Positions 1-54,950 of a DNA stretch of 54,950 bases are shown piece after piece. Every line of letters begins with the position of its first letter. The stretch's first letter is position 1. Position numbers and translations under genes: made by a program. The DNA is taken from NCBI GenBank assembly GCA_947649875.1, contig CANSTH010000002.1, positions 1 through 54,950 on the forward strand, given 5' to 3'. The notes under the pieces are model-generated. The model did no database searches. It saw only the letters and a list, made by a program, of their open reading frames with translations, and was not told the DNA's origin. Source of the stretch: an uncultured Parvibacter sp. GTDB taxonomy: Bacteria > Actinomycetota > Coriobacteriia > Coriobacteriales > Eggerthellaceae.

Positions 1-185
1 AACCATGGACTTAGCCTACAAGCACGCACGGCTCATTTGCCGCCCCGACAGCGAATGGCTTCGCCCCGCTTAGACTTTTTGCGTTCATCGAACGGGAAGA
101 GGGGTAAAAGCCTATGTTCTTCAGACCATGAAATCAAAAGCTCCCGACCCGAGGAATTTTCAGCCGAGCGTCATTTCGATAGCCA

Positions 186-1541
186 CTATTTCATGCGTGC
201 GTAGTCCCCTACAGCCAACATGCCACCCGAAATCTGAGCATCTATGAGGGTCTTCCCTTCGCCCACCGTAAAGGAACCCGCTGGCTGAGTAAGATCGAGA
301 AATGCCTCTGCGGAAGGGAAGCTAAGCGTGAGCTCTCCGCCAGTACGGTTGTAGTTGACTTGGCAGCCTTCTGCGGAACTTACGCCAATGGCCGAGATTC
401 CCCCGTTCAAATTCACATGCATCGTTGTTGGAGCCTCGCCCTGGCACGCAATGGTGGATGAGCCGTTGTTTTGAACCAACTCTATTGTCTGATAGAAGCG
501 GCCTTGCATGTCCAGCTCCCCTTCTACCAACTCCATCTTCCCACTAATGATGCTGTTACCCTGAAAAGCCATCATGCCCGAAGACTGACGCAGCTTGAGG
601 TTCATGAAATCAAGCTCCCGCACTTCCACGTTGCCTCCGCTCACACTTAGCTGCAACATATCCATAATGGCCATAGATTCGGGCACGAGGATTTCTACCC
701 TTGGCTTAGCGGAAGGCTCATCGAGTTGAGACCCGACTGGAGTCGAAGCGTCCCCGTTCGGCGCCTCAACTTGCTCGATGGTAACCAATCCGCCTTCCTG
801 TTTCCATTGAAGCGCTGTGCCGTTCCTAGGAGCACTCTCCCTTACAACCACTGCACCGGCCGTTTCCTGGGGAGTTGCTTCCCTGATGGTCAAGTCTCCA
901 TCCGTCCAATCAACGCGAATGGCAGAAACAACCCCCGATGCGGTAAAGCTACCGGCGCCTTCTGCATAGTAGTCCTCGTTGACAAGCTGGGCCATAGGGT
1001 AGTTGGGCGACACTTCGTAGGCCTCATCGTTCGTTTCGACAACCGTGCCATCCACCATAAAGGCCACCGCAGACAAGACGCCTATAAATACGAGCGCGCC
1101 AAACGCCGCCGCCAAAGCTATGAGAACTTCTCGGGCGGTGCCCATCTTCCGCTTACTTGATGCCTTCTTCTCACCGTGGCTGCTGTTCGGTTCTTGCGCA
1201 CATGCATCGTTTTCGCTTTGTGGGTTCTGCGTTTCCGATGCATTATCGGTCGATGCCGCTTTGCCATTCCCTAGACCTTCTTCATCGGCATCCGCAGTAG
1301 CTGCTCCCTTATCGGCCTCTACTGCGTCTCTTCTTGCCACCTTCCCCCGCAGCAGCTCGTCGACGGTTACGCCGTAGAGGTCGGCCAGGGCCATGATGTT
1401 GCCTATGTCGGGCAGCGATTCGCCCCGCTCCCATTTGGAAACGGCCTGCCGCGAAACGTTCAGCTGCTCGGCCAGCTTTTCTTGGCTCAAGCCGGCGCTC
1501 TGGCGGTACTCCACTAAGCGGGCGGCAATTCTCTGGTTCAT
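186..1541 (-). CDS. XRE-family HTH regulator fused to a TM segment and a C-terminal adhesin-like (DUF4097-like) beta domain
   Basis: N-term RLVEYRQSAGLSQEKLAEQLNVSRQAVSKWERGESLPDI is a classic HTH_3; hydrophobic segment VLIALAAAFGALVFIGVLSAVAFMV; repetitive beta-rich C-terminus. Confidence 0.88.
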   Translation of the reverse strand: MNQRIAARLVEYRQSAGLSQEKLAEQLNVSRQAVSKWERGESLPDIGNIMALADLYGVTVDELLRGKVARRDAVEADKGAATADADEEGLGNGKAASTDNASETQNPQSENDACAQEPNSSHGEKKASSKRKMGTAREVLIALAAAFGALVFIGVLSAVAFMVDGTVVETNDEAYEVSPNYPMAQLVNEDYYAEGAGSFTASGVVSAIRVDWTDGDLTIREATPQETAGAVVVRESAPRNGTALQWKQEGGLVTIEQVEAPNGDASTPVGSQLDEPSAKPRVEILVPESMAIMDMLQLSVSGGNVEVRELDFMNLKLRQSSGMMAFQGNSIISGKMELVEGELDMQGRFYQTIELVQNNGSSTIACQGEAPTTMHVNLNGGISAIGVSSAEGCQVNYNRTGGELTLSFPSAEAFLDLTQPAGSFTVGEGKTLIDAQISGGMLAVGDYARMK

Positions 1542-1963
1542 GGGAGTCCTCTCTGCAGGATGGCGGCTGCCGATGCGTCCAAGCTATCGAAATGATGCGT
1601 CAATTCCCACCAAGTTCTGTGGTCAATTGTACCCGCTACCCGCAACTATCAGTTTCCCAAACCTCTGAACTGGGAAAACTACCGAATGGTATCTCGCCGC
1701 CACCATGCAGCTCGCCTATCGTCACCATAAACGCCATCGGATAATACTGCCATCGTTCTCGCTTCGCTTGCTCATAAGGCGCGAACGGGCGTCGAACTTC
1801 TGGCGCATTCACGCCGCATGGGGCGCTAAACCTTGATGGAAGCTCGTGTAATGGGATTTCGGTTGGCCATGTACAATGCTATTCCCAGGTCAACAAGGAT
1901 ATCCACCGATGTATTCGCTACCCATCTTAGCAGCAAGCTCCTGTCCAACGAAACGAGTTCTCT

Positions 1964-3019
1964 ATGAAAATGCTCCTGCACCCCCTAACTGCAGCAGGTT
2001 TTTGGCTAACCAACGCACAGCCCATGAGCGCGCTAGGCACCTGCAAGGCAACAGAAATTACCCGGTTCGCTCCAACTCAAAAGACCATCGACTACCTCCG
2101 CGATTCCTATCCTCACATCCCCTGGCCCTTCCACGTCATCGTTACCCAAGGAAGACGCAATCCAACCGAAAGCTTCCGCTTCTACCAGATTCCCAAACAA
2201 TGGAGTCAGCAGCAATTTGCACGAATTGCCCCTGGCATTTACACTCCTTCTCCCGAACAAACACTCGCAAGCCTAGGAAAGCACCTCTCGATCCATGAGT
2301 TGATTTACCTCAGCAGCATTTTCTGCAGCGGTTTTCGTTTCGACCCCAATTCGCCCTTTGGTATTTCCCCCCGGACCCCACTGACTTCCATTGCAAAAAT
2401 CCGAGAATCCCTCAACTCGCCTTCACAACCCTATGGCTTTAGACCGCTTAAGCAGGCTCTTTCGTACATTACAGAGGGAGCCGAGTCTCCGCCCGAGGTT
2501 TTCATGAGCATGGCCTTGAGCCTACCGCAGAAATATGGCGGATCGGGAATTGCGCACTCGCTTGCCAACTGGACATACATGCCATCGCAAAGGGCCCAAG
2601 CAATTGCCGGCCGTGAGGTGGTACGACCTGATATCACTTTCGTTTGCAATGGCAAAATGGTTGCAGTCGAATACGATTCCGACAGTGCGCACCTTTCTAG
2701 GGCACAAGCAGAGCGAGATGAGGCGAAGCGCCTTGCCCTAGAAGCTGATGGAATGAAGGTCATCTCTGTTCGACCTGGGCATTTGAAGCGTGAAGACTAC
2801 ATGGATCTCGTTGCCCAGGAAATCTGTTTCCATTTGGACATTCGTCAAAGCAAACGACCAGAGTGTTACAGCGAGCAGCGCGACAAGCTCTTCCAGCTTG
2901 ATCGATCTCTGTCCCGCTTTTTCTTGTCTGTCGTAACCGTTGAGAACGCAGAAATCGGAACCCTTCGCACCGAGGCCAAGGCTCATCATCCGTACAAATC
3001 TTGTAATTTCGCGCAGTAA
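1964..3019 (+). CDS. AbiEi-like N-terminal region plus DUF559/Vsr-like PD-(D/E)XK-fold protein
   Basis: C-terminal RPDITFVCNGKMVAVEYDSDSAHLSRAQAERDEAKRLALEADGMKVISVRPGHL fits the DUF559/Vsr-like layout (D...EYDS..H, R..L...G..V..V); the true start may be downstream of 1964. Confidence 0.65.
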   Translation: MKMLLHPLTAAGFWLTNAQPMSALGTCKATEITRFAPTQKTIDYLRDSYPHIPWPFHVIVTQGRRNPTESFRFYQIPKQWSQQQFARIAPGIYTPSPEQTLASLGKHLSIHELIYLSSIFCSGFRFDPNSPFGISPRTPLTSIAKIRESLNSPSQPYGFRPLKQALSYITEGAESPPEVFMSMALSLPQKYGGSGIAHSLANWTYMPSQRAQAIAGREVVRPDITFVCNGKMVAVEYDSDSAHLSRAQAERDEAKRLALEADGMKVISVRPGHLKREDYMDLVAQEICFHLDIRQSKRPECYSEQRDKLFQLDRSLSRFFLSVVTVENAEIGTLRTEAKAHHPYKSCNFAQ

Positions 3020-3056
3020 GGGACGTTCTTCACATCAAATTGCAAGATTTGTACGG
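2990..3056. repeat. Inverted repeat CCGTACAAATCTTGtAATTT / AAATTgCAAGATTTGTACGG
   Basis: Arms 2990-3009 and 3037-3056, 19/20 complementary; the left arm overlaps the end of the upstream CDS. Confidence 0.9.
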
Positions 3057-3186
3057 CTTGCCAGCTAATTTGTGGGTGTTTCGGACAGTGGCGGTTCTTT
3101 AACTGCCATCTGAGCTGGGGAAATAATATTGCCCGATTCTCACAAGAGCCATTACGCGTACAAATCTTGGGATTCTGCGCATGATT

Positions 3187-3253
3187 CTGTACAAATCTCG
3201 CGTTTTCGTTCCTCGGAGGGTCTGCTTTGTGCAAAAACGCGAGATTTGTACAG
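3187..3253. repeat. Perfect 20-bp inverted repeat CTGTACAAATCTCGCGTTTT / AAAACGCGAGATTTGTACAG
   Basis: Arms 3187-3206 and 3234-3253; the core GTACAAATCT is also at 3158-3167. Confidence 0.92.
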
Positions 3254-3377
3254 CATGTTAGACATGGGGCAGCAAACAAGAAGGCGCCCACCGAAGGGCG
3301 CCCTCTTTTGACAGATTCTAGCTGTACTAGGCGCGGCAAACGTCTGACACTGTCTGCCCGATATTGCCGTGATGGCT

Positions 3378-3437
3378 GCACGGCGCTGCTGCCCGCCTGG
3401 CGCTGCGGCACGGCGCTGCTGCCCGCCTGGCGCTGCC
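3378..3437. repeat. Two tandem copies of a 30-bp GC-rich unit (GCACGGCGCTGCTGCCCGCCTGGCGCTGCG/C)
   Basis: 3378-3407 and 3408-3437 are identical except for the last base; degenerate copies follow. Confidence 0.9.
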
Positions 3438-3536
3438 GCACGGCATTGCCGCACGAGCGCCGCCAATCTGGTGCTGCACCCCAGTATTGCCGCGACGTCA
3501 CTACTGGCTTAGCATTACCACCCCAGTGCCGCTAGC

Positions 3537-4193
3537 CTAGCCCTGCCATTTGCGGTTGCGCAGGATGTAGCAAATCTGCGGGCCGTTGCCCATGTCAGCG
3601 AGGTGGTACACGTCCGATTCGCTCCAGGGCTCCACCCAATCCGCCAGCGTGGTGCGGGTGGCGGTCATGGTGTCGTAGTCGGTGGACAGGTCCTGCGTGG
3701 GTGCCGGCGCCTCGAAGGTGGCAATGCCCTTGTCCAAATCGCCGAAGAAACGAGCGCGCGAACCGCACTGGGAAACGCACTGGGGCAGTTCGCCCTGGGA
3801 AGTGCGCTGCTCGCACAGAGTGCACTTCTCCACCACGCGCTCCTCTTCATTCAAGTAGCGCACGCCGTAGGGGCAGGCCATGGCGCAGAACTGGCAGCCG
3901 ATGCACTTCGCCTTGTCGATCTGCACGGTGCCGTCGGCAATCTTGTGGGACGCCTCAGTGGGGCACACCTTCACGCACTCCGGGTCGGCGCAATGCTGGC
4001 ACTGGATAGGTAAAAAGTACATCTCCACATCGGGCCAGTCGCCGCTGCCACCCTCCTTGGGAGTGGGGCCGATGCGCAGCGTCTTGATCCAGAAGTCGCC
4101 CACGTTCACACCGTTCACAGCCTTACAGGCGGTAGAGCAGGCCAGGCACCCAACGCAACGGTTGAGGTCGGTAACAATTGCAAATTGCGTCAT
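3537..4193 (-). CDS. 4Fe-4S dicluster electron-transfer subunit (DmsB/NrfC-like)
   Basis: Several CxxCxxC(x)nC motifs (CVGCLACSTACKAVN, CQHCADPECVKVCP, CIGCQFCAMACPYG, CTLCEQRT). Confidence 0.93.
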   Translation of the reverse strand: MTQFAIVTDLNRCVGCLACSTACKAVNGVNVGDFWIKTLRIGPTPKEGGSGDWPDVEMYFLPIQCQHCADPECVKVCPTEASHKIADGTVQIDKAKCIGCQFCAMACPYGVRYLNEEERVVEKCTLCEQRTSQGELPQCVSQCGSRARFFGDLDKGIATFEAPAPTQDLSTDYDTMTATRTTLADWVEPWSESDVYHLADMGNGPQICYILRNRKWQG

Positions 4194-7100
4194 TTAGATC
4201 ACGTCTCCTGTCCAATCCGGCTCGCCCTCGCAGCGCGCACGGTTGCCCTTTCCTGTCTGCACCCATTCCTTCAGGCGCGGGTCGGACGCATCGTGTATGC
4301 ACTCGTTGCCGTTAGGATCGCAGGGCACGGGGTTGCCGAACGGCGAGTTCTCCGCCGTGGCCTTGTAAACCAGCACCGGGGTGGAGCGCATATTGGCGCA
4401 ACCGGCCGTGGGGCACTGGCCATAGGGGTTCATCACGCAGTTGATGGATACGGTGTCGAAGCCATGGCCGGCAGTATCGAACTCGGGGAACCACCAGGCG
4501 TGGTTGGCGTTCACAACGCCTTGCTTGATGCCGTAGTACACGTCCAGCACCTCGCGCACCTTGCCCCAGGGGCTCTCGATCCACACCCAATCGCCCTGCT
4601 TGAGGCCCAGGCGCTCGGCGTCGTTGGGGTTCATTTCCACACGGGGGCTGGGCCACAGCTCGCGGCACCAGGGCAGCTGGCGATGCTCGCTGTGGAAGTA
4701 CACCGGCTGGCGGGAACCCGTGGTCATGAGGAAGGAGTTCTCCGGCATGGCCTTCAAGTCGTCCACATAAGTGGGCACCATGAAATCAGTGGCGTCAATC
4801 TGATCGGCCATAGAGGCATCGAACAACTCGGGGGTGGTAACCGGCGAAGTGGCAGGCTCTTTGTAGGCGGGGAACTTGGCCTCGTCGCCCAGATAGGCCT
4901 CGCATACCAGCGACCAAATCTCTATCAGGCCGGAAGCGGTCATGAATCCGGGGTGCAGGTCCACCAACGGGAACAGGTTGAAGCCGCCCTGCTGGCGACG
5001 CCAGCCCATCTCGTGGCGGCGGTAGGTGCCCCAGCGCTCGGGATGCCACTCGCGGCAATCCATCCAGCCGTTCTCCTGGAAGTGCTGCTTGGCCTGGGCC
5101 CATGTGGGGCCATCGGGGAATTCGGCGGTCTTCCAGGCGTCCACGTTGTCTTTCAGCACGCGGTCGTGATCGGGCCACAGATAGCTGGGGGCGCCGGAGG
5201 CATCGTACACATCTCCCAGCTTCTCGCTCCACTCAGCAATGGAGGATTGGCATTGCGGCGCGAAGTTCAGGTTCTGGGCCGGCGCCGCATCCGGATCTTT
5301 GGTGTTCCACGGCACGCCCATGCACTTGTACATGCCCACGTTCCAGTCGGGGTCATAGATGGTCTCGCCGGTGGGCTCCACCGCCTTGCAACCGCAGCCG
5401 AAAAAGCCGCCGGCACCTTGGGACACGCGAGTGGTGTCGATCTCAAGCCAGTGGTCGCAGGGGAAGATGACATCGGCGTTGCCATTGTTGGGGCAGAACC
5501 ACAGGTTGATGTCGGTGAAGAAGTCCAGCTCCTTGGTGGCGTCCCACGCACGGGTGATGTTGCCCATGTTCATGATGTCGCCGGACTGGCACACGCCGCC
5601 GTGCAGCTCGTAAGGGGTGGGGTGCACGTTGTAGGCCACGTCGGCGTTCTGCAGGCATGCATCCCAAATGGTGTTGCTGTCGGCCCAGCGCGCCCAGTAG
5701 CGGTTCAGCGGGAAGCGTTCGGCGTCCACCTGGCCCGCCTGACGCTCAAAGACGGTCTTGGGGTTCGGCCATGCTTGCGAGTTGCGCATCGCACCGCCCA
5801 TGCGCTTGGCAATCACAATGGCCTCCTCGTCGGAGGGCACCTTGTTGCCGTAACGAGCGGCCAACGGAGAGTTGTTGTCCAGCAGGTACTGCACGAAATC
5901 CTGCATGTACTTGGCCATATCTTCCAGGCTGTAGTCGCGGCCCGGCCACATCTTGGCGGCATCGCCGTACGGGGCGCCCGCCTGCATGTTGGAACGACCC
6001 GGGTTGCCGTCGAACTGGCTCTTGGAGGAACCGCGGTTGCCGGCCGGCTCGTCGGAGTTGCCGGTGATGCAGGAGAGAATCTGCAGGCTGCGGTTGTTCT
6101 GGATGGAGTTACCGTTCTGGTCGCAGGCCAGCTGGAAGTGCAGGCCACCGTTGCCGTAGTCGGGGTCGATACGGGTGGTCCAAATGCGCACGCCCTCTTC
6201 CAGCTTGTCGGCCGGAACGCCGGTGATCTGCTCCACCGTGGCAAAGTCGTACTGGCTGGTAAGGTCATGGAAGGCGTCCCACACGGTGCGGGCCTTGTAG
6301 GAATTGCCGTCCTTCAAAGTAACGTCAATCTCGCCGGGGAACAGCGCCGGGATCTTCGCCACGCCCTTGGGGTTGCACTCTTCGGAACCGTTGGGGAAGC
6401 GGTCGGGCTCGGTAGCCGGGTCGGCGAAGGAGGAGGGGGTGGGCAGCCATGCGTCCGCCACCAGGCCGGTCAGCGGATGCTCAATGAAACGACCATCGGT
6501 GGGGATGCGATGCTCCTCGCCTTCCCACTTGCCCTCTTCGGCATCCCAGTAGGTGAGGCGCTCGTTGGCCTCGTCCCACACCATGAAGCGCTGGTACTTG
6601 CCGCCTTCCACCAGGTCGGCCTCGGTCAGCAGCTTGGTCTTCATGTCGATGCCGCCGTTGCCTTCCACAAGCCAGCCCTCAGTGAGCCACGGCTTGTCCT
6701 CGATGAAGAGGAACGGGGCGTTGGACCAGCGACGCACCATGGTGTCGTCGTAGGCCTCGTTCTCGATGACCCAATTGGTCCAGCCCAGCACGATGGCGCC
6801 GTCGGTGCCGGGGCGCAGCGGCAGCCACACATCGGCTTCCTTTCCCAGCGGGGTGACGCGCGGGTCCACGATGATGTGGCTCTCGGCATGGGGGGCCACG
6901 TCGGAAATGGTACGGTTGGTGGTGTCGTAGTTGGAGTACTCAACGGCGGTGCCCCACTGCACGTACACCTTCGGCTCGGCTTCCACTTCCATCCAGGGCG
7001 AGCCCATCTCGTCAGTCATGATGCCGGCGAAGTGGCGCGGGCCCTTGCACACCTGATAGGCCAGGTGAGCGTTGGGGGTACCGAACAGCTGTTTCATGCC

Positions 7101-7598
7101 CTGGTAGGGACCAAGACTCCATACGCGGGAGGTGCCGCACATCACGAAGATTGCCTGGCCGCCGAACTTGTCCTTTATCTCGCCCAGCTTCTGGCCGCAA
7201 ATCTCAAAGGCCTCGTCCATGGAGATGCGCACCCAACCGGGATCGTCGGAACCCTTGGGGTTGGTGCGCTTGACGGGATAGCGCACGCGATCGGGATGAT
7301 AGAGCGCCTGCATGGAAGACTGCGACTTTGCGCAGCAATGGCCGCGAGACTGGGGCGCCGATTCGTCGCCCTCCACCTTCAGCACCTTGTTGTCCTGCAC
7401 GGTTACCCACACGCCGCATTCCACTTTGCCGCAAGCACGGCAGCAGGAGCGCACGCGCTTAACCTCGCCGGTGCTCGCATTCTCATCTGCAGCCAGCGCC
7501 TGCTTCGGCGCGGCAGCAGTGGTTGCCAGCGCGGCAGCGGCTCCGGTCATCGCCATCGTCTTCATGAAGCTGCGACGCGACATCGTTAGCTGAGCCAT
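4194..7598 (-). CDS. Tat-exported molybdopterin-dependent oxidoreductase, catalytic subunit (resembles the actinobacterial catechol dehydroxylase/DMSO reductase superfamily)
   Basis: Tat motif MSRRSFMKTMAMTGAAAA; 4Fe-4S motif CRACGKVECGVWV...GHCCAKSQSS; CKGPRHFA, VDPRVTPLGKEADVWLPLRPGTDGAIVLGW, YFHSEHRQLPWCRELWP. Confidence 0.93.
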   Translation of the reverse strand: MAQLTMSRRSFMKTMAMTGAAAALATTAAAPKQALAADENASTGEVKRVRSCCRACGKVECGVWVTVQDNKVLKVEGDESAPQSRGHCCAKSQSSMQALYHPDRVRYPVKRTNPKGSDDPGWVRISMDEAFEICGQKLGEIKDKFGGQAIFVMCGTSRVWSLGPYQGMKQLFGTPNAHLAYQVCKGPRHFAGIMTDEMGSPWMEVEAEPKVYVQWGTAVEYSNYDTTNRTISDVAPHAESHIIVDPRVTPLGKEADVWLPLRPGTDGAIVLGWTNWVIENEAYDDTMVRRWSNAPFLFIEDKPWLTEGWLVEGNGGIDMKTKLLTEADLVEGGKYQRFMVWDEANERLTYWDAEEGKWEGEEHRIPTDGRFIEHPLTGLVADAWLPTPSSFADPATEPDRFPNGSEECNPKGVAKIPALFPGEIDVTLKDGNSYKARTVWDAFHDLTSQYDFATVEQITGVPADKLEEGVRIWTTRIDPDYGNGGLHFQLACDQNGNSIQNNRSLQILSCITGNSDEPAGNRGSSKSQFDGNPGRSNMQAGAPYGDAAKMWPGRDYSLEDMAKYMQDFVQYLLDNNSPLAARYGNKVPSDEEAIVIAKRMGGAMRNSQAWPNPKTVFERQAGQVDAERFPLNRYWARWADSNTIWDACLQNADVAYNVHPTPYELHGGVCQSGDIMNMGNITRAWDATKELDFFTDINLWFCPNNGNADVIFPCDHWLEIDTTRVSQGAGGFFGCGCKAVEPTGETIYDPDWNVGMYKCMGVPWNTKDPDAAPAQNLNFAPQCQSSIAEWSEKLGDVYDASGAPSYLWPDHDRVLKDNVDAWKTAEFPDGPTWAQAKQHFQENGWMDCREWHPERWGTYRRHEMGWRRQQGGFNLFPLVDLHPGFMTASGLIEIWSLVCEAYLGDEAKFPAYKEPATSPVTTPELFDASMADQIDATDFMVPTYVDDLKAMPENSFLMTTGSRQPVYFHSEHRQLPWCRELWPSPRVEMNPNDAERLGLKQGDWVWIESPWGKVREVLDVYYGIKQGVVNANHAWWFPEFDTAGHGFDTVSINCVMNPYGQCPTAGCANMRSTPVLVYKATAENSPFGNPVPCDPNGNECIHDASDPRLKEWVQTGKGNRARCEGEPDWTGDVI

Positions 7599-7723
7599 GT
7601 ATCCCCACCTTTCCTCTCTCGTTTACCGGGGGTCGCCCAGGCGGCTCCCCGCCCTTGCGATGAGCTGATAGTAGTTGGCTAAAAATGGGCCGCTTCATAG
7701 GAGCTCGCTGATTTTTAAAGCTA

Positions 7724-7745
7724 TTACGAACATGTGTTTGTAATA
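7724..7745. promoter_or_regulatory. Dyad ATTACGAACATGTGTTTGTAAT in the divergent promoter region between the Mo enzyme and LuxR genes
   Basis: 9 of 11 positions symmetric; bracketed by CGCTGATTTT direct repeats at 7707-7716 and 7753-7762. Confidence 0.5.
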
Positions 7746-7821
7746 CCAGCCCGCTGATTTTCATCCAAAAGGCCAGAATAGGAGCCAATTCCGCATTTCA
7801 GGTCAATCGGTATGATTTAAG

Positions 7822-9639
7822 ATGGAGGCGCTTTTTTTCGCTAAGGGGAGTGAAGGGGAGGCAACATTGGTGAAGCTACCGAAGGTCACCATTGCTATCG
7901 ACGAAGAGGGCGCGCTTTCGTTCGGGAAGATCTCGCCAGCTCTTGTGATTGGCTTCGGCATTCATTTCACCTGGATGTTCTTGGTGCAGTTTTCTGCCAG
8001 TCACCTGTTCTTCGAGGGGGCACCCGAGGGCACCGCTGCCATAAGCCACGTGTTCTCGCTCTGCGTGTTCGTACTCACGCTGTTCGCCTATACCGCGTTT
8101 CTGCAGCAAATGCGGAGGCTGTTCGACACACCGGCCCACCGTAATCGCAACCGTTTAAGCGCAGCGTTAGCCACGGTGGCCGGCGGCCTGCTGCTCTTCG
8201 GTTGCTCTACTGCCACCGCTATCGGGTGGACCTGCATCGTGGCATCGGGGCTGCTCACCGGCATGGGCTCGGCAGTGCTGCTGATGAGCTACGGCGTATC
8301 CTTTGGCATGCTGGACTCCCCCACCATCGCCATGGGCACTGCACTCTCGCTGATCGTGGCCTCCATCGCATTTCTGGCGCTCTCGGCGCTGGGGGCAGTA
8401 AGCCCCTCCCTTACGGCGCTGCTGGCAGCCTTTATTCCCCTGGCCGAGTTCTTCTGCCTGCGCAGCTGCAGCCGTCAACTGGTAGATCAGCTCTCCTTCG
8501 CTTCCTGCACCTTCCCCGTGCGCAAGCTTTCCTTTGGACTGCACATTTTTGCCCCTAGCTTTTTCATCGGCTTCGCCATCGCTGGGCTACGCCGCTACGC
8601 CCTTGCCAGCACATGGTTGCCCAACCTGGAAGTCCTCGGCACGATAGCTATTGTGGTGGGGTGCTTGGCAAGCGGGCTGCTCATTCTGCTGGTAGCCATC
8701 ATGCAGCACTCCACGGTGAATTACATGTTCCGCACGCTGTTGCCGGTCTCGGCTCTGTGCATGGCAGTGGCGCTCTTCGATGGCAGCAACGCCGATGTGC
8801 TGAACATCGGCATCCTGTTCACCGGGTACTTGGTGATGGAGGGTGCCTGCTGGATGTTCTATTCCGACATCTCCCAGCGCTATCGCATCAGCGCGTTCCA
8901 GGCGTTCGGCGTAGGGCGCGGAGCGCTGGCGCTTGGCACGCTGGTGAGCACTCTTACCACCGCACCGGTAACGGCGGCCACCAGCACACTGGAAGAATCC
9001 TCTCAAGGTGTAGTGGTGATGTTGGTGGCACTGTGCATCGGCTTCGCCATGCTGCCCACCAACAAGGAAATGCTGAAATCGCTGAAGCGAGGCGCCCATT
9101 GCCCGGCGCTGGCCTTCGATGAGGACTTCCTGGTGGCTCCGGCCCTCATCCCCGACGATCCCAACCGCGCCAAGCAGCTGTTTCCCGCCAAAGGACTTCA
9201 AGACGTAACCGCGCCCGAACCAGACGGGGTAGCACCGACCGCGGTAGAGGACAAGGATGGCGAAGGTCGAGATGACGCAGGTCGGATTGTTTGTCATCCT
9301 TCCGAAAAGGTGGAAAACAATGGGAGCGGGGCAGATGATGGCAAGCAAGCCACCACCCTGCGTTATCCTGGCAATGCTGGTTCCGAGGCGGATGCCAAGG
9401 CCCGCCAGGGGCGCTTCCGCCGCCAATGCGAAATAGTGGCCGACCGCTACCTACTCTCGCGCCGCGAAGCCGAGGTGCTGTTCCTGCTAGCGAAAGGGCG
9501 CAACGCTGCCTTCATCCAAGAGAAGCTGTTCATCTCCGAAGGCACCGCCCGCACCCACATGCGCCACATCTACGCCAAGCTGAACGTCCACTCCCAAAAA
9601 GAGCTCATGGATCTCGTGGAATCTGAAGCCATTGAATAG
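7822..9639 (+). CDS. Multi-TM transporter-like protein with C-terminal LuxR-type HTH (membrane-bound regulator)
   Basis: Many hydrophobic segments, then LSRREAEVLFLLAKGRNAAFIQEKLFISEGTARTHMRHIYAKLNVHSQKELMDLVE (GerE/LuxR HTH). Confidence 0.92.
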   Translation: MEALFFAKGSEGEATLVKLPKVTIAIDEEGALSFGKISPALVIGFGIHFTWMFLVQFSASHLFFEGAPEGTAAISHVFSLCVFVLTLFAYTAFLQQMRRLFDTPAHRNRNRLSAALATVAGGLLLFGCSTATAIGWTCIVASGLLTGMGSAVLLMSYGVSFGMLDSPTIAMGTALSLIVASIAFLALSALGAVSPSLTALLAAFIPLAEFFCLRSCSRQLVDQLSFASCTFPVRKLSFGLHIFAPSFFIGFAIAGLRRYALASTWLPNLEVLGTIAIVVGCLASGLLILLVAIMQHSTVNYMFRTLLPVSALCMAVALFDGSNADVLNIGILFTGYLVMEGACWMFYSDISQRYRISAFQAFGVGRGALALGTLVSTLTTAPVTAATSTLEESSQGVVVMLVALCIGFAMLPTNKEMLKSLKRGAHCPALAFDEDFLVAPALIPDDPNRAKQLFPAKGLQDVTAPEPDGVAPTAVEDKDGEGRDDAGRIVCHPSEKVENNGSGADDGKQATTLRYPGNAGSEADAKARQGRFRRQCEIVADRYLLSRREAEVLFLLAKGRNAAFIQEKLFISEGTARTHMRHIYAKLNVHSQKELMDLVESEAIE

Positions 9640-9828
9640 GTTCCGTTGCCCGCTGCCCGCCGTTTGCGATGAGCTGTCGGGCGGCATAACGGAAAACTCG
9701 ATGGGAATTTTCCCAGTTCAGCGCATCATACTTGGGAATCATACTTCCAAATCATAGGACTGCTATGACCCCTTCTCTCCGTCTGCCGCATAAACTGCGC
9801 AGCGTTGGGAAAGAGAAAGGAGTCACAC

Positions 9829-10740
9829 ATGACCCAGTTCGACGACATCGCAGCCGACGAGTTCGAAGAAGAGTTCGACCCGCTGGCAGACGACTTCGAT
9901 GACAGCATTTTCGATGGAATCGAAGAGGACGAAGAGGCGGTAACCGAGTTTTTGGCGCCCGACCCCAGCCGTGTGGAAGCGGTAGAGGGCACCTTGAGCC
10001 GCAACGAGGACGGCTATCGGCAACGGCCGGCCGCTGAACGCACCGCCGAGCTGTTCGCACAAATGAAGCCCTACCGCTTGGTGTTGCTGGAGCTGATCCG
10101 TACCTGCGAGCAACCGCAAACCACCGAGGCCATGATGGAGCGCTTCGCTCAGCTGCATGCCAATTTCAAATCCACTTACTCGGGTGCCAACCTGCTGTCC
10201 ATGCTGGAAGCCGCTGGCGCTATCGATTGCGTCACCGAAGACGGCACTGCATACGCCGATGTGGAAGTGGAGCCGGTAGTCAAAACCGACGAGAACGGCG
10301 TGGAGTATCTGGCACCCGGCGAGGCACCGGCCATGATGTGGGTGGCCGCCGAGGCAGGCCACGCCATGGTGGAAGCGAACGACCCCCAATCGCGCATCGA
10401 TGCGCTGTTCGCCAAAGAGACGCAGTACCTGCCCGTCTTCAAGCGCATCCTGCGCCTGGCCAATCAAGAAAGCGGCGTGTCGGTGGCGCAGCTGTCCGGT
10501 GCTGTGGATGACGACCCCCTGGTGCAAGAGCCCCGTTACTTCGTACAGCACTTCCTGAAAAATCTCGAGCGCCACGAGGCAGTAGCCTGGTGCAACAACA
10601 GCTGGGTGACTACCGATTTCGGCAGGAAACTGCTAGCCGACCTGGCCGATATAGACGACTCCTATAACCCATCCGAGGCTCACGAGCAAGCGCGCATCCG
10701 CGCCATTGCCGCAGAGTCCACCATGGGTGCCGTTTGGTAG
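9829..10740 (+). CDS. Acidic uncharacterised protein with two possible winged-helix-like modules, upstream of torD-like gene
   Basis: RBS AAAGGAG just before ATG at 9829 (the ORF track starts at 9805); very acidic N-terminus; complete ORF followed by the TorD-like gene. Confidence 0.8.
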   Translation: MTQFDDIAADEFEEEFDPLADDFDDSIFDGIEEDEEAVTEFLAPDPSRVEAVEGTLSRNEDGYRQRPAAERTAELFAQMKPYRLVLLELIRTCEQPQTTEAMMERFAQLHANFKSTYSGANLLSMLEAAGAIDCVTEDGTAYADVEVEPVVKTDENGVEYLAPGEAPAMMWVAAEAGHAMVEANDPQSRIDALFAKETQYLPVFKRILRLANQESGVSVAQLSGAVDDDPLVQEPRYFVQHFLKNLERHEAVAWCNNSWVTTDFGRKLLADLADIDDSYNPSEAHEQARIRAIAAESTMGAVW

Positions 10741-10757
10741 ACACCCCCGCGCCAGAC

Positions 10758-10791
10758 ACCCATGTCATCATCCCCGTCCCCTGACATGGGT
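10758..10791. repeat. Dispersed palindromic element, copy 1 (ACCCATGTCA-TCATCCCCGTCCCC-TGACATGGGT)
   Basis: Perfect 10-bp arms; reverse complement matches 16067-16097 with one difference. Confidence 0.85.
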
Positions 10792-10815
10792 CATCGCTGT
10801 TATTAAGGAGCAAAC

Positions 10816-11517
10816 ATGATTGAGAACATCGCCCCCGAGGCCATTGCTGATAACCAGGAAATTGCCCGCGCCATGGAATCGCGCGCCGCTACCTACGGGT
10901 TGCTGGCCCGCCTATACCGCCGCGAAGTGGATCAGACACTGCTGGAGGAGCTGAAGACCGTGCACTTCCCCTTCGACACGGGCAATGGCCTGGTGGACAG
11001 CGGCTACCGCATGATGGTCACCTACCTGTCCAAAACCTGGGAGAACACCCTCACCGAGCTGGCAGCCGACTACCTGCGCACCTTCTTGGGCCACGGCATC
11101 GATGGCCACTCCGCCGCCTACCCCTACGAGTCGGTGTACACCTCCGAGCGCCGACTGCTGATGCAAGACGCCCGCACCGAGGTTCTGGCCCTATTCCGCG
11201 CCAACGGCCTGGAGAAAGATTCCTCCTTCAAGGATGCGGAAGACCACATTGCCCTTGAGCTGGAGTTCATGCAGCTGATGGCACTGCGTTGCGCCGAAGC
11301 GTTGCGCAGCAATGACGCAGACGAGGCGCTGGCGCTCGTGCGCGCCCAAGCTGCTTTCCTTGATGACCACCTGATGGCGTGGGTCCCGCTGTTCACCACC
11401 GAAATGCTGAAGTTTGCGAAAACCGACCTGTACCGGGGCTTAAGCCGCGTTACCGAAGGCTTCCTCACCGAAGACCAGCGCGTGCTGGAAGAGATGCTGG
11501 AGAACGCCGAAGATTAA
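10816..11517 (+). CDS. TorD/DmsD-family molybdoenzyme chaperone
   Basis: TYGLLARLYRREVD...DYLRTFLGHGIDGHSAAYPYESVYTSERRLLMQDART...EDHIALELEFMQLM is typical of TorD family. Confidence 0.88.
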   Translation: MIENIAPEAIADNQEIARAMESRAATYGLLARLYRREVDQTLLEELKTVHFPFDTGNGLVDSGYRMMVTYLSKTWENTLTELAADYLRTFLGHGIDGHSAAYPYESVYTSERRLLMQDARTEVLALFRANGLEKDSSFKDAEDHIALELEFMQLMALRCAEALRSNDADEALALVRAQAAFLDDHLMAWVPLFTTEMLKFAKTDLYRGLSRVTEGFLTEDQRVLEEMLENAED

Positions 11518-11694
11518 CCAACCCGCAGGCCGCCCCTTCCCTCCTCCTCAGGCGACGGCCTTTTCCGCACGGAGGCGGTCCCCCATCTCCCCCTCGCCTC
11601 CGTGTGCTCCCTCTGGCTCCTGCCGCACGTGCATGGGCACAGGGACGGCTTACCCGATGGCCGCCCGCGTGCCCGCACTTTTCCGGCAGGAGCG

Positions 11695-11807
11695 CCCTGG
11701 GAAAAGGATGCGAGCCCCCGACTCCCCAAATTATCCGGTTGCGCTCTCATCCTTTTCCCAGGGCGGGTGCCCCTCTTTCCCAACAAAAGATGTCGTCGCA
11801 CCCGCCC
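11695..11807. other. Intergenic region with overlapping potential stem-loops
   Basis: GCGCCCTGGGAAAAGGATGcGAG (11693-11715) pairs with CTCATCCTTTTCCCAGGGC (11745-11763); GGGCGGGTGC (11761-11770) pairs with GCACCCGCCC (11798-11807). Confidence 0.55.
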
Positions 11808-11989
11808 TATCTTTGTTCCGCAAGGTCATCGTAAAGGCCCTCGTCCGCCGGGTCGTCCCATTCGGCAGGTAGGATGGCATGGCCAAATTGCCTATCTCTC
11901 GCCTAAGAAATCCTTAACTTTCCTGATTCATTGTCACGGCGAGCGCCTTTTCGGGCGTTATATAGGGCGAACGTTCAAACGGCCGTAGT

Positions 11990-12625
11990 TTGAAAGCATA
12001 TGCAACCTGCTTGCACTTATTCAGGAACCCGTATTTGCTTGTCCGAAAGCGAGGTGAGTTGTTGCCCACGCTGAAGCCAATCGATGCCATTGAGCGCCTG
12101 TTCGCCCTGTACGAACAGCAGATGTATCGCATCGCGTTTGCGGTGCTGAAAGACGAGGGTCAGGCGGAAGACGCGGTGATGAGCGCCTTCGAGCGCGTGG
12201 TGCGCCACCAGGGCGTGCCCTGTGACCCCGATTCCTCCCATGCCCAACATCTGATGGCCTCTATGGCACGCCAATGCGCCATAGATATCTACCGAAAGAA
12301 CTCTCGCGAGCGTCAGCGCTTCGTAACAACACTGGCGGAAAGGGCAGAAGCATCGGCTGCGATGGCTCAATCTGCCCCTTGCCCTGACGCTGCCGACGCA
12401 GCCGGAGCGGCAGGTGCAGCTGACGAGATGATTGCCCATTTGCCCAAGCAGTACCGCGATGTGCTGCACGACCGCTTCGTGGAAGAGCGCTCCACGCGGG
12501 AAACCGCCGAGCACTTGGGAATAAGCGAAGCCAATGTGCGTAAACGTCAGCAGCGCGCTTTGGATCTTCTACGACGAAACATGAACGGAGGGGAAACCTA
12601 TGAACCCCTGTACTGCCAACAATAG
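11990..12625 (+). CDS. ECF-type RNA polymerase sigma factor (start may be about 12061)
   Basis: IERLFALYEQQMYRIAFAVLKDEGQAEDAVMSAFERVVRH (region 2) and LPKQYRDVLHDRFVEERSTRETAEHLGISEANVRKRQQRALDLLR (region 4). Confidence 0.87.
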   Translation: MKAYATCLHLFRNPYLLVRKRGELLPTLKPIDAIERLFALYEQQMYRIAFAVLKDEGQAEDAVMSAFERVVRHQGVPCDPDSSHAQHLMASMARQCAIDIYRKNSRERQRFVTTLAERAEASAAMAQSAPCPDAADAAGAAGAADEMIAHLPKQYRDVLHDRFVEERSTRETAEHLGISEANVRKRQQRALDLLRRNMNGGETYEPLYCQQ

Positions 12626-13937
12626 CGAATTTGCGGAAAAGGCCATGGCCCCGCACCAATTCTCCGCCACCTACGAACAGCGCAAGCGGGCGCTGATTGC
12701 CGAAGTGGCGCGCGGCGAGCATACTGCTCGCGCACCCTACGGCGCTCAGAGCCAGCGGCATCGCCACCGCGCCCAGAGCCCTAACGCCGCTCGCAATCTC
12801 TCCTGGAAGATCGCCGCCGCCGTGGCCGCGATGTGCGTGGCCCTGCCGATGGGCGCCTATGCGGCCGCCAACCACGAGCAGTTGTTCGGCGAACTGCTGG
12901 GCACATCCGCCCGCACCAGCACGCCGGCCCAAACCTACACTTACGATAAAGGTGACGGCGTGGAACATACCGCCACTATTCCCTCCCACGAGTATGTGGA
13001 TGCGGACCTGAACTCTGCGGAAGCGCTGTTGGGAAGCTGCATGCTTCCCGAGTCCCAAACCATTCAGGCAGGCTCGCGCACGATAACGGTGAACGCGGCA
13101 GTGCGCTCCGAAAATGCCATGCTGGTGGCCTACACGCTGGAAGACGACTCGTCCGCCCCCACCCTGTACTGGGACGAGCGCACCAACGCCACCAAAGGGG
13201 CGCGATTCCAGGAGAACGCGCAGCTGCGCTGGGACTATCGCACCAGTGCGCAGTTGGCCAAGCCCAACAGCGTTTCGGCCACCGTTGAAGGAGAGCTGTC
13301 CACCGAACCGGGGAGCACGGTTCCCGCGCTGGCCGCCGATGCCGAGGCGGCTTCCGAGCTACCCCCGGCGGACAAGGCCAATGACGCTGCGAAGGCAGCG
13401 GCCGATTTAGGCGATGTGCCCATCGGCAGCTCCATCTATGTTGACCCGCAGCGCAGCACCAATGGCGTTCTATATTGTTACGAGTACCTGGTGTTTCCCG
13501 ATGGCATTCCCGAGGGCGAAAGCTTGGCGATGGTAATCGGCTGGTCTGATGGGGCCTTAAGCGACGTGAGCCAAGCGTCCCAAACCCAAACCGTCGACCT
13601 TTCGGGGCTTCCGGTGGTGCCGGCAACCACCTTCACTTCCGACAGCGGCGCGCAGCTTAGCCTCTCGCCCCTGGGACTCACCTTGAATATGAGCAACGGA
13701 CTAGGGCTGGACGATTCCGCCGCCAAAGATCCGGGCTCCATTGCGGCCATTACCTTGAAGTTGGCAAACGGCGAAACCTACACGGTGTTCGACTCCGCGC
13801 AGAACATGGAGAACACGATGTACGCTATGGGCAGCGGCACGAACTTCGGCATGAACTTCAACCGCCTGGTGGATCCCGCCGACGTGAAGGCGGTAGAGGT
13901 AAGCGTAAAGGACGGAGCAACCGTCACGCTGAGCTAG
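12600..13937 (+). CDS. DUF4179-like membrane protein, probable anti-sigma partner
   Basis: Overlaps the sigma-factor 3' end by 26 bp; one TM segment (IAAAVAAMCVALPMGAYAA) then a large extracytoplasmic domain. Confidence 0.75.
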   Translation: MNPCTANNSEFAEKAMAPHQFSATYEQRKRALIAEVARGEHTARAPYGAQSQRHRHRAQSPNAARNLSWKIAAAVAAMCVALPMGAYAAANHEQLFGELLGTSARTSTPAQTYTYDKGDGVEHTATIPSHEYVDADLNSAEALLGSCMLPESQTIQAGSRTITVNAAVRSENAMLVAYTLEDDSSAPTLYWDERTNATKGARFQENAQLRWDYRTSAQLAKPNSVSATVEGELSTEPGSTVPALAADAEAASELPPADKANDAAKAAADLGDVPIGSSIYVDPQRSTNGVLYCYEYLVFPDGIPEGESLAMVIGWSDGALSDVSQASQTQTVDLSGLPVVPATTFTSDSGAQLSLSPLGLTLNMSNGLGLDDSAAKDPGSIAAITLKLANGETYTVFDSAQNMENTMYAMGSGTNFGMNFNRLVDPADVKAVEVSVKDGATVTLS

Positions 13938-14225
13938 GTTTTTAGAACGATAGCTTTACGAAAGTCCCGCGAGAGGGTTTCCGGTGCGGAGCGCCACAAG
14001 GTTCGGAAGCGCATAGCGGTTATAGTAAAGCTGCCCTTCTTGTGGAGGGTGCCGCATGGGGGTGGCCAGCAAGCAGCCGCCCACCTGGCAGCGGCGGACG
14101 AGAGCAGGCCGGAAGCGCTCATGGATACTCGGACATGCGGCACGAGGCCAAGACCCTGATCGACTTCATGAGAGCCTGCCCCCGGAAGCTGTTGAGAGAT
14201 TGCGTTCCGCCCGCAATCCTTCATG

Positions 14226-14265
14226 AAAAAGGCTCTCCTATCTCGCCGATAGGAGAGCCTTTTTG
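14226..14265. terminator. Bidirectional rho-independent terminator
   Basis: AAAAAGGCTCTCCTATCTCGCCGATAGGAGAGCCTTTTT. Confidence 0.92.
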
Positions 14266-14940
14266 CTACTTCGAGGCCGTTTCCGGTTCAGTGCTGTCGG
14301 GCTCGGCTGGCTTGCCCTTGCGCAAGCCAGTGAACAGGCCTTTCTTTGCCGGCTTCTGCTCGCCTGCGGCATCTTTGGGAGTATCGGACTCAGCAGCCGC
14401 ATTCTTCGCCCCGTTGGCCTTTGCCGCCGCGCCCTTCTTGCCCTGCGATGCAGCCCTTCCCGCTTCGGCCTTGGCCCTTTTCTTCTCCTTCTCCTCAAGC
14501 GCTACCATGCGCGCCTGATAGGCGGCACGTTCCTTCTTGATCTTGGAGAGGTCGATATAGAACGCCAGGATGATAAGCGCATAGGCAGCCATCAGAATGC
14601 CGAAGGCCAGGTAAACGGGCATGGAGGCCTGGAACACGAATGACACGATGGTGCACACGGCAGCCCCGATAAGGCACGCCCACCAGGCGCGACGCAGCTT
14701 TTTGTAACGCTCGGTGTCGGGCTTGTAATACTTGGCGTCCAGCTCGCGCTGCTTGGCGGCCTCTTGCTTGCGACGGGCCTTCTCCTCGGCCTTCTTCTGC
14801 TGAGGGGTTTTCTTAGTGGGCTCGATGCGCACGCTGGCAGCAGCCTTCGCCTTCGGCTTGGCGGAAGCGGCGCTCTTGCGCGTTTTGCCGGTGCGATCCT
14901 CGGCGGTGTAGCGCTCGTTCATGGGGTTTCGCTGGGACAT
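14266..14940 (-). CDS. Uncharacterised lysine/alanine-rich membrane protein
   Basis: MSQRNPMNERYTAEDRTGK start; two TM segments between charged, low-complexity tails. Confidence 0.75.
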   Translation of the reverse strand: MSQRNPMNERYTAEDRTGKTRKSAASAKPKAKAAASVRIEPTKKTPQQKKAEEKARRKQEAAKQRELDAKYYKPDTERYKKLRRAWWACLIGAAVCTIVSFVFQASMPVYLAFGILMAAYALIILAFYIDLSKIKKERAAYQARMVALEEKEKKRAKAEAGRAASQGKKGAAAKANGAKNAAAESDTPKDAAGEQKPAKKGLFTGLRKGKPAEPDSTEPETASK

Positions 14941-15007
14941 GGGCTTTCCTTCTGTTGCGGGTGCGGAGCGGGCGGGGGCCTGCTCTTGCTTTCTTGCTTG
15001 GCACGGC

Positions 15008-15035
15008 GGCAGAGATAGAATCTCTGCCCTACGAA
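15008..15035. repeat. REP-like palindrome, family A copy 1
   Basis: GGCAGAGATAGAATCTCTGCCCTACGAA. Confidence 0.85.
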
Positions 15036-15081
15036 TCAACCTGCGGGCATCCTCCTGCTTTGGCAGCGGGAAGTCGGGCAG

Positions 15082-15951
15082 CTAGGCAAGCGGCTTGCCG
15101 GTGATCAGCTCGTAAGCTTGCAGGTATTTGGCAGAGGTGTTGTCGATTACCTCCTGGGGCAGCCGCGGCGGATTGCCGGTGCGGTCCCAGTTGGCGTTCA
15201 GCCAGTCGCGCACGTACTGCTTGTCGAAGCTGGGCTGGTCTTTCCCCTCTTCGTAAGCATCGCCGGGCCAGAAACGAGAGCTATCAGGGGTAAGCACCTC
15301 ATCGGCCAGGATGATTTTGCCATCGATCACACCGAATTCGAATTTCGTGTCCGCGATGATAACCCCCCGCTCGGCCGCATGGTCGCGCGCAGTGGTGTAC
15401 ACCTGCAGCGCCAAGTCGCGCAGAGCGGCAGCGTCCTCTTCGCCAATCAGCTGAGCGCAGCGCTCGAAGGAGATGTTCTCGTCGTGGTCGCCAATTTCCG
15501 CCTTGGTGGAAGGGGTGAAGATAGGCTCCGGCAGCTTCGACGAGTTAACCAGCCCCTCCGGCAGCTGGATGCCACACACGGTGCCTTCGCGCTGATACTC
15601 CTTCAAGCCGCTGCCGGCAAGGTAGCCGCGCACAATGCACTCCACCGGGAACATGTCCGCTTTCTTCACCAGCATGAAGCGGCCGTCCAGATAGTCGGCG
15701 TAGGGCTGGAACTGCTCGGGCAAGTCGGCAACGTCGGCGCTGATAAGGTGGTTGTCGATCACCTTTGACAGCAAGTCCAGCCAGAACAGCGACAGCTGCG
15801 TGAGCACCTTGCCCTTGTTGGGAATCTCGTCTTCCAAGATGTAGTCGAAGGCGGAGATGCGGTCGGTGGCCACCAACAGCAACTTGTCGCCCAAATCGTA
15901 AATGTCGCGCACCTTGCCCTGCGCGTCGGGAGCAATGTCGATACCAGCCAT
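15082..15951 (-). CDS. purC: Phosphoribosylaminoimidazole-succinocarboxamide synthase
   Basis: GKVRDIYDLGDKLLLVATDRISAFDYILEDEIPNKGKVLTQLS; MAGIDIAP start chosen over the longer ORF. Confidence 0.95.
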   Translation of the reverse strand: MAGIDIAPDAQGKVRDIYDLGDKLLLVATDRISAFDYILEDEIPNKGKVLTQLSLFWLDLLSKVIDNHLISADVADLPEQFQPYADYLDGRFMLVKKADMFPVECIVRGYLAGSGLKEYQREGTVCGIQLPEGLVNSSKLPEPIFTPSTKAEIGDHDENISFERCAQLIGEEDAAALRDLALQVYTTARDHAAERGVIIADTKFEFGVIDGKIILADEVLTPDSSRFWPGDAYEEGKDQPSFDKQYVRDWLNANWDRTGNPPRLPQEVIDNTSAKYLQAYELITGKPLA

Positions 15952-16066
15952 GGCTTTCCTCTCTAAATGCGCCGTGAATTCGCCGCGTACGGCGATTTTT
16001 CGCATAGCGGATATTATGGCACAGAAACGCCCCCGCGCCCCGCCCTTCTTGCAGACGACATAGGGC

Positions 16067-16097
16067 CCCATGTCAGGGGACGGGGATGATGGCATGG
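16067..16097. repeat. Dispersed palindromic element, copy 2
   Basis: CCCATGTCAGGGGACGGGGATGATGGCATGG, near-identical to the reverse complement of copy 1 at 10758-10791. Confidence 0.85.
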
Positions 16098-16108
16098 CAA
16101 ACGCGATT

Positions 16109-16194
16109 TTCGTAGGCAGACATTCCATCTCTGTCTAACCGACGGCCCGCATATACCAGCGCCCCAGGCAGACATAGAATGTCTGCCCTACGAA
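16109..16194. repeat. REP-like palindromes, family A copies 2 (degenerate, inverted) and 3
   Basis: TTCGTAGGCAGACATTCCATCTCTGTC (16109-16135) and GGCAGACATAGAATGTCTGCCCTACGAA (16167-16194). Confidence 0.85.
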
Positions 16195-16236
16195 GAGCCT
16201 GATGAAACGGTTTTCCGTCGTCGAAATGCGAACAGG

Positions 16237-17715
16237 CTAGCGCCGAGGCTTCTTTTGGTTCTTTTGGCGGTCGCGGCCAAGGCCCGATAGCTGGCGGCCG
16301 GGCTTCTCGCCCACATACAGCGGCAGGTAGATGGTGAAACAGGCGCCCTTGCCTTTCTCGCCCTCCACGCGCACCCAACCGCCGTGACGATCCACGATCT
16401 CCTTCACCACAGCCAGGCCCACGCCCAAACCGCCGGCATCACGGTTGCGTCCGGCATCGGCGCGCCAGAAGCGGCTGAACACCATCTTCGCCTCTTCCGG
16501 CGAAAGGCCTATACCAGTATCCTTCACGGCAATAGAGGCCATGAGGTCGCCCTTGGCCACCGTCACATCAATCTGGCCTCCCTCTTTGGTGTAGCGCACC
16601 GCATTGGAAATGAGGTTGGCAGTGGCCTGCCGAATCATATCGGGATCCCCCAGCACATACACATCTGGCTGCGCATGGTAATTCAGCGTGAGGCCCGAGT
16701 CGGCCACGAACATCTCATGGGTGGCCACAATACCCTCGATTAGCTGCCCCACGTTCACCTTTTCTTCCTTCATAGGAGTGGAGCGGTTCTCCAAACGCGA
16801 CAGCTTCAACAGGGCGTCTACCAGCCTACTCAGTCGCTGCACCTCGGAGTTCACCGTGTTCAGACGCTCCTCGTCGGCTTCGTACACGCCATCGATCATG
16901 GCCTCTACGGTGGCTTGAATGGCCATCAGCGGCGTGCGCAGCTCGTGGGCCACATCAGTGGTCAGGCGCCGTTCCAGTTCGCGATCCTTCTCCACCGCCT
17001 CGGCCATCTCGTCGAACGTCTCGCCCAAACGCGAGATCTCGTCCTCGCCGCGCAGGCCAGTACGAGCCGAAAGATCGCCGTCGGTGATGGCGGTAGCAGT
17101 TTTGGACATGCGGTTGATGGGCCGCACCAAATTACGTGCAAACAAGAAGCCAATGCAGGAGGCCAGCAGTATAGCCACTATGGCCGCAATGAGCATGGCT
17201 TGGTAAGAGTTTTGGCGAAATATCTGGTCGGGCTGGCGCATCAGCGTCTCGGAGCCGTACACCCAAATGCGCACCGAGCCCACCTTTTGGCCATCGCTCA
17301 CAATGGGCGCCACCGCAACGCGCGATGGGTCCAGCGGCTCGAGCGTCTGGATCCAACGCCTGCCCCCCAGCACGTCCTCAACCACCGCAGATGAGTCGTA
17401 CACCGTTTGGTTCTGGGCATCCACCACCCGCACGGCAACACCGCCCGTCACCTCAGATGCCTCAATGGCAGGCGAAATGGTAGCAGTATCAGTGAGCGAT
17501 TGGGTTTCGGAATAGGACTGCCCGATGCGGCGCGCTGTGGTTTCCGCCAATCGCTCCATGTTCTCGGTAGTGTAAGTTTTGAAATGCTCCTCCCACACGA
17601 ACGAAACAACCCCCATAGCCACCAATGCGGTCATGGCGGCTATGAGGGCGAACATTACCGTGAGACGGGTGGTGTAGGAAAATCCCGACCAGCGGAAACG
17701 CTTCTTTTTGTTCAT
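16237..17715 (-). CDS. Sensor histidine kinase (HAMP, HisKA, HATPase_c)
   Basis: DVAHELRTPLMAIQATVEAM H-box, DTGIGLSPEEAKMVFSRFWRADAGRNRDAGGLGVGLAVVKEIV; two TM segments. Confidence 0.95.
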   Translation of the reverse strand: MNKKKRFRWSGFSYTTRLTVMFALIAAMTALVAMGVVSFVWEEHFKTYTTENMERLAETTARRIGQSYSETQSLTDTATISPAIEASEVTGGVAVRVVDAQNQTVYDSSAVVEDVLGGRRWIQTLEPLDPSRVAVAPIVSDGQKVGSVRIWVYGSETLMRQPDQIFRQNSYQAMLIAAIVAILLASCIGFLFARNLVRPINRMSKTATAITDGDLSARTGLRGEDEISRLGETFDEMAEAVEKDRELERRLTTDVAHELRTPLMAIQATVEAMIDGVYEADEERLNTVNSEVQRLSRLVDALLKLSRLENRSTPMKEEKVNVGQLIEGIVATHEMFVADSGLTLNYHAQPDVYVLGDPDMIRQATANLISNAVRYTKEGGQIDVTVAKGDLMASIAVKDTGIGLSPEEAKMVFSRFWRADAGRNRDAGGLGVGLAVVKEIVDRHGGWVRVEGEKGKGACFTIYLPLYVGEKPGRQLSGLGRDRQKNQKKPRR

Positions 17716-17745
17716 GGGCAGGCCTTAAACGGACAGCCGATGGGG

Positions 17746-18456
17746 CTAGTTGCCGTTTTTCGTGGGATCTTCGAAACGGTAGCCCACACCATGCACGGTG
17801 TGCAGCCACTTGGGCTTGCGCGGGTTGTCGCCGATCTTGGCGCGAAGGTTCTTCACGTGCGAGTCGATGGTGCGCTCGTAACCCTCGAAGTCGTACCCCA
17901 GTACCTTCTCCACCAGCTCCATGCGGCTATACACCCGACCGGGATAGCGGGAAAGGGTGGTGAGCAGCTTGAACTCGCTAGCGGTGAGATCAATCTCTTC
18001 GCCCTTCACCAGCACCTTGTGGCCGGAAACGTCGATGGTAAGGTCGCCGAACTCCAGCACCTCGCGCTGGGGTTCGGAATCGGCGTGCACACGACGCAAC
18101 AGGGCGCGGGCGCGGGCCACCAGCTCACGGGGGCTGAAGGGCTTTACCAAATAGTCGTCGGCACCCAGCTCAAGGCCGATAATGCGGTCTTCTACCTCGC
18201 CCTTGGCGGTAAGCATGATGATGGGCACATCGGAAGTGTCGCGGATGACGCGGCACACGCGCTCGCCGGACACATGGGGCAGCATAAGATCGAGGATGAT
18301 GAGGTCGAAATGATGCTTTTGGAATTCGTCGAGGGCCTCTTGGCCGTCGCCCACAGCCGTGACCCAGTAACTCTCGCGCTCCAAATAGGCGGTCACCGCA
18401 TCGCGGATGTTCTTTTCGTCTTCCACGAGGAGAATACGACGGGTCTCGTTGCTCAT
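17746..18456 (-). CDS. OmpR/PhoB-family response regulator
   Basis: RRILLVEDEKNIRDAVTAYL...DLIILDLMLPHVSGERVC; winged helix ...GYERTIDSHVKNLRAKIGDNPRKPKWLHTVHGVGYRFE. Confidence 0.95.
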   Translation of the reverse strand: MSNETRRILLVEDEKNIRDAVTAYLERESYWVTAVGDGQEALDEFQKHHFDLIILDLMLPHVSGERVCRVIRDTSDVPIIMLTAKGEVEDRIIGLELGADDYLVKPFSPRELVARARALLRRVHADSEPQREVLEFGDLTIDVSGHKVLVKGEEIDLTASEFKLLTTLSRYPGRVYSRMELVEKVLGYDFEGYERTIDSHVKNLRAKIGDNPRKPKWLHTVHGVGYRFEDPTKNGN

Positions 18457-18607
18457 AATGACTCCCTTTTTTGGATGTACACAGTCAACCAAGGCAAATC
18501 TGCACTTAGCAGGCCTAAGGTATCTAACCTGTGGGGTAATTGGGGATTATTTTAGCAATTGCCCCCGAATCACAGCCAAGGCGTGTAGCAAATGACACAA
18601 TACACCC

Positions 18608-20266
18608 ATGCCAAGCAGAAGAAACCCCGGCGGGCGCAGGGTTCCATCGGCGTCCCCAGCGGGTGCCTCACGCAGAACCCCCTCGCCTTCAGCCAGTCGA
18701 AACCATAGCGGGCGCGCTAAGCAGGCGCGCTCTTCCACGTCCCGCCAGCCCCGGGCCTCCCACGCGGCCCCGGGCGCGCTTTCCCCTGCCGCCATTCACC
18801 AGACGCGCCGCAAACCCGCCGGCGCGCGACCCACCTCGCAGCCTATCGGCCGCACCCCTTCCCAGCCGCTGCCCCGCAGTAGCGCGCGAACTTCCGGCAG
18901 CGGAGTGCACCGACGCGACAGCGACGGCTTTTCCGTTAGCCTGCCTTCCGGCGGCCAGGTAGCCATCACCCGCCGTCAAATGGTGGTGGGTGCCTCGGCA
19001 GTGGCCGGGCTGACACTTCTGGGCTCGGGGGCCTACGCCGTAAGCCAGCTACTGCCCGAAGCTCCCTCGGGAGTTCCGGTGCTGGAAGTTCCCGAAAGCG
19101 CTGTCTTCGCCTCCGACCAGCTGGACCAGATGGAGGGCGACTGCCCGCTGGGGCTGGCTACCACCATCAACCTTCCCTACGGCAGTCAAGTTTGGGCCAA
19201 TGGCGAAACCTACGGCGTGGCGCTTGTGCCCACCGAGCAGGTGAAGCCCTTGAATTCCATCCATGTGTTGGGGCTGGGCAACGGCACTGACAGTACCGCG
19301 GTAGCGCAGGCGATAGGCCAAGACGATGGCTTCGAAATATACGATGTGCGCGGCTGCGACCAGGGCATCATCTGGGCCGAGGCCAACATTTTGCGAGACA
19401 CGTGGCGCATTTACACCGCGCCTCTGATTGATGGCGCACTGGGCGATGCAGCGCTAGCCCAAGAAGGTGACGAAGATTGGGAGATGCCCACGCTGGCGGC
19501 AGCCGGCAGCTGCGGCTGGTGGCAGCGAGTACCGCGCAAAGGGGGCGCCGCCCGCACTCAGCCCTCGCAGCTGTGCCGCGCCATGTTCGGCACCGACGAT
19601 GTTGATGTGGTTTACGAGGTGAAAGGACGCCCCGCCACTGCCCCCTACGGCGGAGGCTCTTACGTGGTGACCACTCCCCGCGCCGACACGAGCGGCGTGC
19701 GCTACCAGCTCACCTGCCTGGACGCCAACAGTGCCGAGGTGTTGGACACCCTTATCCTGCCCTCGTCCATGACACCGATGGAAACCGCCTACGGCCCCAA
19801 TGGGTTTTCGTTCGCCTTCGACGCCATTTACTCCTTCGGCGATGGCATTTCCAAGCTGGGCACCTATTACCCCATGGAGGCACCCGAGGGCACGGCGCAA
19901 GTGGGCGCCGCCCGTGTGGAAGGGGAAACCCAGCGCGCTGCCACTATCGTGCCCGCCACTTCGGCCGAGATCAACGCCAAGCGCTACAGCGATGCGCAGT
20001 GGTTTCGCTTCGCCCGCAACCCCGTATGCGCCCCAGCCTGGTGCGGTGGCTGGACCATAGTGAAAAGCACCATGGCGGTGATTGCCGTCGATTTGCCCAA
20101 TCAGCGCTACTTCGCTCTGGAAACCAAGCCCGGCAGCGACACCTACGGCGAATTCCTGGCCTCCACTGGCGTAGGCCAGCGGGTGGTAACCTATGCCAAC
20201 ATCGATCACACCGACATCGAAGGCGAAACCGAGCACACCTGCCTCGTTCGCGTATGGAGCGCCTAG
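18608..20266 (+). CDS. Uncharacterised membrane-anchored/exported protein with long basic disordered N-terminus
   Basis: About 120-aa Arg/Pro/Ser-rich N-terminus, then TRRQMVVGASAVAGLTLLGSGAYAV (Tat-like/TM), then a globular domain. Confidence 0.75.
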   Translation: MPSRRNPGGRRVPSASPAGASRRTPSPSASRNHSGRAKQARSSTSRQPRASHAAPGALSPAAIHQTRRKPAGARPTSQPIGRTPSQPLPRSSARTSGSGVHRRDSDGFSVSLPSGGQVAITRRQMVVGASAVAGLTLLGSGAYAVSQLLPEAPSGVPVLEVPESAVFASDQLDQMEGDCPLGLATTINLPYGSQVWANGETYGVALVPTEQVKPLNSIHVLGLGNGTDSTAVAQAIGQDDGFEIYDVRGCDQGIIWAEANILRDTWRIYTAPLIDGALGDAALAQEGDEDWEMPTLAAAGSCGWWQRVPRKGGAARTQPSQLCRAMFGTDDVDVVYEVKGRPATAPYGGGSYVVTTPRADTSGVRYQLTCLDANSAEVLDTLILPSSMTPMETAYGPNGFSFAFDAIYSFGDGISKLGTYYPMEAPEGTAQVGAARVEGETQRAATIVPATSAEINAKRYSDAQWFRFARNPVCAPAWCGGWTIVKSTMAVIAVDLPNQRYFALETKPGSDTYGEFLASTGVGQRVVTYANIDHTDIEGETEHTCLVRVWSA

Positions 20267-20299
20267 GGGCGCCTGTCACCGACCGCTATCCCAACAGGG

Positions 20300-21649
20300 C
20301 TAGAACTCCAACTGCTGCAGGCGATCGAACACCACGTCTTTGCGAGTGAGGAAGTCCCAAGGGTCGAATATCTCATCCAGCTTATCTTGGCTGAGCAAGG
20401 CCATGGCCTCGTCATCGGCCTCCAAGCGCTGGCGATAGGTGGGGCCGTCCACTGCGTTTTGGATGTCCTCCCACACCTTCATGGCGTTGCGCTGCACGAT
20501 GACATAAGCATCTTCGCGGCTGATGCCGGCATCCACCAGCGCCAATAGTACCTTGCTGCTAAAGATAAGTCCCTTGGTGCGCCACAAGTTGTGCTCCATC
20601 TTGGCTGGATAGGTTTGCAGGCCGTCCAGCATCCACTGCATCTTGCCGAACATGTAGTCCAGCGCGATGAAGCTGTCTGCCAGCGCCACACGCTCGGCAC
20701 CGGAGTGGGAGATGTCGCGCTCGTACCACAGGGCCACATCGTCGAAGGCCACCTGTGCGTTGCTCTTTACCACACGGGCCAGGCCGCACACGCGCTCGGC
20801 CGTGATGGGATTGCGCTTGTGGGGCATGGCCGAGCTGCCCTTCTGGCCCTTGGTGAAGGGCTCTTCCGCTTCAATGACATCGGACTGCTGCAGCAGACGC
20901 ACCTGCATGGCAATGGATTCCAACGTGGCAGCTGTTACCGCTAGCGCCGCCATCACCTGGGCGTGGCGGTCGCGGGCCAACACCTGGGTGGACAGTGGGT
21001 CGGGGGTGAGCCCCATCTTCTCGCACACGTATTGCTCCACGAACGGATCGATGGAAGAGTACGTGCCCACCGCGCCGGAAATGGCGCCAGTGGCGGCTAC
21101 GGCACGGGCTTGCTCCATACGGTCGAGCGCCCGTTTCAACGCCCACGCCCAGCTGCCGAACTTCATGCCGAAGGTCATGGGCTCGGCATGGATGCCATGA
21201 GTACGGCCCACACACAGGGTGTTCTGGAATTCGAAAGCGCGGCGCTTGCAAGTTTCCCCCAGCTGCTTGATGTCGTTAATGATGATGTCGCAGGCCTGGG
21301 TTACCTGGTACGACAGCGCAGTGTCGCCCAAGTCAGAAGAGGTCATGCCATAGTGAACCCACCGGGAGGGCTTCTCGGCCCCTTCGGGGATTTCGGCGTC
21401 GATGTAGTTGGCCATGCAGGTGGTGAAGGCAATCACGTCGTGATTGGTCACCTTCTCAATCTCGTCGATTTCCTCCACCGTGAAATCGGCATGGTCGCGA
21501 ATCCACTGGGCCTCTTCGGGGGTGATGCCCGCCTGCCCCAGCTGCGCTTGCGCCTCGCAGGCCAGCACTTCGATTTCCTTCCAAATGGCGAACTTGTTTT
21601 CCAGCTCCCAAATGCGCCCCATCTCTGGGCGGGTATAGCGACCGATCAT
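20300..21649 (-). CDS. purB: Adenylosuccinate lyase
   Basis: MIGRYTRPEMGRIWELENKF start; signature GQKGSSAMPHKRNPITAERVCGLARV. Confidence 0.96.
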   Translation of the reverse strand: MIGRYTRPEMGRIWELENKFAIWKEIEVLACEAQAQLGQAGITPEEAQWIRDHADFTVEEIDEIEKVTNHDVIAFTTCMANYIDAEIPEGAEKPSRWVHYGMTSSDLGDTALSYQVTQACDIIINDIKQLGETCKRRAFEFQNTLCVGRTHGIHAEPMTFGMKFGSWAWALKRALDRMEQARAVAATGAISGAVGTYSSIDPFVEQYVCEKMGLTPDPLSTQVLARDRHAQVMAALAVTAATLESIAMQVRLLQQSDVIEAEEPFTKGQKGSSAMPHKRNPITAERVCGLARVVKSNAQVAFDDVALWYERDISHSGAERVALADSFIALDYMFGKMQWMLDGLQTYPAKMEHNLWRTKGLIFSSKVLLALVDAGISREDAYVIVQRNAMKVWEDIQNAVDGPTYRQRLEADDEAMALLSQDKLDEIFDPWDFLTRKDVVFDRLQQLEF

Positions 21650-21775
21650 CTCTGCGCGGTTCCTTTCGATCCGAAAATCCTTATCCGCAGAGAGTACCAC
21701 GCAAGCGCACCCGCGCACCCCACGCATCGGCGCAGGAACGATTCTGGTTGGCCAGGCTGACGTGCAAAGCCAGCC

Positions 21776-22228
21776 TCAGTCCTCGAATTCCACTTCCGCG
21801 TACTCTATGTCGGATGGTTTGTAGTCGCGCAGGAATTCTTCCGGCGTTATGGCCGCGACAGGGGAATGCGAAAAGTCCTTCTTGTTGCGGGTGACGATGA
21901 GATCGACCCCAGCCCGCTGAGCGCTGTAGGCTATGAGGGCGTCCTCGTAATCGGGCATTTCGCTTGCGCAGGCCTTCGCGCAATCTGCTCCTATGTTATC
22001 AATAAGCTCAAAAAGGGTAAGAGCACTTGTCATGAGTTGCCGTGCCCGCTTTTTCGTAGCGAAGCCCCGGGCGTGGAGTAAATAGCAGATATCCGTAGTG
22101 GAGGAGACAGACAAGCAGGGGGAGAATCCTCGCAGCAGCGCAGCATCGTAAGAGCAGAAGGCATCGAAAAACCAGTTCGATTTCCCAAGGATGTCTACCG
22201 CAGAGCACGTGTCAAAAAGAACCTTCAT
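21776..22228 (-). CDS. PIN-domain toxin
   Basis: MKVLFDTCSAVDIL...MPDYEDALIAYSAQRAGVDLIVTRNKKDFSHSPVAAITPEEFL. Confidence 0.88.
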   Translation of the reverse strand: MKVLFDTCSAVDILGKSNWFFDAFCSYDAALLRGFSPCLSVSSTTDICYLLHARGFATKKRARQLMTSALTLFELIDNIGADCAKACASEMPDYEDALIAYSAQRAGVDLIVTRNKKDFSHSPVAAITPEEFLRDYKPSDIEYAEVEFED

Positions 22229-22237
22229 AGACCATTC

Positions 22238-22525
22238 CTAGAAAGAGTAGCGGCTGAGCCGCTCGTCCCTCAGAGTATCGGCTGTCTCGCCGGGCCGAAG
22301 CGGCGCAATGCCTACGAGCTGTCGCATGGCAGCGCGCTTCTGCTGCGCAGTCAGGGAAACCCCATCCTCCATGCAGCACTCGGGCACTTCCTGTGTTCTT
22401 TCCAGGTAACGATACAAAGACCGAATGGCCTCAGTCGCGCTGATGCCCGCACGAGAAAGCACGCCATCGCCTTCCGCCTTCAGCCCTCGGTCGATGCGCA
22501 CGTTAAGCATTGCAACAGTAGTCAT
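22238..22525 (-). CDS. RelB/DinJ-family antitoxin
   Basis: MTTVAMLNVRIDRGLKAEGDGVLSRAGISATEAIRSLYRYLERTQEVPEC; 9-bp gap to the PIN gene. Confidence 0.85.
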   Translation of the reverse strand: MTTVAMLNVRIDRGLKAEGDGVLSRAGISATEAIRSLYRYLERTQEVPECCMEDGVSLTAQQKRAAMRQLVGIAPLRPGETADTLRDERLSRYSF

Positions 22526-22547
22526 TTCGCGCTCCTTCCATCAAAGC

Positions 22548-22576
22548 GCATAATAGCATTATGCTTTACGTAAAGC
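22548..22576. promoter_or_regulatory. Probable TA operator: two adjacent perfect palindromes
   Basis: GCATAATAGCATTATGC (22548-22564) and GCTTTACGTAAAGC (22563-22576), just upstream of the antitoxin start. Confidence 0.65.
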
Positions 22577-22828
22577 AACCTTTTCAAGCCGTGCCGATAT
22601 CTTAAACTGGTCGGAGGGTCAACCGAGCATACAACGGTACGCGAAGGAAAGGCCTGAGCGCCAAGATGAAGTGCATGGGGAAGCCTCGGCAGACGAGTAG
22701 AACTTCGTTCGTAGAACACATTAAAGAAATTTAGGTGTCCATGTGCGCAGAGTTCAAGCGAAAAGCGGCCGAGTGTACAAAGGTACACGAGGGAAAGCTT
22801 TGAACGGGAAGGCTGCGTGCAGGGGCGC

Positions 22829-23605
22829 CTAAATAAGCTTCATTTGGGAGAGAGTGTTGTTATACCAGTGATCCGTGAAAGGCGGGCAGTACGTGCTGGC
22901 ATAGCTGTAGCTGATGGTGAAGCCGTAGCCGTTGGCCAGGCCGCGCACGTGAGCGTAGATGGCATCGGTCCAGTTGCTCCATGAGCTGCTGCCCCAACCC
23001 CATGCATTGTGGGGAAGGAAGCAATTGGCACCATTGCCGCTCTCGGTATTCGAGATGGCCGGGGACCAACGGGGATCCACGCCGTACTCCCAAGCCGCAG
23101 TGGCGAAGGTTTCGCCATATCCGGCGAGGTTGGTGCCAGCCAGATATGCGTCGATGCGAGTGCCCCACTCATCGATAAACGCCTCGCGACCAACAGAGAA
23201 GTCCACATCGCCGGCCGGCAGGCTACCAAAGGTGTTCAGATATTTGGCGCGCGCATCGTCCGCCCGCTGAATCGCCTTGGCCTCGGCAGCAGCAGCCGCC
23301 TCTTCGGCAGCAAGGCGAGCCGCCTCTTCCTCTTGGGCGATTTCCTCGTAGCCGGCAGACATGTCGCGCACAATGACTTCATTAGAAGATTCAGAAGCCA
23401 ACTCCATGGTGGCATTAGATGAGGCCTCCTGCAGCTCAAACGAGCCGCTGGTCTCATCGATGCCAACCAAGCCATCGCTTTGGGTGTTGGCAGCACCAGC
23501 AAAATTGATAAAGACGGACAGGCCCGCACCCGCCAACACCAAAGCCACAGCAATGGCAAAAAGCCATACTGCAACCGGAGTTCTATGCTGGGTACGTGAA
23601 ACCAC
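22829..23605 (-). CDS. Secreted/membrane-anchored lysozyme-like (glucosaminidase-type) cell-wall hydrolase
   Basis: N-terminal TM; WEYGVDPRWSPAISNTESGNGANCFLPHNAWGWGSSSWSNWTDAIYAHVRGLANGYG. Confidence 0.8.
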   Translation of the reverse strand: MVSRTQHRTPVAVWLFAIAVALVLAGAGLSVFINFAGAANTQSDGLVGIDETSGSFELQEASSNATMELASESSNEVIVRDMSAGYEEIAQEEEAARLAAEEAAAAAEAKAIQRADDARAKYLNTFGSLPAGDVDFSVGREAFIDEWGTRIDAYLAGTNLAGYGETFATAAWEYGVDPRWSPAISNTESGNGANCFLPHNAWGWGSSSWSNWTDAIYAHVRGLANGYGFTISYSYASTYCPPFTDHWYNNTLSQMKLI

Positions 23606-24001
23606 GCGTTACTTCCTTTACCGTCGGGTAAAGCGTCAATTCAGCGTGGTGTGGGTAAGTTGAGTGTGCTGTCAAACGCTTTGTTATGGGCGCACAAACC
23701 CTCATGCGCATTTTTCGGTTTGTATATTCTAGCCTTCTTTGAACCCTAAAAGAAGCAAGATTCGGCAACATTTTGCCTAATTTGCGCTCCCTTGCATCCG
23801 TTCGACATTTTCCCAGGTGAAAGCCTCTTTTTAACCCAACTCGAAGTACCGTTCACCCACATAAAATGCATAGATTTACGAGCCGCCCGACACCTCACCG
23901 CAGGGGAGGCCCCGGCGAGCAGTTCGTCGAGCGCAGGCCTGGCGAACCGGCCCACCTCTGGAAGAGCGACGAGCCGGGAATCTATGGTTTTCCGGCCCAC
24001 G

Positions 24002-24670
24002 CTACAAGTTGCGGAACACCGCGCGTACCTCGTCTAGCACGTCGTTGTCGGCAATGACGATCACTTTGTCTCCGGGAAACGCCACGGTGTCCTCCCCCAC
24101 CACTTCCACATCGTCAGCACTGGCAACAGCGGCGATAATGGCCCCCTCCGGTACCGGAATGGATGCCACGAGTATGCCGTCATCGTTGTGGTGGCGCTGT
24201 TGGGGCACCACGATCTCGGAAAGCGAGACGTTGCCGTGGGTAAACGATGTGACCACGCTCACCGATCCCAACATGGCTTCTTCTTCGATGAGGTTGGCGA
24301 TCAGCGTGGTGGAGGACACGCACTCGATGCCCACTTCGCGAAAGATGCGCAGATTCTTGGGGTTGTTCACGCGGGCGATGCAACGGTTCACCCGAAACAC
24401 CCGCTGGGCAATCTCGCAGGAAACCAGGTTGTTGTCGTCTTTTCCGGTAGTGGCCACGAACACATCTGCCTGACGAATGCCGGCATCCTCTTGGAAGCGG
24501 GAATCGCACCCATCGCCGTGAATCACCAGGTAGCGACCCTCCAGCTGCATGGAAAGACGATCGGCAGTTTTCAGATCTTGCTCGATAACGGCCACTTCGT
24601 TGTCGCTTTTCAGCAGCACTTGGGCCAGGTAGGCACCCACTTTTCCGCCGCCGGCTATCACGATGTTCAT
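24002..24670 (-). CDS. TrkA/KtrA-family NAD-binding protein
   Basis: MNIVIAGGGKVGAYLAQVLLKSDNEVAVIEQD (TrkA-N) and a TrkA-C-like end (GDKVIVIADNDVLDEVRAVF). Confidence 0.9.
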   Translation of the reverse strand: MNIVIAGGGKVGAYLAQVLLKSDNEVAVIEQDLKTADRLSMQLEGRYLVIHGDGCDSRFQEDAGIRQADVFVATTGKDDNNLVSCEIAQRVFRVNRCIARVNNPKNLRIFREVGIECVSSTTLIANLIEEEAMLGSVSVVTSFTHGNVSLSEIVVPQQRHHNDDGILVASIPVPEGAIIAAVASADDVEVVGEDTVAFPGDKVIVIADNDVLDEVRAVFRNL

Positions 24671-24823
24671 GAAACGTCCCTTCCGCTAAAAACACTGGTC
24701 GCGGCCCGCATCCTCGTTTTCGCCACACCTTTCACAACTGCGGCACAAACGCTACAGCGCACTGCCTGCCCTCGTTCCATTCGCCACTCCGCAACTCCTG
24801 CGCCCTCCGGCTCTGCCGTGCCG

Positions 24824-25486
24824 CTAGTCCTGGATAAACCGGGAGAATTGGGGCAGCAAGTCATGCCGCACGCAAGCCAGCACCAAGTCGCCGTTGTACA
24901 GGATGGAGTCCGGTGCCGGGATAGAACTGGCGCTGCCGTCGCTGCGCTCGAAGGCGATGATGCGCACCTCATGGTCGCGCTCCATTTCCGCTACGCGTAT
25001 AGAGCGCTTGTTCTCGCGCCAGGAAAGGTCCAGCGAGAAGCGCATCACCTCGAACTCGCCGAAGGTGTCTAAGTGCGAGCCGTGGCCCGACACGATTTTC
25101 GAGAACACATCCTCGGCCACCAGCGAGGTGCCGCACACGTAATCGAGCCCCAGTTGCATGTAGGCGCGCTCATGGTCGGGGTTGTACAGGCGGGCGATGG
25201 CATGGGGCACATCGAACAGCCGCGTTGCCACCTCGGCGCACATGAGGTTGGCGTTGTCGGACTGGGTGACGGCGGCCAGCACATCACAGTCCTCGATGCC
25301 GGCCTTCAACAAGGTGTCTTCATCGTAGCCAATGCCTTGGATGGTTGAGCCGTTAAACGCACGGCCCAGGTTAGAGAACGCATCGGCATTCACATCGATC
25401 ACGCACACGTTGCCACCGGTATCGGAAAGCATGTTGGCCAGTTGCGAACCCACACGGCCGCAGCCAACCACTATGACGTTGCTCAT
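24824..25486 (-). CDS. TrkA/KtrA-family NAD-binding protein
   Basis: MSNVIVVGCGRVGSQLANMLSDTGGNVCVIDVN (TrkA-N); same layout as 24002-24670. Confidence 0.9.
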   Translation of the reverse strand: MSNVIVVGCGRVGSQLANMLSDTGGNVCVIDVNADAFSNLGRAFNGSTIQGIGYDEDTLLKAGIEDCDVLAAVTQSDNANLMCAEVATRLFDVPHAIARLYNPDHERAYMQLGLDYVCGTSLVAEDVFSKIVSGHGSHLDTFGEFEVMRFSLDLSWRENKRSIRVAEMERDHEVRIIAFERSDGSASSIPAPDSILYNGDLVLACVRHDLLPQFSRFIQD

Positions 25487-25862
25487 AAAGCATCCTTTGC
25501 TTCAAGTTTGCGCCGCCCGCATGGACTCGCCACCCGCACGGCCCTATCGCCCGCGCGGGACGGAAATTACGGCTGCAACCATGATAGCGGTTTTGGCGGC
25601 GGCACCTTGACGGGATGGCGAAGGTTGGGTCATTCGACATCAGTTATGGAAGTGGAGCGACCACGCGTCAGAAGACGTTCATCTTTAACCCATCAATGAA
25701 GAAGTCAGAAGAAGGACAACCGGAGGTTGCCGGCGTGTCGAAAGCGAACATCTCCCGACATGCCGCCCCTGCACGAACCAACATCGCATCCAGTGCAGTA
25801 GATGCAGCAAACAAGATGACAAATGACCCGACCTTCGCCACGAGCGCAAAACCGCTATACTG

Positions 25863-26777
25863 GTGCGATGCATGTTACGCGACGGGAAGGCGGTTATGGA
25901 CATACCGAAGCCGGCAACGGCAGATACCTCTGAGAGCAAAGAGCAAGACAGGGCGAGCAGCCACGATCGGGACAAAGAGCGGGAGAAGCCCCGCGGATTC
26001 CTGGATTTTCTCCGGCCGCTTCGCCACGATGCCCCTTCCGAGGAAGAGCTGCTGGACCTGATGGACGAGAATGCGGACATCCAAGAGGACGAAAAACGGA
26101 TGATCCGCGACATCTTGGGGCTGGCCGACATGGCGGTGCGGGAAATCATGACCCCGCGGGTGGACATGATGCTGGTGGAGGACTGCGAGAGCTGCCGCGT
26201 GGCACTGGAGCGCATGCGAGGCACCGGATATTCGCGGCTGCCGGTGTACCACGATGATATCGACGGCATTGTGGGCATTGTCCACTACAAAGATCTCGTG
26301 GGCCCCCTGATGGACGGCCGCGACGACGAGCCGGTTACGAAGTACATGTACGATGCGCTGTTCGTGCCGGAAACCAAGGACGTAGTGCCGCTTTTGGGGG
26401 AGATGCAAGAGCAACGGCAGCAGATGGCCATCGTGGTGGACGAGTACGGCGGCACCGACGGCCTGATAACGGTGGAGGACATCCTCGAGGAAATCGTGGG
26501 CGAAATCATGGACGAAACCGATGCCGACGATGAGATGATAACCCTGGTGGCCGCCGGTGTGTGGCGCGTGGACGGGCGCTTCCCCACCGACGATGCCATC
26601 GAGCTGGGCTGGCCGGTTACCGACTCGGACGATTACGAGACCATCGCCGGCTGGCTGCTGGCGGCGCTGGATTGCGTGCCCAAGCCCGGCGATGAGCTGG
26701 AAATTGGCGGCTACCAATTCCGCATCGAGCGCATGCGTCGGCGCCGCATCTCAATAGTGCGCGTGCAGAAGCTGTAA
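25863..26777 (+). CDS. HlyC/CorC-family CBS-domain protein (start may be 25896)
   Basis: VREIMTPRVDMMLVE...GYSRLPVYHDDIDGIVGIVHYKDLV...MAIVVDEYGGTDGLITVEDILEEIVGEIMDE and CorC_HlyC C-terminal domain. Confidence 0.92.
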   Translation: MRCMLRDGKAVMDIPKPATADTSESKEQDRASSHDRDKEREKPRGFLDFLRPLRHDAPSEEELLDLMDENADIQEDEKRMIRDILGLADMAVREIMTPRVDMMLVEDCESCRVALERMRGTGYSRLPVYHDDIDGIVGIVHYKDLVGPLMDGRDDEPVTKYMYDALFVPETKDVVPLLGEMQEQRQQMAIVVDEYGGTDGLITVEDILEEIVGEIMDETDADDEMITLVAAGVWRVDGRFPTDDAIELGWPVTDSDDYETIAGWLLAALDCVPKPGDELEIGGYQFRIERMRRRRISIVRVQKL

Positions 26778-26807
26778 GCACGCAACACCTCCGCCCTCAC
26801 ACCATTA

Positions 26808-26878
26808 GGCCGAGATAGAATCTCGGCCCTACGAAAACTCAGCGTTACCCTTCGTAGGGCGGAGATTCTATCTCCGCC
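26808..26878. repeat. REP-like palindromes, family A copies 4 and 5 (inverted pair)
   Basis: GGCCGAGATAGAATCTCGGCCCTACGAA (26808-26835) and TTCGTAGGGCGGAGATTCTATCTCCGCC (26851-26878), between convergent genes. Confidence 0.92.
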
Positions 26879-26924
26879 TGGAGTGCGACAACATGTCCGC
26901 CCTCGGAAGGCCGAGGCGGTAACC

Positions 26925-28613
26925 CTACGCCAGGCCCATCAGCTGCATGGCGAAGAGGACTAAGGTGAGGGCGCCCACTACCGCAACGGTGGCCCACAGC
27001 AGCACCTTGGCCACCGGGCCGCTGCGATAGCCCCCCATCACCCGCTTGTCGGCAGCGATGATGGCCATGAACGCCAGCAGCACCGGCAAGATGACGCCGT
27101 TCACAAACTGCGCCGTGAGCATCATGGCCAGAAGGTCCACCCCCGGCAACAACACAACCACCGCGGAGAACACAATCACGAAGGTGAACAGGCCCTTGAA
27201 CGTGGGGGCCTCGCGCCATTTCAGGGAAACGCCTGCCTCCCAGCCAAAGGCCTCGCAGATGACAAAGGCAGTGGTAAGCGGCAATACGCAGGCTGCCAGG
27301 AAGCTGGCAGCCACCAGCCCCACTGCGAACAGCACCTTCGCGTAAGGCCCAGCGAAGGGGGCAAGGGCCGCCGCGGCATCGGCGGCGCTGTCGATGGTGA
27401 TGCCCTGGGGAAACAGCACCGCGCCGGTGGTGACAATGATGAACCATGCCACCAAACAGGCGGCAATGGTGCCGGAAACCGAGTCCACCCGCTGCGAGAA
27501 CAAATCATCGCTGGTGAGGCCCTTCTCCACCACATTGCTTTGGGTGAAGAACATCATCCACGGGGCGATGGTAGTGCCAATCATGGCGATAACCAGCGAA
27601 ATGAAACTGGTCTGCCCCACAAACTGGGGCACCACGGTGTGCTGCAGGGCGTCTGCCCAGTTGGGCTGTGCCATGAACGCGGCAACGATATAGGTGACGA
27701 ACACCAGCGAAAGCCCCAAAAACACCTTCTGCACCCGCTTGTAACTGCCCCCTACCACCAAAAGCCACACAGCCATGGCGGCAAGCGGAACTGAGACGTA
27801 CTTCGACACGCCGAACATCTCCATGCCCGATGCAATGCCGGCGAACTCCGAGAAGGTAGTGCACACGTTGCCGATGAGCAGCGCCAACATGGCAAGCGCT
27901 GTAAGCCGGATACCGAATCGCTCGCGGATGAGGGCGGCAAACCCCTTGCCAGTGACGGCCCCCATGCGACCGGCAGTGGTTTCCACCACAATCAACAGCA
28001 CGCACATGATGGGAATGACCCATAGGGTGGCAAAGCCGAACTGGGCGCCGGCGGTGGAGTACGTGGATATGCCGCCGGCATCGTTGCCGGCCATGGCAGT
28101 GACGATGCCCGGGCCCATAGCAGCCAACACCATCAGCATCTTGGAAGGTTTGCGCTGGCGCACTTCCTCTTCGCGGGTGGATTCGTGCTCAAGCTCCCGC
28201 AGCTCTGCCTGCACGTGATCGTTAGAGAGGCCGTTGGTGGCAAAGCCGCCCTTGCCCTTCAGGGTTTCCGCGGCGCCGCCAGCGCCCGGTTGAGGGGGAA
28301 TCGCCAGCTCGGAAGCATTTCGTCGGCTGGCGCCATCGGCCTGGACACCACGGCCCTTGCCGCCAAATAACCCCAGCAGCCCGGCTCTAGGTGAGCGGCC
28401 ACCTTGGGAGCCATTCGCTCCTTCGCCCTTTTCGCCAAAACGCCCGGCACCCCTCGGGTGCTTCCCTGCCGAAGCACCCTCGGCCCCGGCCGCCCCCCGG
28501 CCCGGCAGCGGGCGGTTGCCCGTCATGCCGCGCACCGGCAGCCCCCGGCTCTTGCCGCGAGTGCGGGCCGCTCGCATGTTTTTGCTGTTCTTCTCCGCAG
28601 CCATCAGGGTCAC
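26925..28613 (-). CDS. Nramp-family divalent metal transporter with long low-complexity N-terminus
   Basis: AAMGPGIVTAMAGNDAGGISTYSTAGAQFGFATLWVIPI and multiple TM segments. Confidence 0.93.
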   Translation of the reverse strand: MTLMAAEKNSKNMRAARTRGKSRGLPVRGMTGNRPLPGRGAAGAEGASAGKHPRGAGRFGEKGEGANGSQGGRSPRAGLLGLFGGKGRGVQADGASRRNASELAIPPQPGAGGAAETLKGKGGFATNGLSNDHVQAELRELEHESTREEEVRQRKPSKMLMVLAAMGPGIVTAMAGNDAGGISTYSTAGAQFGFATLWVIPIMCVLLIVVETTAGRMGAVTGKGFAALIRERFGIRLTALAMLALLIGNVCTTFSEFAGIASGMEMFGVSKYVSVPLAAMAVWLLVVGGSYKRVQKVFLGLSLVFVTYIVAAFMAQPNWADALQHTVVPQFVGQTSFISLVIAMIGTTIAPWMMFFTQSNVVEKGLTSDDLFSQRVDSVSGTIAACLVAWFIIVTTGAVLFPQGITIDSAADAAAALAPFAGPYAKVLFAVGLVAASFLAACVLPLTTAFVICEAFGWEAGVSLKWREAPTFKGLFTFVIVFSAVVVLLPGVDLLAMMLTAQFVNGVILPVLLAFMAIIAADKRVMGGYRSGPVAKVLLWATVAVVGALTLVLFAMQLMGLA

Positions 28614-28616
28614 CCG

Positions 28617-29999
28617 TTAGTTGGCGTGCCAGGTTCCCGTGGCGCTAAGCACCTGCACCACCACGAAGGTGTACAGCGCCAGCACCAGCACCGCCACCAG
28701 GGCAATGCCCAGCCCCATGCCCAGCGACACCTTGGTGCGCTCGCTGCTCACGTCGTCCTCGATGGCGTCCCAGGCGTCCTCGGTGGTGACGATGCCCACT
28801 ATGGCGCCGCGCTCGTCCACCACCGGCATGGCGGGAATGTCGTACTTGAAGATGTCGGCGGCCACGTCTTCCTCGGTTTCGTTGGGGTTCACCGAAATCA
28901 CGTCGTCGTACATGACGTCGCCCACCACTTTGGAGTCGTCGGTGAGCACCAGCGTGCGCAACGACAGCACCCCCACCAGCTTGTCGTAGTCATCGGTCAC
29001 GTACACGTAGTGCACGGTGGGGTGATCGTCGTCCAGCTCGCGCAGCACCTCGATGGTCTCCCCCACCGTGGCCGTGCGTGGCACTGCCACAAACTGGGTG
29101 GTCATCATGCCGCCGGCGGTACCGTCTTTGTAGCCCAAAAGCCGGCGAATCTCGGTGGCGTCTTCCATGCCCATCAGGCGCAACAGCGTTTCCGCCTTCT
29201 CGTAGGGAAGGTCGCGCACAATGTCGGCGGCGTCATCGGGGTCCATGTTGCCAATGAGGCGGGCAGCGCGGGCGTCGTCCAAATCGTCGATGAACTCCGC
29301 CTGGTACTCGTCCTCCATCTCGGAAATGGCCTCGGTGGCGCGAGCATCGTCCAGGTGCTCAAACACGGTGGCGCGCTGCTGAGGGTCAAGCTGCTCCAAG
29401 ATGTCGGCCACGTCGGCCGGGTGCAACTCGTCCAAACGGCGATGGGTCACCGACAGCTGCACTTCCGACAGGTCGCGATCCAACAGGTCCATGTAGTTCC
29501 AGGCAATCAGCTGCTCGTCGATGCGCTTGCCGAACAGCTTGGCCACCGCCACTGCCGCCTTCTCCAGCCACGGGTGCAGGCCGCGCAAAATGCCGCGGGC
29601 CCCCACCTCTGCGCCCAGAAGCCGCAGCTGGCTGCCCGATTGCGACAGTTTCAGATCGTTTACGCGCACCACCTTCATGCCTTGAGTGTCCACAATCTGG
29701 CGGTTCAGCAAATCGCGCGCTAGCAGCACCTCATCGGGCTGCAGGTAGCTGAAGCGAATGTCGTGGGCTTCCACCCCCAGCGTAATGCCGTCCTCGGTGA
29801 ACTGGTCCACGTACTTTCGCCACGAGATCATGAACGGCACCTTGCCCGGCCCCTGGAAGGCCAGGCTAGTAATGCGGGGAAACACCTCGCCGGTGGAAAT
29901 GGCCAGGTCGGAGATGGTTCCAAGCTTCTCGCCCGTGGCGTCCACCACCGGCTTGCCTATCATTTGGGACAAATAGAGCATGGCTATTCCTTTGCGCAT
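28617..29999 (-). CDS. PRC-barrel/MgtE-N/CBS-domain protein with C-terminal TM (no MgtE channel domain)
   Basis: VTHRRLDELHPADVADILEQLDPQQRATVFEHLDDARATEAISEME (MgtE_N) and CBS pair; N-terminal PRC-like MIGKPVVDATGEKLGTISDLAI. Confidence 0.88.
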   Translation of the reverse strand: MRKGIAMLYLSQMIGKPVVDATGEKLGTISDLAISTGEVFPRITSLAFQGPGKVPFMISWRKYVDQFTEDGITLGVEAHDIRFSYLQPDEVLLARDLLNRQIVDTQGMKVVRVNDLKLSQSGSQLRLLGAEVGARGILRGLHPWLEKAAVAVAKLFGKRIDEQLIAWNYMDLLDRDLSEVQLSVTHRRLDELHPADVADILEQLDPQQRATVFEHLDDARATEAISEMEDEYQAEFIDDLDDARAARLIGNMDPDDAADIVRDLPYEKAETLLRLMGMEDATEIRRLLGYKDGTAGGMMTTQFVAVPRTATVGETIEVLRELDDDHPTVHYVYVTDDYDKLVGVLSLRTLVLTDDSKVVGDVMYDDVISVNPNETEEDVAADIFKYDIPAMPVVDERGAIVGIVTTEDAWDAIEDDVSSERTKVSLGMGLGIALVAVLVLALYTFVVVQVLSATGTWHAN

Positions 30000-30170
30000 C
30001 CAGTCGTTCCCGACGGAGCGCCAAGGCAGCCGTCGGGAAGGTTACATACTGTGAGGCTTCGATTTTCGAACCTTCACGAATGTCCTTCCTCTTCAACAAT
30101 AGAACCAAGCTTGCCATCCGCTACGGGCCCGCCAATCGGTCGGCCAACAAGCGGCACGGCAAACGAAAAC

Positions 30171-30198
30171 GGGCCTGCGAAACATCGCAAGCCCGTTA
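30171..30198. terminator. Hairpin terminator
   Basis: ACGGGCCTGCGAAACATCGCAAGCCCGT followed by a TTAATTAT tract. Confidence 0.75.
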
Positions 30199-30271
30199 AT
30201 TATAGGGGAAGAATCCGAAGATGGTCCAAGGTTTAATCAGGCGGATGGAATTTCCCGAAAAGGTGCCGAAC

Positions 30272-31846
30272 CTATGCGTCCAGCACGGCTTCGGGGCCCT
30301 CGGGCAGCGGTTGGCCGTTCAGCTCGCGGGCGAACTCGCGGTCGATGGCGCCCTCGGGCGTGGGCGGGTTAACCTCGAAGGGCACCGCCGGCGTGACCAA
30401 GCTCACCAGCGGCACCACCGCCAGCGAAAGCAGCATGCACAGCGCGCCACAGTTGATGGGGCTGGCAATGAGCGGCGTGCCCGCGAAGCCCATGAACATG
30501 TTTACCGCGGTAAGGCCCACACCGATGGCAAACGAGCACCACACCGCCGCCTTCGAGATTTTCCCGGAATACAGCCCCCAGAAGAAGGGGCCCAGAAACG
30601 CGCCGGCCAGCGCGCCCCACGAGTAGCCCATCAGCTGCGCGATGAACACGATGGAGGAGTGGTACTGCACCAGCGCTATAACCGCCGACACCGCCACGAA
30701 CGCCACCAGTAACACGCGCATGCACACGATCTGCTTCTTCTCGGACATGTCCTTCACCACGTTGCCCTTGATGAGATCGATGGTGAGGGTGGAGGAAGAA
30801 GTGAGCACCAACGAAGACAACGTGGACATGGAGGCGGAGAGCACCAGTACGATGACCAGGCCAATCAGCAAGTCGGGCAGGGTGGACAGCATGGTGGGGA
30901 TAACCGAGTCGTAGATGGGGGTGCCATTGGCGGCGTACTCGATTTGCCCCTCGTACAGGCGGCCGAACCCGCCCAGGAAATAGGAGCCGCCGGCCACCAC
31001 GAAGGCGAACACGGTGGAGATGATGGCCCCCTGCTTCACCGCCGAGCTGGATTTGATGGCGTAGAACTTCTGCACCATCTGCGGCAGGCCCCAGGTGCCC
31101 AGGCTGGTGAGCACCACCACGCCCAGCAGATTGAACAGATCGGGGCCGAAGAAGCTGATGTAGGCCCCTTGCATGGCAGTGCCATCGGCGGGAATCTGCG
31201 ACAGGCTGATGATGGCCTCCGAGAAGCCGCCGTTGTTCAGCAGCACCGCCACAATAACCGCCGTGATGCCCAGCAGCATCACAATGCCCTGGATGAAGTC
31301 GTTCATCACCGTGGCCATGTAGCCGCCCACTACTACATATATACAAGTGACCACCGCCATGCCGATGACGCACCAATCGTAGGGCAGGTTAAAGGCCATG
31401 CCAAACAGGCGCGACAGGCCGTTGTACACGCTGGCGGTATAGGGGATGAGGAACACGAAGATGATGGCCGCGGCGGCGATGCGCAGCGCCTTGGACTGGT
31501 AGCGCTTGCCGAAGAACTCCGGCATGGTGGCCGCTTTCAGGCGATGGGTCATCTCACGGGTGCGCGGCCCCAGCACCCACCAGGCCAAGAGGCTGCCAAG
31601 AATGGCGTTGCCGATGCCGGCCCAAGTTGCCGCCAGCCCGTACTTGAACCCGAACTGGCCGGCGTAGCCTACGAACACCACCGCCGAGAAGTAGCTGGTG
31701 CCGTAAGCGAACGCGCTCATCCACGGCCCCACCTTGCGACCGCCCAGCACGAAGCCGTCCACAGTTTTGGTGTAATGGCGGCAGTAGATGCCAACGCCCA
31801 CTGCCACTGCCACGAATATCAACACTAAAAGGATCTTGACGAACAT
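30272..31846 (-). CDS. Sodium:solute symporter (SSS family, PutP/PanF-like)
   Basis: GYAGQFGFKYGLAATWAGIGNAILGSLLAWWVLGPRTREM and multi-TM profile. Confidence 0.92.
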   Translation of the reverse strand: MFVKILLVLIFVAVAVGVGIYCRHYTKTVDGFVLGGRKVGPWMSAFAYGTSYFSAVVFVGYAGQFGFKYGLAATWAGIGNAILGSLLAWWVLGPRTREMTHRLKAATMPEFFGKRYQSKALRIAAAAIIFVFLIPYTASVYNGLSRLFGMAFNLPYDWCVIGMAVVTCIYVVVGGYMATVMNDFIQGIVMLLGITAVIVAVLLNNGGFSEAIISLSQIPADGTAMQGAYISFFGPDLFNLLGVVVLTSLGTWGLPQMVQKFYAIKSSSAVKQGAIISTVFAFVVAGGSYFLGGFGRLYEGQIEYAANGTPIYDSVIPTMLSTLPDLLIGLVIVLVLSASMSTLSSLVLTSSSTLTIDLIKGNVVKDMSEKKQIVCMRVLLVAFVAVSAVIALVQYHSSIVFIAQLMGYSWGALAGAFLGPFFWGLYSGKISKAAVWCSFAIGVGLTAVNMFMGFAGTPLIASPINCGALCMLLSLAVVPLVSLVTPAVPFEVNPPTPEGAIDREFARELNGQPLPEGPEAVLDA

Positions 31847-32107
31847 CTTTCTTCCTTTGCTCTTCCTAGCTTGCCCTCCCCGCTCTTGAGGGAGAAGGCG
31901 TCACTCAAACTGCGCAAACGCTTCCATTCCGTCGCACGCGAGCAACCTGGAGACGTTGGCGCCGTCCAAAACCTCACTCGCGCTGGCTTGCGCACCGCAG
32001 GGGGCCTTCTCTACCACCGCAGGGGGCCTCCCTACGAAATCAATGGCGCACACGGCTTGCCGCCTCATCCGGGCAAAAAAATAGCCACGGGCGAAAACCG
32101 TGTGCTA

Positions 32108-32395
32108 TCAATATCGAAACTCAAATTGTGGAGGATGGCCGCCGGCCTGTTTCTGGGCGGCCTTGTGGGCACTCATAACTGCGCACTCGTGAGAAACCAC
32201 ATTGCCGCTACACTGCGCCGCTTTGTGGGCACTCATGAGAGCGCACTCATGGGCAACCGCAACGCCGCAACACTGGGCGGCCTTGTGGGCGCTCATCAGG
32301 GCGCACTCGTCCATGGGCCGGTTTTTCTGCTCGGCCCAACGGGCGCTCATCACTGCGCACGCCCTGTCATCGTTATGCCACTTCGCCAAATTCAT
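32108..32395 (-). CDS. Possible small Cys/His-containing repeat protein (MNLAKWHNDDRACAVMSARWAEQ...)
   Basis: Open frame through the 60-bp repeats with the ECALMSAHKAAQ phrase conserved; no convincing RBS. Confidence 0.35.
   Translation of the reverse strand: MNLAKWHNDDRACAVMSARWAEQKNRPMDECALMSAHKAAQCCGVAVAHECALMSAHKAAQCSGNVVSHECAVMSAHKAAQKQAGGHPPQFEFRY
32155..32340. repeat. About three tandem 60-bp repeats encoding (minus strand) ECALMSAHKAAQ units
   Basis: Sequence blocks starting at 32161, 32221 and 32281 align with exact 60-bp period (ccttgtgggcactcat...gcgcactc). Confidence 0.88.
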
Positions 32396-32569
32396 GGCCG
32401 CCACTTTAGCACAACAGAGCGCACCTCCCGGCCAAAATACGGTGGGAATTCCAAAAACGGTGATTTTGCTGGTCATTGTTTGATATACTGGCACACGCTT
32501 GCGAATGTCCCATAGGCAGGCATGCGCGTGCGTACGCGTAGGACGCAACCCATCGACAAAGGGGAAACT

Positions 32570-34216
32570 ATGGAAGGGTTTGAACTGATCGCTTGCGGCA
32601 TCTGGTCAATCGTTCCCCCGCTTCTCGCCCTGGCCCTGGCGCTCATCACCAAAGAGGTGTACTCGTCGCTGACCATTGGCGTGTTCGTGGGAATGATCAT
32701 CTACCAGTTCACCTTAAGCGGAGCCGGGGTTGACCAAGTGGTGGCATCGTTTGCAATGGTGCCCCAGATGATGGCCGAGCAGATAGGCGGCAACGGGGCG
32801 CTGTTGCTATTCCTTGCGTTGTTGGGGGCGCTCACGGTGCTCATCGCCGCATCGGGCGGCAGTCGCGCCTACGCCGAATGGGTATCCCAGCACATTAAGA
32901 ACGCGAAGATGGCCCAGCTGCTCACCGCCGTTTTGGGCATCATCATCTTCGTGGACGACTACTTCAACTGCCTCACTGTGGGTGCCGTGATGCGCCCCAT
33001 CACCGACCGCTTCCGCGTGAGCCACGAGAAGCTGGCTTGGATCATCGACTCCACCGCCGCGCCCGTGTGCATCATCGCCCCGGTTTCCTCGTGGGCAGTG
33101 GCAGTGGGCGGCTACATGGGAGAGGACGGCTTCAACACCTTCGTGGCCTCCATCCCCTACAACTTCTACGCGCTGCTCACCATCTTCTTCGTGTTCTTCA
33201 TGGTCATCTGGGGGAAGGACTTCGGCAGCATGCGCGCCGCCGAGGCCAAGGCCCAGGGGCTGCCGGTGCCGACGGCCGCCGAGAAGGAGGAGCAGGAAAT
33301 CAAGGCTGATGTGAAGAAGGCCACCGAAGAGCTGCACCCACGCGACATGAACGCCATCGTCACCGAGCATGCTGACTACGAGCAGGCGGCCGAGGCCACC
33401 ATCGAGGAGTACAAGGGCATGGAGGTTTCTGATAAAGGCCGCGTGGTGGACCTTATCCTGCCCATCGTAGTGCTCATCGTGTTCTCCATCTTGGGCATGC
33501 TGTACGTGGGCGGCTTCTTCGAGGGCGTCGACTTCGCCACCGCCGTGGGCGAGAACCCGGTTATGGGCCTTGACGTCGGCGTGTGTGTGGCCCTGGTAGT
33601 AACTGCCATCATGTATCTGCCGCGCAAGCTGATGAACATCAACCGCTTCATGGATTCGGTTTCCGAAGGCGTGCGCTCGATGGTGGGCGCTATCATGATC
33701 TTGGTACTGGCCTGGAGCCTGGGCGGCACCTGCCGCTATCTGCTGGGAACCGGCGAATTTGTGAGCAGCTTCCTGAACGGTTTGGGCGTGGGGCTGGAGC
33801 TGCTGCCGGCCATTATCTTTGTAGTGGCGGCGTTCATCGGCTTTGCCATGGGCACTTCGTGGGGCACCGTTGCCCTTATCCTGCCCATCGTCATCGGAGT
33901 GTTCCCTGCTTCCGACCCGCTGTTCTTGGTAGCCATCGGCGCCACGCTAGCCGGCGCGGTTTACGGCGACCACATCTCCCCCATCTCCGATACCACCATC
34001 CTGTCATCGGCGGGTGCCAAGTGCAACCACCTCAGCCATGTGTCCACCCAGATTCCTTACGCCACGTTGGTAATGGTCATCTGCTTCGTAGGCTACGTGA
34101 TTGCTGGCCTGGTCAAGAATCCTTGGATCTCGCTGGCAGTGGGTGCAGTGCTGATTGTGGTGTGCGTGTTGGTGCTTACCTGGATGAGCGGCCGCAAGAA
34201 CAAGCAGACCGCTTAA
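32570..34216 (+). CDS. NhaC-family Na+/H+ antiporter
   Basis: MEGFELIACGIWSIVPPLLALALALITKEVYSSL start after AAAGGGG; FVDDYFNCLTVGAVMRPITDRFRVSHEKLAWIIDSTAAPVCIIAPVSSWA; GDHISPISDTTILSSAGA. Confidence 0.93.
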   Translation: MEGFELIACGIWSIVPPLLALALALITKEVYSSLTIGVFVGMIIYQFTLSGAGVDQVVASFAMVPQMMAEQIGGNGALLLFLALLGALTVLIAASGGSRAYAEWVSQHIKNAKMAQLLTAVLGIIIFVDDYFNCLTVGAVMRPITDRFRVSHEKLAWIIDSTAAPVCIIAPVSSWAVAVGGYMGEDGFNTFVASIPYNFYALLTIFFVFFMVIWGKDFGSMRAAEAKAQGLPVPTAAEKEEQEIKADVKKATEELHPRDMNAIVTEHADYEQAAEATIEEYKGMEVSDKGRVVDLILPIVVLIVFSILGMLYVGGFFEGVDFATAVGENPVMGLDVGVCVALVVTAIMYLPRKLMNINRFMDSVSEGVRSMVGAIMILVLAWSLGGTCRYLLGTGEFVSSFLNGLGVGLELLPAIIFVVAAFIGFAMGTSWGTVALILPIVIGVFPASDPLFLVAIGATLAGAVYGDHISPISDTTILSSAGAKCNHLSHVSTQIPYATLVMVICFVGYVIAGLVKNPWISLAVGAVLIVVCVLVLTWMSGRKNKQTA

Positions 34217-34226
34217 AGAGCTGCAA

Positions 34227-34264
34227 GGAGCCCCTTCCCTATGAATTGGGAAGGGGCTCCTTGG
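34227..34264. terminator. Rho-independent terminator downstream of NhaC-like gene
   Basis: AAGGAGCCCCTTCCCTATGAATTGGGAAGGGGCTCCTTGG. Confidence 0.88.
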
Positions 34265-34270
34265 TTTCGT

Positions 34271-34298
34271 TTCGTAGGGCAGACATTCTATGCCTGCT
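34271..34298. repeat. REP-like palindrome, family A copy 6
   Basis: TTCGTAGGGCAGACATTCTATGCCTGCTC, with a second CTGCCCTACGA end at about 34308-34318. Confidence 0.8.
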
Positions 34299-34346
34299 CC
34301 CGACATGCTGCCCTACGACAGGCGCCATGAAAGCTCATTGCAAAAC

Positions 34347-34387
34347 GAACGCGCTCCGACTTCCCCCTCGAAGTCGAAGCGCGTTCT
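34347..34387. terminator. Terminator between convergent NhaC-like and Rrf2-like genes
   Basis: GAACGCGCTcCGACTTCcccctcGAAGTCGaAGCGCGTTCTTT. Confidence 0.85.
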
Positions 34388-34417
34388 TTGGATAGCCCGA
34401 GCAACGGGCTGGATGGT

Positions 34418-34909
34418 TTAGGCTATCTTCGATGCAGCCGGACGTTCCATCAAGCGCTCGCTTTCAATGGAAAGGCACTGGGCCAAGAACTCGCGCTTGT
34501 CCTCTTGGCGCTTCGATGCCTCCAGCAGCATTTCCAGGCTGATGCTGTCCAAATAGGCATCATAGCTTTCCAGCACCAGCTCGTAGATCTCCTTCATGTT
34601 TTCCACGAGCGCAGTGCTGCCCCGCTCTTCGCGTCGGGCCCTGGCACCCTCCGAAGGCTCGTCCTCCAAAGCATCTATCACGTCCAGCAAGGTGATTTTG
34701 CTCGGATCGCATGCCAGGCTATAACCGCCGTTCTTTCCTGGGTGCGCCTTTATGATGTGCGCATTGCGCAGCAGCTGTGCCAGCTGAATGAGATAATCGC
34801 GCGGGATGGCCATCTCTTCCGAAATGGCCCTCGAGGAGTTGATCCCCGGGTGCTGGGCCAAGTACATAACAGCACGCAGCCCGTAATCGGTAGATGCTTT
34901 CAGTTGCAC
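34418..34909 (-). CDS. Rrf2-family transcriptional regulator
   Basis: MQLKASTDYGLRAVMYLAQHPGINSSRAISEEMAIPRDYLIQLAQLLRNAHIIKAHPGKNGGYSLACDP. Confidence 0.93.
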   Translation of the reverse strand: MQLKASTDYGLRAVMYLAQHPGINSSRAISEEMAIPRDYLIQLAQLLRNAHIIKAHPGKNGGYSLACDPSKITLLDVIDALEDEPSEGARARREERGSTALVENMKEIYELVLESYDAYLDSISLEMLLEASKRQEDKREFLAQCLSIESERLMERPAASKIA

Positions 34910-35208
34910 TGCAACCTCCTAACCGAGGCTACCAGCACGAACGCCTGTGGCAAGACGTTGGAGGGTAGGTCTCCAATTGAATTGCGGATCAATGCAAAAT
35001 CGATGCCGACAAACCCTCGAGCGACAAGCTTAAAGCGCGTCAGGCCACAACCGTCAATCCAGTTACTGCAGCGATTCAATCATTCGGGATAAATACGCGG
35101 TACTTACTTATCGATGAGTCGCTCGATGCGCATATGGTATCACGCCCTTACCCTAAACCTTGAGCAAACTCAAGCTTTTTTCGGAAAACTAGTGGAACCG
35201 TTACCTTT

Positions 35209-36081
35209 CTACTTAGATTTGTTTCCTGCAGATGGCCTTACGAGCGGAAACGTGATGGCCTTGGCCGGGCAGGCGCTTGCACACTGGCCGCACTTCGAGC
35301 ACTCGGGGATGAAATCGCTGTGCGGATCCAGCTTCTCGGGACACGCATTCACGCATGCCCGACAATCTGTGCCGTCTTCGCGCAGGCAAAGCTGGGGGTT
35401 CACCGATGGACGGAAGAGCCGGTTGCCTGAAGACACAAGGGACAGCAGAGCGCTCACCGGGCAGAACCGCGTGCACCATTTCCGAAAGAGCGTCACTTCC
35501 AGCAGCAAGATGACGGGAAACACCACTAAGCCCCATGTGGTCTCGTTGAAGGCGAACAGGTGCCAAACGCCGATGAGAATGGTAAACGTGAGGCCGATAG
35601 GGCACACAAGGCAGAAGACCGGAAACCCGAAGATAGCGCTGGAGCCCAAGGCGCCCGCCAGTACCAAATGCCGACTGTCAAGGCGAAGGCCATCGCGCTT
35701 GCCCCCTACCGGAGGCAGTGCCTTTCCGCAACCGGCGCAGTGGCCAGAACAGCCTGAAGTGGAGGAGGCGCTAACGGCTGAACGGCGCTTCTTCCTGCGG
35801 AAAAACTTCTGCAGCCAGGGGAACGGACAGGCCCACGCACAGAGAACTTTACCGAACACCAGCACAAGCGCCACCGTGAGGGCGATGCATAGCACTCCCC
35901 GAAGCACAATTCCTTTGGAGCCGAGCATGGCCTCCAAGGCCCCCACCGGGCATATGACCGCAAGGCCATCAATGCCAAAAACGGAAAGATTCCCCGTGCC
36001 CGTGTGGAACAAAAGGCCCAGGATGGGGATTGCCAAAACTGCCACCAGTGCGCAAATGCCGCGCATGCGCTTCATGTTCAT
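35209..36081 (-). CDS. 4Fe-4S membrane ferredoxin, NapH/YccM-like
   Basis: VLCAWACPFPWLQKFF, FGFPVFCLVCPIGLTF, C-terminal ACPE..CSKCGQCASACPAKAITFP; ATG overlaps the upstream stop (ATGA). Confidence 0.87.
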   Translation of the reverse strand: MNMKRMRGICALVAVLAIPILGLLFHTGTGNLSVFGIDGLAVICPVGALEAMLGSKGIVLRGVLCIALTVALVLVFGKVLCAWACPFPWLQKFFRRKKRRSAVSASSTSGCSGHCAGCGKALPPVGGKRDGLRLDSRHLVLAGALGSSAIFGFPVFCLVCPIGLTFTILIGVWHLFAFNETTWGLVVFPVILLLEVTLFRKWCTRFCPVSALLSLVSSGNRLFRPSVNPQLCLREDGTDCRACVNACPEKLDPHSDFIPECSKCGQCASACPAKAITFPLVRPSAGNKSK

Positions 36082-36659
36082 CGCTTGCCCCCTTCCGGCA
36101 CAACGTAGATGGCGCGATGGGGTGCGCCGCCGTAATAGCCGAAGCTGTCGGAAGGACACGCGTACTCACAGGCACCGCAGCCGTTGCAGGCCTCTTGATC
36201 CACAAGGGGAAGCTGGGTGCCATCATCCCAGGCAATAGCGCTATAGGCGCAGACGGGCACGCATTTTTGGCAATGGACACACAGCTCGCCGTCCACTATG
36301 GCACACCCGATGTAATCCAGCGGGCCAGCGCTTCCCAGGGCGCCTGTTTCGCATACCCTCACACAGCGGGGGCCAGCAGGGTCGCTGCCGCAAAAGTCGC
36401 AGATACCGCGGGTGAAATTCATGATGGGGGTATCAACGTTAATCCACCCTTGTTCCAGCGTGCCCAGGGCGATGCACCCTTGCGGGCACGCGCTTCGGCA
36501 GCGATCGCAGCGGATACAGGCCCCCAAAAGCGCTTGCTGGTCATAGCCGCCCGGCGGCCGCAGCAGTTCTGCCCCCGAGGCAGTAGCCCGCACGCCGCCG
36601 CCCAGCAGCAGCAAAACCGAGGCGCCAATCGCCCCAGCGCAAAATTCCCGTCTGTCCAT
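36078..36659 (-). CDS. NapG-like 4Fe-4S protein with Tat-like N-terminus
   Basis: MDRREFCAGAIGAS; CIRCDRCRSACPQGCI, CDFCGSDPAGPRCVRVCETGAL, CVHCQKCVPVCAYSAI, CNGCGACEYACPSDSF; AGGGGAG RBS. Confidence 0.9.
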   Translation of the reverse strand: MDRREFCAGAIGASVLLLLGGGVRATASGAELLRPPGGYDQQALLGACIRCDRCRSACPQGCIALGTLEQGWINVDTPIMNFTRGICDFCGSDPAGPRCVRVCETGALGSAGPLDYIGCAIVDGELCVHCQKCVPVCAYSAIAWDDGTQLPLVDQEACNGCGACEYACPSDSFGYYGGAPHRAIYVVPEGGKR

Positions 36660-36720
36660 CTCCCCTCTTTTCAGCAAAGATTGCGCGCGGCCGCCTGGAG
36701 GGTGGCGGCCGCGCAGAGTT

Positions 36721-37524
36721 TTACAGCATGCCGAAGAAGTTGTTGACTACGGCGGAGGTGGCCCACATGGCGCAGCGCAGCGCTACGCAACCGGCGAAGG
36801 AGGCCCCTGCGGCCACACCGGCCAGGGCGAGGGCGCTTGGGGGCATCTTGCGGCCGAGCCATCCGCAAACGGCAGGCACAACACCGCCCACTGCCACTAC
36901 GAGGCCCCACATCAACAACGGCTCTTGGGAGGCAACACCGGTGGCCACGCCATAGAACAGGCCAGTGATGGCGGCCACTGCGCCGCCCACCAGCAGCAGC
37001 ATGAAGTACTGGCCCATGCCCTCCTCATGCTTCGCCAGCGCCACGGCAAGATACACCGCCACGCCCAACGGCATGGTGGTACCGCCATAGGCCAGCGGCA
37101 GCAGCGGCGTATTCCAGGCGGTTTGCGCATCCATCATGTAGGAGGCGCCGGAAGCGAAAGCCAGCACGATACCGAACACGGCCGCCAGCACTGCGAACAG
37201 CTTGCGGGCGCTAGCAGCGGCATTGCGCTTCAGCAAGATGACGTACACCAGGGCAAACACCGCTGTCAGACCCACTAGCAGCGCCTCGGTGAAGATGCCG
37301 CTTGTGGGGTGGGAAAGCGCCGCCAGCATGTTCTCGGGGTGCGAGAGATGGGTGACCGAGGCGATGCCCCCCACTGCCGCCAGCACGATGGCCACGATAG
37401 CGGCAATGAAGTTGGTATCGTTCTTGGTCTTCTGCGTGAACTCGTCAACGGCAACGCAGCCCAGCGCCCATCCGGCGCCACCGGTGAGCACCGTGAACAA
37501 AACAAGGGACCATTGGATTTCCAT
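36721..37524 (-). CDS. DmsC-like membrane anchor subunit
   Basis: MEIQWSLVLFTVLTGGAGWALGCVAV...THLSHPENMLAALSHPTSGIFTEALLVGL; about 8 TM. Confidence 0.88.
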   Translation of the reverse strand: MEIQWSLVLFTVLTGGAGWALGCVAVDEFTQKTKNDTNFIAAIVAIVLAAVGGIASVTHLSHPENMLAALSHPTSGIFTEALLVGLTAVFALVYVILLKRNAAASARKLFAVLAAVFGIVLAFASGASYMMDAQTAWNTPLLPLAYGGTTMPLGVAVYLAVALAKHEEGMGQYFMLLLVGGAVAAITGLFYGVATGVASQEPLLMWGLVVAVGGVVPAVCGWLGRKMPPSALALAGVAAGASFAGCVALRCAMWATSAVVNNFFGML

Positions 37525-37526
37525 GG

Positions 37527-38150
37527 TTACTCACCTTTCTTCTGAAGATAGCGCCCTGCTCCCTGGAGGGTGGAGGAGTCCTGCCATTCGGCATAGCGCT
37601 TGGACAAGATATAGCTGGTAGCAGGTGCGTTCCCCACATCGGTAAGGGTGTGCACCGCATCGGGCTCGGCCGCCGCCAGCGCCTTCGACACATCGGAAGA
37701 GGGGTCGTCCAAGTCACCGTAGAAACGAGCGCCACCGGGGCAGTTGTGCACGCAAGCGGGCAGTTCACCATTGGAAGTAAGGTGGCCGCACAGTGTGCAC
37801 TTCTCCACCACCTTCTCCTCCTGGTTCCAGCTGCGCACACCATAGGGGCAGGCCATCATGCAGTACTTGCAACCGATGCACTTCGCCTTGTCCACCAGCA
37901 CGACATTGGTGTCGGGATCGCGGTAGGAGGCGCCGGTGGGACACACGTGCACACAGGGGGCGTTCTCACATTGCTGGCAGGCCACCGGCAGGAAGTACTG
38001 GGAAAGCTTGGGGAATTCCCCGAACGGCCCCACCGTGAGCACCTTGTTGTAGTAAGAGCCCAGCGCAATGCCGTTCTCCATCTTGCAGGCCACTTCGCAG
38101 CTGAAGCAGCCGGAGCACCGGTCAAGGTCGACTACGAGAGCGTTACGCAT
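37527..38150 (-). CDS. 4Fe-4S dicluster subunit (DmsB-like)
   Basis: MRNALVVDLDRCSGCFSCEVACKMEN; CQQCENAPCVHVCPTGAS; CIGCKYCMMACPYG; the longer ORF start in the track is antisense read-through. Confidence 0.93.
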   Translation of the reverse strand: MRNALVVDLDRCSGCFSCEVACKMENGIALGSYYNKVLTVGPFGEFPKLSQYFLPVACQQCENAPCVHVCPTGASYRDPDTNVVLVDKAKCIGCKYCMMACPYGVRSWNQEEKVVEKCTLCGHLTSNGELPACVHNCPGGARFYGDLDDPSSDVSKALAAAEPDAVHTLTDVGNAPATSYILSKRYAEWQDSSTLQGAGRYLQKKGE

Positions 38151-41014
38151 GTCTGAATCACCTCCGTGGGATCGCTGTATTCTGGCATCCAGGGCTGGAA
38201 GTCTTCCGGTTCCATCCAGATGCCCTCGGGAGCGCCGTCGGCCGGCGCGATGGAAACTTGGTAGGAGCGCAGGGTGTAAGTGCCGTTCACGTCCGAAAGG
38301 CGCCCGTGGCTGTTGGACAGACGGTTCACCGTTACCGCACGCCACGACTGGTCGCGCTTGCCCTCTTGGTCCAGGAACTCCGGCAGCCAGAAGCGCTCCA
38401 TGTACACCTCGCCGGGGCGCACGCCCTTGGTGACGCGCACCTTGCCGCGAATCTCGCCGCGGCGGCTGCGCACCCAGGCCCACTGGCCGTCTTCCACGCC
38501 GTACTTCGCGGCGTCGTCGGGGTACACCCACACCTCGGGCACGGGGTAGATCTCGCGCAGGTAGGGCACGTTGCGCAGGGTGCCATGGTGGTACATGGGC
38601 AGGCGGCCGTTGCTCATCACCAGGGGATACTCGGTGTCTGTGAGCGGCGACTCTTCCGGCTCCTCATAGTAGGGCAGCGGGTCGTAGCCGTACTTCACCA
38701 AACTGTTGGCAGCGTTGGGGTTCTCCACCGGGTTGTCCACGAACACCTCCGGATGCATAGCCCACGGCGATGCCGAAAGCCCCAAGGTGATATAGCCCTC
38801 GGAATAGGGCTCGCACTTGCCGGAAGCGGTGCCGAAGCCGGTGAGGTAGCCGCAGGGGTCTTGCTGCAGATAGTAATAATAGGTGTGCCAGTCTTCCCAG
38901 CTTACAAACTCGTAGGGGGCCTTCTCGCAGAACTCGTCCCAGGTCATGCCAAGCCCGGCTACGTGGGCGTCGCGCTCTTCCTGATCGGTGAGGGGCATGG
39001 GGATGCCGCCCATTTTGCTCACGCAGCCATCGGTGTCCTCGATGGCGCGGCGGCAGTCCTCATCGCCCAGCTCCATCATGCGCTTGGTGAGGTCGGACCA
39101 GATCATGGCCTCGTTGCGGGTCTCGAACAGGTGGGTGGCCTCTTGGCGTTGGAACACCTTGTTCAGGATTTGGATGGGCTGGTTCGACTCCAGCCACTCG
39201 ATGATGGGCAGCACGTAGTCGGCCCCTTCGATGGTGAACGAGGTGGGATACATGTACATGTGCACGATGAGGTCAAGCTCTTGGATGGCGTTGTAGCAGC
39301 GCTCGGTTTCCGCGAGGTTCTGCAGCTTGTTGCCGGAACGCTCCAGCCAAATGCGCGGCTTGTAGGGCTGGCCGGTCTCAATGGCCTCGAACACATAGGG
39401 AATAACCGACATGGCCCACTGGCCGATGCCGCGATGCTCGCTAAAGCCCAGCCGCTTCGCCTCCATCTCGGCGCTCACGAGGCCGTACATGCCGCCCAGC
39501 TCGTCGGCCATCGTGGGCTTCGGGAAGCGCTGCAACAGTGCGCCGGGCTTTTCCACGTCACCCTTCAACAGCGCCAGCAGCGCATAGCCGGCAGAGGTTT
39601 GGCCCGACTGCGGGTTTTGGTCGGTGGCCACGCCGCCGATGATGCCGGCGGTTTGCGCCTGGCAGTAGATATCGATGGCCGCCTCGATGTCGGCGGCATC
39701 GCACCAGGTGATGTCGGTGGTCTTCTGCAAGTCCCACTCGTCGGCACGCTCTTTGGTCAGCTGGAAGGCGGTCTTGTAGCCGCCCTTGCCGTTGATGGTG
39801 TAGCCAGCATCGTTGAACAGCTCGGCATCTACCTGATTGTCGAAAAAGTCGTTTAACTCCTGCTCGGACTTAGGATAGGGCACCGCAACAGGCCCGTTGG
39901 TCTTCTTGTCCCAGATGACGAAATAGGGAATGCCGAAGTAGCCCAGCGCCGGATTGTCGTTGTTGGGAGCGGTGGTGTGGCCGGTGAGGGTGTCGGCGGC
40001 GGTGGCCTGGATTTGCGCCTCGTTCTCCTCTGCGCTCACAAGCCCCAGGTCGATGGCGCGTACCGGGATGCCATTGTCGGGGTCCACCAGGTAGGGCAGG
40101 TTGGTCCACTTCAGGCAGAAGTCCTTGTCGTAGCCCTCTTTCTCGATGATGTACTTGGTCCAGCACAGCTGCATGGCCACATCGGTGCCGGAGCGGATGG
40201 GCAGCCACACATCGGCACGAGCAGCGTCGGCGGTGAAGCGCGGGTCCACCACCACCGTCTTGCAGCCGGCGGCGCGGCGGTCGGCCATCACGCGGCCGCC
40301 GCCCGGAGGGGTATCGGCAGCGGGCTGGGCGGCCCATACCACCACGGCGTCGATGTTCACGTCGGGGTTGTACATCTCGAAGCAGTTGGAGTCGGCCATT
40401 GAGCAGTTGCCGGTCATGAAGTCGCCGCCGTACATCAGCTTGTAGGACACCATGCGGGGCAGGTAGCACTGGGCGCACCCGGGCTCGAAGGTGTTGGGCG
40501 ATTGGATGGCCGCCGCAAAGCGGTTCACCGACCAGAACTGGGGATTTCCGCCGCCACCCGTAGACATGAAGATAGATTCGGGGCCGTATTGTTGCTTTGA
40601 TTCCCACAGCTTCTGGGCAATCTCATCGATGGCCTCTTCCCAGCTGATGCGCTCCCACTGATTGCCGCCGCGCTCGCCCACGCGCCGCATGGGGTACTTG
40701 TTGCGGTTCGGGTTGTACAGCGCCTGGATTCCCGCCAGGCCCTTGGCGCACAGCCCGCCGTGGGTGGTGCCGTCCTCGCTGTTGCCTTCCAGCTTCACCA
40801 CGCGGCCGTTCTCCACCGTGGCGATGGCGGCACAGCGGGCCACGCACGCACGGCACAGGGTTTTCACCTTAATGGTGCCCTGGGTAGATGTCTTGGCCTC
40901 GGCGGATTCAACCAGGTTTCCGCTGCCGATTGCCGCGCCCAAAGCAGCGCCGGCGCCCGCGAGAGCGGTCAGCTTGGTGAAGCCGCGACGCGACATCATT
41001 GCCTGTTCCATCAT
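38132..41014 (-). CDS. Tat-exported molybdopterin oxidoreductase, catalytic subunit (DmsA-like)
   Basis: MSRRGFTKLTALAGAGAALG; CRACVARCAAIATVENGRVVKLEGNSEDGTTHGGLCAKGLAGIQ; GGAGGA RBS before ATG at 41014. Confidence 0.93.
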   Translation of the reverse strand: MMEQAMMSRRGFTKLTALAGAGAALGAAIGSGNLVESAEAKTSTQGTIKVKTLCRACVARCAAIATVENGRVVKLEGNSEDGTTHGGLCAKGLAGIQALYNPNRNKYPMRRVGERGGNQWERISWEEAIDEIAQKLWESKQQYGPESIFMSTGGGGNPQFWSVNRFAAAIQSPNTFEPGCAQCYLPRMVSYKLMYGGDFMTGNCSMADSNCFEMYNPDVNIDAVVVWAAQPAADTPPGGGRVMADRRAAGCKTVVVDPRFTADAARADVWLPIRSGTDVAMQLCWTKYIIEKEGYDKDFCLKWTNLPYLVDPDNGIPVRAIDLGLVSAEENEAQIQATAADTLTGHTTAPNNDNPALGYFGIPYFVIWDKKTNGPVAVPYPKSEQELNDFFDNQVDAELFNDAGYTINGKGGYKTAFQLTKERADEWDLQKTTDITWCDAADIEAAIDIYCQAQTAGIIGGVATDQNPQSGQTSAGYALLALLKGDVEKPGALLQRFPKPTMADELGGMYGLVSAEMEAKRLGFSEHRGIGQWAMSVIPYVFEAIETGQPYKPRIWLERSGNKLQNLAETERCYNAIQELDLIVHMYMYPTSFTIEGADYVLPIIEWLESNQPIQILNKVFQRQEATHLFETRNEAMIWSDLTKRMMELGDEDCRRAIEDTDGCVSKMGGIPMPLTDQEERDAHVAGLGMTWDEFCEKAPYEFVSWEDWHTYYYYLQQDPCGYLTGFGTASGKCEPYSEGYITLGLSASPWAMHPEVFVDNPVENPNAANSLVKYGYDPLPYYEEPEESPLTDTEYPLVMSNGRLPMYHHGTLRNVPYLREIYPVPEVWVYPDDAAKYGVEDGQWAWVRSRRGEIRGKVRVTKGVRPGEVYMERFWLPEFLDQEGKRDQSWRAVTVNRLSNSHGRLSDVNGTYTLRSYQVSIAPADGAPEGIWMEPEDFQPWMPEYSDPTEVIQTCVTLS

Positions 41015-41047
41015 TTCCTCCTTCAATCCTCTCTTGCGGATTTCTCT

Positions 41048-41653
41048 CTATTGAAAGACTGGCGAGGGAACTGCTGCACCCTCCACAGTCGTCCAACCAT
41101 TGGCCCATTTCAGGGCCCCTGCCCGCGCTAGGCTGTCTACGAAAAAGCTGGGGTAGACCGCCAGCGCCGCCACATGCCGCTGGTTTTCCTGCTGTTCGCA
41201 GAGGGGGGTGAGCAGCGCGTCGATTTCCTGCCGCGAGCGTTTGGCGCCCCGGCAGAAGTCCAGCAGCTGGGAAAATGCCTCGGCCCATTGGGGATGGCGT
41301 GCCACCAGCGCGGAGAGCCGTGCGTTTGGGGAAAGCTGCTGCAGCGCCTCCGCCCCCTCTTCCGTCAGCCGGTAGGAGGCGCGGGCCATGTCGATGTACT
41401 CTTCCTCGGTGTCTTCGTCGAAGGTGGGCTCGGGCAGCTCTTCGGCCAAAGCGCCAAAAGTCACCAGGGCGTCCACCAGGCTGCCCGCCGGCTGGAAGAA
41501 CGTGGCGCGCTCGGGCGCCGCCTCGACGGCCTCTTCCACCGCAAAGCGCAGGGCGCCTTCTGGATTCGCCGCCACAAACGTCATGGCCGCCAGATACAGC
41601 TCGCGCTTCGCCGGTTCACGGGTGATGGCGGTAACGATGGTTTGGACGCTCAT
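41048..41653 (-). CDS. Uncharacterised protein, resembles the 9829-10740 product; adjacent to TorD-like gene
   Basis: VDALVTFGALAEE...YRLTEEGAEALQQLSPNARLSALVARHPQWAEAFSQLLDFCRGAKRSRQEIDALL can be aligned by eye with 9829-10740. Confidence 0.72.
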   Translation of the reverse strand: MSVQTIVTAITREPAKRELYLAAMTFVAANPEGALRFAVEEAVEAAPERATFFQPAGSLVDALVTFGALAEELPEPTFDEDTEEEYIDMARASYRLTEEGAEALQQLSPNARLSALVARHPQWAEAFSQLLDFCRGAKRSRQEIDALLTPLCEQQENQRHVAALAVYPSFFVDSLARAGALKWANGWTTVEGAAVPSPVFQ

Positions 41654-42478
41654 TTAGGCCACCTCCCTGCGCGGACCGTGCAGGGTTTCTTGCTGCGTTG
41701 CGGCCTTCGCCCGCGCATCGGCCGCCAGCGCCCGTACGCCCTTTTGGGCAGCAGCGCCATCCACGGCCATCTGGGTGCACTCGAGCGCCATCCAAGCTGC
41801 CGTTGCCTCCAAAAGCCCCTGGTAGAAGGGGGTTTGAGCCAAATCCGCCGCCTCTTCGCAGAAAAGCGGCACCCATGGCGCCAGGTGGGCGGCGAAGAAG
41901 GCCTGCGCCTTCTCGCGGTACGTTGCGGCTTGGGCCCGTGCCGCATCAGCCGCGGCCACCGGGCCTTCGTCTTGCGTCCCACCAAGCGCATCGGCGCAGC
42001 GATTCAGCAGCAGCGCCATGTACTGGAACTCGAAGCTGATGTGGTCTTCCGGCATGTTGAAGCCGTCGCTCACCGCCAGCCCATCCGCTGCATAAGCGGC
42101 GCAAGCACCGTCGCGGGAAGCCTGCATGATAAGGCGTCCCTCATCGGCATAGACGCTCTCGAACGGCGACACCGGCACCTTGGTCACCGAGCCGGCCCCC
42201 AGAAACACCCGCGCGTAGTCGCACCGGGTTTCAGTGATGGAGTCGGCCGTGCGCCGCTGCAGGAACTTGCGCATGCGGTTACTCCCGCGGGCAAAGCTGC
42301 GTTCGATGCCGTCCGCGCACTCATCCAGCGCCAGCACCGGCTGGGCCTCCACAAACTGGGCCGCAAATGCCTCGTCGATCTCCTGGTAGAACAGCCGTGC
42401 CAGCAATTGGTAGTAGCCGGCTCGCACGCGCAGCTCCTGCACCTGCAACGCCGTCTCGGCCATTGTCTTCTGCGCCAC
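41654..42478 (-). CDS. TorD-family molybdoenzyme chaperone (GTG start)
   Basis: RAGYYQLLARLFYQEIDEAF...CDYARVFLGAGSVTKVPVSPFESVYADEGRLIMQASRD...PEDHISFEFQYMALL; GGAGGA RBS upstream of GTG. Confidence 0.85.
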   Translation of the reverse strand: MAQKTMAETALQVQELRVRAGYYQLLARLFYQEIDEAFAAQFVEAQPVLALDECADGIERSFARGSNRMRKFLQRRTADSITETRCDYARVFLGAGSVTKVPVSPFESVYADEGRLIMQASRDGACAAYAADGLAVSDGFNMPEDHISFEFQYMALLLNRCADALGGTQDEGPVAAADAARAQAATYREKAQAFFAAHLAPWVPLFCEEAADLAQTPFYQGLLEATAAWMALECTQMAVDGAAAQKGVRALAADARAKAATQQETLHGPRREVA

Positions 42479-42717
42479 AGGATCCTCCTCTCCCTCTCCT
42501 TTGGCACCGACGCTTCTCGTCTTTCGCCGGCGTCCTGATGGCCCGTACCTTAGCCAGCCGGCCCCATTCGCCACCATTGCCAAGGGCAGACTATTTCGCT
42601 GCAGCCATCGTCAATTTGTGCTTATTTCTACTAGTCAACTAGGTGGCTATTTTTTGTTTTACCAGTTCAGAGCCATATAGCTGAATAGCCAGTCCAACGG
42701 AAAAACCCGTATAATTC

Positions 42718-44238
42718 ATGCGAGGAGTTTTGAGGGCGAAGGGAAACCGCGTGAGCCTTACCGACATCAAGGCAAAAGCTGGGGAGCTGGGAGAGCGCAC
42801 AAACGCGCAGTTGCCGGGATTGCCGTACTTGGGCTTTGCCTTCTGGTTCGCTTGGAACCTTGTGGCCTTCTCGGGCACCATCTGGTTGAAGCAAGACGAC
42901 TCCGGCGGCTCTATCATGTACCTGTTCATGGCTCATCTGCTGGCATCCGTTGTCACATTGCTGGCCATAAACCGCGCCATGAAACGCCACAGTGCCCTTA
43001 TCCTTTCCAACCGGTTCCTGGCAGCGGGGGCAGCACTGGGCTGCCTTGGCACCTGGCTCATGATTTTGGAGGGCGGAACCGACGACCACATCACCCTATT
43101 CCTCATAGGCTGCGTGTTAGCGGGCGTTGGCACCTCGTTCATGCTGGTGCGCAGCGGCATGGTGCTGGGACTGGTTCAGCCGCGCCGATCGTTCAAGACC
43201 ATCAGCCTCTGCGCACTGTTCGCCATAGCGGTTTACTTCATCATCGAGGGATACTCGCTCATGATTGGCGCATTTCTGTTCATCTTGTTGCCAGCTCTCT
43301 CGTCGGCATGCCTGGCAGTTCGCACCAATCTCCCCAGTGAACGGGCCATCATGACCACCACCACGAAGCTGCCCAACCGCTTTGGAAACCTGCTGCTGGC
43401 CATATTCGTCTACTCGCTTTCGCAGGCAATCACCAAAGGTTATCTTCTGGAAAGTTTGCCGGCTTCGCAGTGGGTGCTGTGCATGAGCTATGTGATGCTG
43501 GTGCTCATTGTGTTGATGCTGGTATTCATCGCCATCAACCTATGTATGCCCGCCAGCGTCTCGTTCGGGCGCATCTTCTACCCACTGGCCATCTTGTTCG
43601 TGCTGCCGCAATTGGCCATTCCCTTTCTTTCGGAATACCCCATCATCGCAGCAGCGGGCATCGATTTTGCCGGCTACGCCTTCGACCTCTTCGTATGGAG
43701 CATGTGCGCCTATCTGGCGTTTCAGATGGAGGGGAACTCCGTCAAGGTGTTCTGCTATTGCACGGCATCGCTTTCGGCCGGCCTGGCGCTGGGCAACACC
43801 ATGGCGCTGGTGCTGGCCTCGTTTGCGCCGAGCGCCATGCAGTTCTACACCTTGAACTGCCTGATGGCGGTGGCCTCGCTCATTGTGACGGTGTTCGTGT
43901 TCCCGGAGTCGCGCCTGCGCGACTTGCTGCTGCCAGTAGACGAAGAGGGAGACAACAATCCCGCCGATTTAGAGAAGCGCCGCGAAGAAGCCCGCAAGAG
44001 CGCGTTTCGCAACGCCTGCAGCGCTGTTGTGGAAGAGGGCGGCCTGTCCAAACGCGAAGAGGAGGTGCTGGTGCTGCTGGCAAAAGGGTTCACCGCCCAG
44101 CAGATTGCCGACGCGCTGTTCATCTCCATCCACACCGCCCGCGCCCACATCCGCAACATCCACTCGAAGCTAGACGTAACCTCCCGCAAGGAGATCATGG
44201 AGAAGATAGAAGCCCACATAGGCACCATCAGTGGCTAG
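42718..44238 (+). CDS. Multi-TM LuxR-type membrane regulator
   Basis: Multiple TM segments and LSKREEEVLVLLAKGFTAQQIADALFISIHTARAHIRNIHSKLDVTSRKEIMEKIE. Confidence 0.92.
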   Translation: MRGVLRAKGNRVSLTDIKAKAGELGERTNAQLPGLPYLGFAFWFAWNLVAFSGTIWLKQDDSGGSIMYLFMAHLLASVVTLLAINRAMKRHSALILSNRFLAAGAALGCLGTWLMILEGGTDDHITLFLIGCVLAGVGTSFMLVRSGMVLGLVQPRRSFKTISLCALFAIAVYFIIEGYSLMIGAFLFILLPALSSACLAVRTNLPSERAIMTTTTKLPNRFGNLLLAIFVYSLSQAITKGYLLESLPASQWVLCMSYVMLVLIVLMLVFIAINLCMPASVSFGRIFYPLAILFVLPQLAIPFLSEYPIIAAAGIDFAGYAFDLFVWSMCAYLAFQMEGNSVKVFCYCTASLSAGLALGNTMALVLASFAPSAMQFYTLNCLMAVASLIVTVFVFPESRLRDLLLPVDEEGDNNPADLEKRREEARKSAFRNACSAVVEEGGLSKREEEVLVLLAKGFTAQQIADALFISIHTARAHIRNIHSKLDVTSRKEIMEKIEAHIGTISG

Positions 44239-44404
44239 CACGGGAATCTATACTCTAATTCCTCATCTAGTCGTTTTCTGGGCATTATGGCATGAACTAT
44301 AGGAGTTGGACTGTTTTCACTATAGAAGTTGGACAGGCTACGACAACCAGGTTGATTGCCGGAGAACAGGTGCACGGCGCATATAAGCGTATAGGTTCTC
44401 CGCT

Positions 44405-44470
44405 AGCTGGAAGGTCGTTTGGGAGGGGTTGTGGTCGGAGTAGGCGAAGTCGAGGTCCACCGTGGAACAG
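44405..44470 (-). pseudogene. Duplicated 3' tail of the exonuclease/phosphatase-family gene
   Basis: 62/66 identical to 45453-45518, the last codons of the 45443-46546 CDS. Confidence 0.85.
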
Positions 44471-44495
44471 ACAGCCCACGTACAGTTGCAGCTTT

Positions 44496-44524
44496 AGGTC
44501 GAGACAGAATCTCGGCCCTATGAA
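44496..44524. repeat. REP-like palindrome, family A copy 7
   Basis: AGGTCGAGACAGAATCTCGGCCCTATGAA. Confidence 0.8.
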
Positions 44525-44580
44525 ATGGGACAACGGGCTACATCCCCTTTATTCCAGAAGTTGCTCCTCTTCTTATATAT

Positions 44581-44610
44581 TGCTATACTTTTTTCACTAT
44601 TTGTATAGCA
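44581..44610. promoter_or_regulatory. Probable TA operator, perfect 8-bp inverted repeat
   Basis: TGCTATAC (44581-44588) / GTATAGCA (44603-44610), 15 bp before the antitoxin ATG. Confidence 0.65.
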
Positions 44611-44625
44611 GATTGGATATTCGCC

Positions 44626-44961
44626 ATGGCTTCTGTTCAAATGAACATACGAATCGACCCGGCCCTTAAGGCAACAGGCGATTTAGTTTTGCGCAGAAAC
44701 GGCTACACTCCATCGGCTGCCATACAAACCTTTTGGTCGTACATGACAGAGCATCAGCAATTGCCCAGTTTCATGCCAAAAAAGAAGTCTCACTCCTTAG
44801 ACGAAGAGCAATTGCGCGAGATAGAAGAGGGCAACGGTTTGGCGTGGCGCCTTCTGGAAGAAACAACCGGCATCCGCGTCTGCCCCAACGGCGAAGACGA
44901 ACCGGATTACGATAGCCTCCGCGAACGCGCTTTTATCGAAAGAGGCCTGCTCTATGACTAA
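44626..44961 (+). CDS. RelB/DinJ-family antitoxin
   Basis: MASVQMNIRIDPALKATGDLVLRRNGYTPSAAIQTFWSYMTEHQQLPSF. Confidence 0.87.
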   Translation: MASVQMNIRIDPALKATGDLVLRRNGYTPSAAIQTFWSYMTEHQQLPSFMPKKKSHSLDEEQLREIEEGNGLAWRLLEETTGIRVCPNGEDEPDYDSLRERAFIERGLLYD

Positions 44962-45439
44962 AGCGACTGCATCGTTTCTTGTGGACACCAATATCTGGCT
45001 TGACATGCTTTTGGGCAGGCCCAACGGAAAGGTTAGCAGCGCCCTCATTGTGCGAGCCAATGCTCGAGACGACTTTATGGCGGTAACGGCGTCTCAACTC
45101 AAAGACATCTTTTATGTAGTTGGGCAAGAACTCAAAAGACGGGCCCGGCTTGAAGAAGGCGCTATGAGTACGGCACATGCAAGCTCCATAAACGAAATTG
45201 CCTGGAGCTGCCTTTCTTATGTTCAAAAGCAAGCCATGGTCATCGACGAGGGTCTCTCGGAGCACTGTGAGGCATCAACACTAAGGGCACAGTGCTCCGA
45301 CTACGAAGATGCCATTCTGATGGCCTGTGCGCGCCGCGCCAAAATGGACTTCATCGTTACCAACGATATGCAACTGCTCGCCCAATCGACGATACGAGCC
45401 ATCACGCCGAAACAGTACCTGGAGGCCTACGCCGTCTGA
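44954..45439 (+). CDS. PIN-domain toxin
   Basis: FLVDTNIWLDMLLGR...CSDYEDAILMACARRAKMDFIVTNDMQLLAQSTIRAITPKQYLEAY; overlaps the antitoxin by 8 bp. Confidence 0.88.
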   Translation: MTKATASFLVDTNIWLDMLLGRPNGKVSSALIVRANARDDFMAVTASQLKDIFYVVGQELKRRARLEEGAMSTAHASSINEIAWSCLSYVQKQAMVIDEGLSEHCEASTLRAQCSDYEDAILMACARRAKMDFIVTNDMQLLAQSTIRAITPKQYLEAYAV

Positions 45440-45442
45440 CGC

Positions 45443-46546
45443 TTACTCCCCCAGCTGGAAGGTCATTTGGGCGGGGTTGTGGTCGGAGTAGGCGAAGTCC
45501 AGGTCCACCGTGGAATAGTCCAGGCATTCGATGTTGCTGGAGTAGATAAAGGTGTCCATCACCCAGCGATCGTTGGTGCCGTCGTAAGGGCGGCCGGCGT
45601 CGCGGCAGGTAGCGGCATCATCGAACTGGCCGGCATCATACTTCGCTTTTGCCGCCACCGTGAAGCCGAAGGGCACGCTGTCGAAATCGAAGGGCTTGGC
45701 CCAGCTTTCCACCGCCTGCACCTTGTTGTGGTACACCTCCCCCGATACGCCAATCATGTCGTGGTTGAAGTCGCCGCCGGCAATCACGTAGTTGCCCGCC
45801 GCCAGTTCCGCTTCCATGTCGGCAAACAGCATGCGCCGCTGCGCCGCCATGATGGACTCGTCGGCCCCGTAGGCGGAAAGGTGCACGTTTATCAGCACCA
45901 GCTGTTTGCCGTTGCTCACCGGGATGCGGCAGATGGAGTAGCAGCGGTCAAGGTCTAAGAACTTGCTGAAGCTGTCGGAAATAGGCAGGCTGCGACGCAG
46001 GGCGCTGTCCACCTTGTATTGGGAGAACGTTGCAAGCCCCGCCTTGTTGGCGCCGTGGGGCGCGTAAAGCGGCCACATGAGAAAGGGCGAGTCGTAGTTT
46101 TGCGCAAACACAGACACGTCATAGGGAAACAGCTTGCGCAGCATCTCGTACTGGTCGATGAAATGGCTGCGGGTGCCCCTCACGTCCACTTCCTGGAACA
46201 GCACGAAGGTGGGGGAAAGCGCCTTGATGGCCTCCCCTTCACCATTAATGTCGTCTTCCACCACCTGGGGCGATGCCGCCACCGACCCGCTGCCGCCATC
46301 CATAAAGAAGTCGAAGTCTTGGTTGTAAGCGCCAAAGCCCAGATTGGCAGTGACCACCTTAAGCTGAGGGTTTTCGGCAAGGTTTATCTGAGCAGCAGGC
46401 GGCGTGCCCCCCAGAGGCGCGTCCGCTTCCAGCGTCAGGTTGTCGTCCAAGCGATAGTAGGACACCATCACGTAGCCCACATACAGCGCCACTACCAGCA
46501 CCACTGCCAGCACCACGCCCAAAATCACCTTCAGCGCCTTGTTCAT
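45443..46546 (-). CDS. Endonuclease/exonuclease/phosphatase-family protein, membrane anchored
   Basis: N-terminal TM; VVTANLGFGAYNQDFDFFMDGG...LFQEVDVRG...GGDFNHD...DTFIYSSNIECLDYSTVDLDFAYSDHNPAQMTFQL. Confidence 0.88.
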   Translation of the reverse strand: MNKALKVILGVVLAVVLVVALYVGYVMVSYYRLDDNLTLEADAPLGGTPPAAQINLAENPQLKVVTANLGFGAYNQDFDFFMDGGSGSVAASPQVVEDDINGEGEAIKALSPTFVLFQEVDVRGTRSHFIDQYEMLRKLFPYDVSVFAQNYDSPFLMWPLYAPHGANKAGLATFSQYKVDSALRRSLPISDSFSKFLDLDRCYSICRIPVSNGKQLVLINVHLSAYGADESIMAAQRRMLFADMEAELAAGNYVIAGGDFNHDMIGVSGEVYHNKVQAVESWAKPFDFDSVPFGFTVAAKAKYDAGQFDDAATCRDAGRPYDGTNDRWVMDTFIYSSNIECLDYSTVDLDFAYSDHNPAQMTFQLGE

Positions 46547-46678
46547 TTCGCCCTCCGTTCGGTTGTCACCATCATGATAGCGCCTATTTGCCCGGTTTTA
46601 GGCCCGCTGCCATCCTCCACCAAAACAGTGGGGTAAAATGCAGCTTTAGCTTTAAAGCCCACGCAGCGCACCAAAGGA

Positions 46679-47923
46679 GTGACCCCCATGCAGATGACCG
46701 CCGAGCAGCTGGCAATGATCAAAGGCCAGTTCCAAAGCCTGAAGGCCCGCAGCCCCTTCTACGCCAAGAAGTTCGAGGGCATCGACCTGGCCGATGTGCA
46801 AACCCAGGCCGATTTCGAGAAGCTGCCCTTCTCGGAGAAGAACGACCTGCGCGACGCCTACCCGCTGGGATTGCAAGCAGTTCCCGATGAAGAGGTGGTG
46901 CGCATCCACAGCTCATCGGGCACCACGGGCACGCCGGTGATCATCCCCTACACCCAGCAGGACGTCATCGACTGGGCCACCCAGTTCGCCCGCTGCTACG
47001 AGATGGCCGGCATCACCCCGCTCGACCGCGTGCAAATAACCCCCGGCTACGGCCTGTGGACCGCCGGCATCGGCTTCCAGCTGGGCTGCGAGCGGCTGGG
47101 GGCCATGGCCATTCCCATGGGGCCGGGCAACACCGACAAGCAGCTGCAGATGATGCAAGACCTGAAGTCTACCGTCATTTGCGCCACTAGCTCCTATGCC
47201 CTGCTGCTAGCAGAGGAAATCAACAAACGCGATCTGCGCGACAAAATTCACCTGCGCAAGGGGGTTATCGGCAGTGAGCGCTGGGGCGAGAAGATGCGCA
47301 ACCGCATCCAAGAGGAAATGGGCATCCAGATCTACGACATCTACGGCCTCACCGAAATCTACGGCCCCGGCATCGGCATTTCCTGCGACGCCCACGCCGG
47401 CATGCACATTTGGGACGATTACATTTATATGGAAGTGGTGGATCCGAAAACCGGCGAGGTGCTGCCCGATGGCGAAGTGGGCGAGCTGGTGCTCACCACG
47501 CTGCGCAAGCAGGGGGCGCCGCTCATTCGTTACCGCACCCACGACCTCACCCGCATCATCCCCGGCACCTGCCCCTGCGGCAGCCGCTACCCGCGCATCG
47601 ACACGCTGGTGGGACGCACCGACGACATGATAAAGGTGAAGGGCTGCAACATGTTCCCGGCGCAAATCGAGGAAGTCATCAAGATGACCGATGGCGCCTC
47701 CTCCGAGTACCAGGTGATGATCGAAACCATTTCCGGCCACGACATCCTTACGGTACTGTTCGAGACGCCGCTGGAAGGCGACGAGAAGGCCCGTTGCGAG
47801 CAGGAGCTGGCACTCATCTTCAAGGCGAAGCTGGGCTGCACCCCCGAAGCGAAGGGCGTGCCCATGGGCGAACTGCCCCGCTCCGAGAAGAAGACTCGCC
47901 GCATTTTCGACAGCCGCTACTAA
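46679..47923 (+). CDS. paaK: Phenylacetate-CoA ligase-like adenylate-forming enzyme
   Basis: RIHSSSGTTGTPVIIPYTQQD; YDIYGLTEIYGPGIGISCDAHAGMHIWDD; GRTDDMIKVKGCNMFPAQIE. Confidence 0.93.
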   Translation: MTPMQMTAEQLAMIKGQFQSLKARSPFYAKKFEGIDLADVQTQADFEKLPFSEKNDLRDAYPLGLQAVPDEEVVRIHSSSGTTGTPVIIPYTQQDVIDWATQFARCYEMAGITPLDRVQITPGYGLWTAGIGFQLGCERLGAMAIPMGPGNTDKQLQMMQDLKSTVICATSSYALLLAEEINKRDLRDKIHLRKGVIGSERWGEKMRNRIQEEMGIQIYDIYGLTEIYGPGIGISCDAHAGMHIWDDYIYMEVVDPKTGEVLPDGEVGELVLTTLRKQGAPLIRYRTHDLTRIIPGTCPCGSRYPRIDTLVGRTDDMIKVKGCNMFPAQIEEVIKMTDGASSEYQVMIETISGHDILTVLFETPLEGDEKARCEQELALIFKAKLGCTPEAKGVPMGELPRSEKKTRRIFDSRY

Positions 47924-47935
47924 TTTGGAGGCCCG

Positions 47936-49846
47936 TTGCTAACCGATTCCCAACTGTTTCGCCTGCAAGACGTACTGGGCTGTCTGGCCTGCTACGCCAA
48001 TGGCCTGTTTGGCCTGGTTGAGCAGGAGCAGTTCATGGATCTCATGGAGTCCTACGACCCCGCACGCGTGGAGGTAATCCACGATGTGCTGGAAACGCTT
48101 TGGGAAAACGCTGACGTGATAGACGGGTTCGTGGAGCAGAATCCCTTTGGGCTAAGCAGCGCCGACTTGCAGCTGGCCGCTTCATGGAAGGACGCCCTGC
48201 ACGCCACAGGCATATTCGTTGGTACCGAAGAGGGCAAAGAGCTGTATTTGCTGGAGGGGCGCCTGGTGGCACTTGCGCAAGCAGAGCTGCACGAGAGTGG
48301 CCCCTGCCTAGTGAATATAACGGTGCTGCCCTTTGAGAACATGCTGGTGGAAGACTACACCAGCATGGCCATGGACCTGGATATGGCCTATGCCCCCTTC
48401 CCCTTGCAGCGAGATGTGGCCATAGCGCGAGCGCGGGGCATCATCGAAACACCACAGCAGTTTGTGCCCTTTGCCCGCGAGATAAACGGCCGTCGCCATG
48501 AGGCGGAGATGGACCAACTGATGGAGGACCTCGACCGCGAATCGCGGCTGCACGCGGGCGAGGACATTTCGCCCGAGGGCTTTCACCGGGGCCGCTTCTT
48601 CGGCATGGATCGTCAGCAGCGCGACCAGCTGGCCGACGAAGAGGCGCGTGCCTTGTTGATCGACGAGCTGCTTACCATGCTGGAAGGGCGCCTGATAACC
48701 AAGACCGCCCCCACCACTCACTTGACAGAGTGCCTGCCCCAGTGCACGAAGGCCACCCTCATTGATTTCGGAAAGCGCCTTGGATTGAAGTCGCTTTCCG
48801 CCTTGAACAAAACCCAGATAGCCGAGCGCATTACGAATGCGGTGCAAGCCGCCGCACCGGAAACATTGGAAGCGCTCGAGCAAGCTGCGGGCCTGTTTCC
48901 CACCGTAGTGCTGCAGCAGCTGGACCGCCAAGCCAACGACGGCCCGCTTGCCCAACCGGTTTCCACGGCCACCATCGACAGCTCAACCGTGGCCTGCTTC
49001 CCCTTCGTGCTGCCCTTCTACTGCCAAGGAACGCTGATAGGGGTAATGCCCGAAGAGATGCGCGACCTGTTGCAAAAGCTGGACCTCCCCCGCATTATCA
49101 AGCGAGAAAGCGCCCGCGAAAACGCCCGGCGCATTGCGGAGGAATGCGTGTTCACATACGGACTGTCAACCATCGACGACGCCTACAAAGAGCTGGAACT
49201 GCTGGGGCTTGACCAGCTTACGCGTGATGAGTTTGAAGTTGAGGTACGGGCCAGTTCCCTGCTGGGGAACCTGGACGTCATGGTTTGGAAACACGATGGG
49301 GAAACGTACTTGGCAAGCCCTCCGCTCATGCCCCAGCCAGACGACGCCCAGGCCGCCGACGAGCGCCGCTACTTGCTAGAATGTCACAGCCAAGTTCCGC
49401 GGAAGCATCTGTACGAGTTCTCCAAAGACGGCCGCGTTGAAGAGGCAGTGTTCACCAGCCCCGCCGCCGAACGACTGGTCAGCTACCTTAACGAGCGCAT
49501 CCCCGACGGCGAGCACGATGCCTTCTTTGCCGACAATGTGCTTGAAGAGATGATCCTCTCGGTGGTTGAGGGCAATGTAGACGTGATAGAGATGCTGCGA
49601 ATTGCCGAAGAGTTCGGCCTTGCCGGATGCGACACCGACCCCCAACGCCTGCTGGGCCGGCTCACTATTCTGCGCAACTCGTTGCCGCTATGGGAGCTGA
49701 ACGGCTGGTCGGCCATCGAAGAGATGGAGATAACCACCGGCAAGAAAATGTTCTTCGATGATCGCGGCATGCCCCTGAAGGTAGGCCGCAATGACCCGTG
49801 CCCCTGCGGCAGCGGCAAACCCTACAAAGACTGCTGCGGAAGGTAG
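47936..49846 (+). CDS. Uncharacterised protein with Rho-N/SAP-like segment and C-terminal SEC-C zinc motif (TTG start)
   Basis: C-terminal VGRNDPCPCGSGKPYKDCCGR; internal TKATLIDFGKRLGLKSLSALNKTQIAERI. Confidence 0.82.
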   Translation: MLTDSQLFRLQDVLGCLACYANGLFGLVEQEQFMDLMESYDPARVEVIHDVLETLWENADVIDGFVEQNPFGLSSADLQLAASWKDALHATGIFVGTEEGKELYLLEGRLVALAQAELHESGPCLVNITVLPFENMLVEDYTSMAMDLDMAYAPFPLQRDVAIARARGIIETPQQFVPFAREINGRRHEAEMDQLMEDLDRESRLHAGEDISPEGFHRGRFFGMDRQQRDQLADEEARALLIDELLTMLEGRLITKTAPTTHLTECLPQCTKATLIDFGKRLGLKSLSALNKTQIAERITNAVQAAAPETLEALEQAAGLFPTVVLQQLDRQANDGPLAQPVSTATIDSSTVACFPFVLPFYCQGTLIGVMPEEMRDLLQKLDLPRIIKRESARENARRIAEECVFTYGLSTIDDAYKELELLGLDQLTRDEFEVEVRASSLLGNLDVMVWKHDGETYLASPPLMPQPDDAQAADERRYLLECHSQVPRKHLYEFSKDGRVEEAVFTSPAAERLVSYLNERIPDGEHDAFFADNVLEEMILSVVEGNVDVIEMLRIAEEFGLAGCDTDPQRLLGRLTILRNSLPLWELNGWSAIEEMEITTGKKMFFDDRGMPLKVGRNDPCPCGSGKPYKDCCGR

Positions 49847-49860
49847 TCCCCCCCCCGTCC

Positions 49861-50060
49861 GCGCGTGTGGGCGAAAGGGGTTCGGCCTGGTCGGGCGCTT
49901 ATTCCCGCGTCAAACTCGATTTAGAAGGCGGCGACATGGCGCAGAGGATCTGGCGGCCCGTCCCAAAGACCTGGACTGCGGCAGGCATGGCCGCCTTCTC
50001 ATGTATCGAGTTCTTTGGCGGGGCGCCCGAATCGGCCTCACCCCTTCCGCCCACACGCGC
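49861..50060. repeat. 200-bp imperfect palindrome (MITE-like or large hairpin)
   Basis: GCGCGTGTGGGCGaAAGGGG...TCGGGCGC...AACTCGAT..AGAAGGCGGC..CATGGC matched by the reverse complement of GCATGGCCGCCTTCT...ATCGAGTT...GCGCCCGA...CCCCTTCCGCCCACACGCGC. Confidence 0.85.
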
Positions 50061-50079
50061 TACTCTTGAGCCGAGCTGT

Positions 50080-50634
50080 TTACTTAATCAGCATCGAGGT
50101 GGCTACTTGTTTGGCGGTCTTTTCGCCCTCCAGGTACTCCAGCACGGTGAGGCCGAAGGGGATGGCGGTGCCGGGGCCGGTGGCGGTGATAAGGTTGTCA
50201 TCCACCTCAACGTCCTTACCCGGTTGGTAGACGCCCTTGGGCCAGTCTTCTTCGCAACCGGGGTAGCACACCGCTTTGCGACCGCCCAACAGCCCCATGT
50301 TGCCCAGCACCATCGGGCCAGCGCAGATAGCGGCAATGGGCTCATTGGCTTCCATGCGACGGGCGATCTCGGTAGTAGCCGCCTGGCTGAGGCCGATGTT
50401 CTGCACCCCCAGGGAACCGCCGGGGATCATCAGCAAATCGGAATTGGAGAGGTCTATGGTGGAGATGGACACATCGGCCATCATGGTGATGGTTTGGGCG
50501 CTGGTAACTGGCAGGCTGTCTTTCAGCGACACCAGGATCACATCTACACCACCACGACGCAAGATGTCCACCGGCGCCACCACTTCAAGCGGCTCGAATC
50601 CATCCGCCAACAAAACCGCAACTGTCTTGGCCAT
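50080..50634 (-). CDS. DJ-1/PfpI-family protein
   Basis: MAKTVAVLLADGFEPLEVVAPVDILRRGGVDVILVS...EPIAAICAGPMVLGNMGLL (nucleophile-elbow Cys). Confidence 0.92.
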   Translation of the reverse strand: MAKTVAVLLADGFEPLEVVAPVDILRRGGVDVILVSLKDSLPVTSAQTITMMADVSISTIDLSNSDLLMIPGGSLGVQNIGLSQAATTEIARRMEANEPIAAICAGPMVLGNMGLLGGRKAVCYPGCEEDWPKGVYQPGKDVEVDDNLITATGPGTAIPFGLTVLEYLEGEKTAKQVATSMLIK

Positions 50635-50869
50635 TTTTCGCGCTTCCTTTCGCCAGAAACAATGTCCTTTCGATTGTAGGCACGCGCACACTGCTCCCGC
50701 CAAAAAGCCATAGTCCCGTTACCCTTGCCCATAACTCACCCTGCGGATACCCTGCAAGCAGAATATAATCTCTATGGAGAATGAAGCAGTACGCAAACGC
50801 CGCTTCGAAGCCATAGAAGTATACTTATCAGCGTAAGGACTCCGCACAATCCGCCAAGGAGAATGCACC

Positions 50870-51238
50870 ATGAATAACGTTGAAACCGAAGTCGGAAAGC
50901 TGGGCATCATCCTCACCGACAATGTCGATATAGACTGGCTTAGAAGCCTCACTCCTCGACACTTTGAAGACTACGTAAAATTTGTCGTCAACCCAAACAC
51001 CAACCAAGTGTGCGTAGGCATGCAAGTACATCGCAACTGCTCGCAGCAGATGGGACCCGAAGATGCCCTGTTGGGAGGCAATATTTTCTTCGAGGACGGC
51101 CATATAGAGTACGAGTCAACGCTAAACGTTAAACGCAATCTCGCTGCTGGACAATGGGGAGAAACACCCCGCATAATCACCGATGCGGATTTAATACAGC
51201 AAGTAGATAATGTTCTAAAGGCTTGGGTGATACTGTGA
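50870..51238 (+). CDS. DUF5674-like small protein
   Basis: FEDYVKFVVNPNTNQVCVGMQVHRNCSQQMGPEDALLGGNIFFEDGHIEYESTLNVKRNLAAGQWG recalls DUF5674 layout. Confidence 0.62.
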   Translation: MNNVETEVGKLGIILTDNVDIDWLRSLTPRHFEDYVKFVVNPNTNQVCVGMQVHRNCSQQMGPEDALLGGNIFFEDGHIEYESTLNVKRNLAAGQWGETPRIITDADLIQQVDNVLKAWVIL

Positions 51239-51609
51239 CTTTAGATGAATTTCTTTCGCATCCAGTTGCCAACAACTGCAGCGACGAAGAGCTGGCTTTG
51301 TGGGCATCCCGTTCTTTCAAAGAGCAAATGCAGGACATTTACGGAGAAGCAGCTCGGCTGATTAAATATCATCGCGAAAGCAAAGAGAAAGTCGCAAAAC
51401 AGTGGGAAGTTTTCGACCTGTTTTGCTCGATGACCTACCTTGCTCCTACCACCACCAAAGGAGAACGCGAGACGCTAAAACTGGCTCAATGGGAGCTTTA
51501 CGATTACGTTTTTGGCAAAAACGATTTCCGAAATAGCAGCGAGAGCGTTATGCGCTGGTTCAATCAGTGGATATTCGACATAAACTATGCAGCCATCTCT
51601 GAGGGATAG
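51235..51609 (+). CDS. Uncharacterised small protein, coupled to the preceding gene
   Basis: GTG start overlaps the upstream stop (GTGA, 51235-51238); no recognised motif. Confidence 0.65.
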   Translation: MTLDEFLSHPVANNCSDEELALWASRSFKEQMQDIYGEAARLIKYHRESKEKVAKQWEVFDLFCSMTYLAPTTTKGERETLKLAQWELYDYVFGKNDFRNSSESVMRWFNQWIFDINYAAISEG

Positions 51610-51611
51610 AG

Positions 51612-51890
51612 CTGTTTCGCCTTCGCAGGGTCCAAGTCCCTGGGAGGTTCCCTGGACAAGAAAAGGGCCCCATTGCTGGGGCCCTTCGAGTTAGTGGTGG
51701 TCGGAGGGGGACTTGGCGCGTTCGCTGCGCGAACCCGCTGTGCTGCGCTCCGCTGCCGCGGTGCTCGCACCGAAACAGTCCACTGGACTGTTTCGCCTTC
51801 GCAGGGTCCAAGTCCCTGGGAGGTTCCCTGGACACGAAAAGGGCCCCATTGCTGGGGCCCTTCGAGTTAGTGGTGGTCGGAGGGGGACTT
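51612..51890. repeat. 103-bp direct repeat, copies at 51612-51714 and 51788-51890
   Basis: One mismatch (51657 a vs 51833 c); offset exactly 176 bp; copy 1 carries the last 20 nt of tRNA-Phe. Confidence 0.95.
51841..51864 (-). terminator. Terminator of tRNA-Phe (GGGCCCCATTGCTGGGGCCC hairpin); duplicate at 51665-51684
   Basis: Perfect GC-rich hairpin followed by TTTT on the minus strand. Confidence 0.8.
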
Positions 51891-51946
51891 GAACCCTCGG
51901 CACGCGGATTTTCAGTCCGCTGCTCTACCAACTGAGCTACCCGACC
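51871..51946 (-). tRNA. tRNA-Phe (GAA), CCA encoded
   Basis: Reverse complement GGTCGGGTAGCTCAGTTGGTAGAGCAGCGGACTGAAAATCCGCGTGCCGAGGGTTCAAGTCCCCCTCCGACCACCA folds as a cloverleaf with GAA anticodon. Confidence 0.97.
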
Positions 51947-52203
51947 GGATGCGGTAAACGCAAGCGTATATTTTACGGAACCAGCATCTTCTTGGCAAGG
52001 GGGTATTTTCGGAAGCGGCGGCTATTCCCTGAACTGTTGCAACGGTTGCATGCATGCAAATCGCTTGCAACTCAGCAAGTCATCTTCATCTGCGGCTCAC
52101 ATACGCAATAGCCCGAAAAGGGCTGAGCGGCTTTTCCCATTCGCACAACCGCGAGGGATCCGACCCCCTCCCACACAAAACGCACGCATACCATAGGGCC
52201 GCC

Positions 52204-53082
52204 TTAGATCGACCTCATCCCCGCGCGCCACGTGCGCAGCTGCTCTTCGTCCAAGTGCTCCAGCCCCCAATCGAGGGCGGCCAGCAAATCTTCTCGCTGG
52301 TCCGGCACATAGCCATTCACCCGAACGGCGTTGCCGATGTGGTTGCCCAGTATGAACGTCTCGGTGTCCAGCTTCTCCACGAAGCGCCGCAGCTCGGCCA
52401 CATTCTCCAGCTCGTCGGCCGGCTGAAAGCGCCCCGATTGGATATCGCCCCACAGCTTGGTACCCGGAAAGGCGGTCATCGTGTGGATCATGATGTACTC
52501 GGGCCTGAGCTTGCTGTAGAGAGCGGCTGTTTTATCAGCCGATACCGCACCCTTCCCCTTCCCGCCCATTCCCAACAGAAAGAACAGGCTGTAGGCCAAG
52601 CCCGCCTTCTCCAATCGCAGGCACTCGCGTTCAATGTCGGCGGCCGTAAACCCCTTGTCCTGCATTACCAACGCGGGATCGTATCCGCTCTCGCTGCCGA
52701 TGGAGACGTTTTCCAGCCCCAGCTCGGCCAGCTGAGCAAGCTGCGAATCGCTTTTGCGCGCAACATCGGTTATGCGGGCGAAGCACCCGACGCTGGGTTT
52801 GGAGGGCATGGACTCGCGAAGCTGCTCCAAGGTGAAGACCAAGTTCTCTTGCGGAAGGCAGAGGGCATTGCCGCCAGTGAGGAAAATACGCTGCGCCATG
52901 GGGACGTAAGCGGCTATCTCCTTTATATCGCCCGCGATGTCCTCGAGGTCAGACGCCTCGAAGGGCTGCTTGTACATATCGCAGAAGCGGCAGCGATTAT
53001 GAGAGCACCCCTTTGCCACCTGCAAAGGAATCATATCGCCTTCGAAGAGCGGGCGCCAAAAAGCGCCATCGTCATAGTGCAT
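52204..53082 (-). CDS. Radical SAM protein
   Basis: MIPLQVAKGCSHNRCRFCDMYKQPFE (CxxxxCxxC variant), RIFLTGGNALCLP, VSIGSESGYDPALVMQDKGFTAADIERE. Confidence 0.92.
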   Translation of the reverse strand: MHYDDGAFWRPLFEGDMIPLQVAKGCSHNRCRFCDMYKQPFEASDLEDIAGDIKEIAAYVPMAQRIFLTGGNALCLPQENLVFTLEQLRESMPSKPSVGCFARITDVARKSDSQLAQLAELGLENVSIGSESGYDPALVMQDKGFTAADIERECLRLEKAGLAYSLFFLLGMGGKGKGAVSADKTAALYSKLRPEYIMIHTMTAFPGTKLWGDIQSGRFQPADELENVAELRRFVEKLDTETFILGNHIGNAVRVNGYVPDQREDLLAALDWGLEHLDEEQLRTWRAGMRSI

Positions 53083-53299
53083 GGCACGAGTCTCCTTTTA
53101 TAAGAAAGCCCCGCCCTACAAGAGGGCGAGGGCGGGGCCACGAGAGGGATTCCACGGGTAATTGTATTAACCCCCGTGAAGAATGAAAGTAGTTAACAAA
53201 AACTTGTGCTGCTCATCTTTTCTTTAGCTACTTTACGGGGCTGGCCTGCAAGCTAAACTATTTGTAGTTGCTAACATAATTTGAGTGAGCGGAGCAAAC

Positions 53300-53677
53300 A
53301 TGGCCTATAAGCGCAAACTGGAGAAAGATATCCGCTGCCCTTTGGAATATGGGATGGACCTTATCGGCGGCCGCTGGAAATCGCGCATCATATGCGTTCT
53401 TGCCGATGGCCCCTTGCGCTATTCGCAGCTGCGCGAAGAGCTGGTGGACATAACCGACACCGCGCTGGCCGCAGCCTTGAGGGAGATGCAGGCCAGCAAA
53501 TTGGTGAGCCGCCAGCAGTATGAGGCAATTCCCCCGCACGTCGAATACGAGCTCACGGAAAAAGGCGCTTCCGTGGTGCCGTTGTTGCAGGCAATTTGCA
53601 CGTGGTCGGGCATGTACTATCGCAATGTTGAAGAAAGCGCCCTTCACAAATGCCAAAAGTGCGATTTTCACGGTTAG
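53300..53677 (+). CDS. HxlR-family transcriptional regulator
   Basis: CPLEYGMDLIGGRWKSRIICVLADGPLRYSQLREELVDITDTALAAALREMQASKLVSRQQYEAIPPHVEYELTEKG. Confidence 0.94.
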   Translation: MAYKRKLEKDIRCPLEYGMDLIGGRWKSRIICVLADGPLRYSQLREELVDITDTALAAALREMQASKLVSRQQYEAIPPHVEYELTEKGASVVPLLQAICTWSGMYYRNVEESALHKCQKCDFHG

Positions 53678-53720
53678 GGTAATTGGCGGGCACAGCCCCC
53701 GCCACGGGAAGCGCCGCTCC

Positions 53721-54950
53721 CTAGGCATCGGCGCCGTCCGGCTGTTCTGCGTGCTGGCGCATGAAGTCGAGAATCTCCTGTCGAGAATGGAGGTTCGTCT
53801 TGGCATAGATGCGGGTGATATGGGTGTGAACCGTAGTTGGCGAAACGTAGAGCTCTTCCGCCACCCTCTTTTGCGTGTAGCCCAGGGCGTAGAGGGCAAG
53901 CACGTCCACTTCCCTCTCGGACAGCAGGAATAGCTCGCCCATATTCGCTGCTCGTTCGCGCATGGCCCGCAGGTGGAAATCCCCTTTTTCCTCCTGAACG
54001 TCCAAACCAAGCAAGCGCTCGAAGGCTGTGGCTTTTTCGAAGCGCTCTGCACCTGCATCCTCTTCGTTAAGCAAGCCTGCCATAGCAGCAGCTTCGGAAG
54101 CGCCCCCGGGGGCAACACCCAGGGGAAGGACATCCATCGCGCTCATCTCAGGCAAATCAATGCTTCCACCGTTCGGAGCAGCCGGACGCAGCGGAATATC
54201 ATGCCCCTGCGAACACGCCGAAAACGCACCCGAGCGAAGGGTTGAAGCCGAGGCAAACGCACCCGCCCGAGAAGACGAAGCCGAGGCGATCGCGCCCACA
54301 CGCCCCCGCATCGCAGAAGAAGAGATACTTTCGTGCTCGGCAAATCGCGCCACATCTATTAGCTTCACCAAAATGATCTGGGTTGACACCAGCAAAAACA
54401 AGCTTATCAGAGCGCCGGTAAAATGGTTGTTCCCGCCTATGGGCAACACCGCCAACAGCAGACGCCCAAGATCGTGGGAGCCAAGCCACATAAGCCAGGT
54501 CACGTTCACGTAGTAGAACAGCTGACGCCATCCGTAGTCCATAAGCGCAATCATCAGATGCCACACCATTCCGGTCATGGCAACGTCCAGCAAGCGAGCA
54601 GCCACCGTCCCTGGTTCCAGATTTCCGGGGAAGGCGTTGTAAAGCACAAGGGCGATAGCCGCCAGAAGCTCCATGACAATCCAGACGCCAATCATCATCA
54701 TTCGCCGGTCGTCGCGAATGGCGGCTCCGATAACGACGAGGCACAGGGCTGCCGTAAGCGCAAGCAGCAACACTTCTGCGGCGGTTCCGAGGGTTTTCGG
54801 CTCGTCATTGGGAAATCCGCACAGAAAGCCAGCAACCAGCGAGATGGCCATGAGCCCGATGGCACACGCCACAAGAAAGCGCTTGTTCGCTCTGCCAGAA
54901 CGCAGAAAGGCAAAGTAGTCGTCGGCCGTGCTGGCACTATCGGGTCCCAA
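53721..54950 (-). CDS. Multi-TM LuxR-type membrane regulator (5' end outside the window)
   Basis: LLSEREVDVLALYALGYTQKRVAEELYVSPTTVHTHITRIYAKTNLHSRQEILDFM and upstream TM segments. Confidence 0.9.
   Translation of the reverse strand: MGPDSASTADDYFAFLRSGRANKRFLVACAIGLMAISLVAGFLCGFPNDEPKTLGTAAEVLLLALTAALCLVVIGAAIRDDRRMMMIGVWIVMELLAAIALVLYNAFPGNLEPGTVAARLLDVAMTGMVWHLMIALMDYGWRQLFYYVNVTWLMWLGSHDLGRLLLAVLPIGGNNHFTGALISLFLLVSTQIILVKLIDVARFAEHESISSSAMRGRVGAIASASSSRAGAFASASTLRSGAFSACSQGHDIPLRPAAPNGGSIDLPEMSAMDVLPLGVAPGGASEAAAMAGLLNEEDAGAERFEKATAFERLLGLDVQEEKGDFHLRAMRERAANMGELFLLSEREVDVLALYALGYTQKRVAEELYVSPTTVHTHITRIYAKTNLHSRQEILDFMRQHAEQPDGADA

Follow-up and report, generated by a model that had tools for sequence, protein, structure and literature searches.

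A DUF559-type nuclease gene and its gene-specific modules of inverted sites look like an undescribed selfish element in Actinomycetota

The window, by which we mean the whole stretch of 54,950 nt that was analyzed, comes from the draft genome (163 contigs, 86% complete) of an uncultured Parvibacter sp. Near its start lies a gene for a DUF559/MTES_1575-type protein, with an XRE regulator and an Fe-S/molybdopterin operon as neighbors, and the end of this gene runs into a cluster of short repeated sites that sits between convergent genes. The features of the locus are as follows.

1880..1892, + strand: TATTCCCAGGTCA, a single copy of the module-center motif, upstream of the gene
1964..3019, + strand: gene for a 351-aa nuclease of DUF559/MTES_1575 type, to which the sites probably belong
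1964..2473, + strand: N-terminal AbiEi-like domain, aa 1-170, which probably reads the sites (predicted function)
2486..2839, + strand: C-terminal Vsr/EDxHD-like nuclease domain, aa 175-292, from structure and profile match
2990..3253, no strand assigned: module of five sites, 260 bp, of which the genome has seven copies
2992..3015, + strand: 24-bp site 1, score 37.4
3031..3054, - strand: 24-bp site 2, score 26.6, 15 bp from site 1
3111..3127, - strand: central motif of the module, TGAGCTGGGGAAATAAT on the + strand and ATTATTTCCCCAGCTCA on the - strand
3158..3181, + strand: 24-bp site 3, score 37.3, lone, 7 bp ahead of site 4
3189..3212, + strand: 24-bp site 4, score 30.5
3228..3251, - strand: 24-bp site 5, score 38.3, 15 bp from site 4
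3283..3302, + strand: terminator-like hairpin, just outside the module, downstream

A sequence-only reading of this DNA had pointed out five copies of the decamer GTACAAATCT within 260 bp, and these were recovered at the same positions and on the same strands (2992+, 3045-, 3158+, 3189+ and 3242-), with none elsewhere in the window; this is far above chance, as 0.02 copies would be expected and no shuffle reached five. The two inverted repeats that it described were found as well, 2990-3009/3037-3056 at 95% identity (19/20) and 3187-3206/3234-3253 at 100% over 20 bp, the latter extendable to 23 nt at 96%, and the first arm does overlap the end of the 1964-3019 coding sequence. Alignment of all copies in the genome showed the conserved unit to be a 24-bp site, GTACAAATCTYGCGATTYTGCGCA, rather than 10 bp, with the first ten bases being strongest and information still present at the final base. 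The module is laid out over 260 bp as (+ 15 bp -) ~103 bp (+ 7 bp + 15 bp -), a fixed five-unit architecture that recurs elsewhere in the genome. Site 3 has no inverted partner alongside, yet its conservation equals that of the other sites, which argues for selection on the site and not on the hairpin alone.

At the center of modules with differing sites, in Eggerthellaceae-like genomes, lies a GCGTTTTCCCAGGTCA motif (L044, L047, L073, L085, L087, L089 and the window), which is also present upstream of the gene. A role of the central motif as the gene's promoter was rejected, because from module to module it does not keep one orientation toward the gene. Since Vsr acts at Dcm-type CCWGG sites, a cut site of this type was weighed too, and was rejected because CCWGG is missing from several modules. 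Other repeats in the window include a 30-bp GC-rich tandem repeat adjoining the module (3375-3464), a 23-bp inverted repeat with a 27-nt loop (11693-11715/11743-11765, CGCCCTGGGAAAAGGATGCGAGC), which includes CCTGGGAAAA and thereby resembles the central motif of the modules, and a direct repeat of 104 bp, 99% identical (51612-51715/51788-51891).

The protein gives weak Pfam matches to MTES_1575/DUF559/DUF2726 and its predicted structure is PD-(D/E)XK, in agreement with the earlier statement that it is not a tyrosine transposase. In an AlphaFold2 model made with 30 homologues (pLDDT 87, pTM 0.87), residues 175-292 aligned best with the catalytic domain of I-Bth0305I (3r3p, Z 10.6, 95/97 residues, rmsd 2.3), which was also the best PDB profile match (E 0.0026). 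A Vsr-like catalytic domain with conserved E, D, H and D is present, and E178, D223, E236, H243 and D252 are invariant. Residues 1-170 aligned with the AbiEi antitoxin 6y8q_A (VIA-align Z 6.0, 120 residues), a moderate match that we regard as a lead. The PADLOC AbiEi model matched 1/30 members, the homing-endonuclease models of PADLOC and PHROG matched a few members, and with Foldseek alone nothing came in below E 0.001. Among the ORFs scanned beside the window gene, no AbiEii toxin was recognized.

In this genome, 24 exact 12-mers of the site fell into seven clusters, with none for a reversed control. The seven module copies have a common architecture (C2, i.e. the window, C6, C11, C34, C36, C52 and C63, the last in inverted orientation); in some, one or two sites have decayed or been lost, and C30 holds a module fragment only. 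The window gene has a module downstream and none upstream, the C6 module is preceded by a broken 3'-end remnant of this same gene (40% identical, two stops), and the remaining modules are solo, the neighbors of the dispersed modules being unrelated housekeeping genes. The genes flanking the C63 module are ~530 bp apart here versus 40 bp between aligned stretches in the congener G002, which has no module there and represents the empty site. As the hairpins of this genome's copies are ~75% identical, the copies are old and any present activity of the element is putative. Two paralogues in the same genome (C46 and C73) have repeats of their own, differing from those of the window gene. A second dispersed family of short palindromes, AGGCCGAGATAGAATCTCGGCCCTACGAA, about 30 bp long and unlinked to the DUF559 gene here, was seen at 26807-26879, 15008-15034, 16165-16199 and 34268-34297 of the window, at L030 4007-4091 and at L031 1570-1602.

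Repeats of the window's own site were not found in 59 relatives, where the decamer-plus-YG pattern gave just single chance matches in three, nor in pattern scans of 84,980 GTDB representatives and of IMG/VR, two collections that may omit records near this genome. A BLAST search with the module as query gave no match in phages or plasmids.

Relatives of the gene are accompanied by modules that are spelled differently. The closest same-genus homologue (G001, 40% identity) lies between two hairpin modules with the spelling GTTACCAAAGTCTCCAAAATGCGCACA, of which its genome contains about nine clusters, and a homologue in another genus (G014) has GCGAAGAATCGTCNATTTTG modules on both sides, with seven clusters in its genome. 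Three of the G014 copies share 84-89% identity across 260-370 bp, lone third site included, and have a common sharp left edge 8-10 bp ahead of the first site; dispersed copies have been duplicated recently in this relative. By de novo repeat search, many of the ~70 homologues are flanked left and right by a '+ ... -' site module, the spacing being equal in the two and the sequence peculiar to that gene. The module on the left is a direct repeat of the one on the right (L055, 95% over 213 bp; L072, 92% over 202 bp; L053, 87% over 220 bp; L107, 87% over 143 bp), and between them, where read, lies only the DUF559 gene.

A short constant target-site duplication was not seen in most copies, and two G014 copies have flanking direct repeats of 106-107 bp. 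These are the solo-module insertions at L117, between direct repeats 1395-1501/2172-2278 (107 bp, 90%), and at L118, between direct repeats 1426-1531/1846-1951 (106 bp, 94%); the repeats of the two loci are unrelated in sequence to each other and are possibly very long target duplications. Gene-specific site arrays at 31-bp spacing, i.e. three helical turns, were seen at L069 (2536-2963) and L110 (828-961 and 2436-2939), and 31 bp is also the spacing of sites 3 and 4 of the window.

In order to be counted in a strict test, a gene had to have matched modules on both flanks. The strict test was positive for 20/73 homologues, compared with 0/34 genes and 0/120 placements in window controls and 0/460 control placements with larger flanks. 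In 400 kb of the same genomes, 1/500 placements was positive, at another already listed homologue, and overall across the class 0 of about 650 control placements were positive. The Fisher p for 20/73 versus 0/499 is 1e-19, which is a rough guide, since homologues and overlapping placements are non-independent. Further homologues within the class were positive at 6/35 new loci, and distant DUF559 genes elsewhere in Actinomycetota at 6/9 and 8/20 (14/29), against 0/44 and 1/480 for their controls. The majority of homologues are negative in this test (53/73 of the first set and 29/35 of the further class homologues), through decay, looser sites or real absence. The sequence-only reading had tied its proposal to palindromes being present elsewhere in the genome and distributed in relation to the gene family, and both hold, with modules beside the family far above controls.

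One Actinomycetota genus, presumably Mycobacterium judging from gene order, has a hairpin-gene-hairpin unit between methyltransferase and sirtuin genes, in genomes of mostly 4-7 Mb. The joined flanks were matched in 77/78 genomes, of which 52 were uninterrupted and about 16 split by 0.5-2.3 kb. Among the junctions that were read, most are empty, with 2-45 bp between aligned flanks, two (L183 and L185) have just one hairpin, its site sequence being the same, five have a gene that is 67-73% identical to the first and is flanked by two hairpins, and a sixth has a broken copy. Empty, solo and full junctions at one locus place the outer edges of the hairpins at or near the insertion ends. A perfect-arm hairpin pattern gave only 6 matches, in 4 of 15 mycobacterial genomes, which is no measure of dispersal. 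The convergent methyltransferase-sirtuin gap itself looks like an insertion hot spot (L176, L202-L209), with far larger inserts in some genomes (G358, G393) besides the DUF559 units.

Modules that are linked to the gene, with a set architecture, lineage- and gene-specific sites and duplicated flanks, that are dispersed and duplicated, and that at one locus occur in empty, solo and full states, are consistent with the reading that we think probable, namely that proteins of the adjacent gene's family bind the repeats as their cognate sites and that the module is the end or landing unit of a mobile selfish nuclease element. Recognition sites, here predicted ones, are the favored choice among the functions that had been offered for the arms. 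We infer that the protein would bind the modules, cut them and drive their copying. In such a mechanism the AbiEi-like domain would read the 24-bp site, and each inverted pair, with its two 24-bp sites spanning 63 bp, would hold one dimer, whose nuclease would cut there; for comparison, I-Bth0305I dimerizes on a target of nearly 60 bp (PMC3943268). The full element would be module-gene-module, recombination or deletion between the two direct module copies would lose the gene and leave a solo module, and a cut solo module could take up the gene again from a full donor copy, so that an entire module would flank the gene on either side. Binding to these sites would probably repress the gene as well. 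More tentatively, reader and site may diverge together, such that no paralogue in a cell acts on the modules of another and the dimeric nuclease cuts its own solo modules and gets copied in, although we hold this fuller version to be somewhat doubtful. Against the element reading, flanking direct repeats could have another source, in tandem duplication and homologous recombination without the nuclease. Also counting against it are the single, downstream module of the window gene, the many homologues that are negative in the strict test, a site that is duplicated instead of destroyed, and the age of the copies in this genome.

The modules could instead be operators only, with the AbiEi-like domain repressing its own gene, the dispersed modules forming a small regulon, and the nuclease acting elsewhere, e.g. 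on mismatches or phage DNA. AbiEi and Rv2827c autoregulate via pairs of 23-bp inverted repeats, with a 3-bp gap in the case of AbiEi proteins, and a 13-bp gap within and 4 bp between pairs in the case of Rv2827c (PMC7319586), and the spacing here, 24-bp sites with gaps of 15 and 7 bp, is similar; in addition, the Caulobacter DUF559 protein VsrA has been proposed to act in mismatch repair (PMC12907096). We nevertheless consider this explanation unlikely, as modules lie downstream as well as upstream, in the form of direct duplicates, with the window module being downstream only, as solo modules adjoin unrelated housekeeping genes, and as empty, solo and full states together with duplicated copies indicate movement. 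Autoregulatory binding could exist in addition to mobility.

It is distinctly improbable, in our judgment, that the modules are a passive, MITE-like element moved by an unrelated transposase or by recombination, with the DUF559 gene as cargo between copies. Inverted arms, dispersed non-autonomous copies and a layout like that of a composite transposon, in which two direct copies enclose the gene, would all fit. The site sequence, however, varies from gene to gene, even among the paralogues of one genome (C2, C46 and C73), as expected if the flanked protein reads the site; modules that are otherwise unrelated enclose this one gene family across the phylum; and the product of the enclosed gene is a nuclease joined to a likely DNA reader. 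That the 3' end of the gene carries a structured RNA or terminators of transcription, both offered in the sequence-only reading, is very improbable: as RNA, both inverted pairs of the window module have strong folds for each strand (z -4.6 to -8.2) and the module lies between convergent genes, but site 3 has no adjacent partner to form a hairpin with, an Rfam search gave nothing near the gathering score, a separate terminator-like hairpin lies downstream at 3283-3302, modules occur upstream of the gene too in relatives, and the arms lack covariation, those of one hairpin being no more alike than those of different hairpins (p 0.26-1.0; 11 hairpins, little power), which suggests double-stranded sites rather than RNA or single-stranded hairpins.

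Returning to the mobile nuclease element, the known systems that it calls to mind each match in part. REP/BIME sequences with TnpA-REP (RAYT), or REPtrons, are dispersed intergenic palindromes, often inverted pairs, and lineage-specific (PMC8266576). The likeness to REP/RAYT that had been suggested stands as an analogy, in that matching copies of a lineage-specific palindrome lie dispersed and beside a gene of a nuclease-type family, but does not extend to the enzyme, which here is a Vsr/EDxHD-like PD-(D/E)XK nuclease with an AbiEi-like domain and not HUH Y1. The present system also differs in its 24-bp sites with 15-bp spacing, in having 7-9 clusters per genome rather than hundreds, and in the duplicated flanks and empty sites of the gene; a GTAG-type tetranucleotide before the stem is absent, the site starting with GTAC here and other families having unrelated ends. 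EDxHD homing endonucleases provide the closest solved nuclease domain (I-Bth0305I, likewise a dimer with a long target), but the gene here lies outside any intron or intein, has an AbiEi-like domain and has several chromosomal solo sites, and whereas homing enzymes usually insert into and destroy their own site, the gene here lies between two whole modules, with the site duplicated. AbiEi antitoxins of type IV toxin-antitoxin systems are alike in the N-terminal fold (6y8q, Z 6.0) and in paired inverted sites of 23 or 24 bp (PMC7319586), and unlike in that the domain here is fused to a nuclease and the sites are dispersed and, in relatives, on both sides of the gene. LTR-like and composite elements also have a gene between direct repeats, solo repeats and empty sites, but no reverse transcriptase, integrase or DDE transposase was seen in the element here, and its repeats are arrays of short inverted sites.

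In a literature search whose coverage stops short of preprints and most subscription journals, no paper joined DUF559 with inverted repeats or AbiEi, and DUF559 with mobility returned only unrelated papers and the Caulobacter VsrA study. What we describe looks like an undescribed selfish element built around a homing-type nuclease, with modules that in Actinomycetota relatives often lie on both sides. Because its enzyme is not that of REP/RAYT, its insertion mode is not that of EDxHD enzymes, and its AbiEi-like paired sites come with no recognized toxin, we file it as a new kind, which would work in a REP/RAYT-like way with an unrelated enzyme, and which has the EDxHD fold with another mode of insertion, the mechanism being a proposed one.

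DUF559-type 'endonuclease domain' genes are common in Actinomycetota, with up to 13 per genome here, mostly without a known role. If the element reading is true, they would represent selfish elements with readable, gene-specific targets, whose function can be tested gene by gene because each gene carries its own predicted binding site. It would also explain a class of dispersed intergenic repeats, provide naturally diverged DNA readers, each paired with a long target site, and add a second, unrelated type of enzyme to the REP/RAYT way of life.

Follow-up and report, generated by a model that had tools for sequence, protein, structure and literature searches.

Which compound does a predicted molybdenum reductase of an Eggerthellaceae genome act on, and how does it operate from a two-gene locus that has no membrane-anchor gene beside it? 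The locus lies in the 54,950-nucleotide stretch of DNA analysed here (the window), from an uncultured Parvibacter sp. The catalytic subunit A (P0001; 1134 aa, positions 4194-7598, minus strand) is a bis-MGD Mo enzyme with the N-terminus MAQLTMSRRSFMK, where the letters MSRRSFMK mark a Tat signal (Pfam TAT_signal). The Pfam families Molybdop_Fe4S4, Molybdopterin and Molydop_binding are all over their gathering cut-offs, the [4Fe-4S] cysteines are C53, C56, C61 and C89, C184 is the predicted Mo ligand, and an Arg occupies the position of Dadh residue 506. The 1134-aa Tat protein and all the motifs quoted in a preliminary description of this DNA were thus recovered. The GC content at the three codon positions of A (0.60/0.46/0.84) shows that the minus strand is the coding one; the plus-strand open reading frame of equal length (4185-7589) is the mirror image of A and not a separate gene. 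None of the characterised E. lenta dehydroxylases that were aligned departs from the CKGPR motif core or from the stretch YFHSEHRQLPWCRE, which are therefore markers of the family rather than of the substrate. An AlphaFold model built from 13 sequences (pLDDT 40.8) was too poor for active-site comparison or a fold search.

The single 4Fe-4S partner described earlier is the electron-transfer subunit B (218 aa, 3537-4193, minus strand), whose 16 Cys form four [4Fe-4S] sets of ferredoxin type, sufficient for four clusters; in E. lenta it is closest to the Vadh partner at 638814-639473 (76.7%). No anchor gene follows B in the window, as had been claimed: B is followed by a GC-rich hairpin with a T-run at 3283-3302 (a terminator-like pattern match, reported on the plus strand) and then by a gene on the opposite strand. 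This hairpin is likely to be the end of the A-B transcript, at the site that the anchor gene occupies in other genera. Divergent from A is a multi-TM LuxR-type regulator (P0003; 7822-9639, plus strand) with a GerE domain, in which a simple count gives about 10 hydrophobic segments, in agreement with the preliminary description of a multi-TM LuxR gene; judged from where its homologs begin, its true start may lie about 16 codons further in. Two accessory genes are also on the plus strand. The first (9829-10740) encodes a DadhE-like protein of 303 aa that matched no Pfam family and is 39.6% identical to the gene at 631080-632000 beside E. lenta Vadh. The second (10816-11517) encodes a TorD-like (DadhF-like) maturation chaperone of 233 aa that is 59% identical to the accessory chaperone at 630367-631077 beside E. 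lenta Vadh. It should be noted that the span 3537-7598, to which the locus had been confined before, omits the regulator and both accessory genes.

Comparison with characterised enzymes gave a specific counterpart. By BLAST, A is 77.2% identical over 1132 residues to the E. lenta protein encoded at 635502-638810 (Elen_0497, El Vadh), or 79% over aligned columns, followed by Hcdh (57.6%) and Cadh (about 45%). The assignment to Elen_0497 fits the spacing of the E. lenta catalytic genes (4, 6, 4 and 4 genes; Elen_0497, 0501, (0507), 0511 and 0515), and the dadh of this DSM 2243 genome is the inactive allele published with S506. A thereby exceeds the bar set for Vadh orthologs in PMC11887054 (75% identity or more, across 85% or more of El Vadh). 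In the phylogeny, P0001 and El Vadh belong to one clade of 16 rows (SH-aLRT 100, quick search) that contains neither Hcdh nor any of the other characterised enzymes, and the Hcdh clade is its sister (SH-aLRT 100). The sub-clade of P0001 (SH-aLRT 99) is placed beside, not inside, that of El Vadh, with 21 fixed differences between the two. Among 108 sites diagnostic for Vadh versus Hcdh, A is Vadh-like at 90, Hcdh-like at 6 and different from both at 12; the genomes compared have at most one Vadh-type gene each. The best match of P0003 in the whole E. lenta genome is VadR, the regulator beside Elen_0497 (E 2e-79), and HcdR is second; other E. lenta regulators match in the DNA-binding domain only, and the sensing part of P0003 is only 40% identical to that of VadR. 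The gene order F-E-I-R-A-B-C is common to E. lenta and genome G007, and the window keeps F-E-R-A-B, with each gene oriented as there, without the DadhI-like gene that lies between E and R and without the anchor gene (301 aa) of the El Vadh locus. Because tree, gene order, regulator and diagnostic sites agree, the locus is, on sequence criteria, the ortholog of the characterised El Vadh in an anchor-less arrangement.

Tree, motifs, partner and regulator likewise uphold the earlier assignment to the Eggerthella/Gordonibacter catechol dehydroxylase group. Dadh, Cadh, eCadh, (+)-Eddh and (-)-Eldh1 share with A the Tat signal, the N-terminal [4Fe-4S] motif and CKGPR, and each has a four-cluster Fe-S partner and its own LuxR, as in the window; unlike the window they have an adjacent anchor, and they are about 39-47% identical to A by BLAST and act on catecholamines, catechins or lignans. 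A reading of A as a respiratory enzyme that reduces arsenate or compounds of sulfur or nitrogen (Phs/Psr, Ttr, Arr, Dms) would draw on its top NCBIfam score, which is PhsA, and on its best PDB matches, polysulfide/thiosulfate reductase and acetylene hydratase, the latter tying with polysulfide reductase. However, all NCBIfam scores are far under their cut-offs, among them PhsA (164 of 694 bits), TtrA (82 of 1750) and ArrA (86 of 1600); the NCBIfam and PDB matches are mostly limited to the N-terminal 300 or so residues (acetylene hydratase also matches C-terminally), and the full-length relatives of A are catechol dehydroxylases. The names PhsA and formate dehydrogenase were rejected because such scores are far below the cut-offs. 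In the tree, which covered dehydroxylases, A groups clearly with the characterised members. We give the respiratory reading a negligible probability. Hydrocaffeic acid dehydroxylase is a closer relative: Hcdh is the second-closest characterised enzyme to A, HcdR is the second match of P0003, the E. lenta enzyme (1193 aa) and its orthologs form the sister clade with the same A and B architecture, and a P0007-like gene is also found near E. lenta Hcdh. Nevertheless, that enzyme acts on a different substrate (hydrocaffeic acid) at 58% identity to A, and only the 6 sites given above are Hcdh-like. We rejected this identity because the genome holds a separate Hcdh ortholog (81.7%, contig C73), which falls within the Hcdh clade and has an anchor gene next to it; that A is nevertheless an Hcdh is highly improbable.

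The preferred reading, orthology to El Vadh, leads to a predicted substrate, because the E. lenta counterpart is known to dehydroxylate these catechin products. A would reductively remove the para-hydroxyl of (S)-5-(3',4'-dihydroxyphenyl)-4-hydroxyvaleric acid and 5-(3',4'-dihydroxyphenyl)valeric acid, and its products would be meta-hydroxyphenyl acids. Such dihydroxyphenylvalerates are breakdown products of catechins (tea, cocoa) that are formed by other gut bacteria. We consider it probable that A is a Vadh ortholog acting on dihydroxyphenylvalerates from an anchor-less locus, with the substrate, induction, export and electron route predicted. An unlikely but appreciable alternative is a Vadh-clade enzyme that has come to act on a related phenolic acid instead, e.g., the opposite enantiomer or the trihydroxy (pyrogallol) analogue 5-(3',4',5'-trihydroxyphenyl)-4-hydroxyvaleric acid, from epigallocatechin. 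Since P0001 has a separate sub-clade with its own fixed differences, specificity may have shifted; switches of enantiomer are frequent among family members, and (+)-Eldh1/2 select different sites although they are 74% identical, so 77% identity to El Vadh is not proof. Moreover, Adlercreutzia and E. lenta strains are cited in PMC11887054 as dehydroxylating the trihydroxy analogue. Activity on the (S)-dihydroxyphenyl hydroxyvaleric acid was demonstrated for El Vadh alone, the enzyme having been purified and assayed in 2025 (PMC11887054). Conversely, an unchanged ortholog would be expected to occur once per genome, to keep its gene order and to have a VadR-like regulator, all of which is seen here, and the identity of A also exceeds the isofunctional cut-off of 72% in PMC11585353. 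The same identity, above the published cut-offs (72-75%), and the clade with a characterised member speak against the new, unrelated catechol that had been proposed before. The family is highly specific, and of its 126 sequence clusters recognised in 2024 the majority had no substrate; still, we regard this proposal as very unlikely for A, and the real unknowns are same-genome paralogs (C1, C4, C6, C8, C9, C18 and C39) with some 47-56% identity to every known enzyme. The earlier view that sequence does not reveal the substrate was too pessimistic, because A is the ortholog of an assayed enzyme and passes the isofunctional cut-offs.

What is new here is the anchor-less architecture; the enzyme itself is of the already known Vadh type. 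Anchor-less enzymes described so far are of the non-Tat Gordonibacter type (Dodh, Cldh, Gs Vadh, Gp Hcdh), which have two A-B genes like the window, but belong to another lineage and are described as smaller (Gp Hcdh, 770 aa) and cytoplasmic, without a Tat signal or a catalytic-subunit Fe-S motif; A, with its Tat signal and 1134 aa, does not fit this type. Of the features of the three-subunit, membrane-bound Eggerthella type, the window has the Tat signal and the four-cluster B and lacks the adjacent anchor. Since characterised Tat-type enzymes have an adjacent anchor gene, its absence is an unusual feature of this locus and not, as previously stated, a match to the family. The Vadh orthologs of Eggerthella and of genomes G023 and G007 have an anchor gene next to them; those of the window and both congeners do not. 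Fe-S subunits and anchors are about equal in number across 51 other Eggerthellaceae genomes (161:167), versus 54:6 in the three genomes of the window's genus, each of which has about 15-23 A-B modules. In the loci retrieved from genome G002, scanned with a simple gene caller and with gaps in four of them (L108-L111), membrane proteins directly behind B were found only at the contig-end unit in L124 and the Hcdh unit; as the B subunits there mostly have no adjacent membrane protein, we rejected the possibility that a divergent anchor gene was merely missed. In this genus most of the approximately 20 sister enzymes have also lost the adjacent anchor gene. Each of the three genomes has, at another place, a stand-alone anchor gene from which a LuxR gene of its own diverges. 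Tentatively, and with somewhat less than even confidence, we suggest that the Tat-type dehydroxylases of this genus are A-B modules sharing this LuxR-switched anchor across the whole substrate-specific panel.

Under the Vadh reading, the multi-TM LuxR would sense the substrate and switch on A-B, the TorD-like and DadhE-like proteins would help to mature A, and A would leave via Tat together with B. Two electrons would pass from membrane ferredoxins encoded elsewhere to the four clusters of B, the one cluster of A and Mo, and the catechol would serve as the electron acceptor. Membrane attachment would lie outside the operon, being either dispensable or provided in trans by the single shared anchor. 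It is known that dadhC is dispensable, whereas dadhB and dadhD-H are required, and that dadhC deletion is harmless in a heterologous host, which a shared anchor, if true, would help to explain. Dehydroxylases could then swap onto one membrane dock, in contrast to one anchor per enzyme in other genera, and the complex could no longer be seen as a fixed set of three subunits. These results extend Vadh to another genus of gut lineage and turn an enzyme of "unknown substrate" into a testable prediction on catechin metabolism. The genome to which the window belongs probably also encodes orthologs of Cadh, eCadh (two), Hcdh, (+)-Eddh and (-)-Eldh1.

A maximum-likelihood tree was built from 50 sequences. 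In it, P0001, the 1134-residue catalytic subunit (A) encoded at 4194-7598(-), falls with the Eggerthella lenta enzyme El Vadh (Elen_0497) in a clade of 16 members (SH-aLRT 100); the adjoining clade is that of Hcdh, also with 16 members (SH-aLRT 100). P0001 is 77.2% identical to Elen_0497 (1132 residues), compared to 57.6% for Hcdh, and clears both published cut-offs for shared function, i.e., 72% identity (PMC11585353) and 75% identity over 85% coverage (PMC11887054). The preliminary description had proposed a candidate new-substrate enzyme resembling catechol dehydroxylases; the tree, the motifs, the partner and the regulator support membership of the Eggerthella/Gordonibacter group of these enzymes, whereas a new substrate is not supported, because P0001 lies in the El Vadh clade and passes both cut-offs. 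Among the 140 Eggerthellaceae genomes searched, relatives are ~70-81% identical in several genera, and a second group is at 57-62%. The genome of the window's organism (G000; 2.19 Mb, spread over 163 contigs and 86% complete) carries many paralogs of P0001. Each genome from the family search has at most one Vadh-type and at most one Hcdh-type gene, which is the pattern of orthologs. Of the 108 diagnostic sites, which are fixed in both the El Vadh sub-clade and the Hcdh clade but with different residues, P0001 has the Vadh residue at 90 and the Hcdh residue at 6.

The genes themselves are as first described: the reading frames, the Tat signal, the motifs, the Fe-S partner (B, 3537-4193(-)) and the divergent multi-TM LuxR gene (R, P0003, 7822-9639(+)) are all present, and an anchor gene is absent. 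A frame at 4185-7589(+) mirrors the A gene and has exactly its length, 1134 aa; the GC content by codon position in the 4194-7598 region is 0.60/0.46/0.84 on the minus strand versus 0.84/0.46/0.60 on the plus strand, indicating that the former is the real gene and the latter a shadow ORF. Behind the LuxR gene are homologs of DadhE (E, 9829-10740(+), 303 aa, assigned to no Pfam family) and DadhF (F, a TorD-like chaperone, 10816-11517(+)). DadhE and DadhF themselves were shown in 2025 to be indispensable for Dadh activity (PMC11887054). Gene order is F-E-I-R-A-B-C in E. lenta and genome G007 (I, DadhI-like; C, membrane anchor), and F-E-R-A-B, with equal orientations, in the window. When P0003 was compared to the whole E. 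lenta genome, the top match was VadR (E 2e-79; 40% identity over the membrane portion and 71% over the DNA-binding portion), followed by HcdR; the remaining matches are confined to the DNA-binding domain. The regulator diverges much faster than the enzyme: LuxR proteins of the two congeners (window 7822-9639 compared to fetched loci L070 15558-17462 and L072 11989-13752) are 72% and 59% identical, and their enzymes are 97% and 92% identical. Another window gene, P0007 (1964-3019(+)), has no Pfam or NCBIfam match; its 31% identical relative in E. lenta (3525662-3526711) is a few kb from hcdh; P0007 may be part of dehydroxylase neighbourhoods.

The 626-668 kb region of E. lenta DSM 2243 (genome G056) consists of an accessory-gene block followed by five R-A-B-C units. 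By gene counting, its catalytic subunits are 4, 6, 4 and 4 genes apart, which fits the published tags Elen_0497 (El Vadh), Elen_0501 ((+)-Eddh), Elen_0511 ((-)-Eldh1) and Elen_0515 (eCadh) (PMC11887054) and leaves Cadh as the fifth unit. The sister enzyme at 3.52 Mb has the published Hcdh length (1193 aa) and is 62.9% identical to Elen_0497 over the aligned columns of our own alignment (published value, 60.6%). Position 506 of dadh in this genome is Ser, as in the inactive allele known from DSM 2243; this residue and the Hcdh length both agree with the strain assignment.

In P0001, C53, C56, C61 and C89 are expected to ligate a [4Fe-4S] cluster, and C184 (in CKGPR) is aligned with the metal-ligand cysteine of acetylene hydratase, the ligand of its tungsten; all five are invariant in 13 of 13 aligned enzymes. 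The residue equivalent to Dadh 506 is Arg, which Dadh requires at this position for dopamine activity. Purified El Vadh removes the para-hydroxyl of 5-(3',4'-dihydroxyphenyl)valeric acid and of the (S), and not the (R), form of 5-(3',4'-dihydroxyphenyl)-4-hydroxyvaleric acid (PMC11887054). By analogy, the window's organism would carry out para-dehydroxylation of dihydroxyphenylvalerates, with P0003 activating the A and B genes in the presence of substrate, as do DadR, HcdR and CadR (PMC9734109). Within the Vadh clade, P0001 groups with sequences from its own genus and from several other genera in a sub-clade (SH-aLRT 99) that lies beside the El Vadh sub-clade (SH-aLRT 93); 21 fixed differences separate the two, and enzymes of the family sharing 74% identity can remove different hydroxyls (PMC11887054). 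For these reasons, a dihydroxyphenylvalerate is considered the probable rather than the certain substrate, and a shifted but related substrate, which both observations would favour, is considered unlikely.

The Tat-type enzymes described so far have three subunits, A, B and C, and those described with two subunits are cytoplasmic and carry no Tat signal; the window's unit is Tat-type but lacks C. The absence of an anchor gene had been regarded as in line with the family; the absence is confirmed, the conformity is not. The Vadh orthologs of both congeners are likewise Tat-type without C. In contrast to this genus, C adjoins B in the Vadh units of Eggerthella, G023 and G007 and, judging from positions, in those of G008, G010, G050, G051, G054, G097 and G109 (gene calls in fetched regions were made with a simple codon-composition script). 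Six-frame searches with fixed thresholds, in partly fragmented assemblies, yielded 161 B versus 167 C in 51 genomes of other genera, with an anchor shortfall of at most two in every genome, versus 54 B and 6 C in three genomes of this genus. Hcdh accounts for one of these few anchors (G000:C73, G002:C5).

Another of these anchors, 60-64% identical to the anchor of the E. lenta Cadh cluster, is a solo gene in all three genomes of the genus, with its own divergent multi-TM LuxR and without its own A or B. It adjoins an A-B unit in both congeners (G002:C10:305370-306248, L125 5371-6252; G001:C3:42398-43276, L105 9396-10277) and is split across contigs C160 (G000:C160:2056-2760) and C124 in the window's genome. 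For membrane ferredoxin H, another component of the E. lenta cluster, the best counterpart is likewise single and lies at a distant location. Taken together, the few anchors, the solo anchor and the distant single H suggest that an E. lenta-type cluster seems to have been dismantled in this genus, with its shared parts kept in single copy. The solo anchor may serve the other dehydroxylases; such sharing would fit, and a plainly dispensable anchor would fit as well. In Gordonibacter urolithinfaciens, dadhC can be deleted with dopamine metabolism kept, whereas dadhB and dadhD-H cannot be deleted without its loss (PMC11887054); an operon without C is therefore plausible. The five anchor genes of the E. 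lenta cluster (639477-668065) are 93-94% identical to the first of them, and the Fe-S subunits and, above all, the catalytic subunits diverge far more; this near-uniformity suggests gene conversion or interchangeable anchors.

The window contains a second complete Mo-reductase locus (35209-44238), with a NapH-like membrane ferredoxin, an anchor, an Fe-S subunit, a Tat Mo enzyme of 900+ aa, a DadhE-like protein, a TorD-like chaperone and a divergent LuxR; the Mo enzyme is below the cut-off for all NCBIfam names, with PhsA being the best. Elsewhere, the genome encodes probable orthologs of Hcdh (81.7%), Cadh (82.1%) and eCadh (78.6% and 79.7%) and, as fragments, of (-)-Eldh1 (76.6%) and (+)-Eddh (74.5%). 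Further full-length paralogs, on contigs C1, C4, C6, C8, C9, C18 and C39 (L003, L016, L010, L013, L006, L012 and L011), are only ~47-56% identical to any characterised E. lenta enzyme and make better new-substrate candidates than P0001 does.
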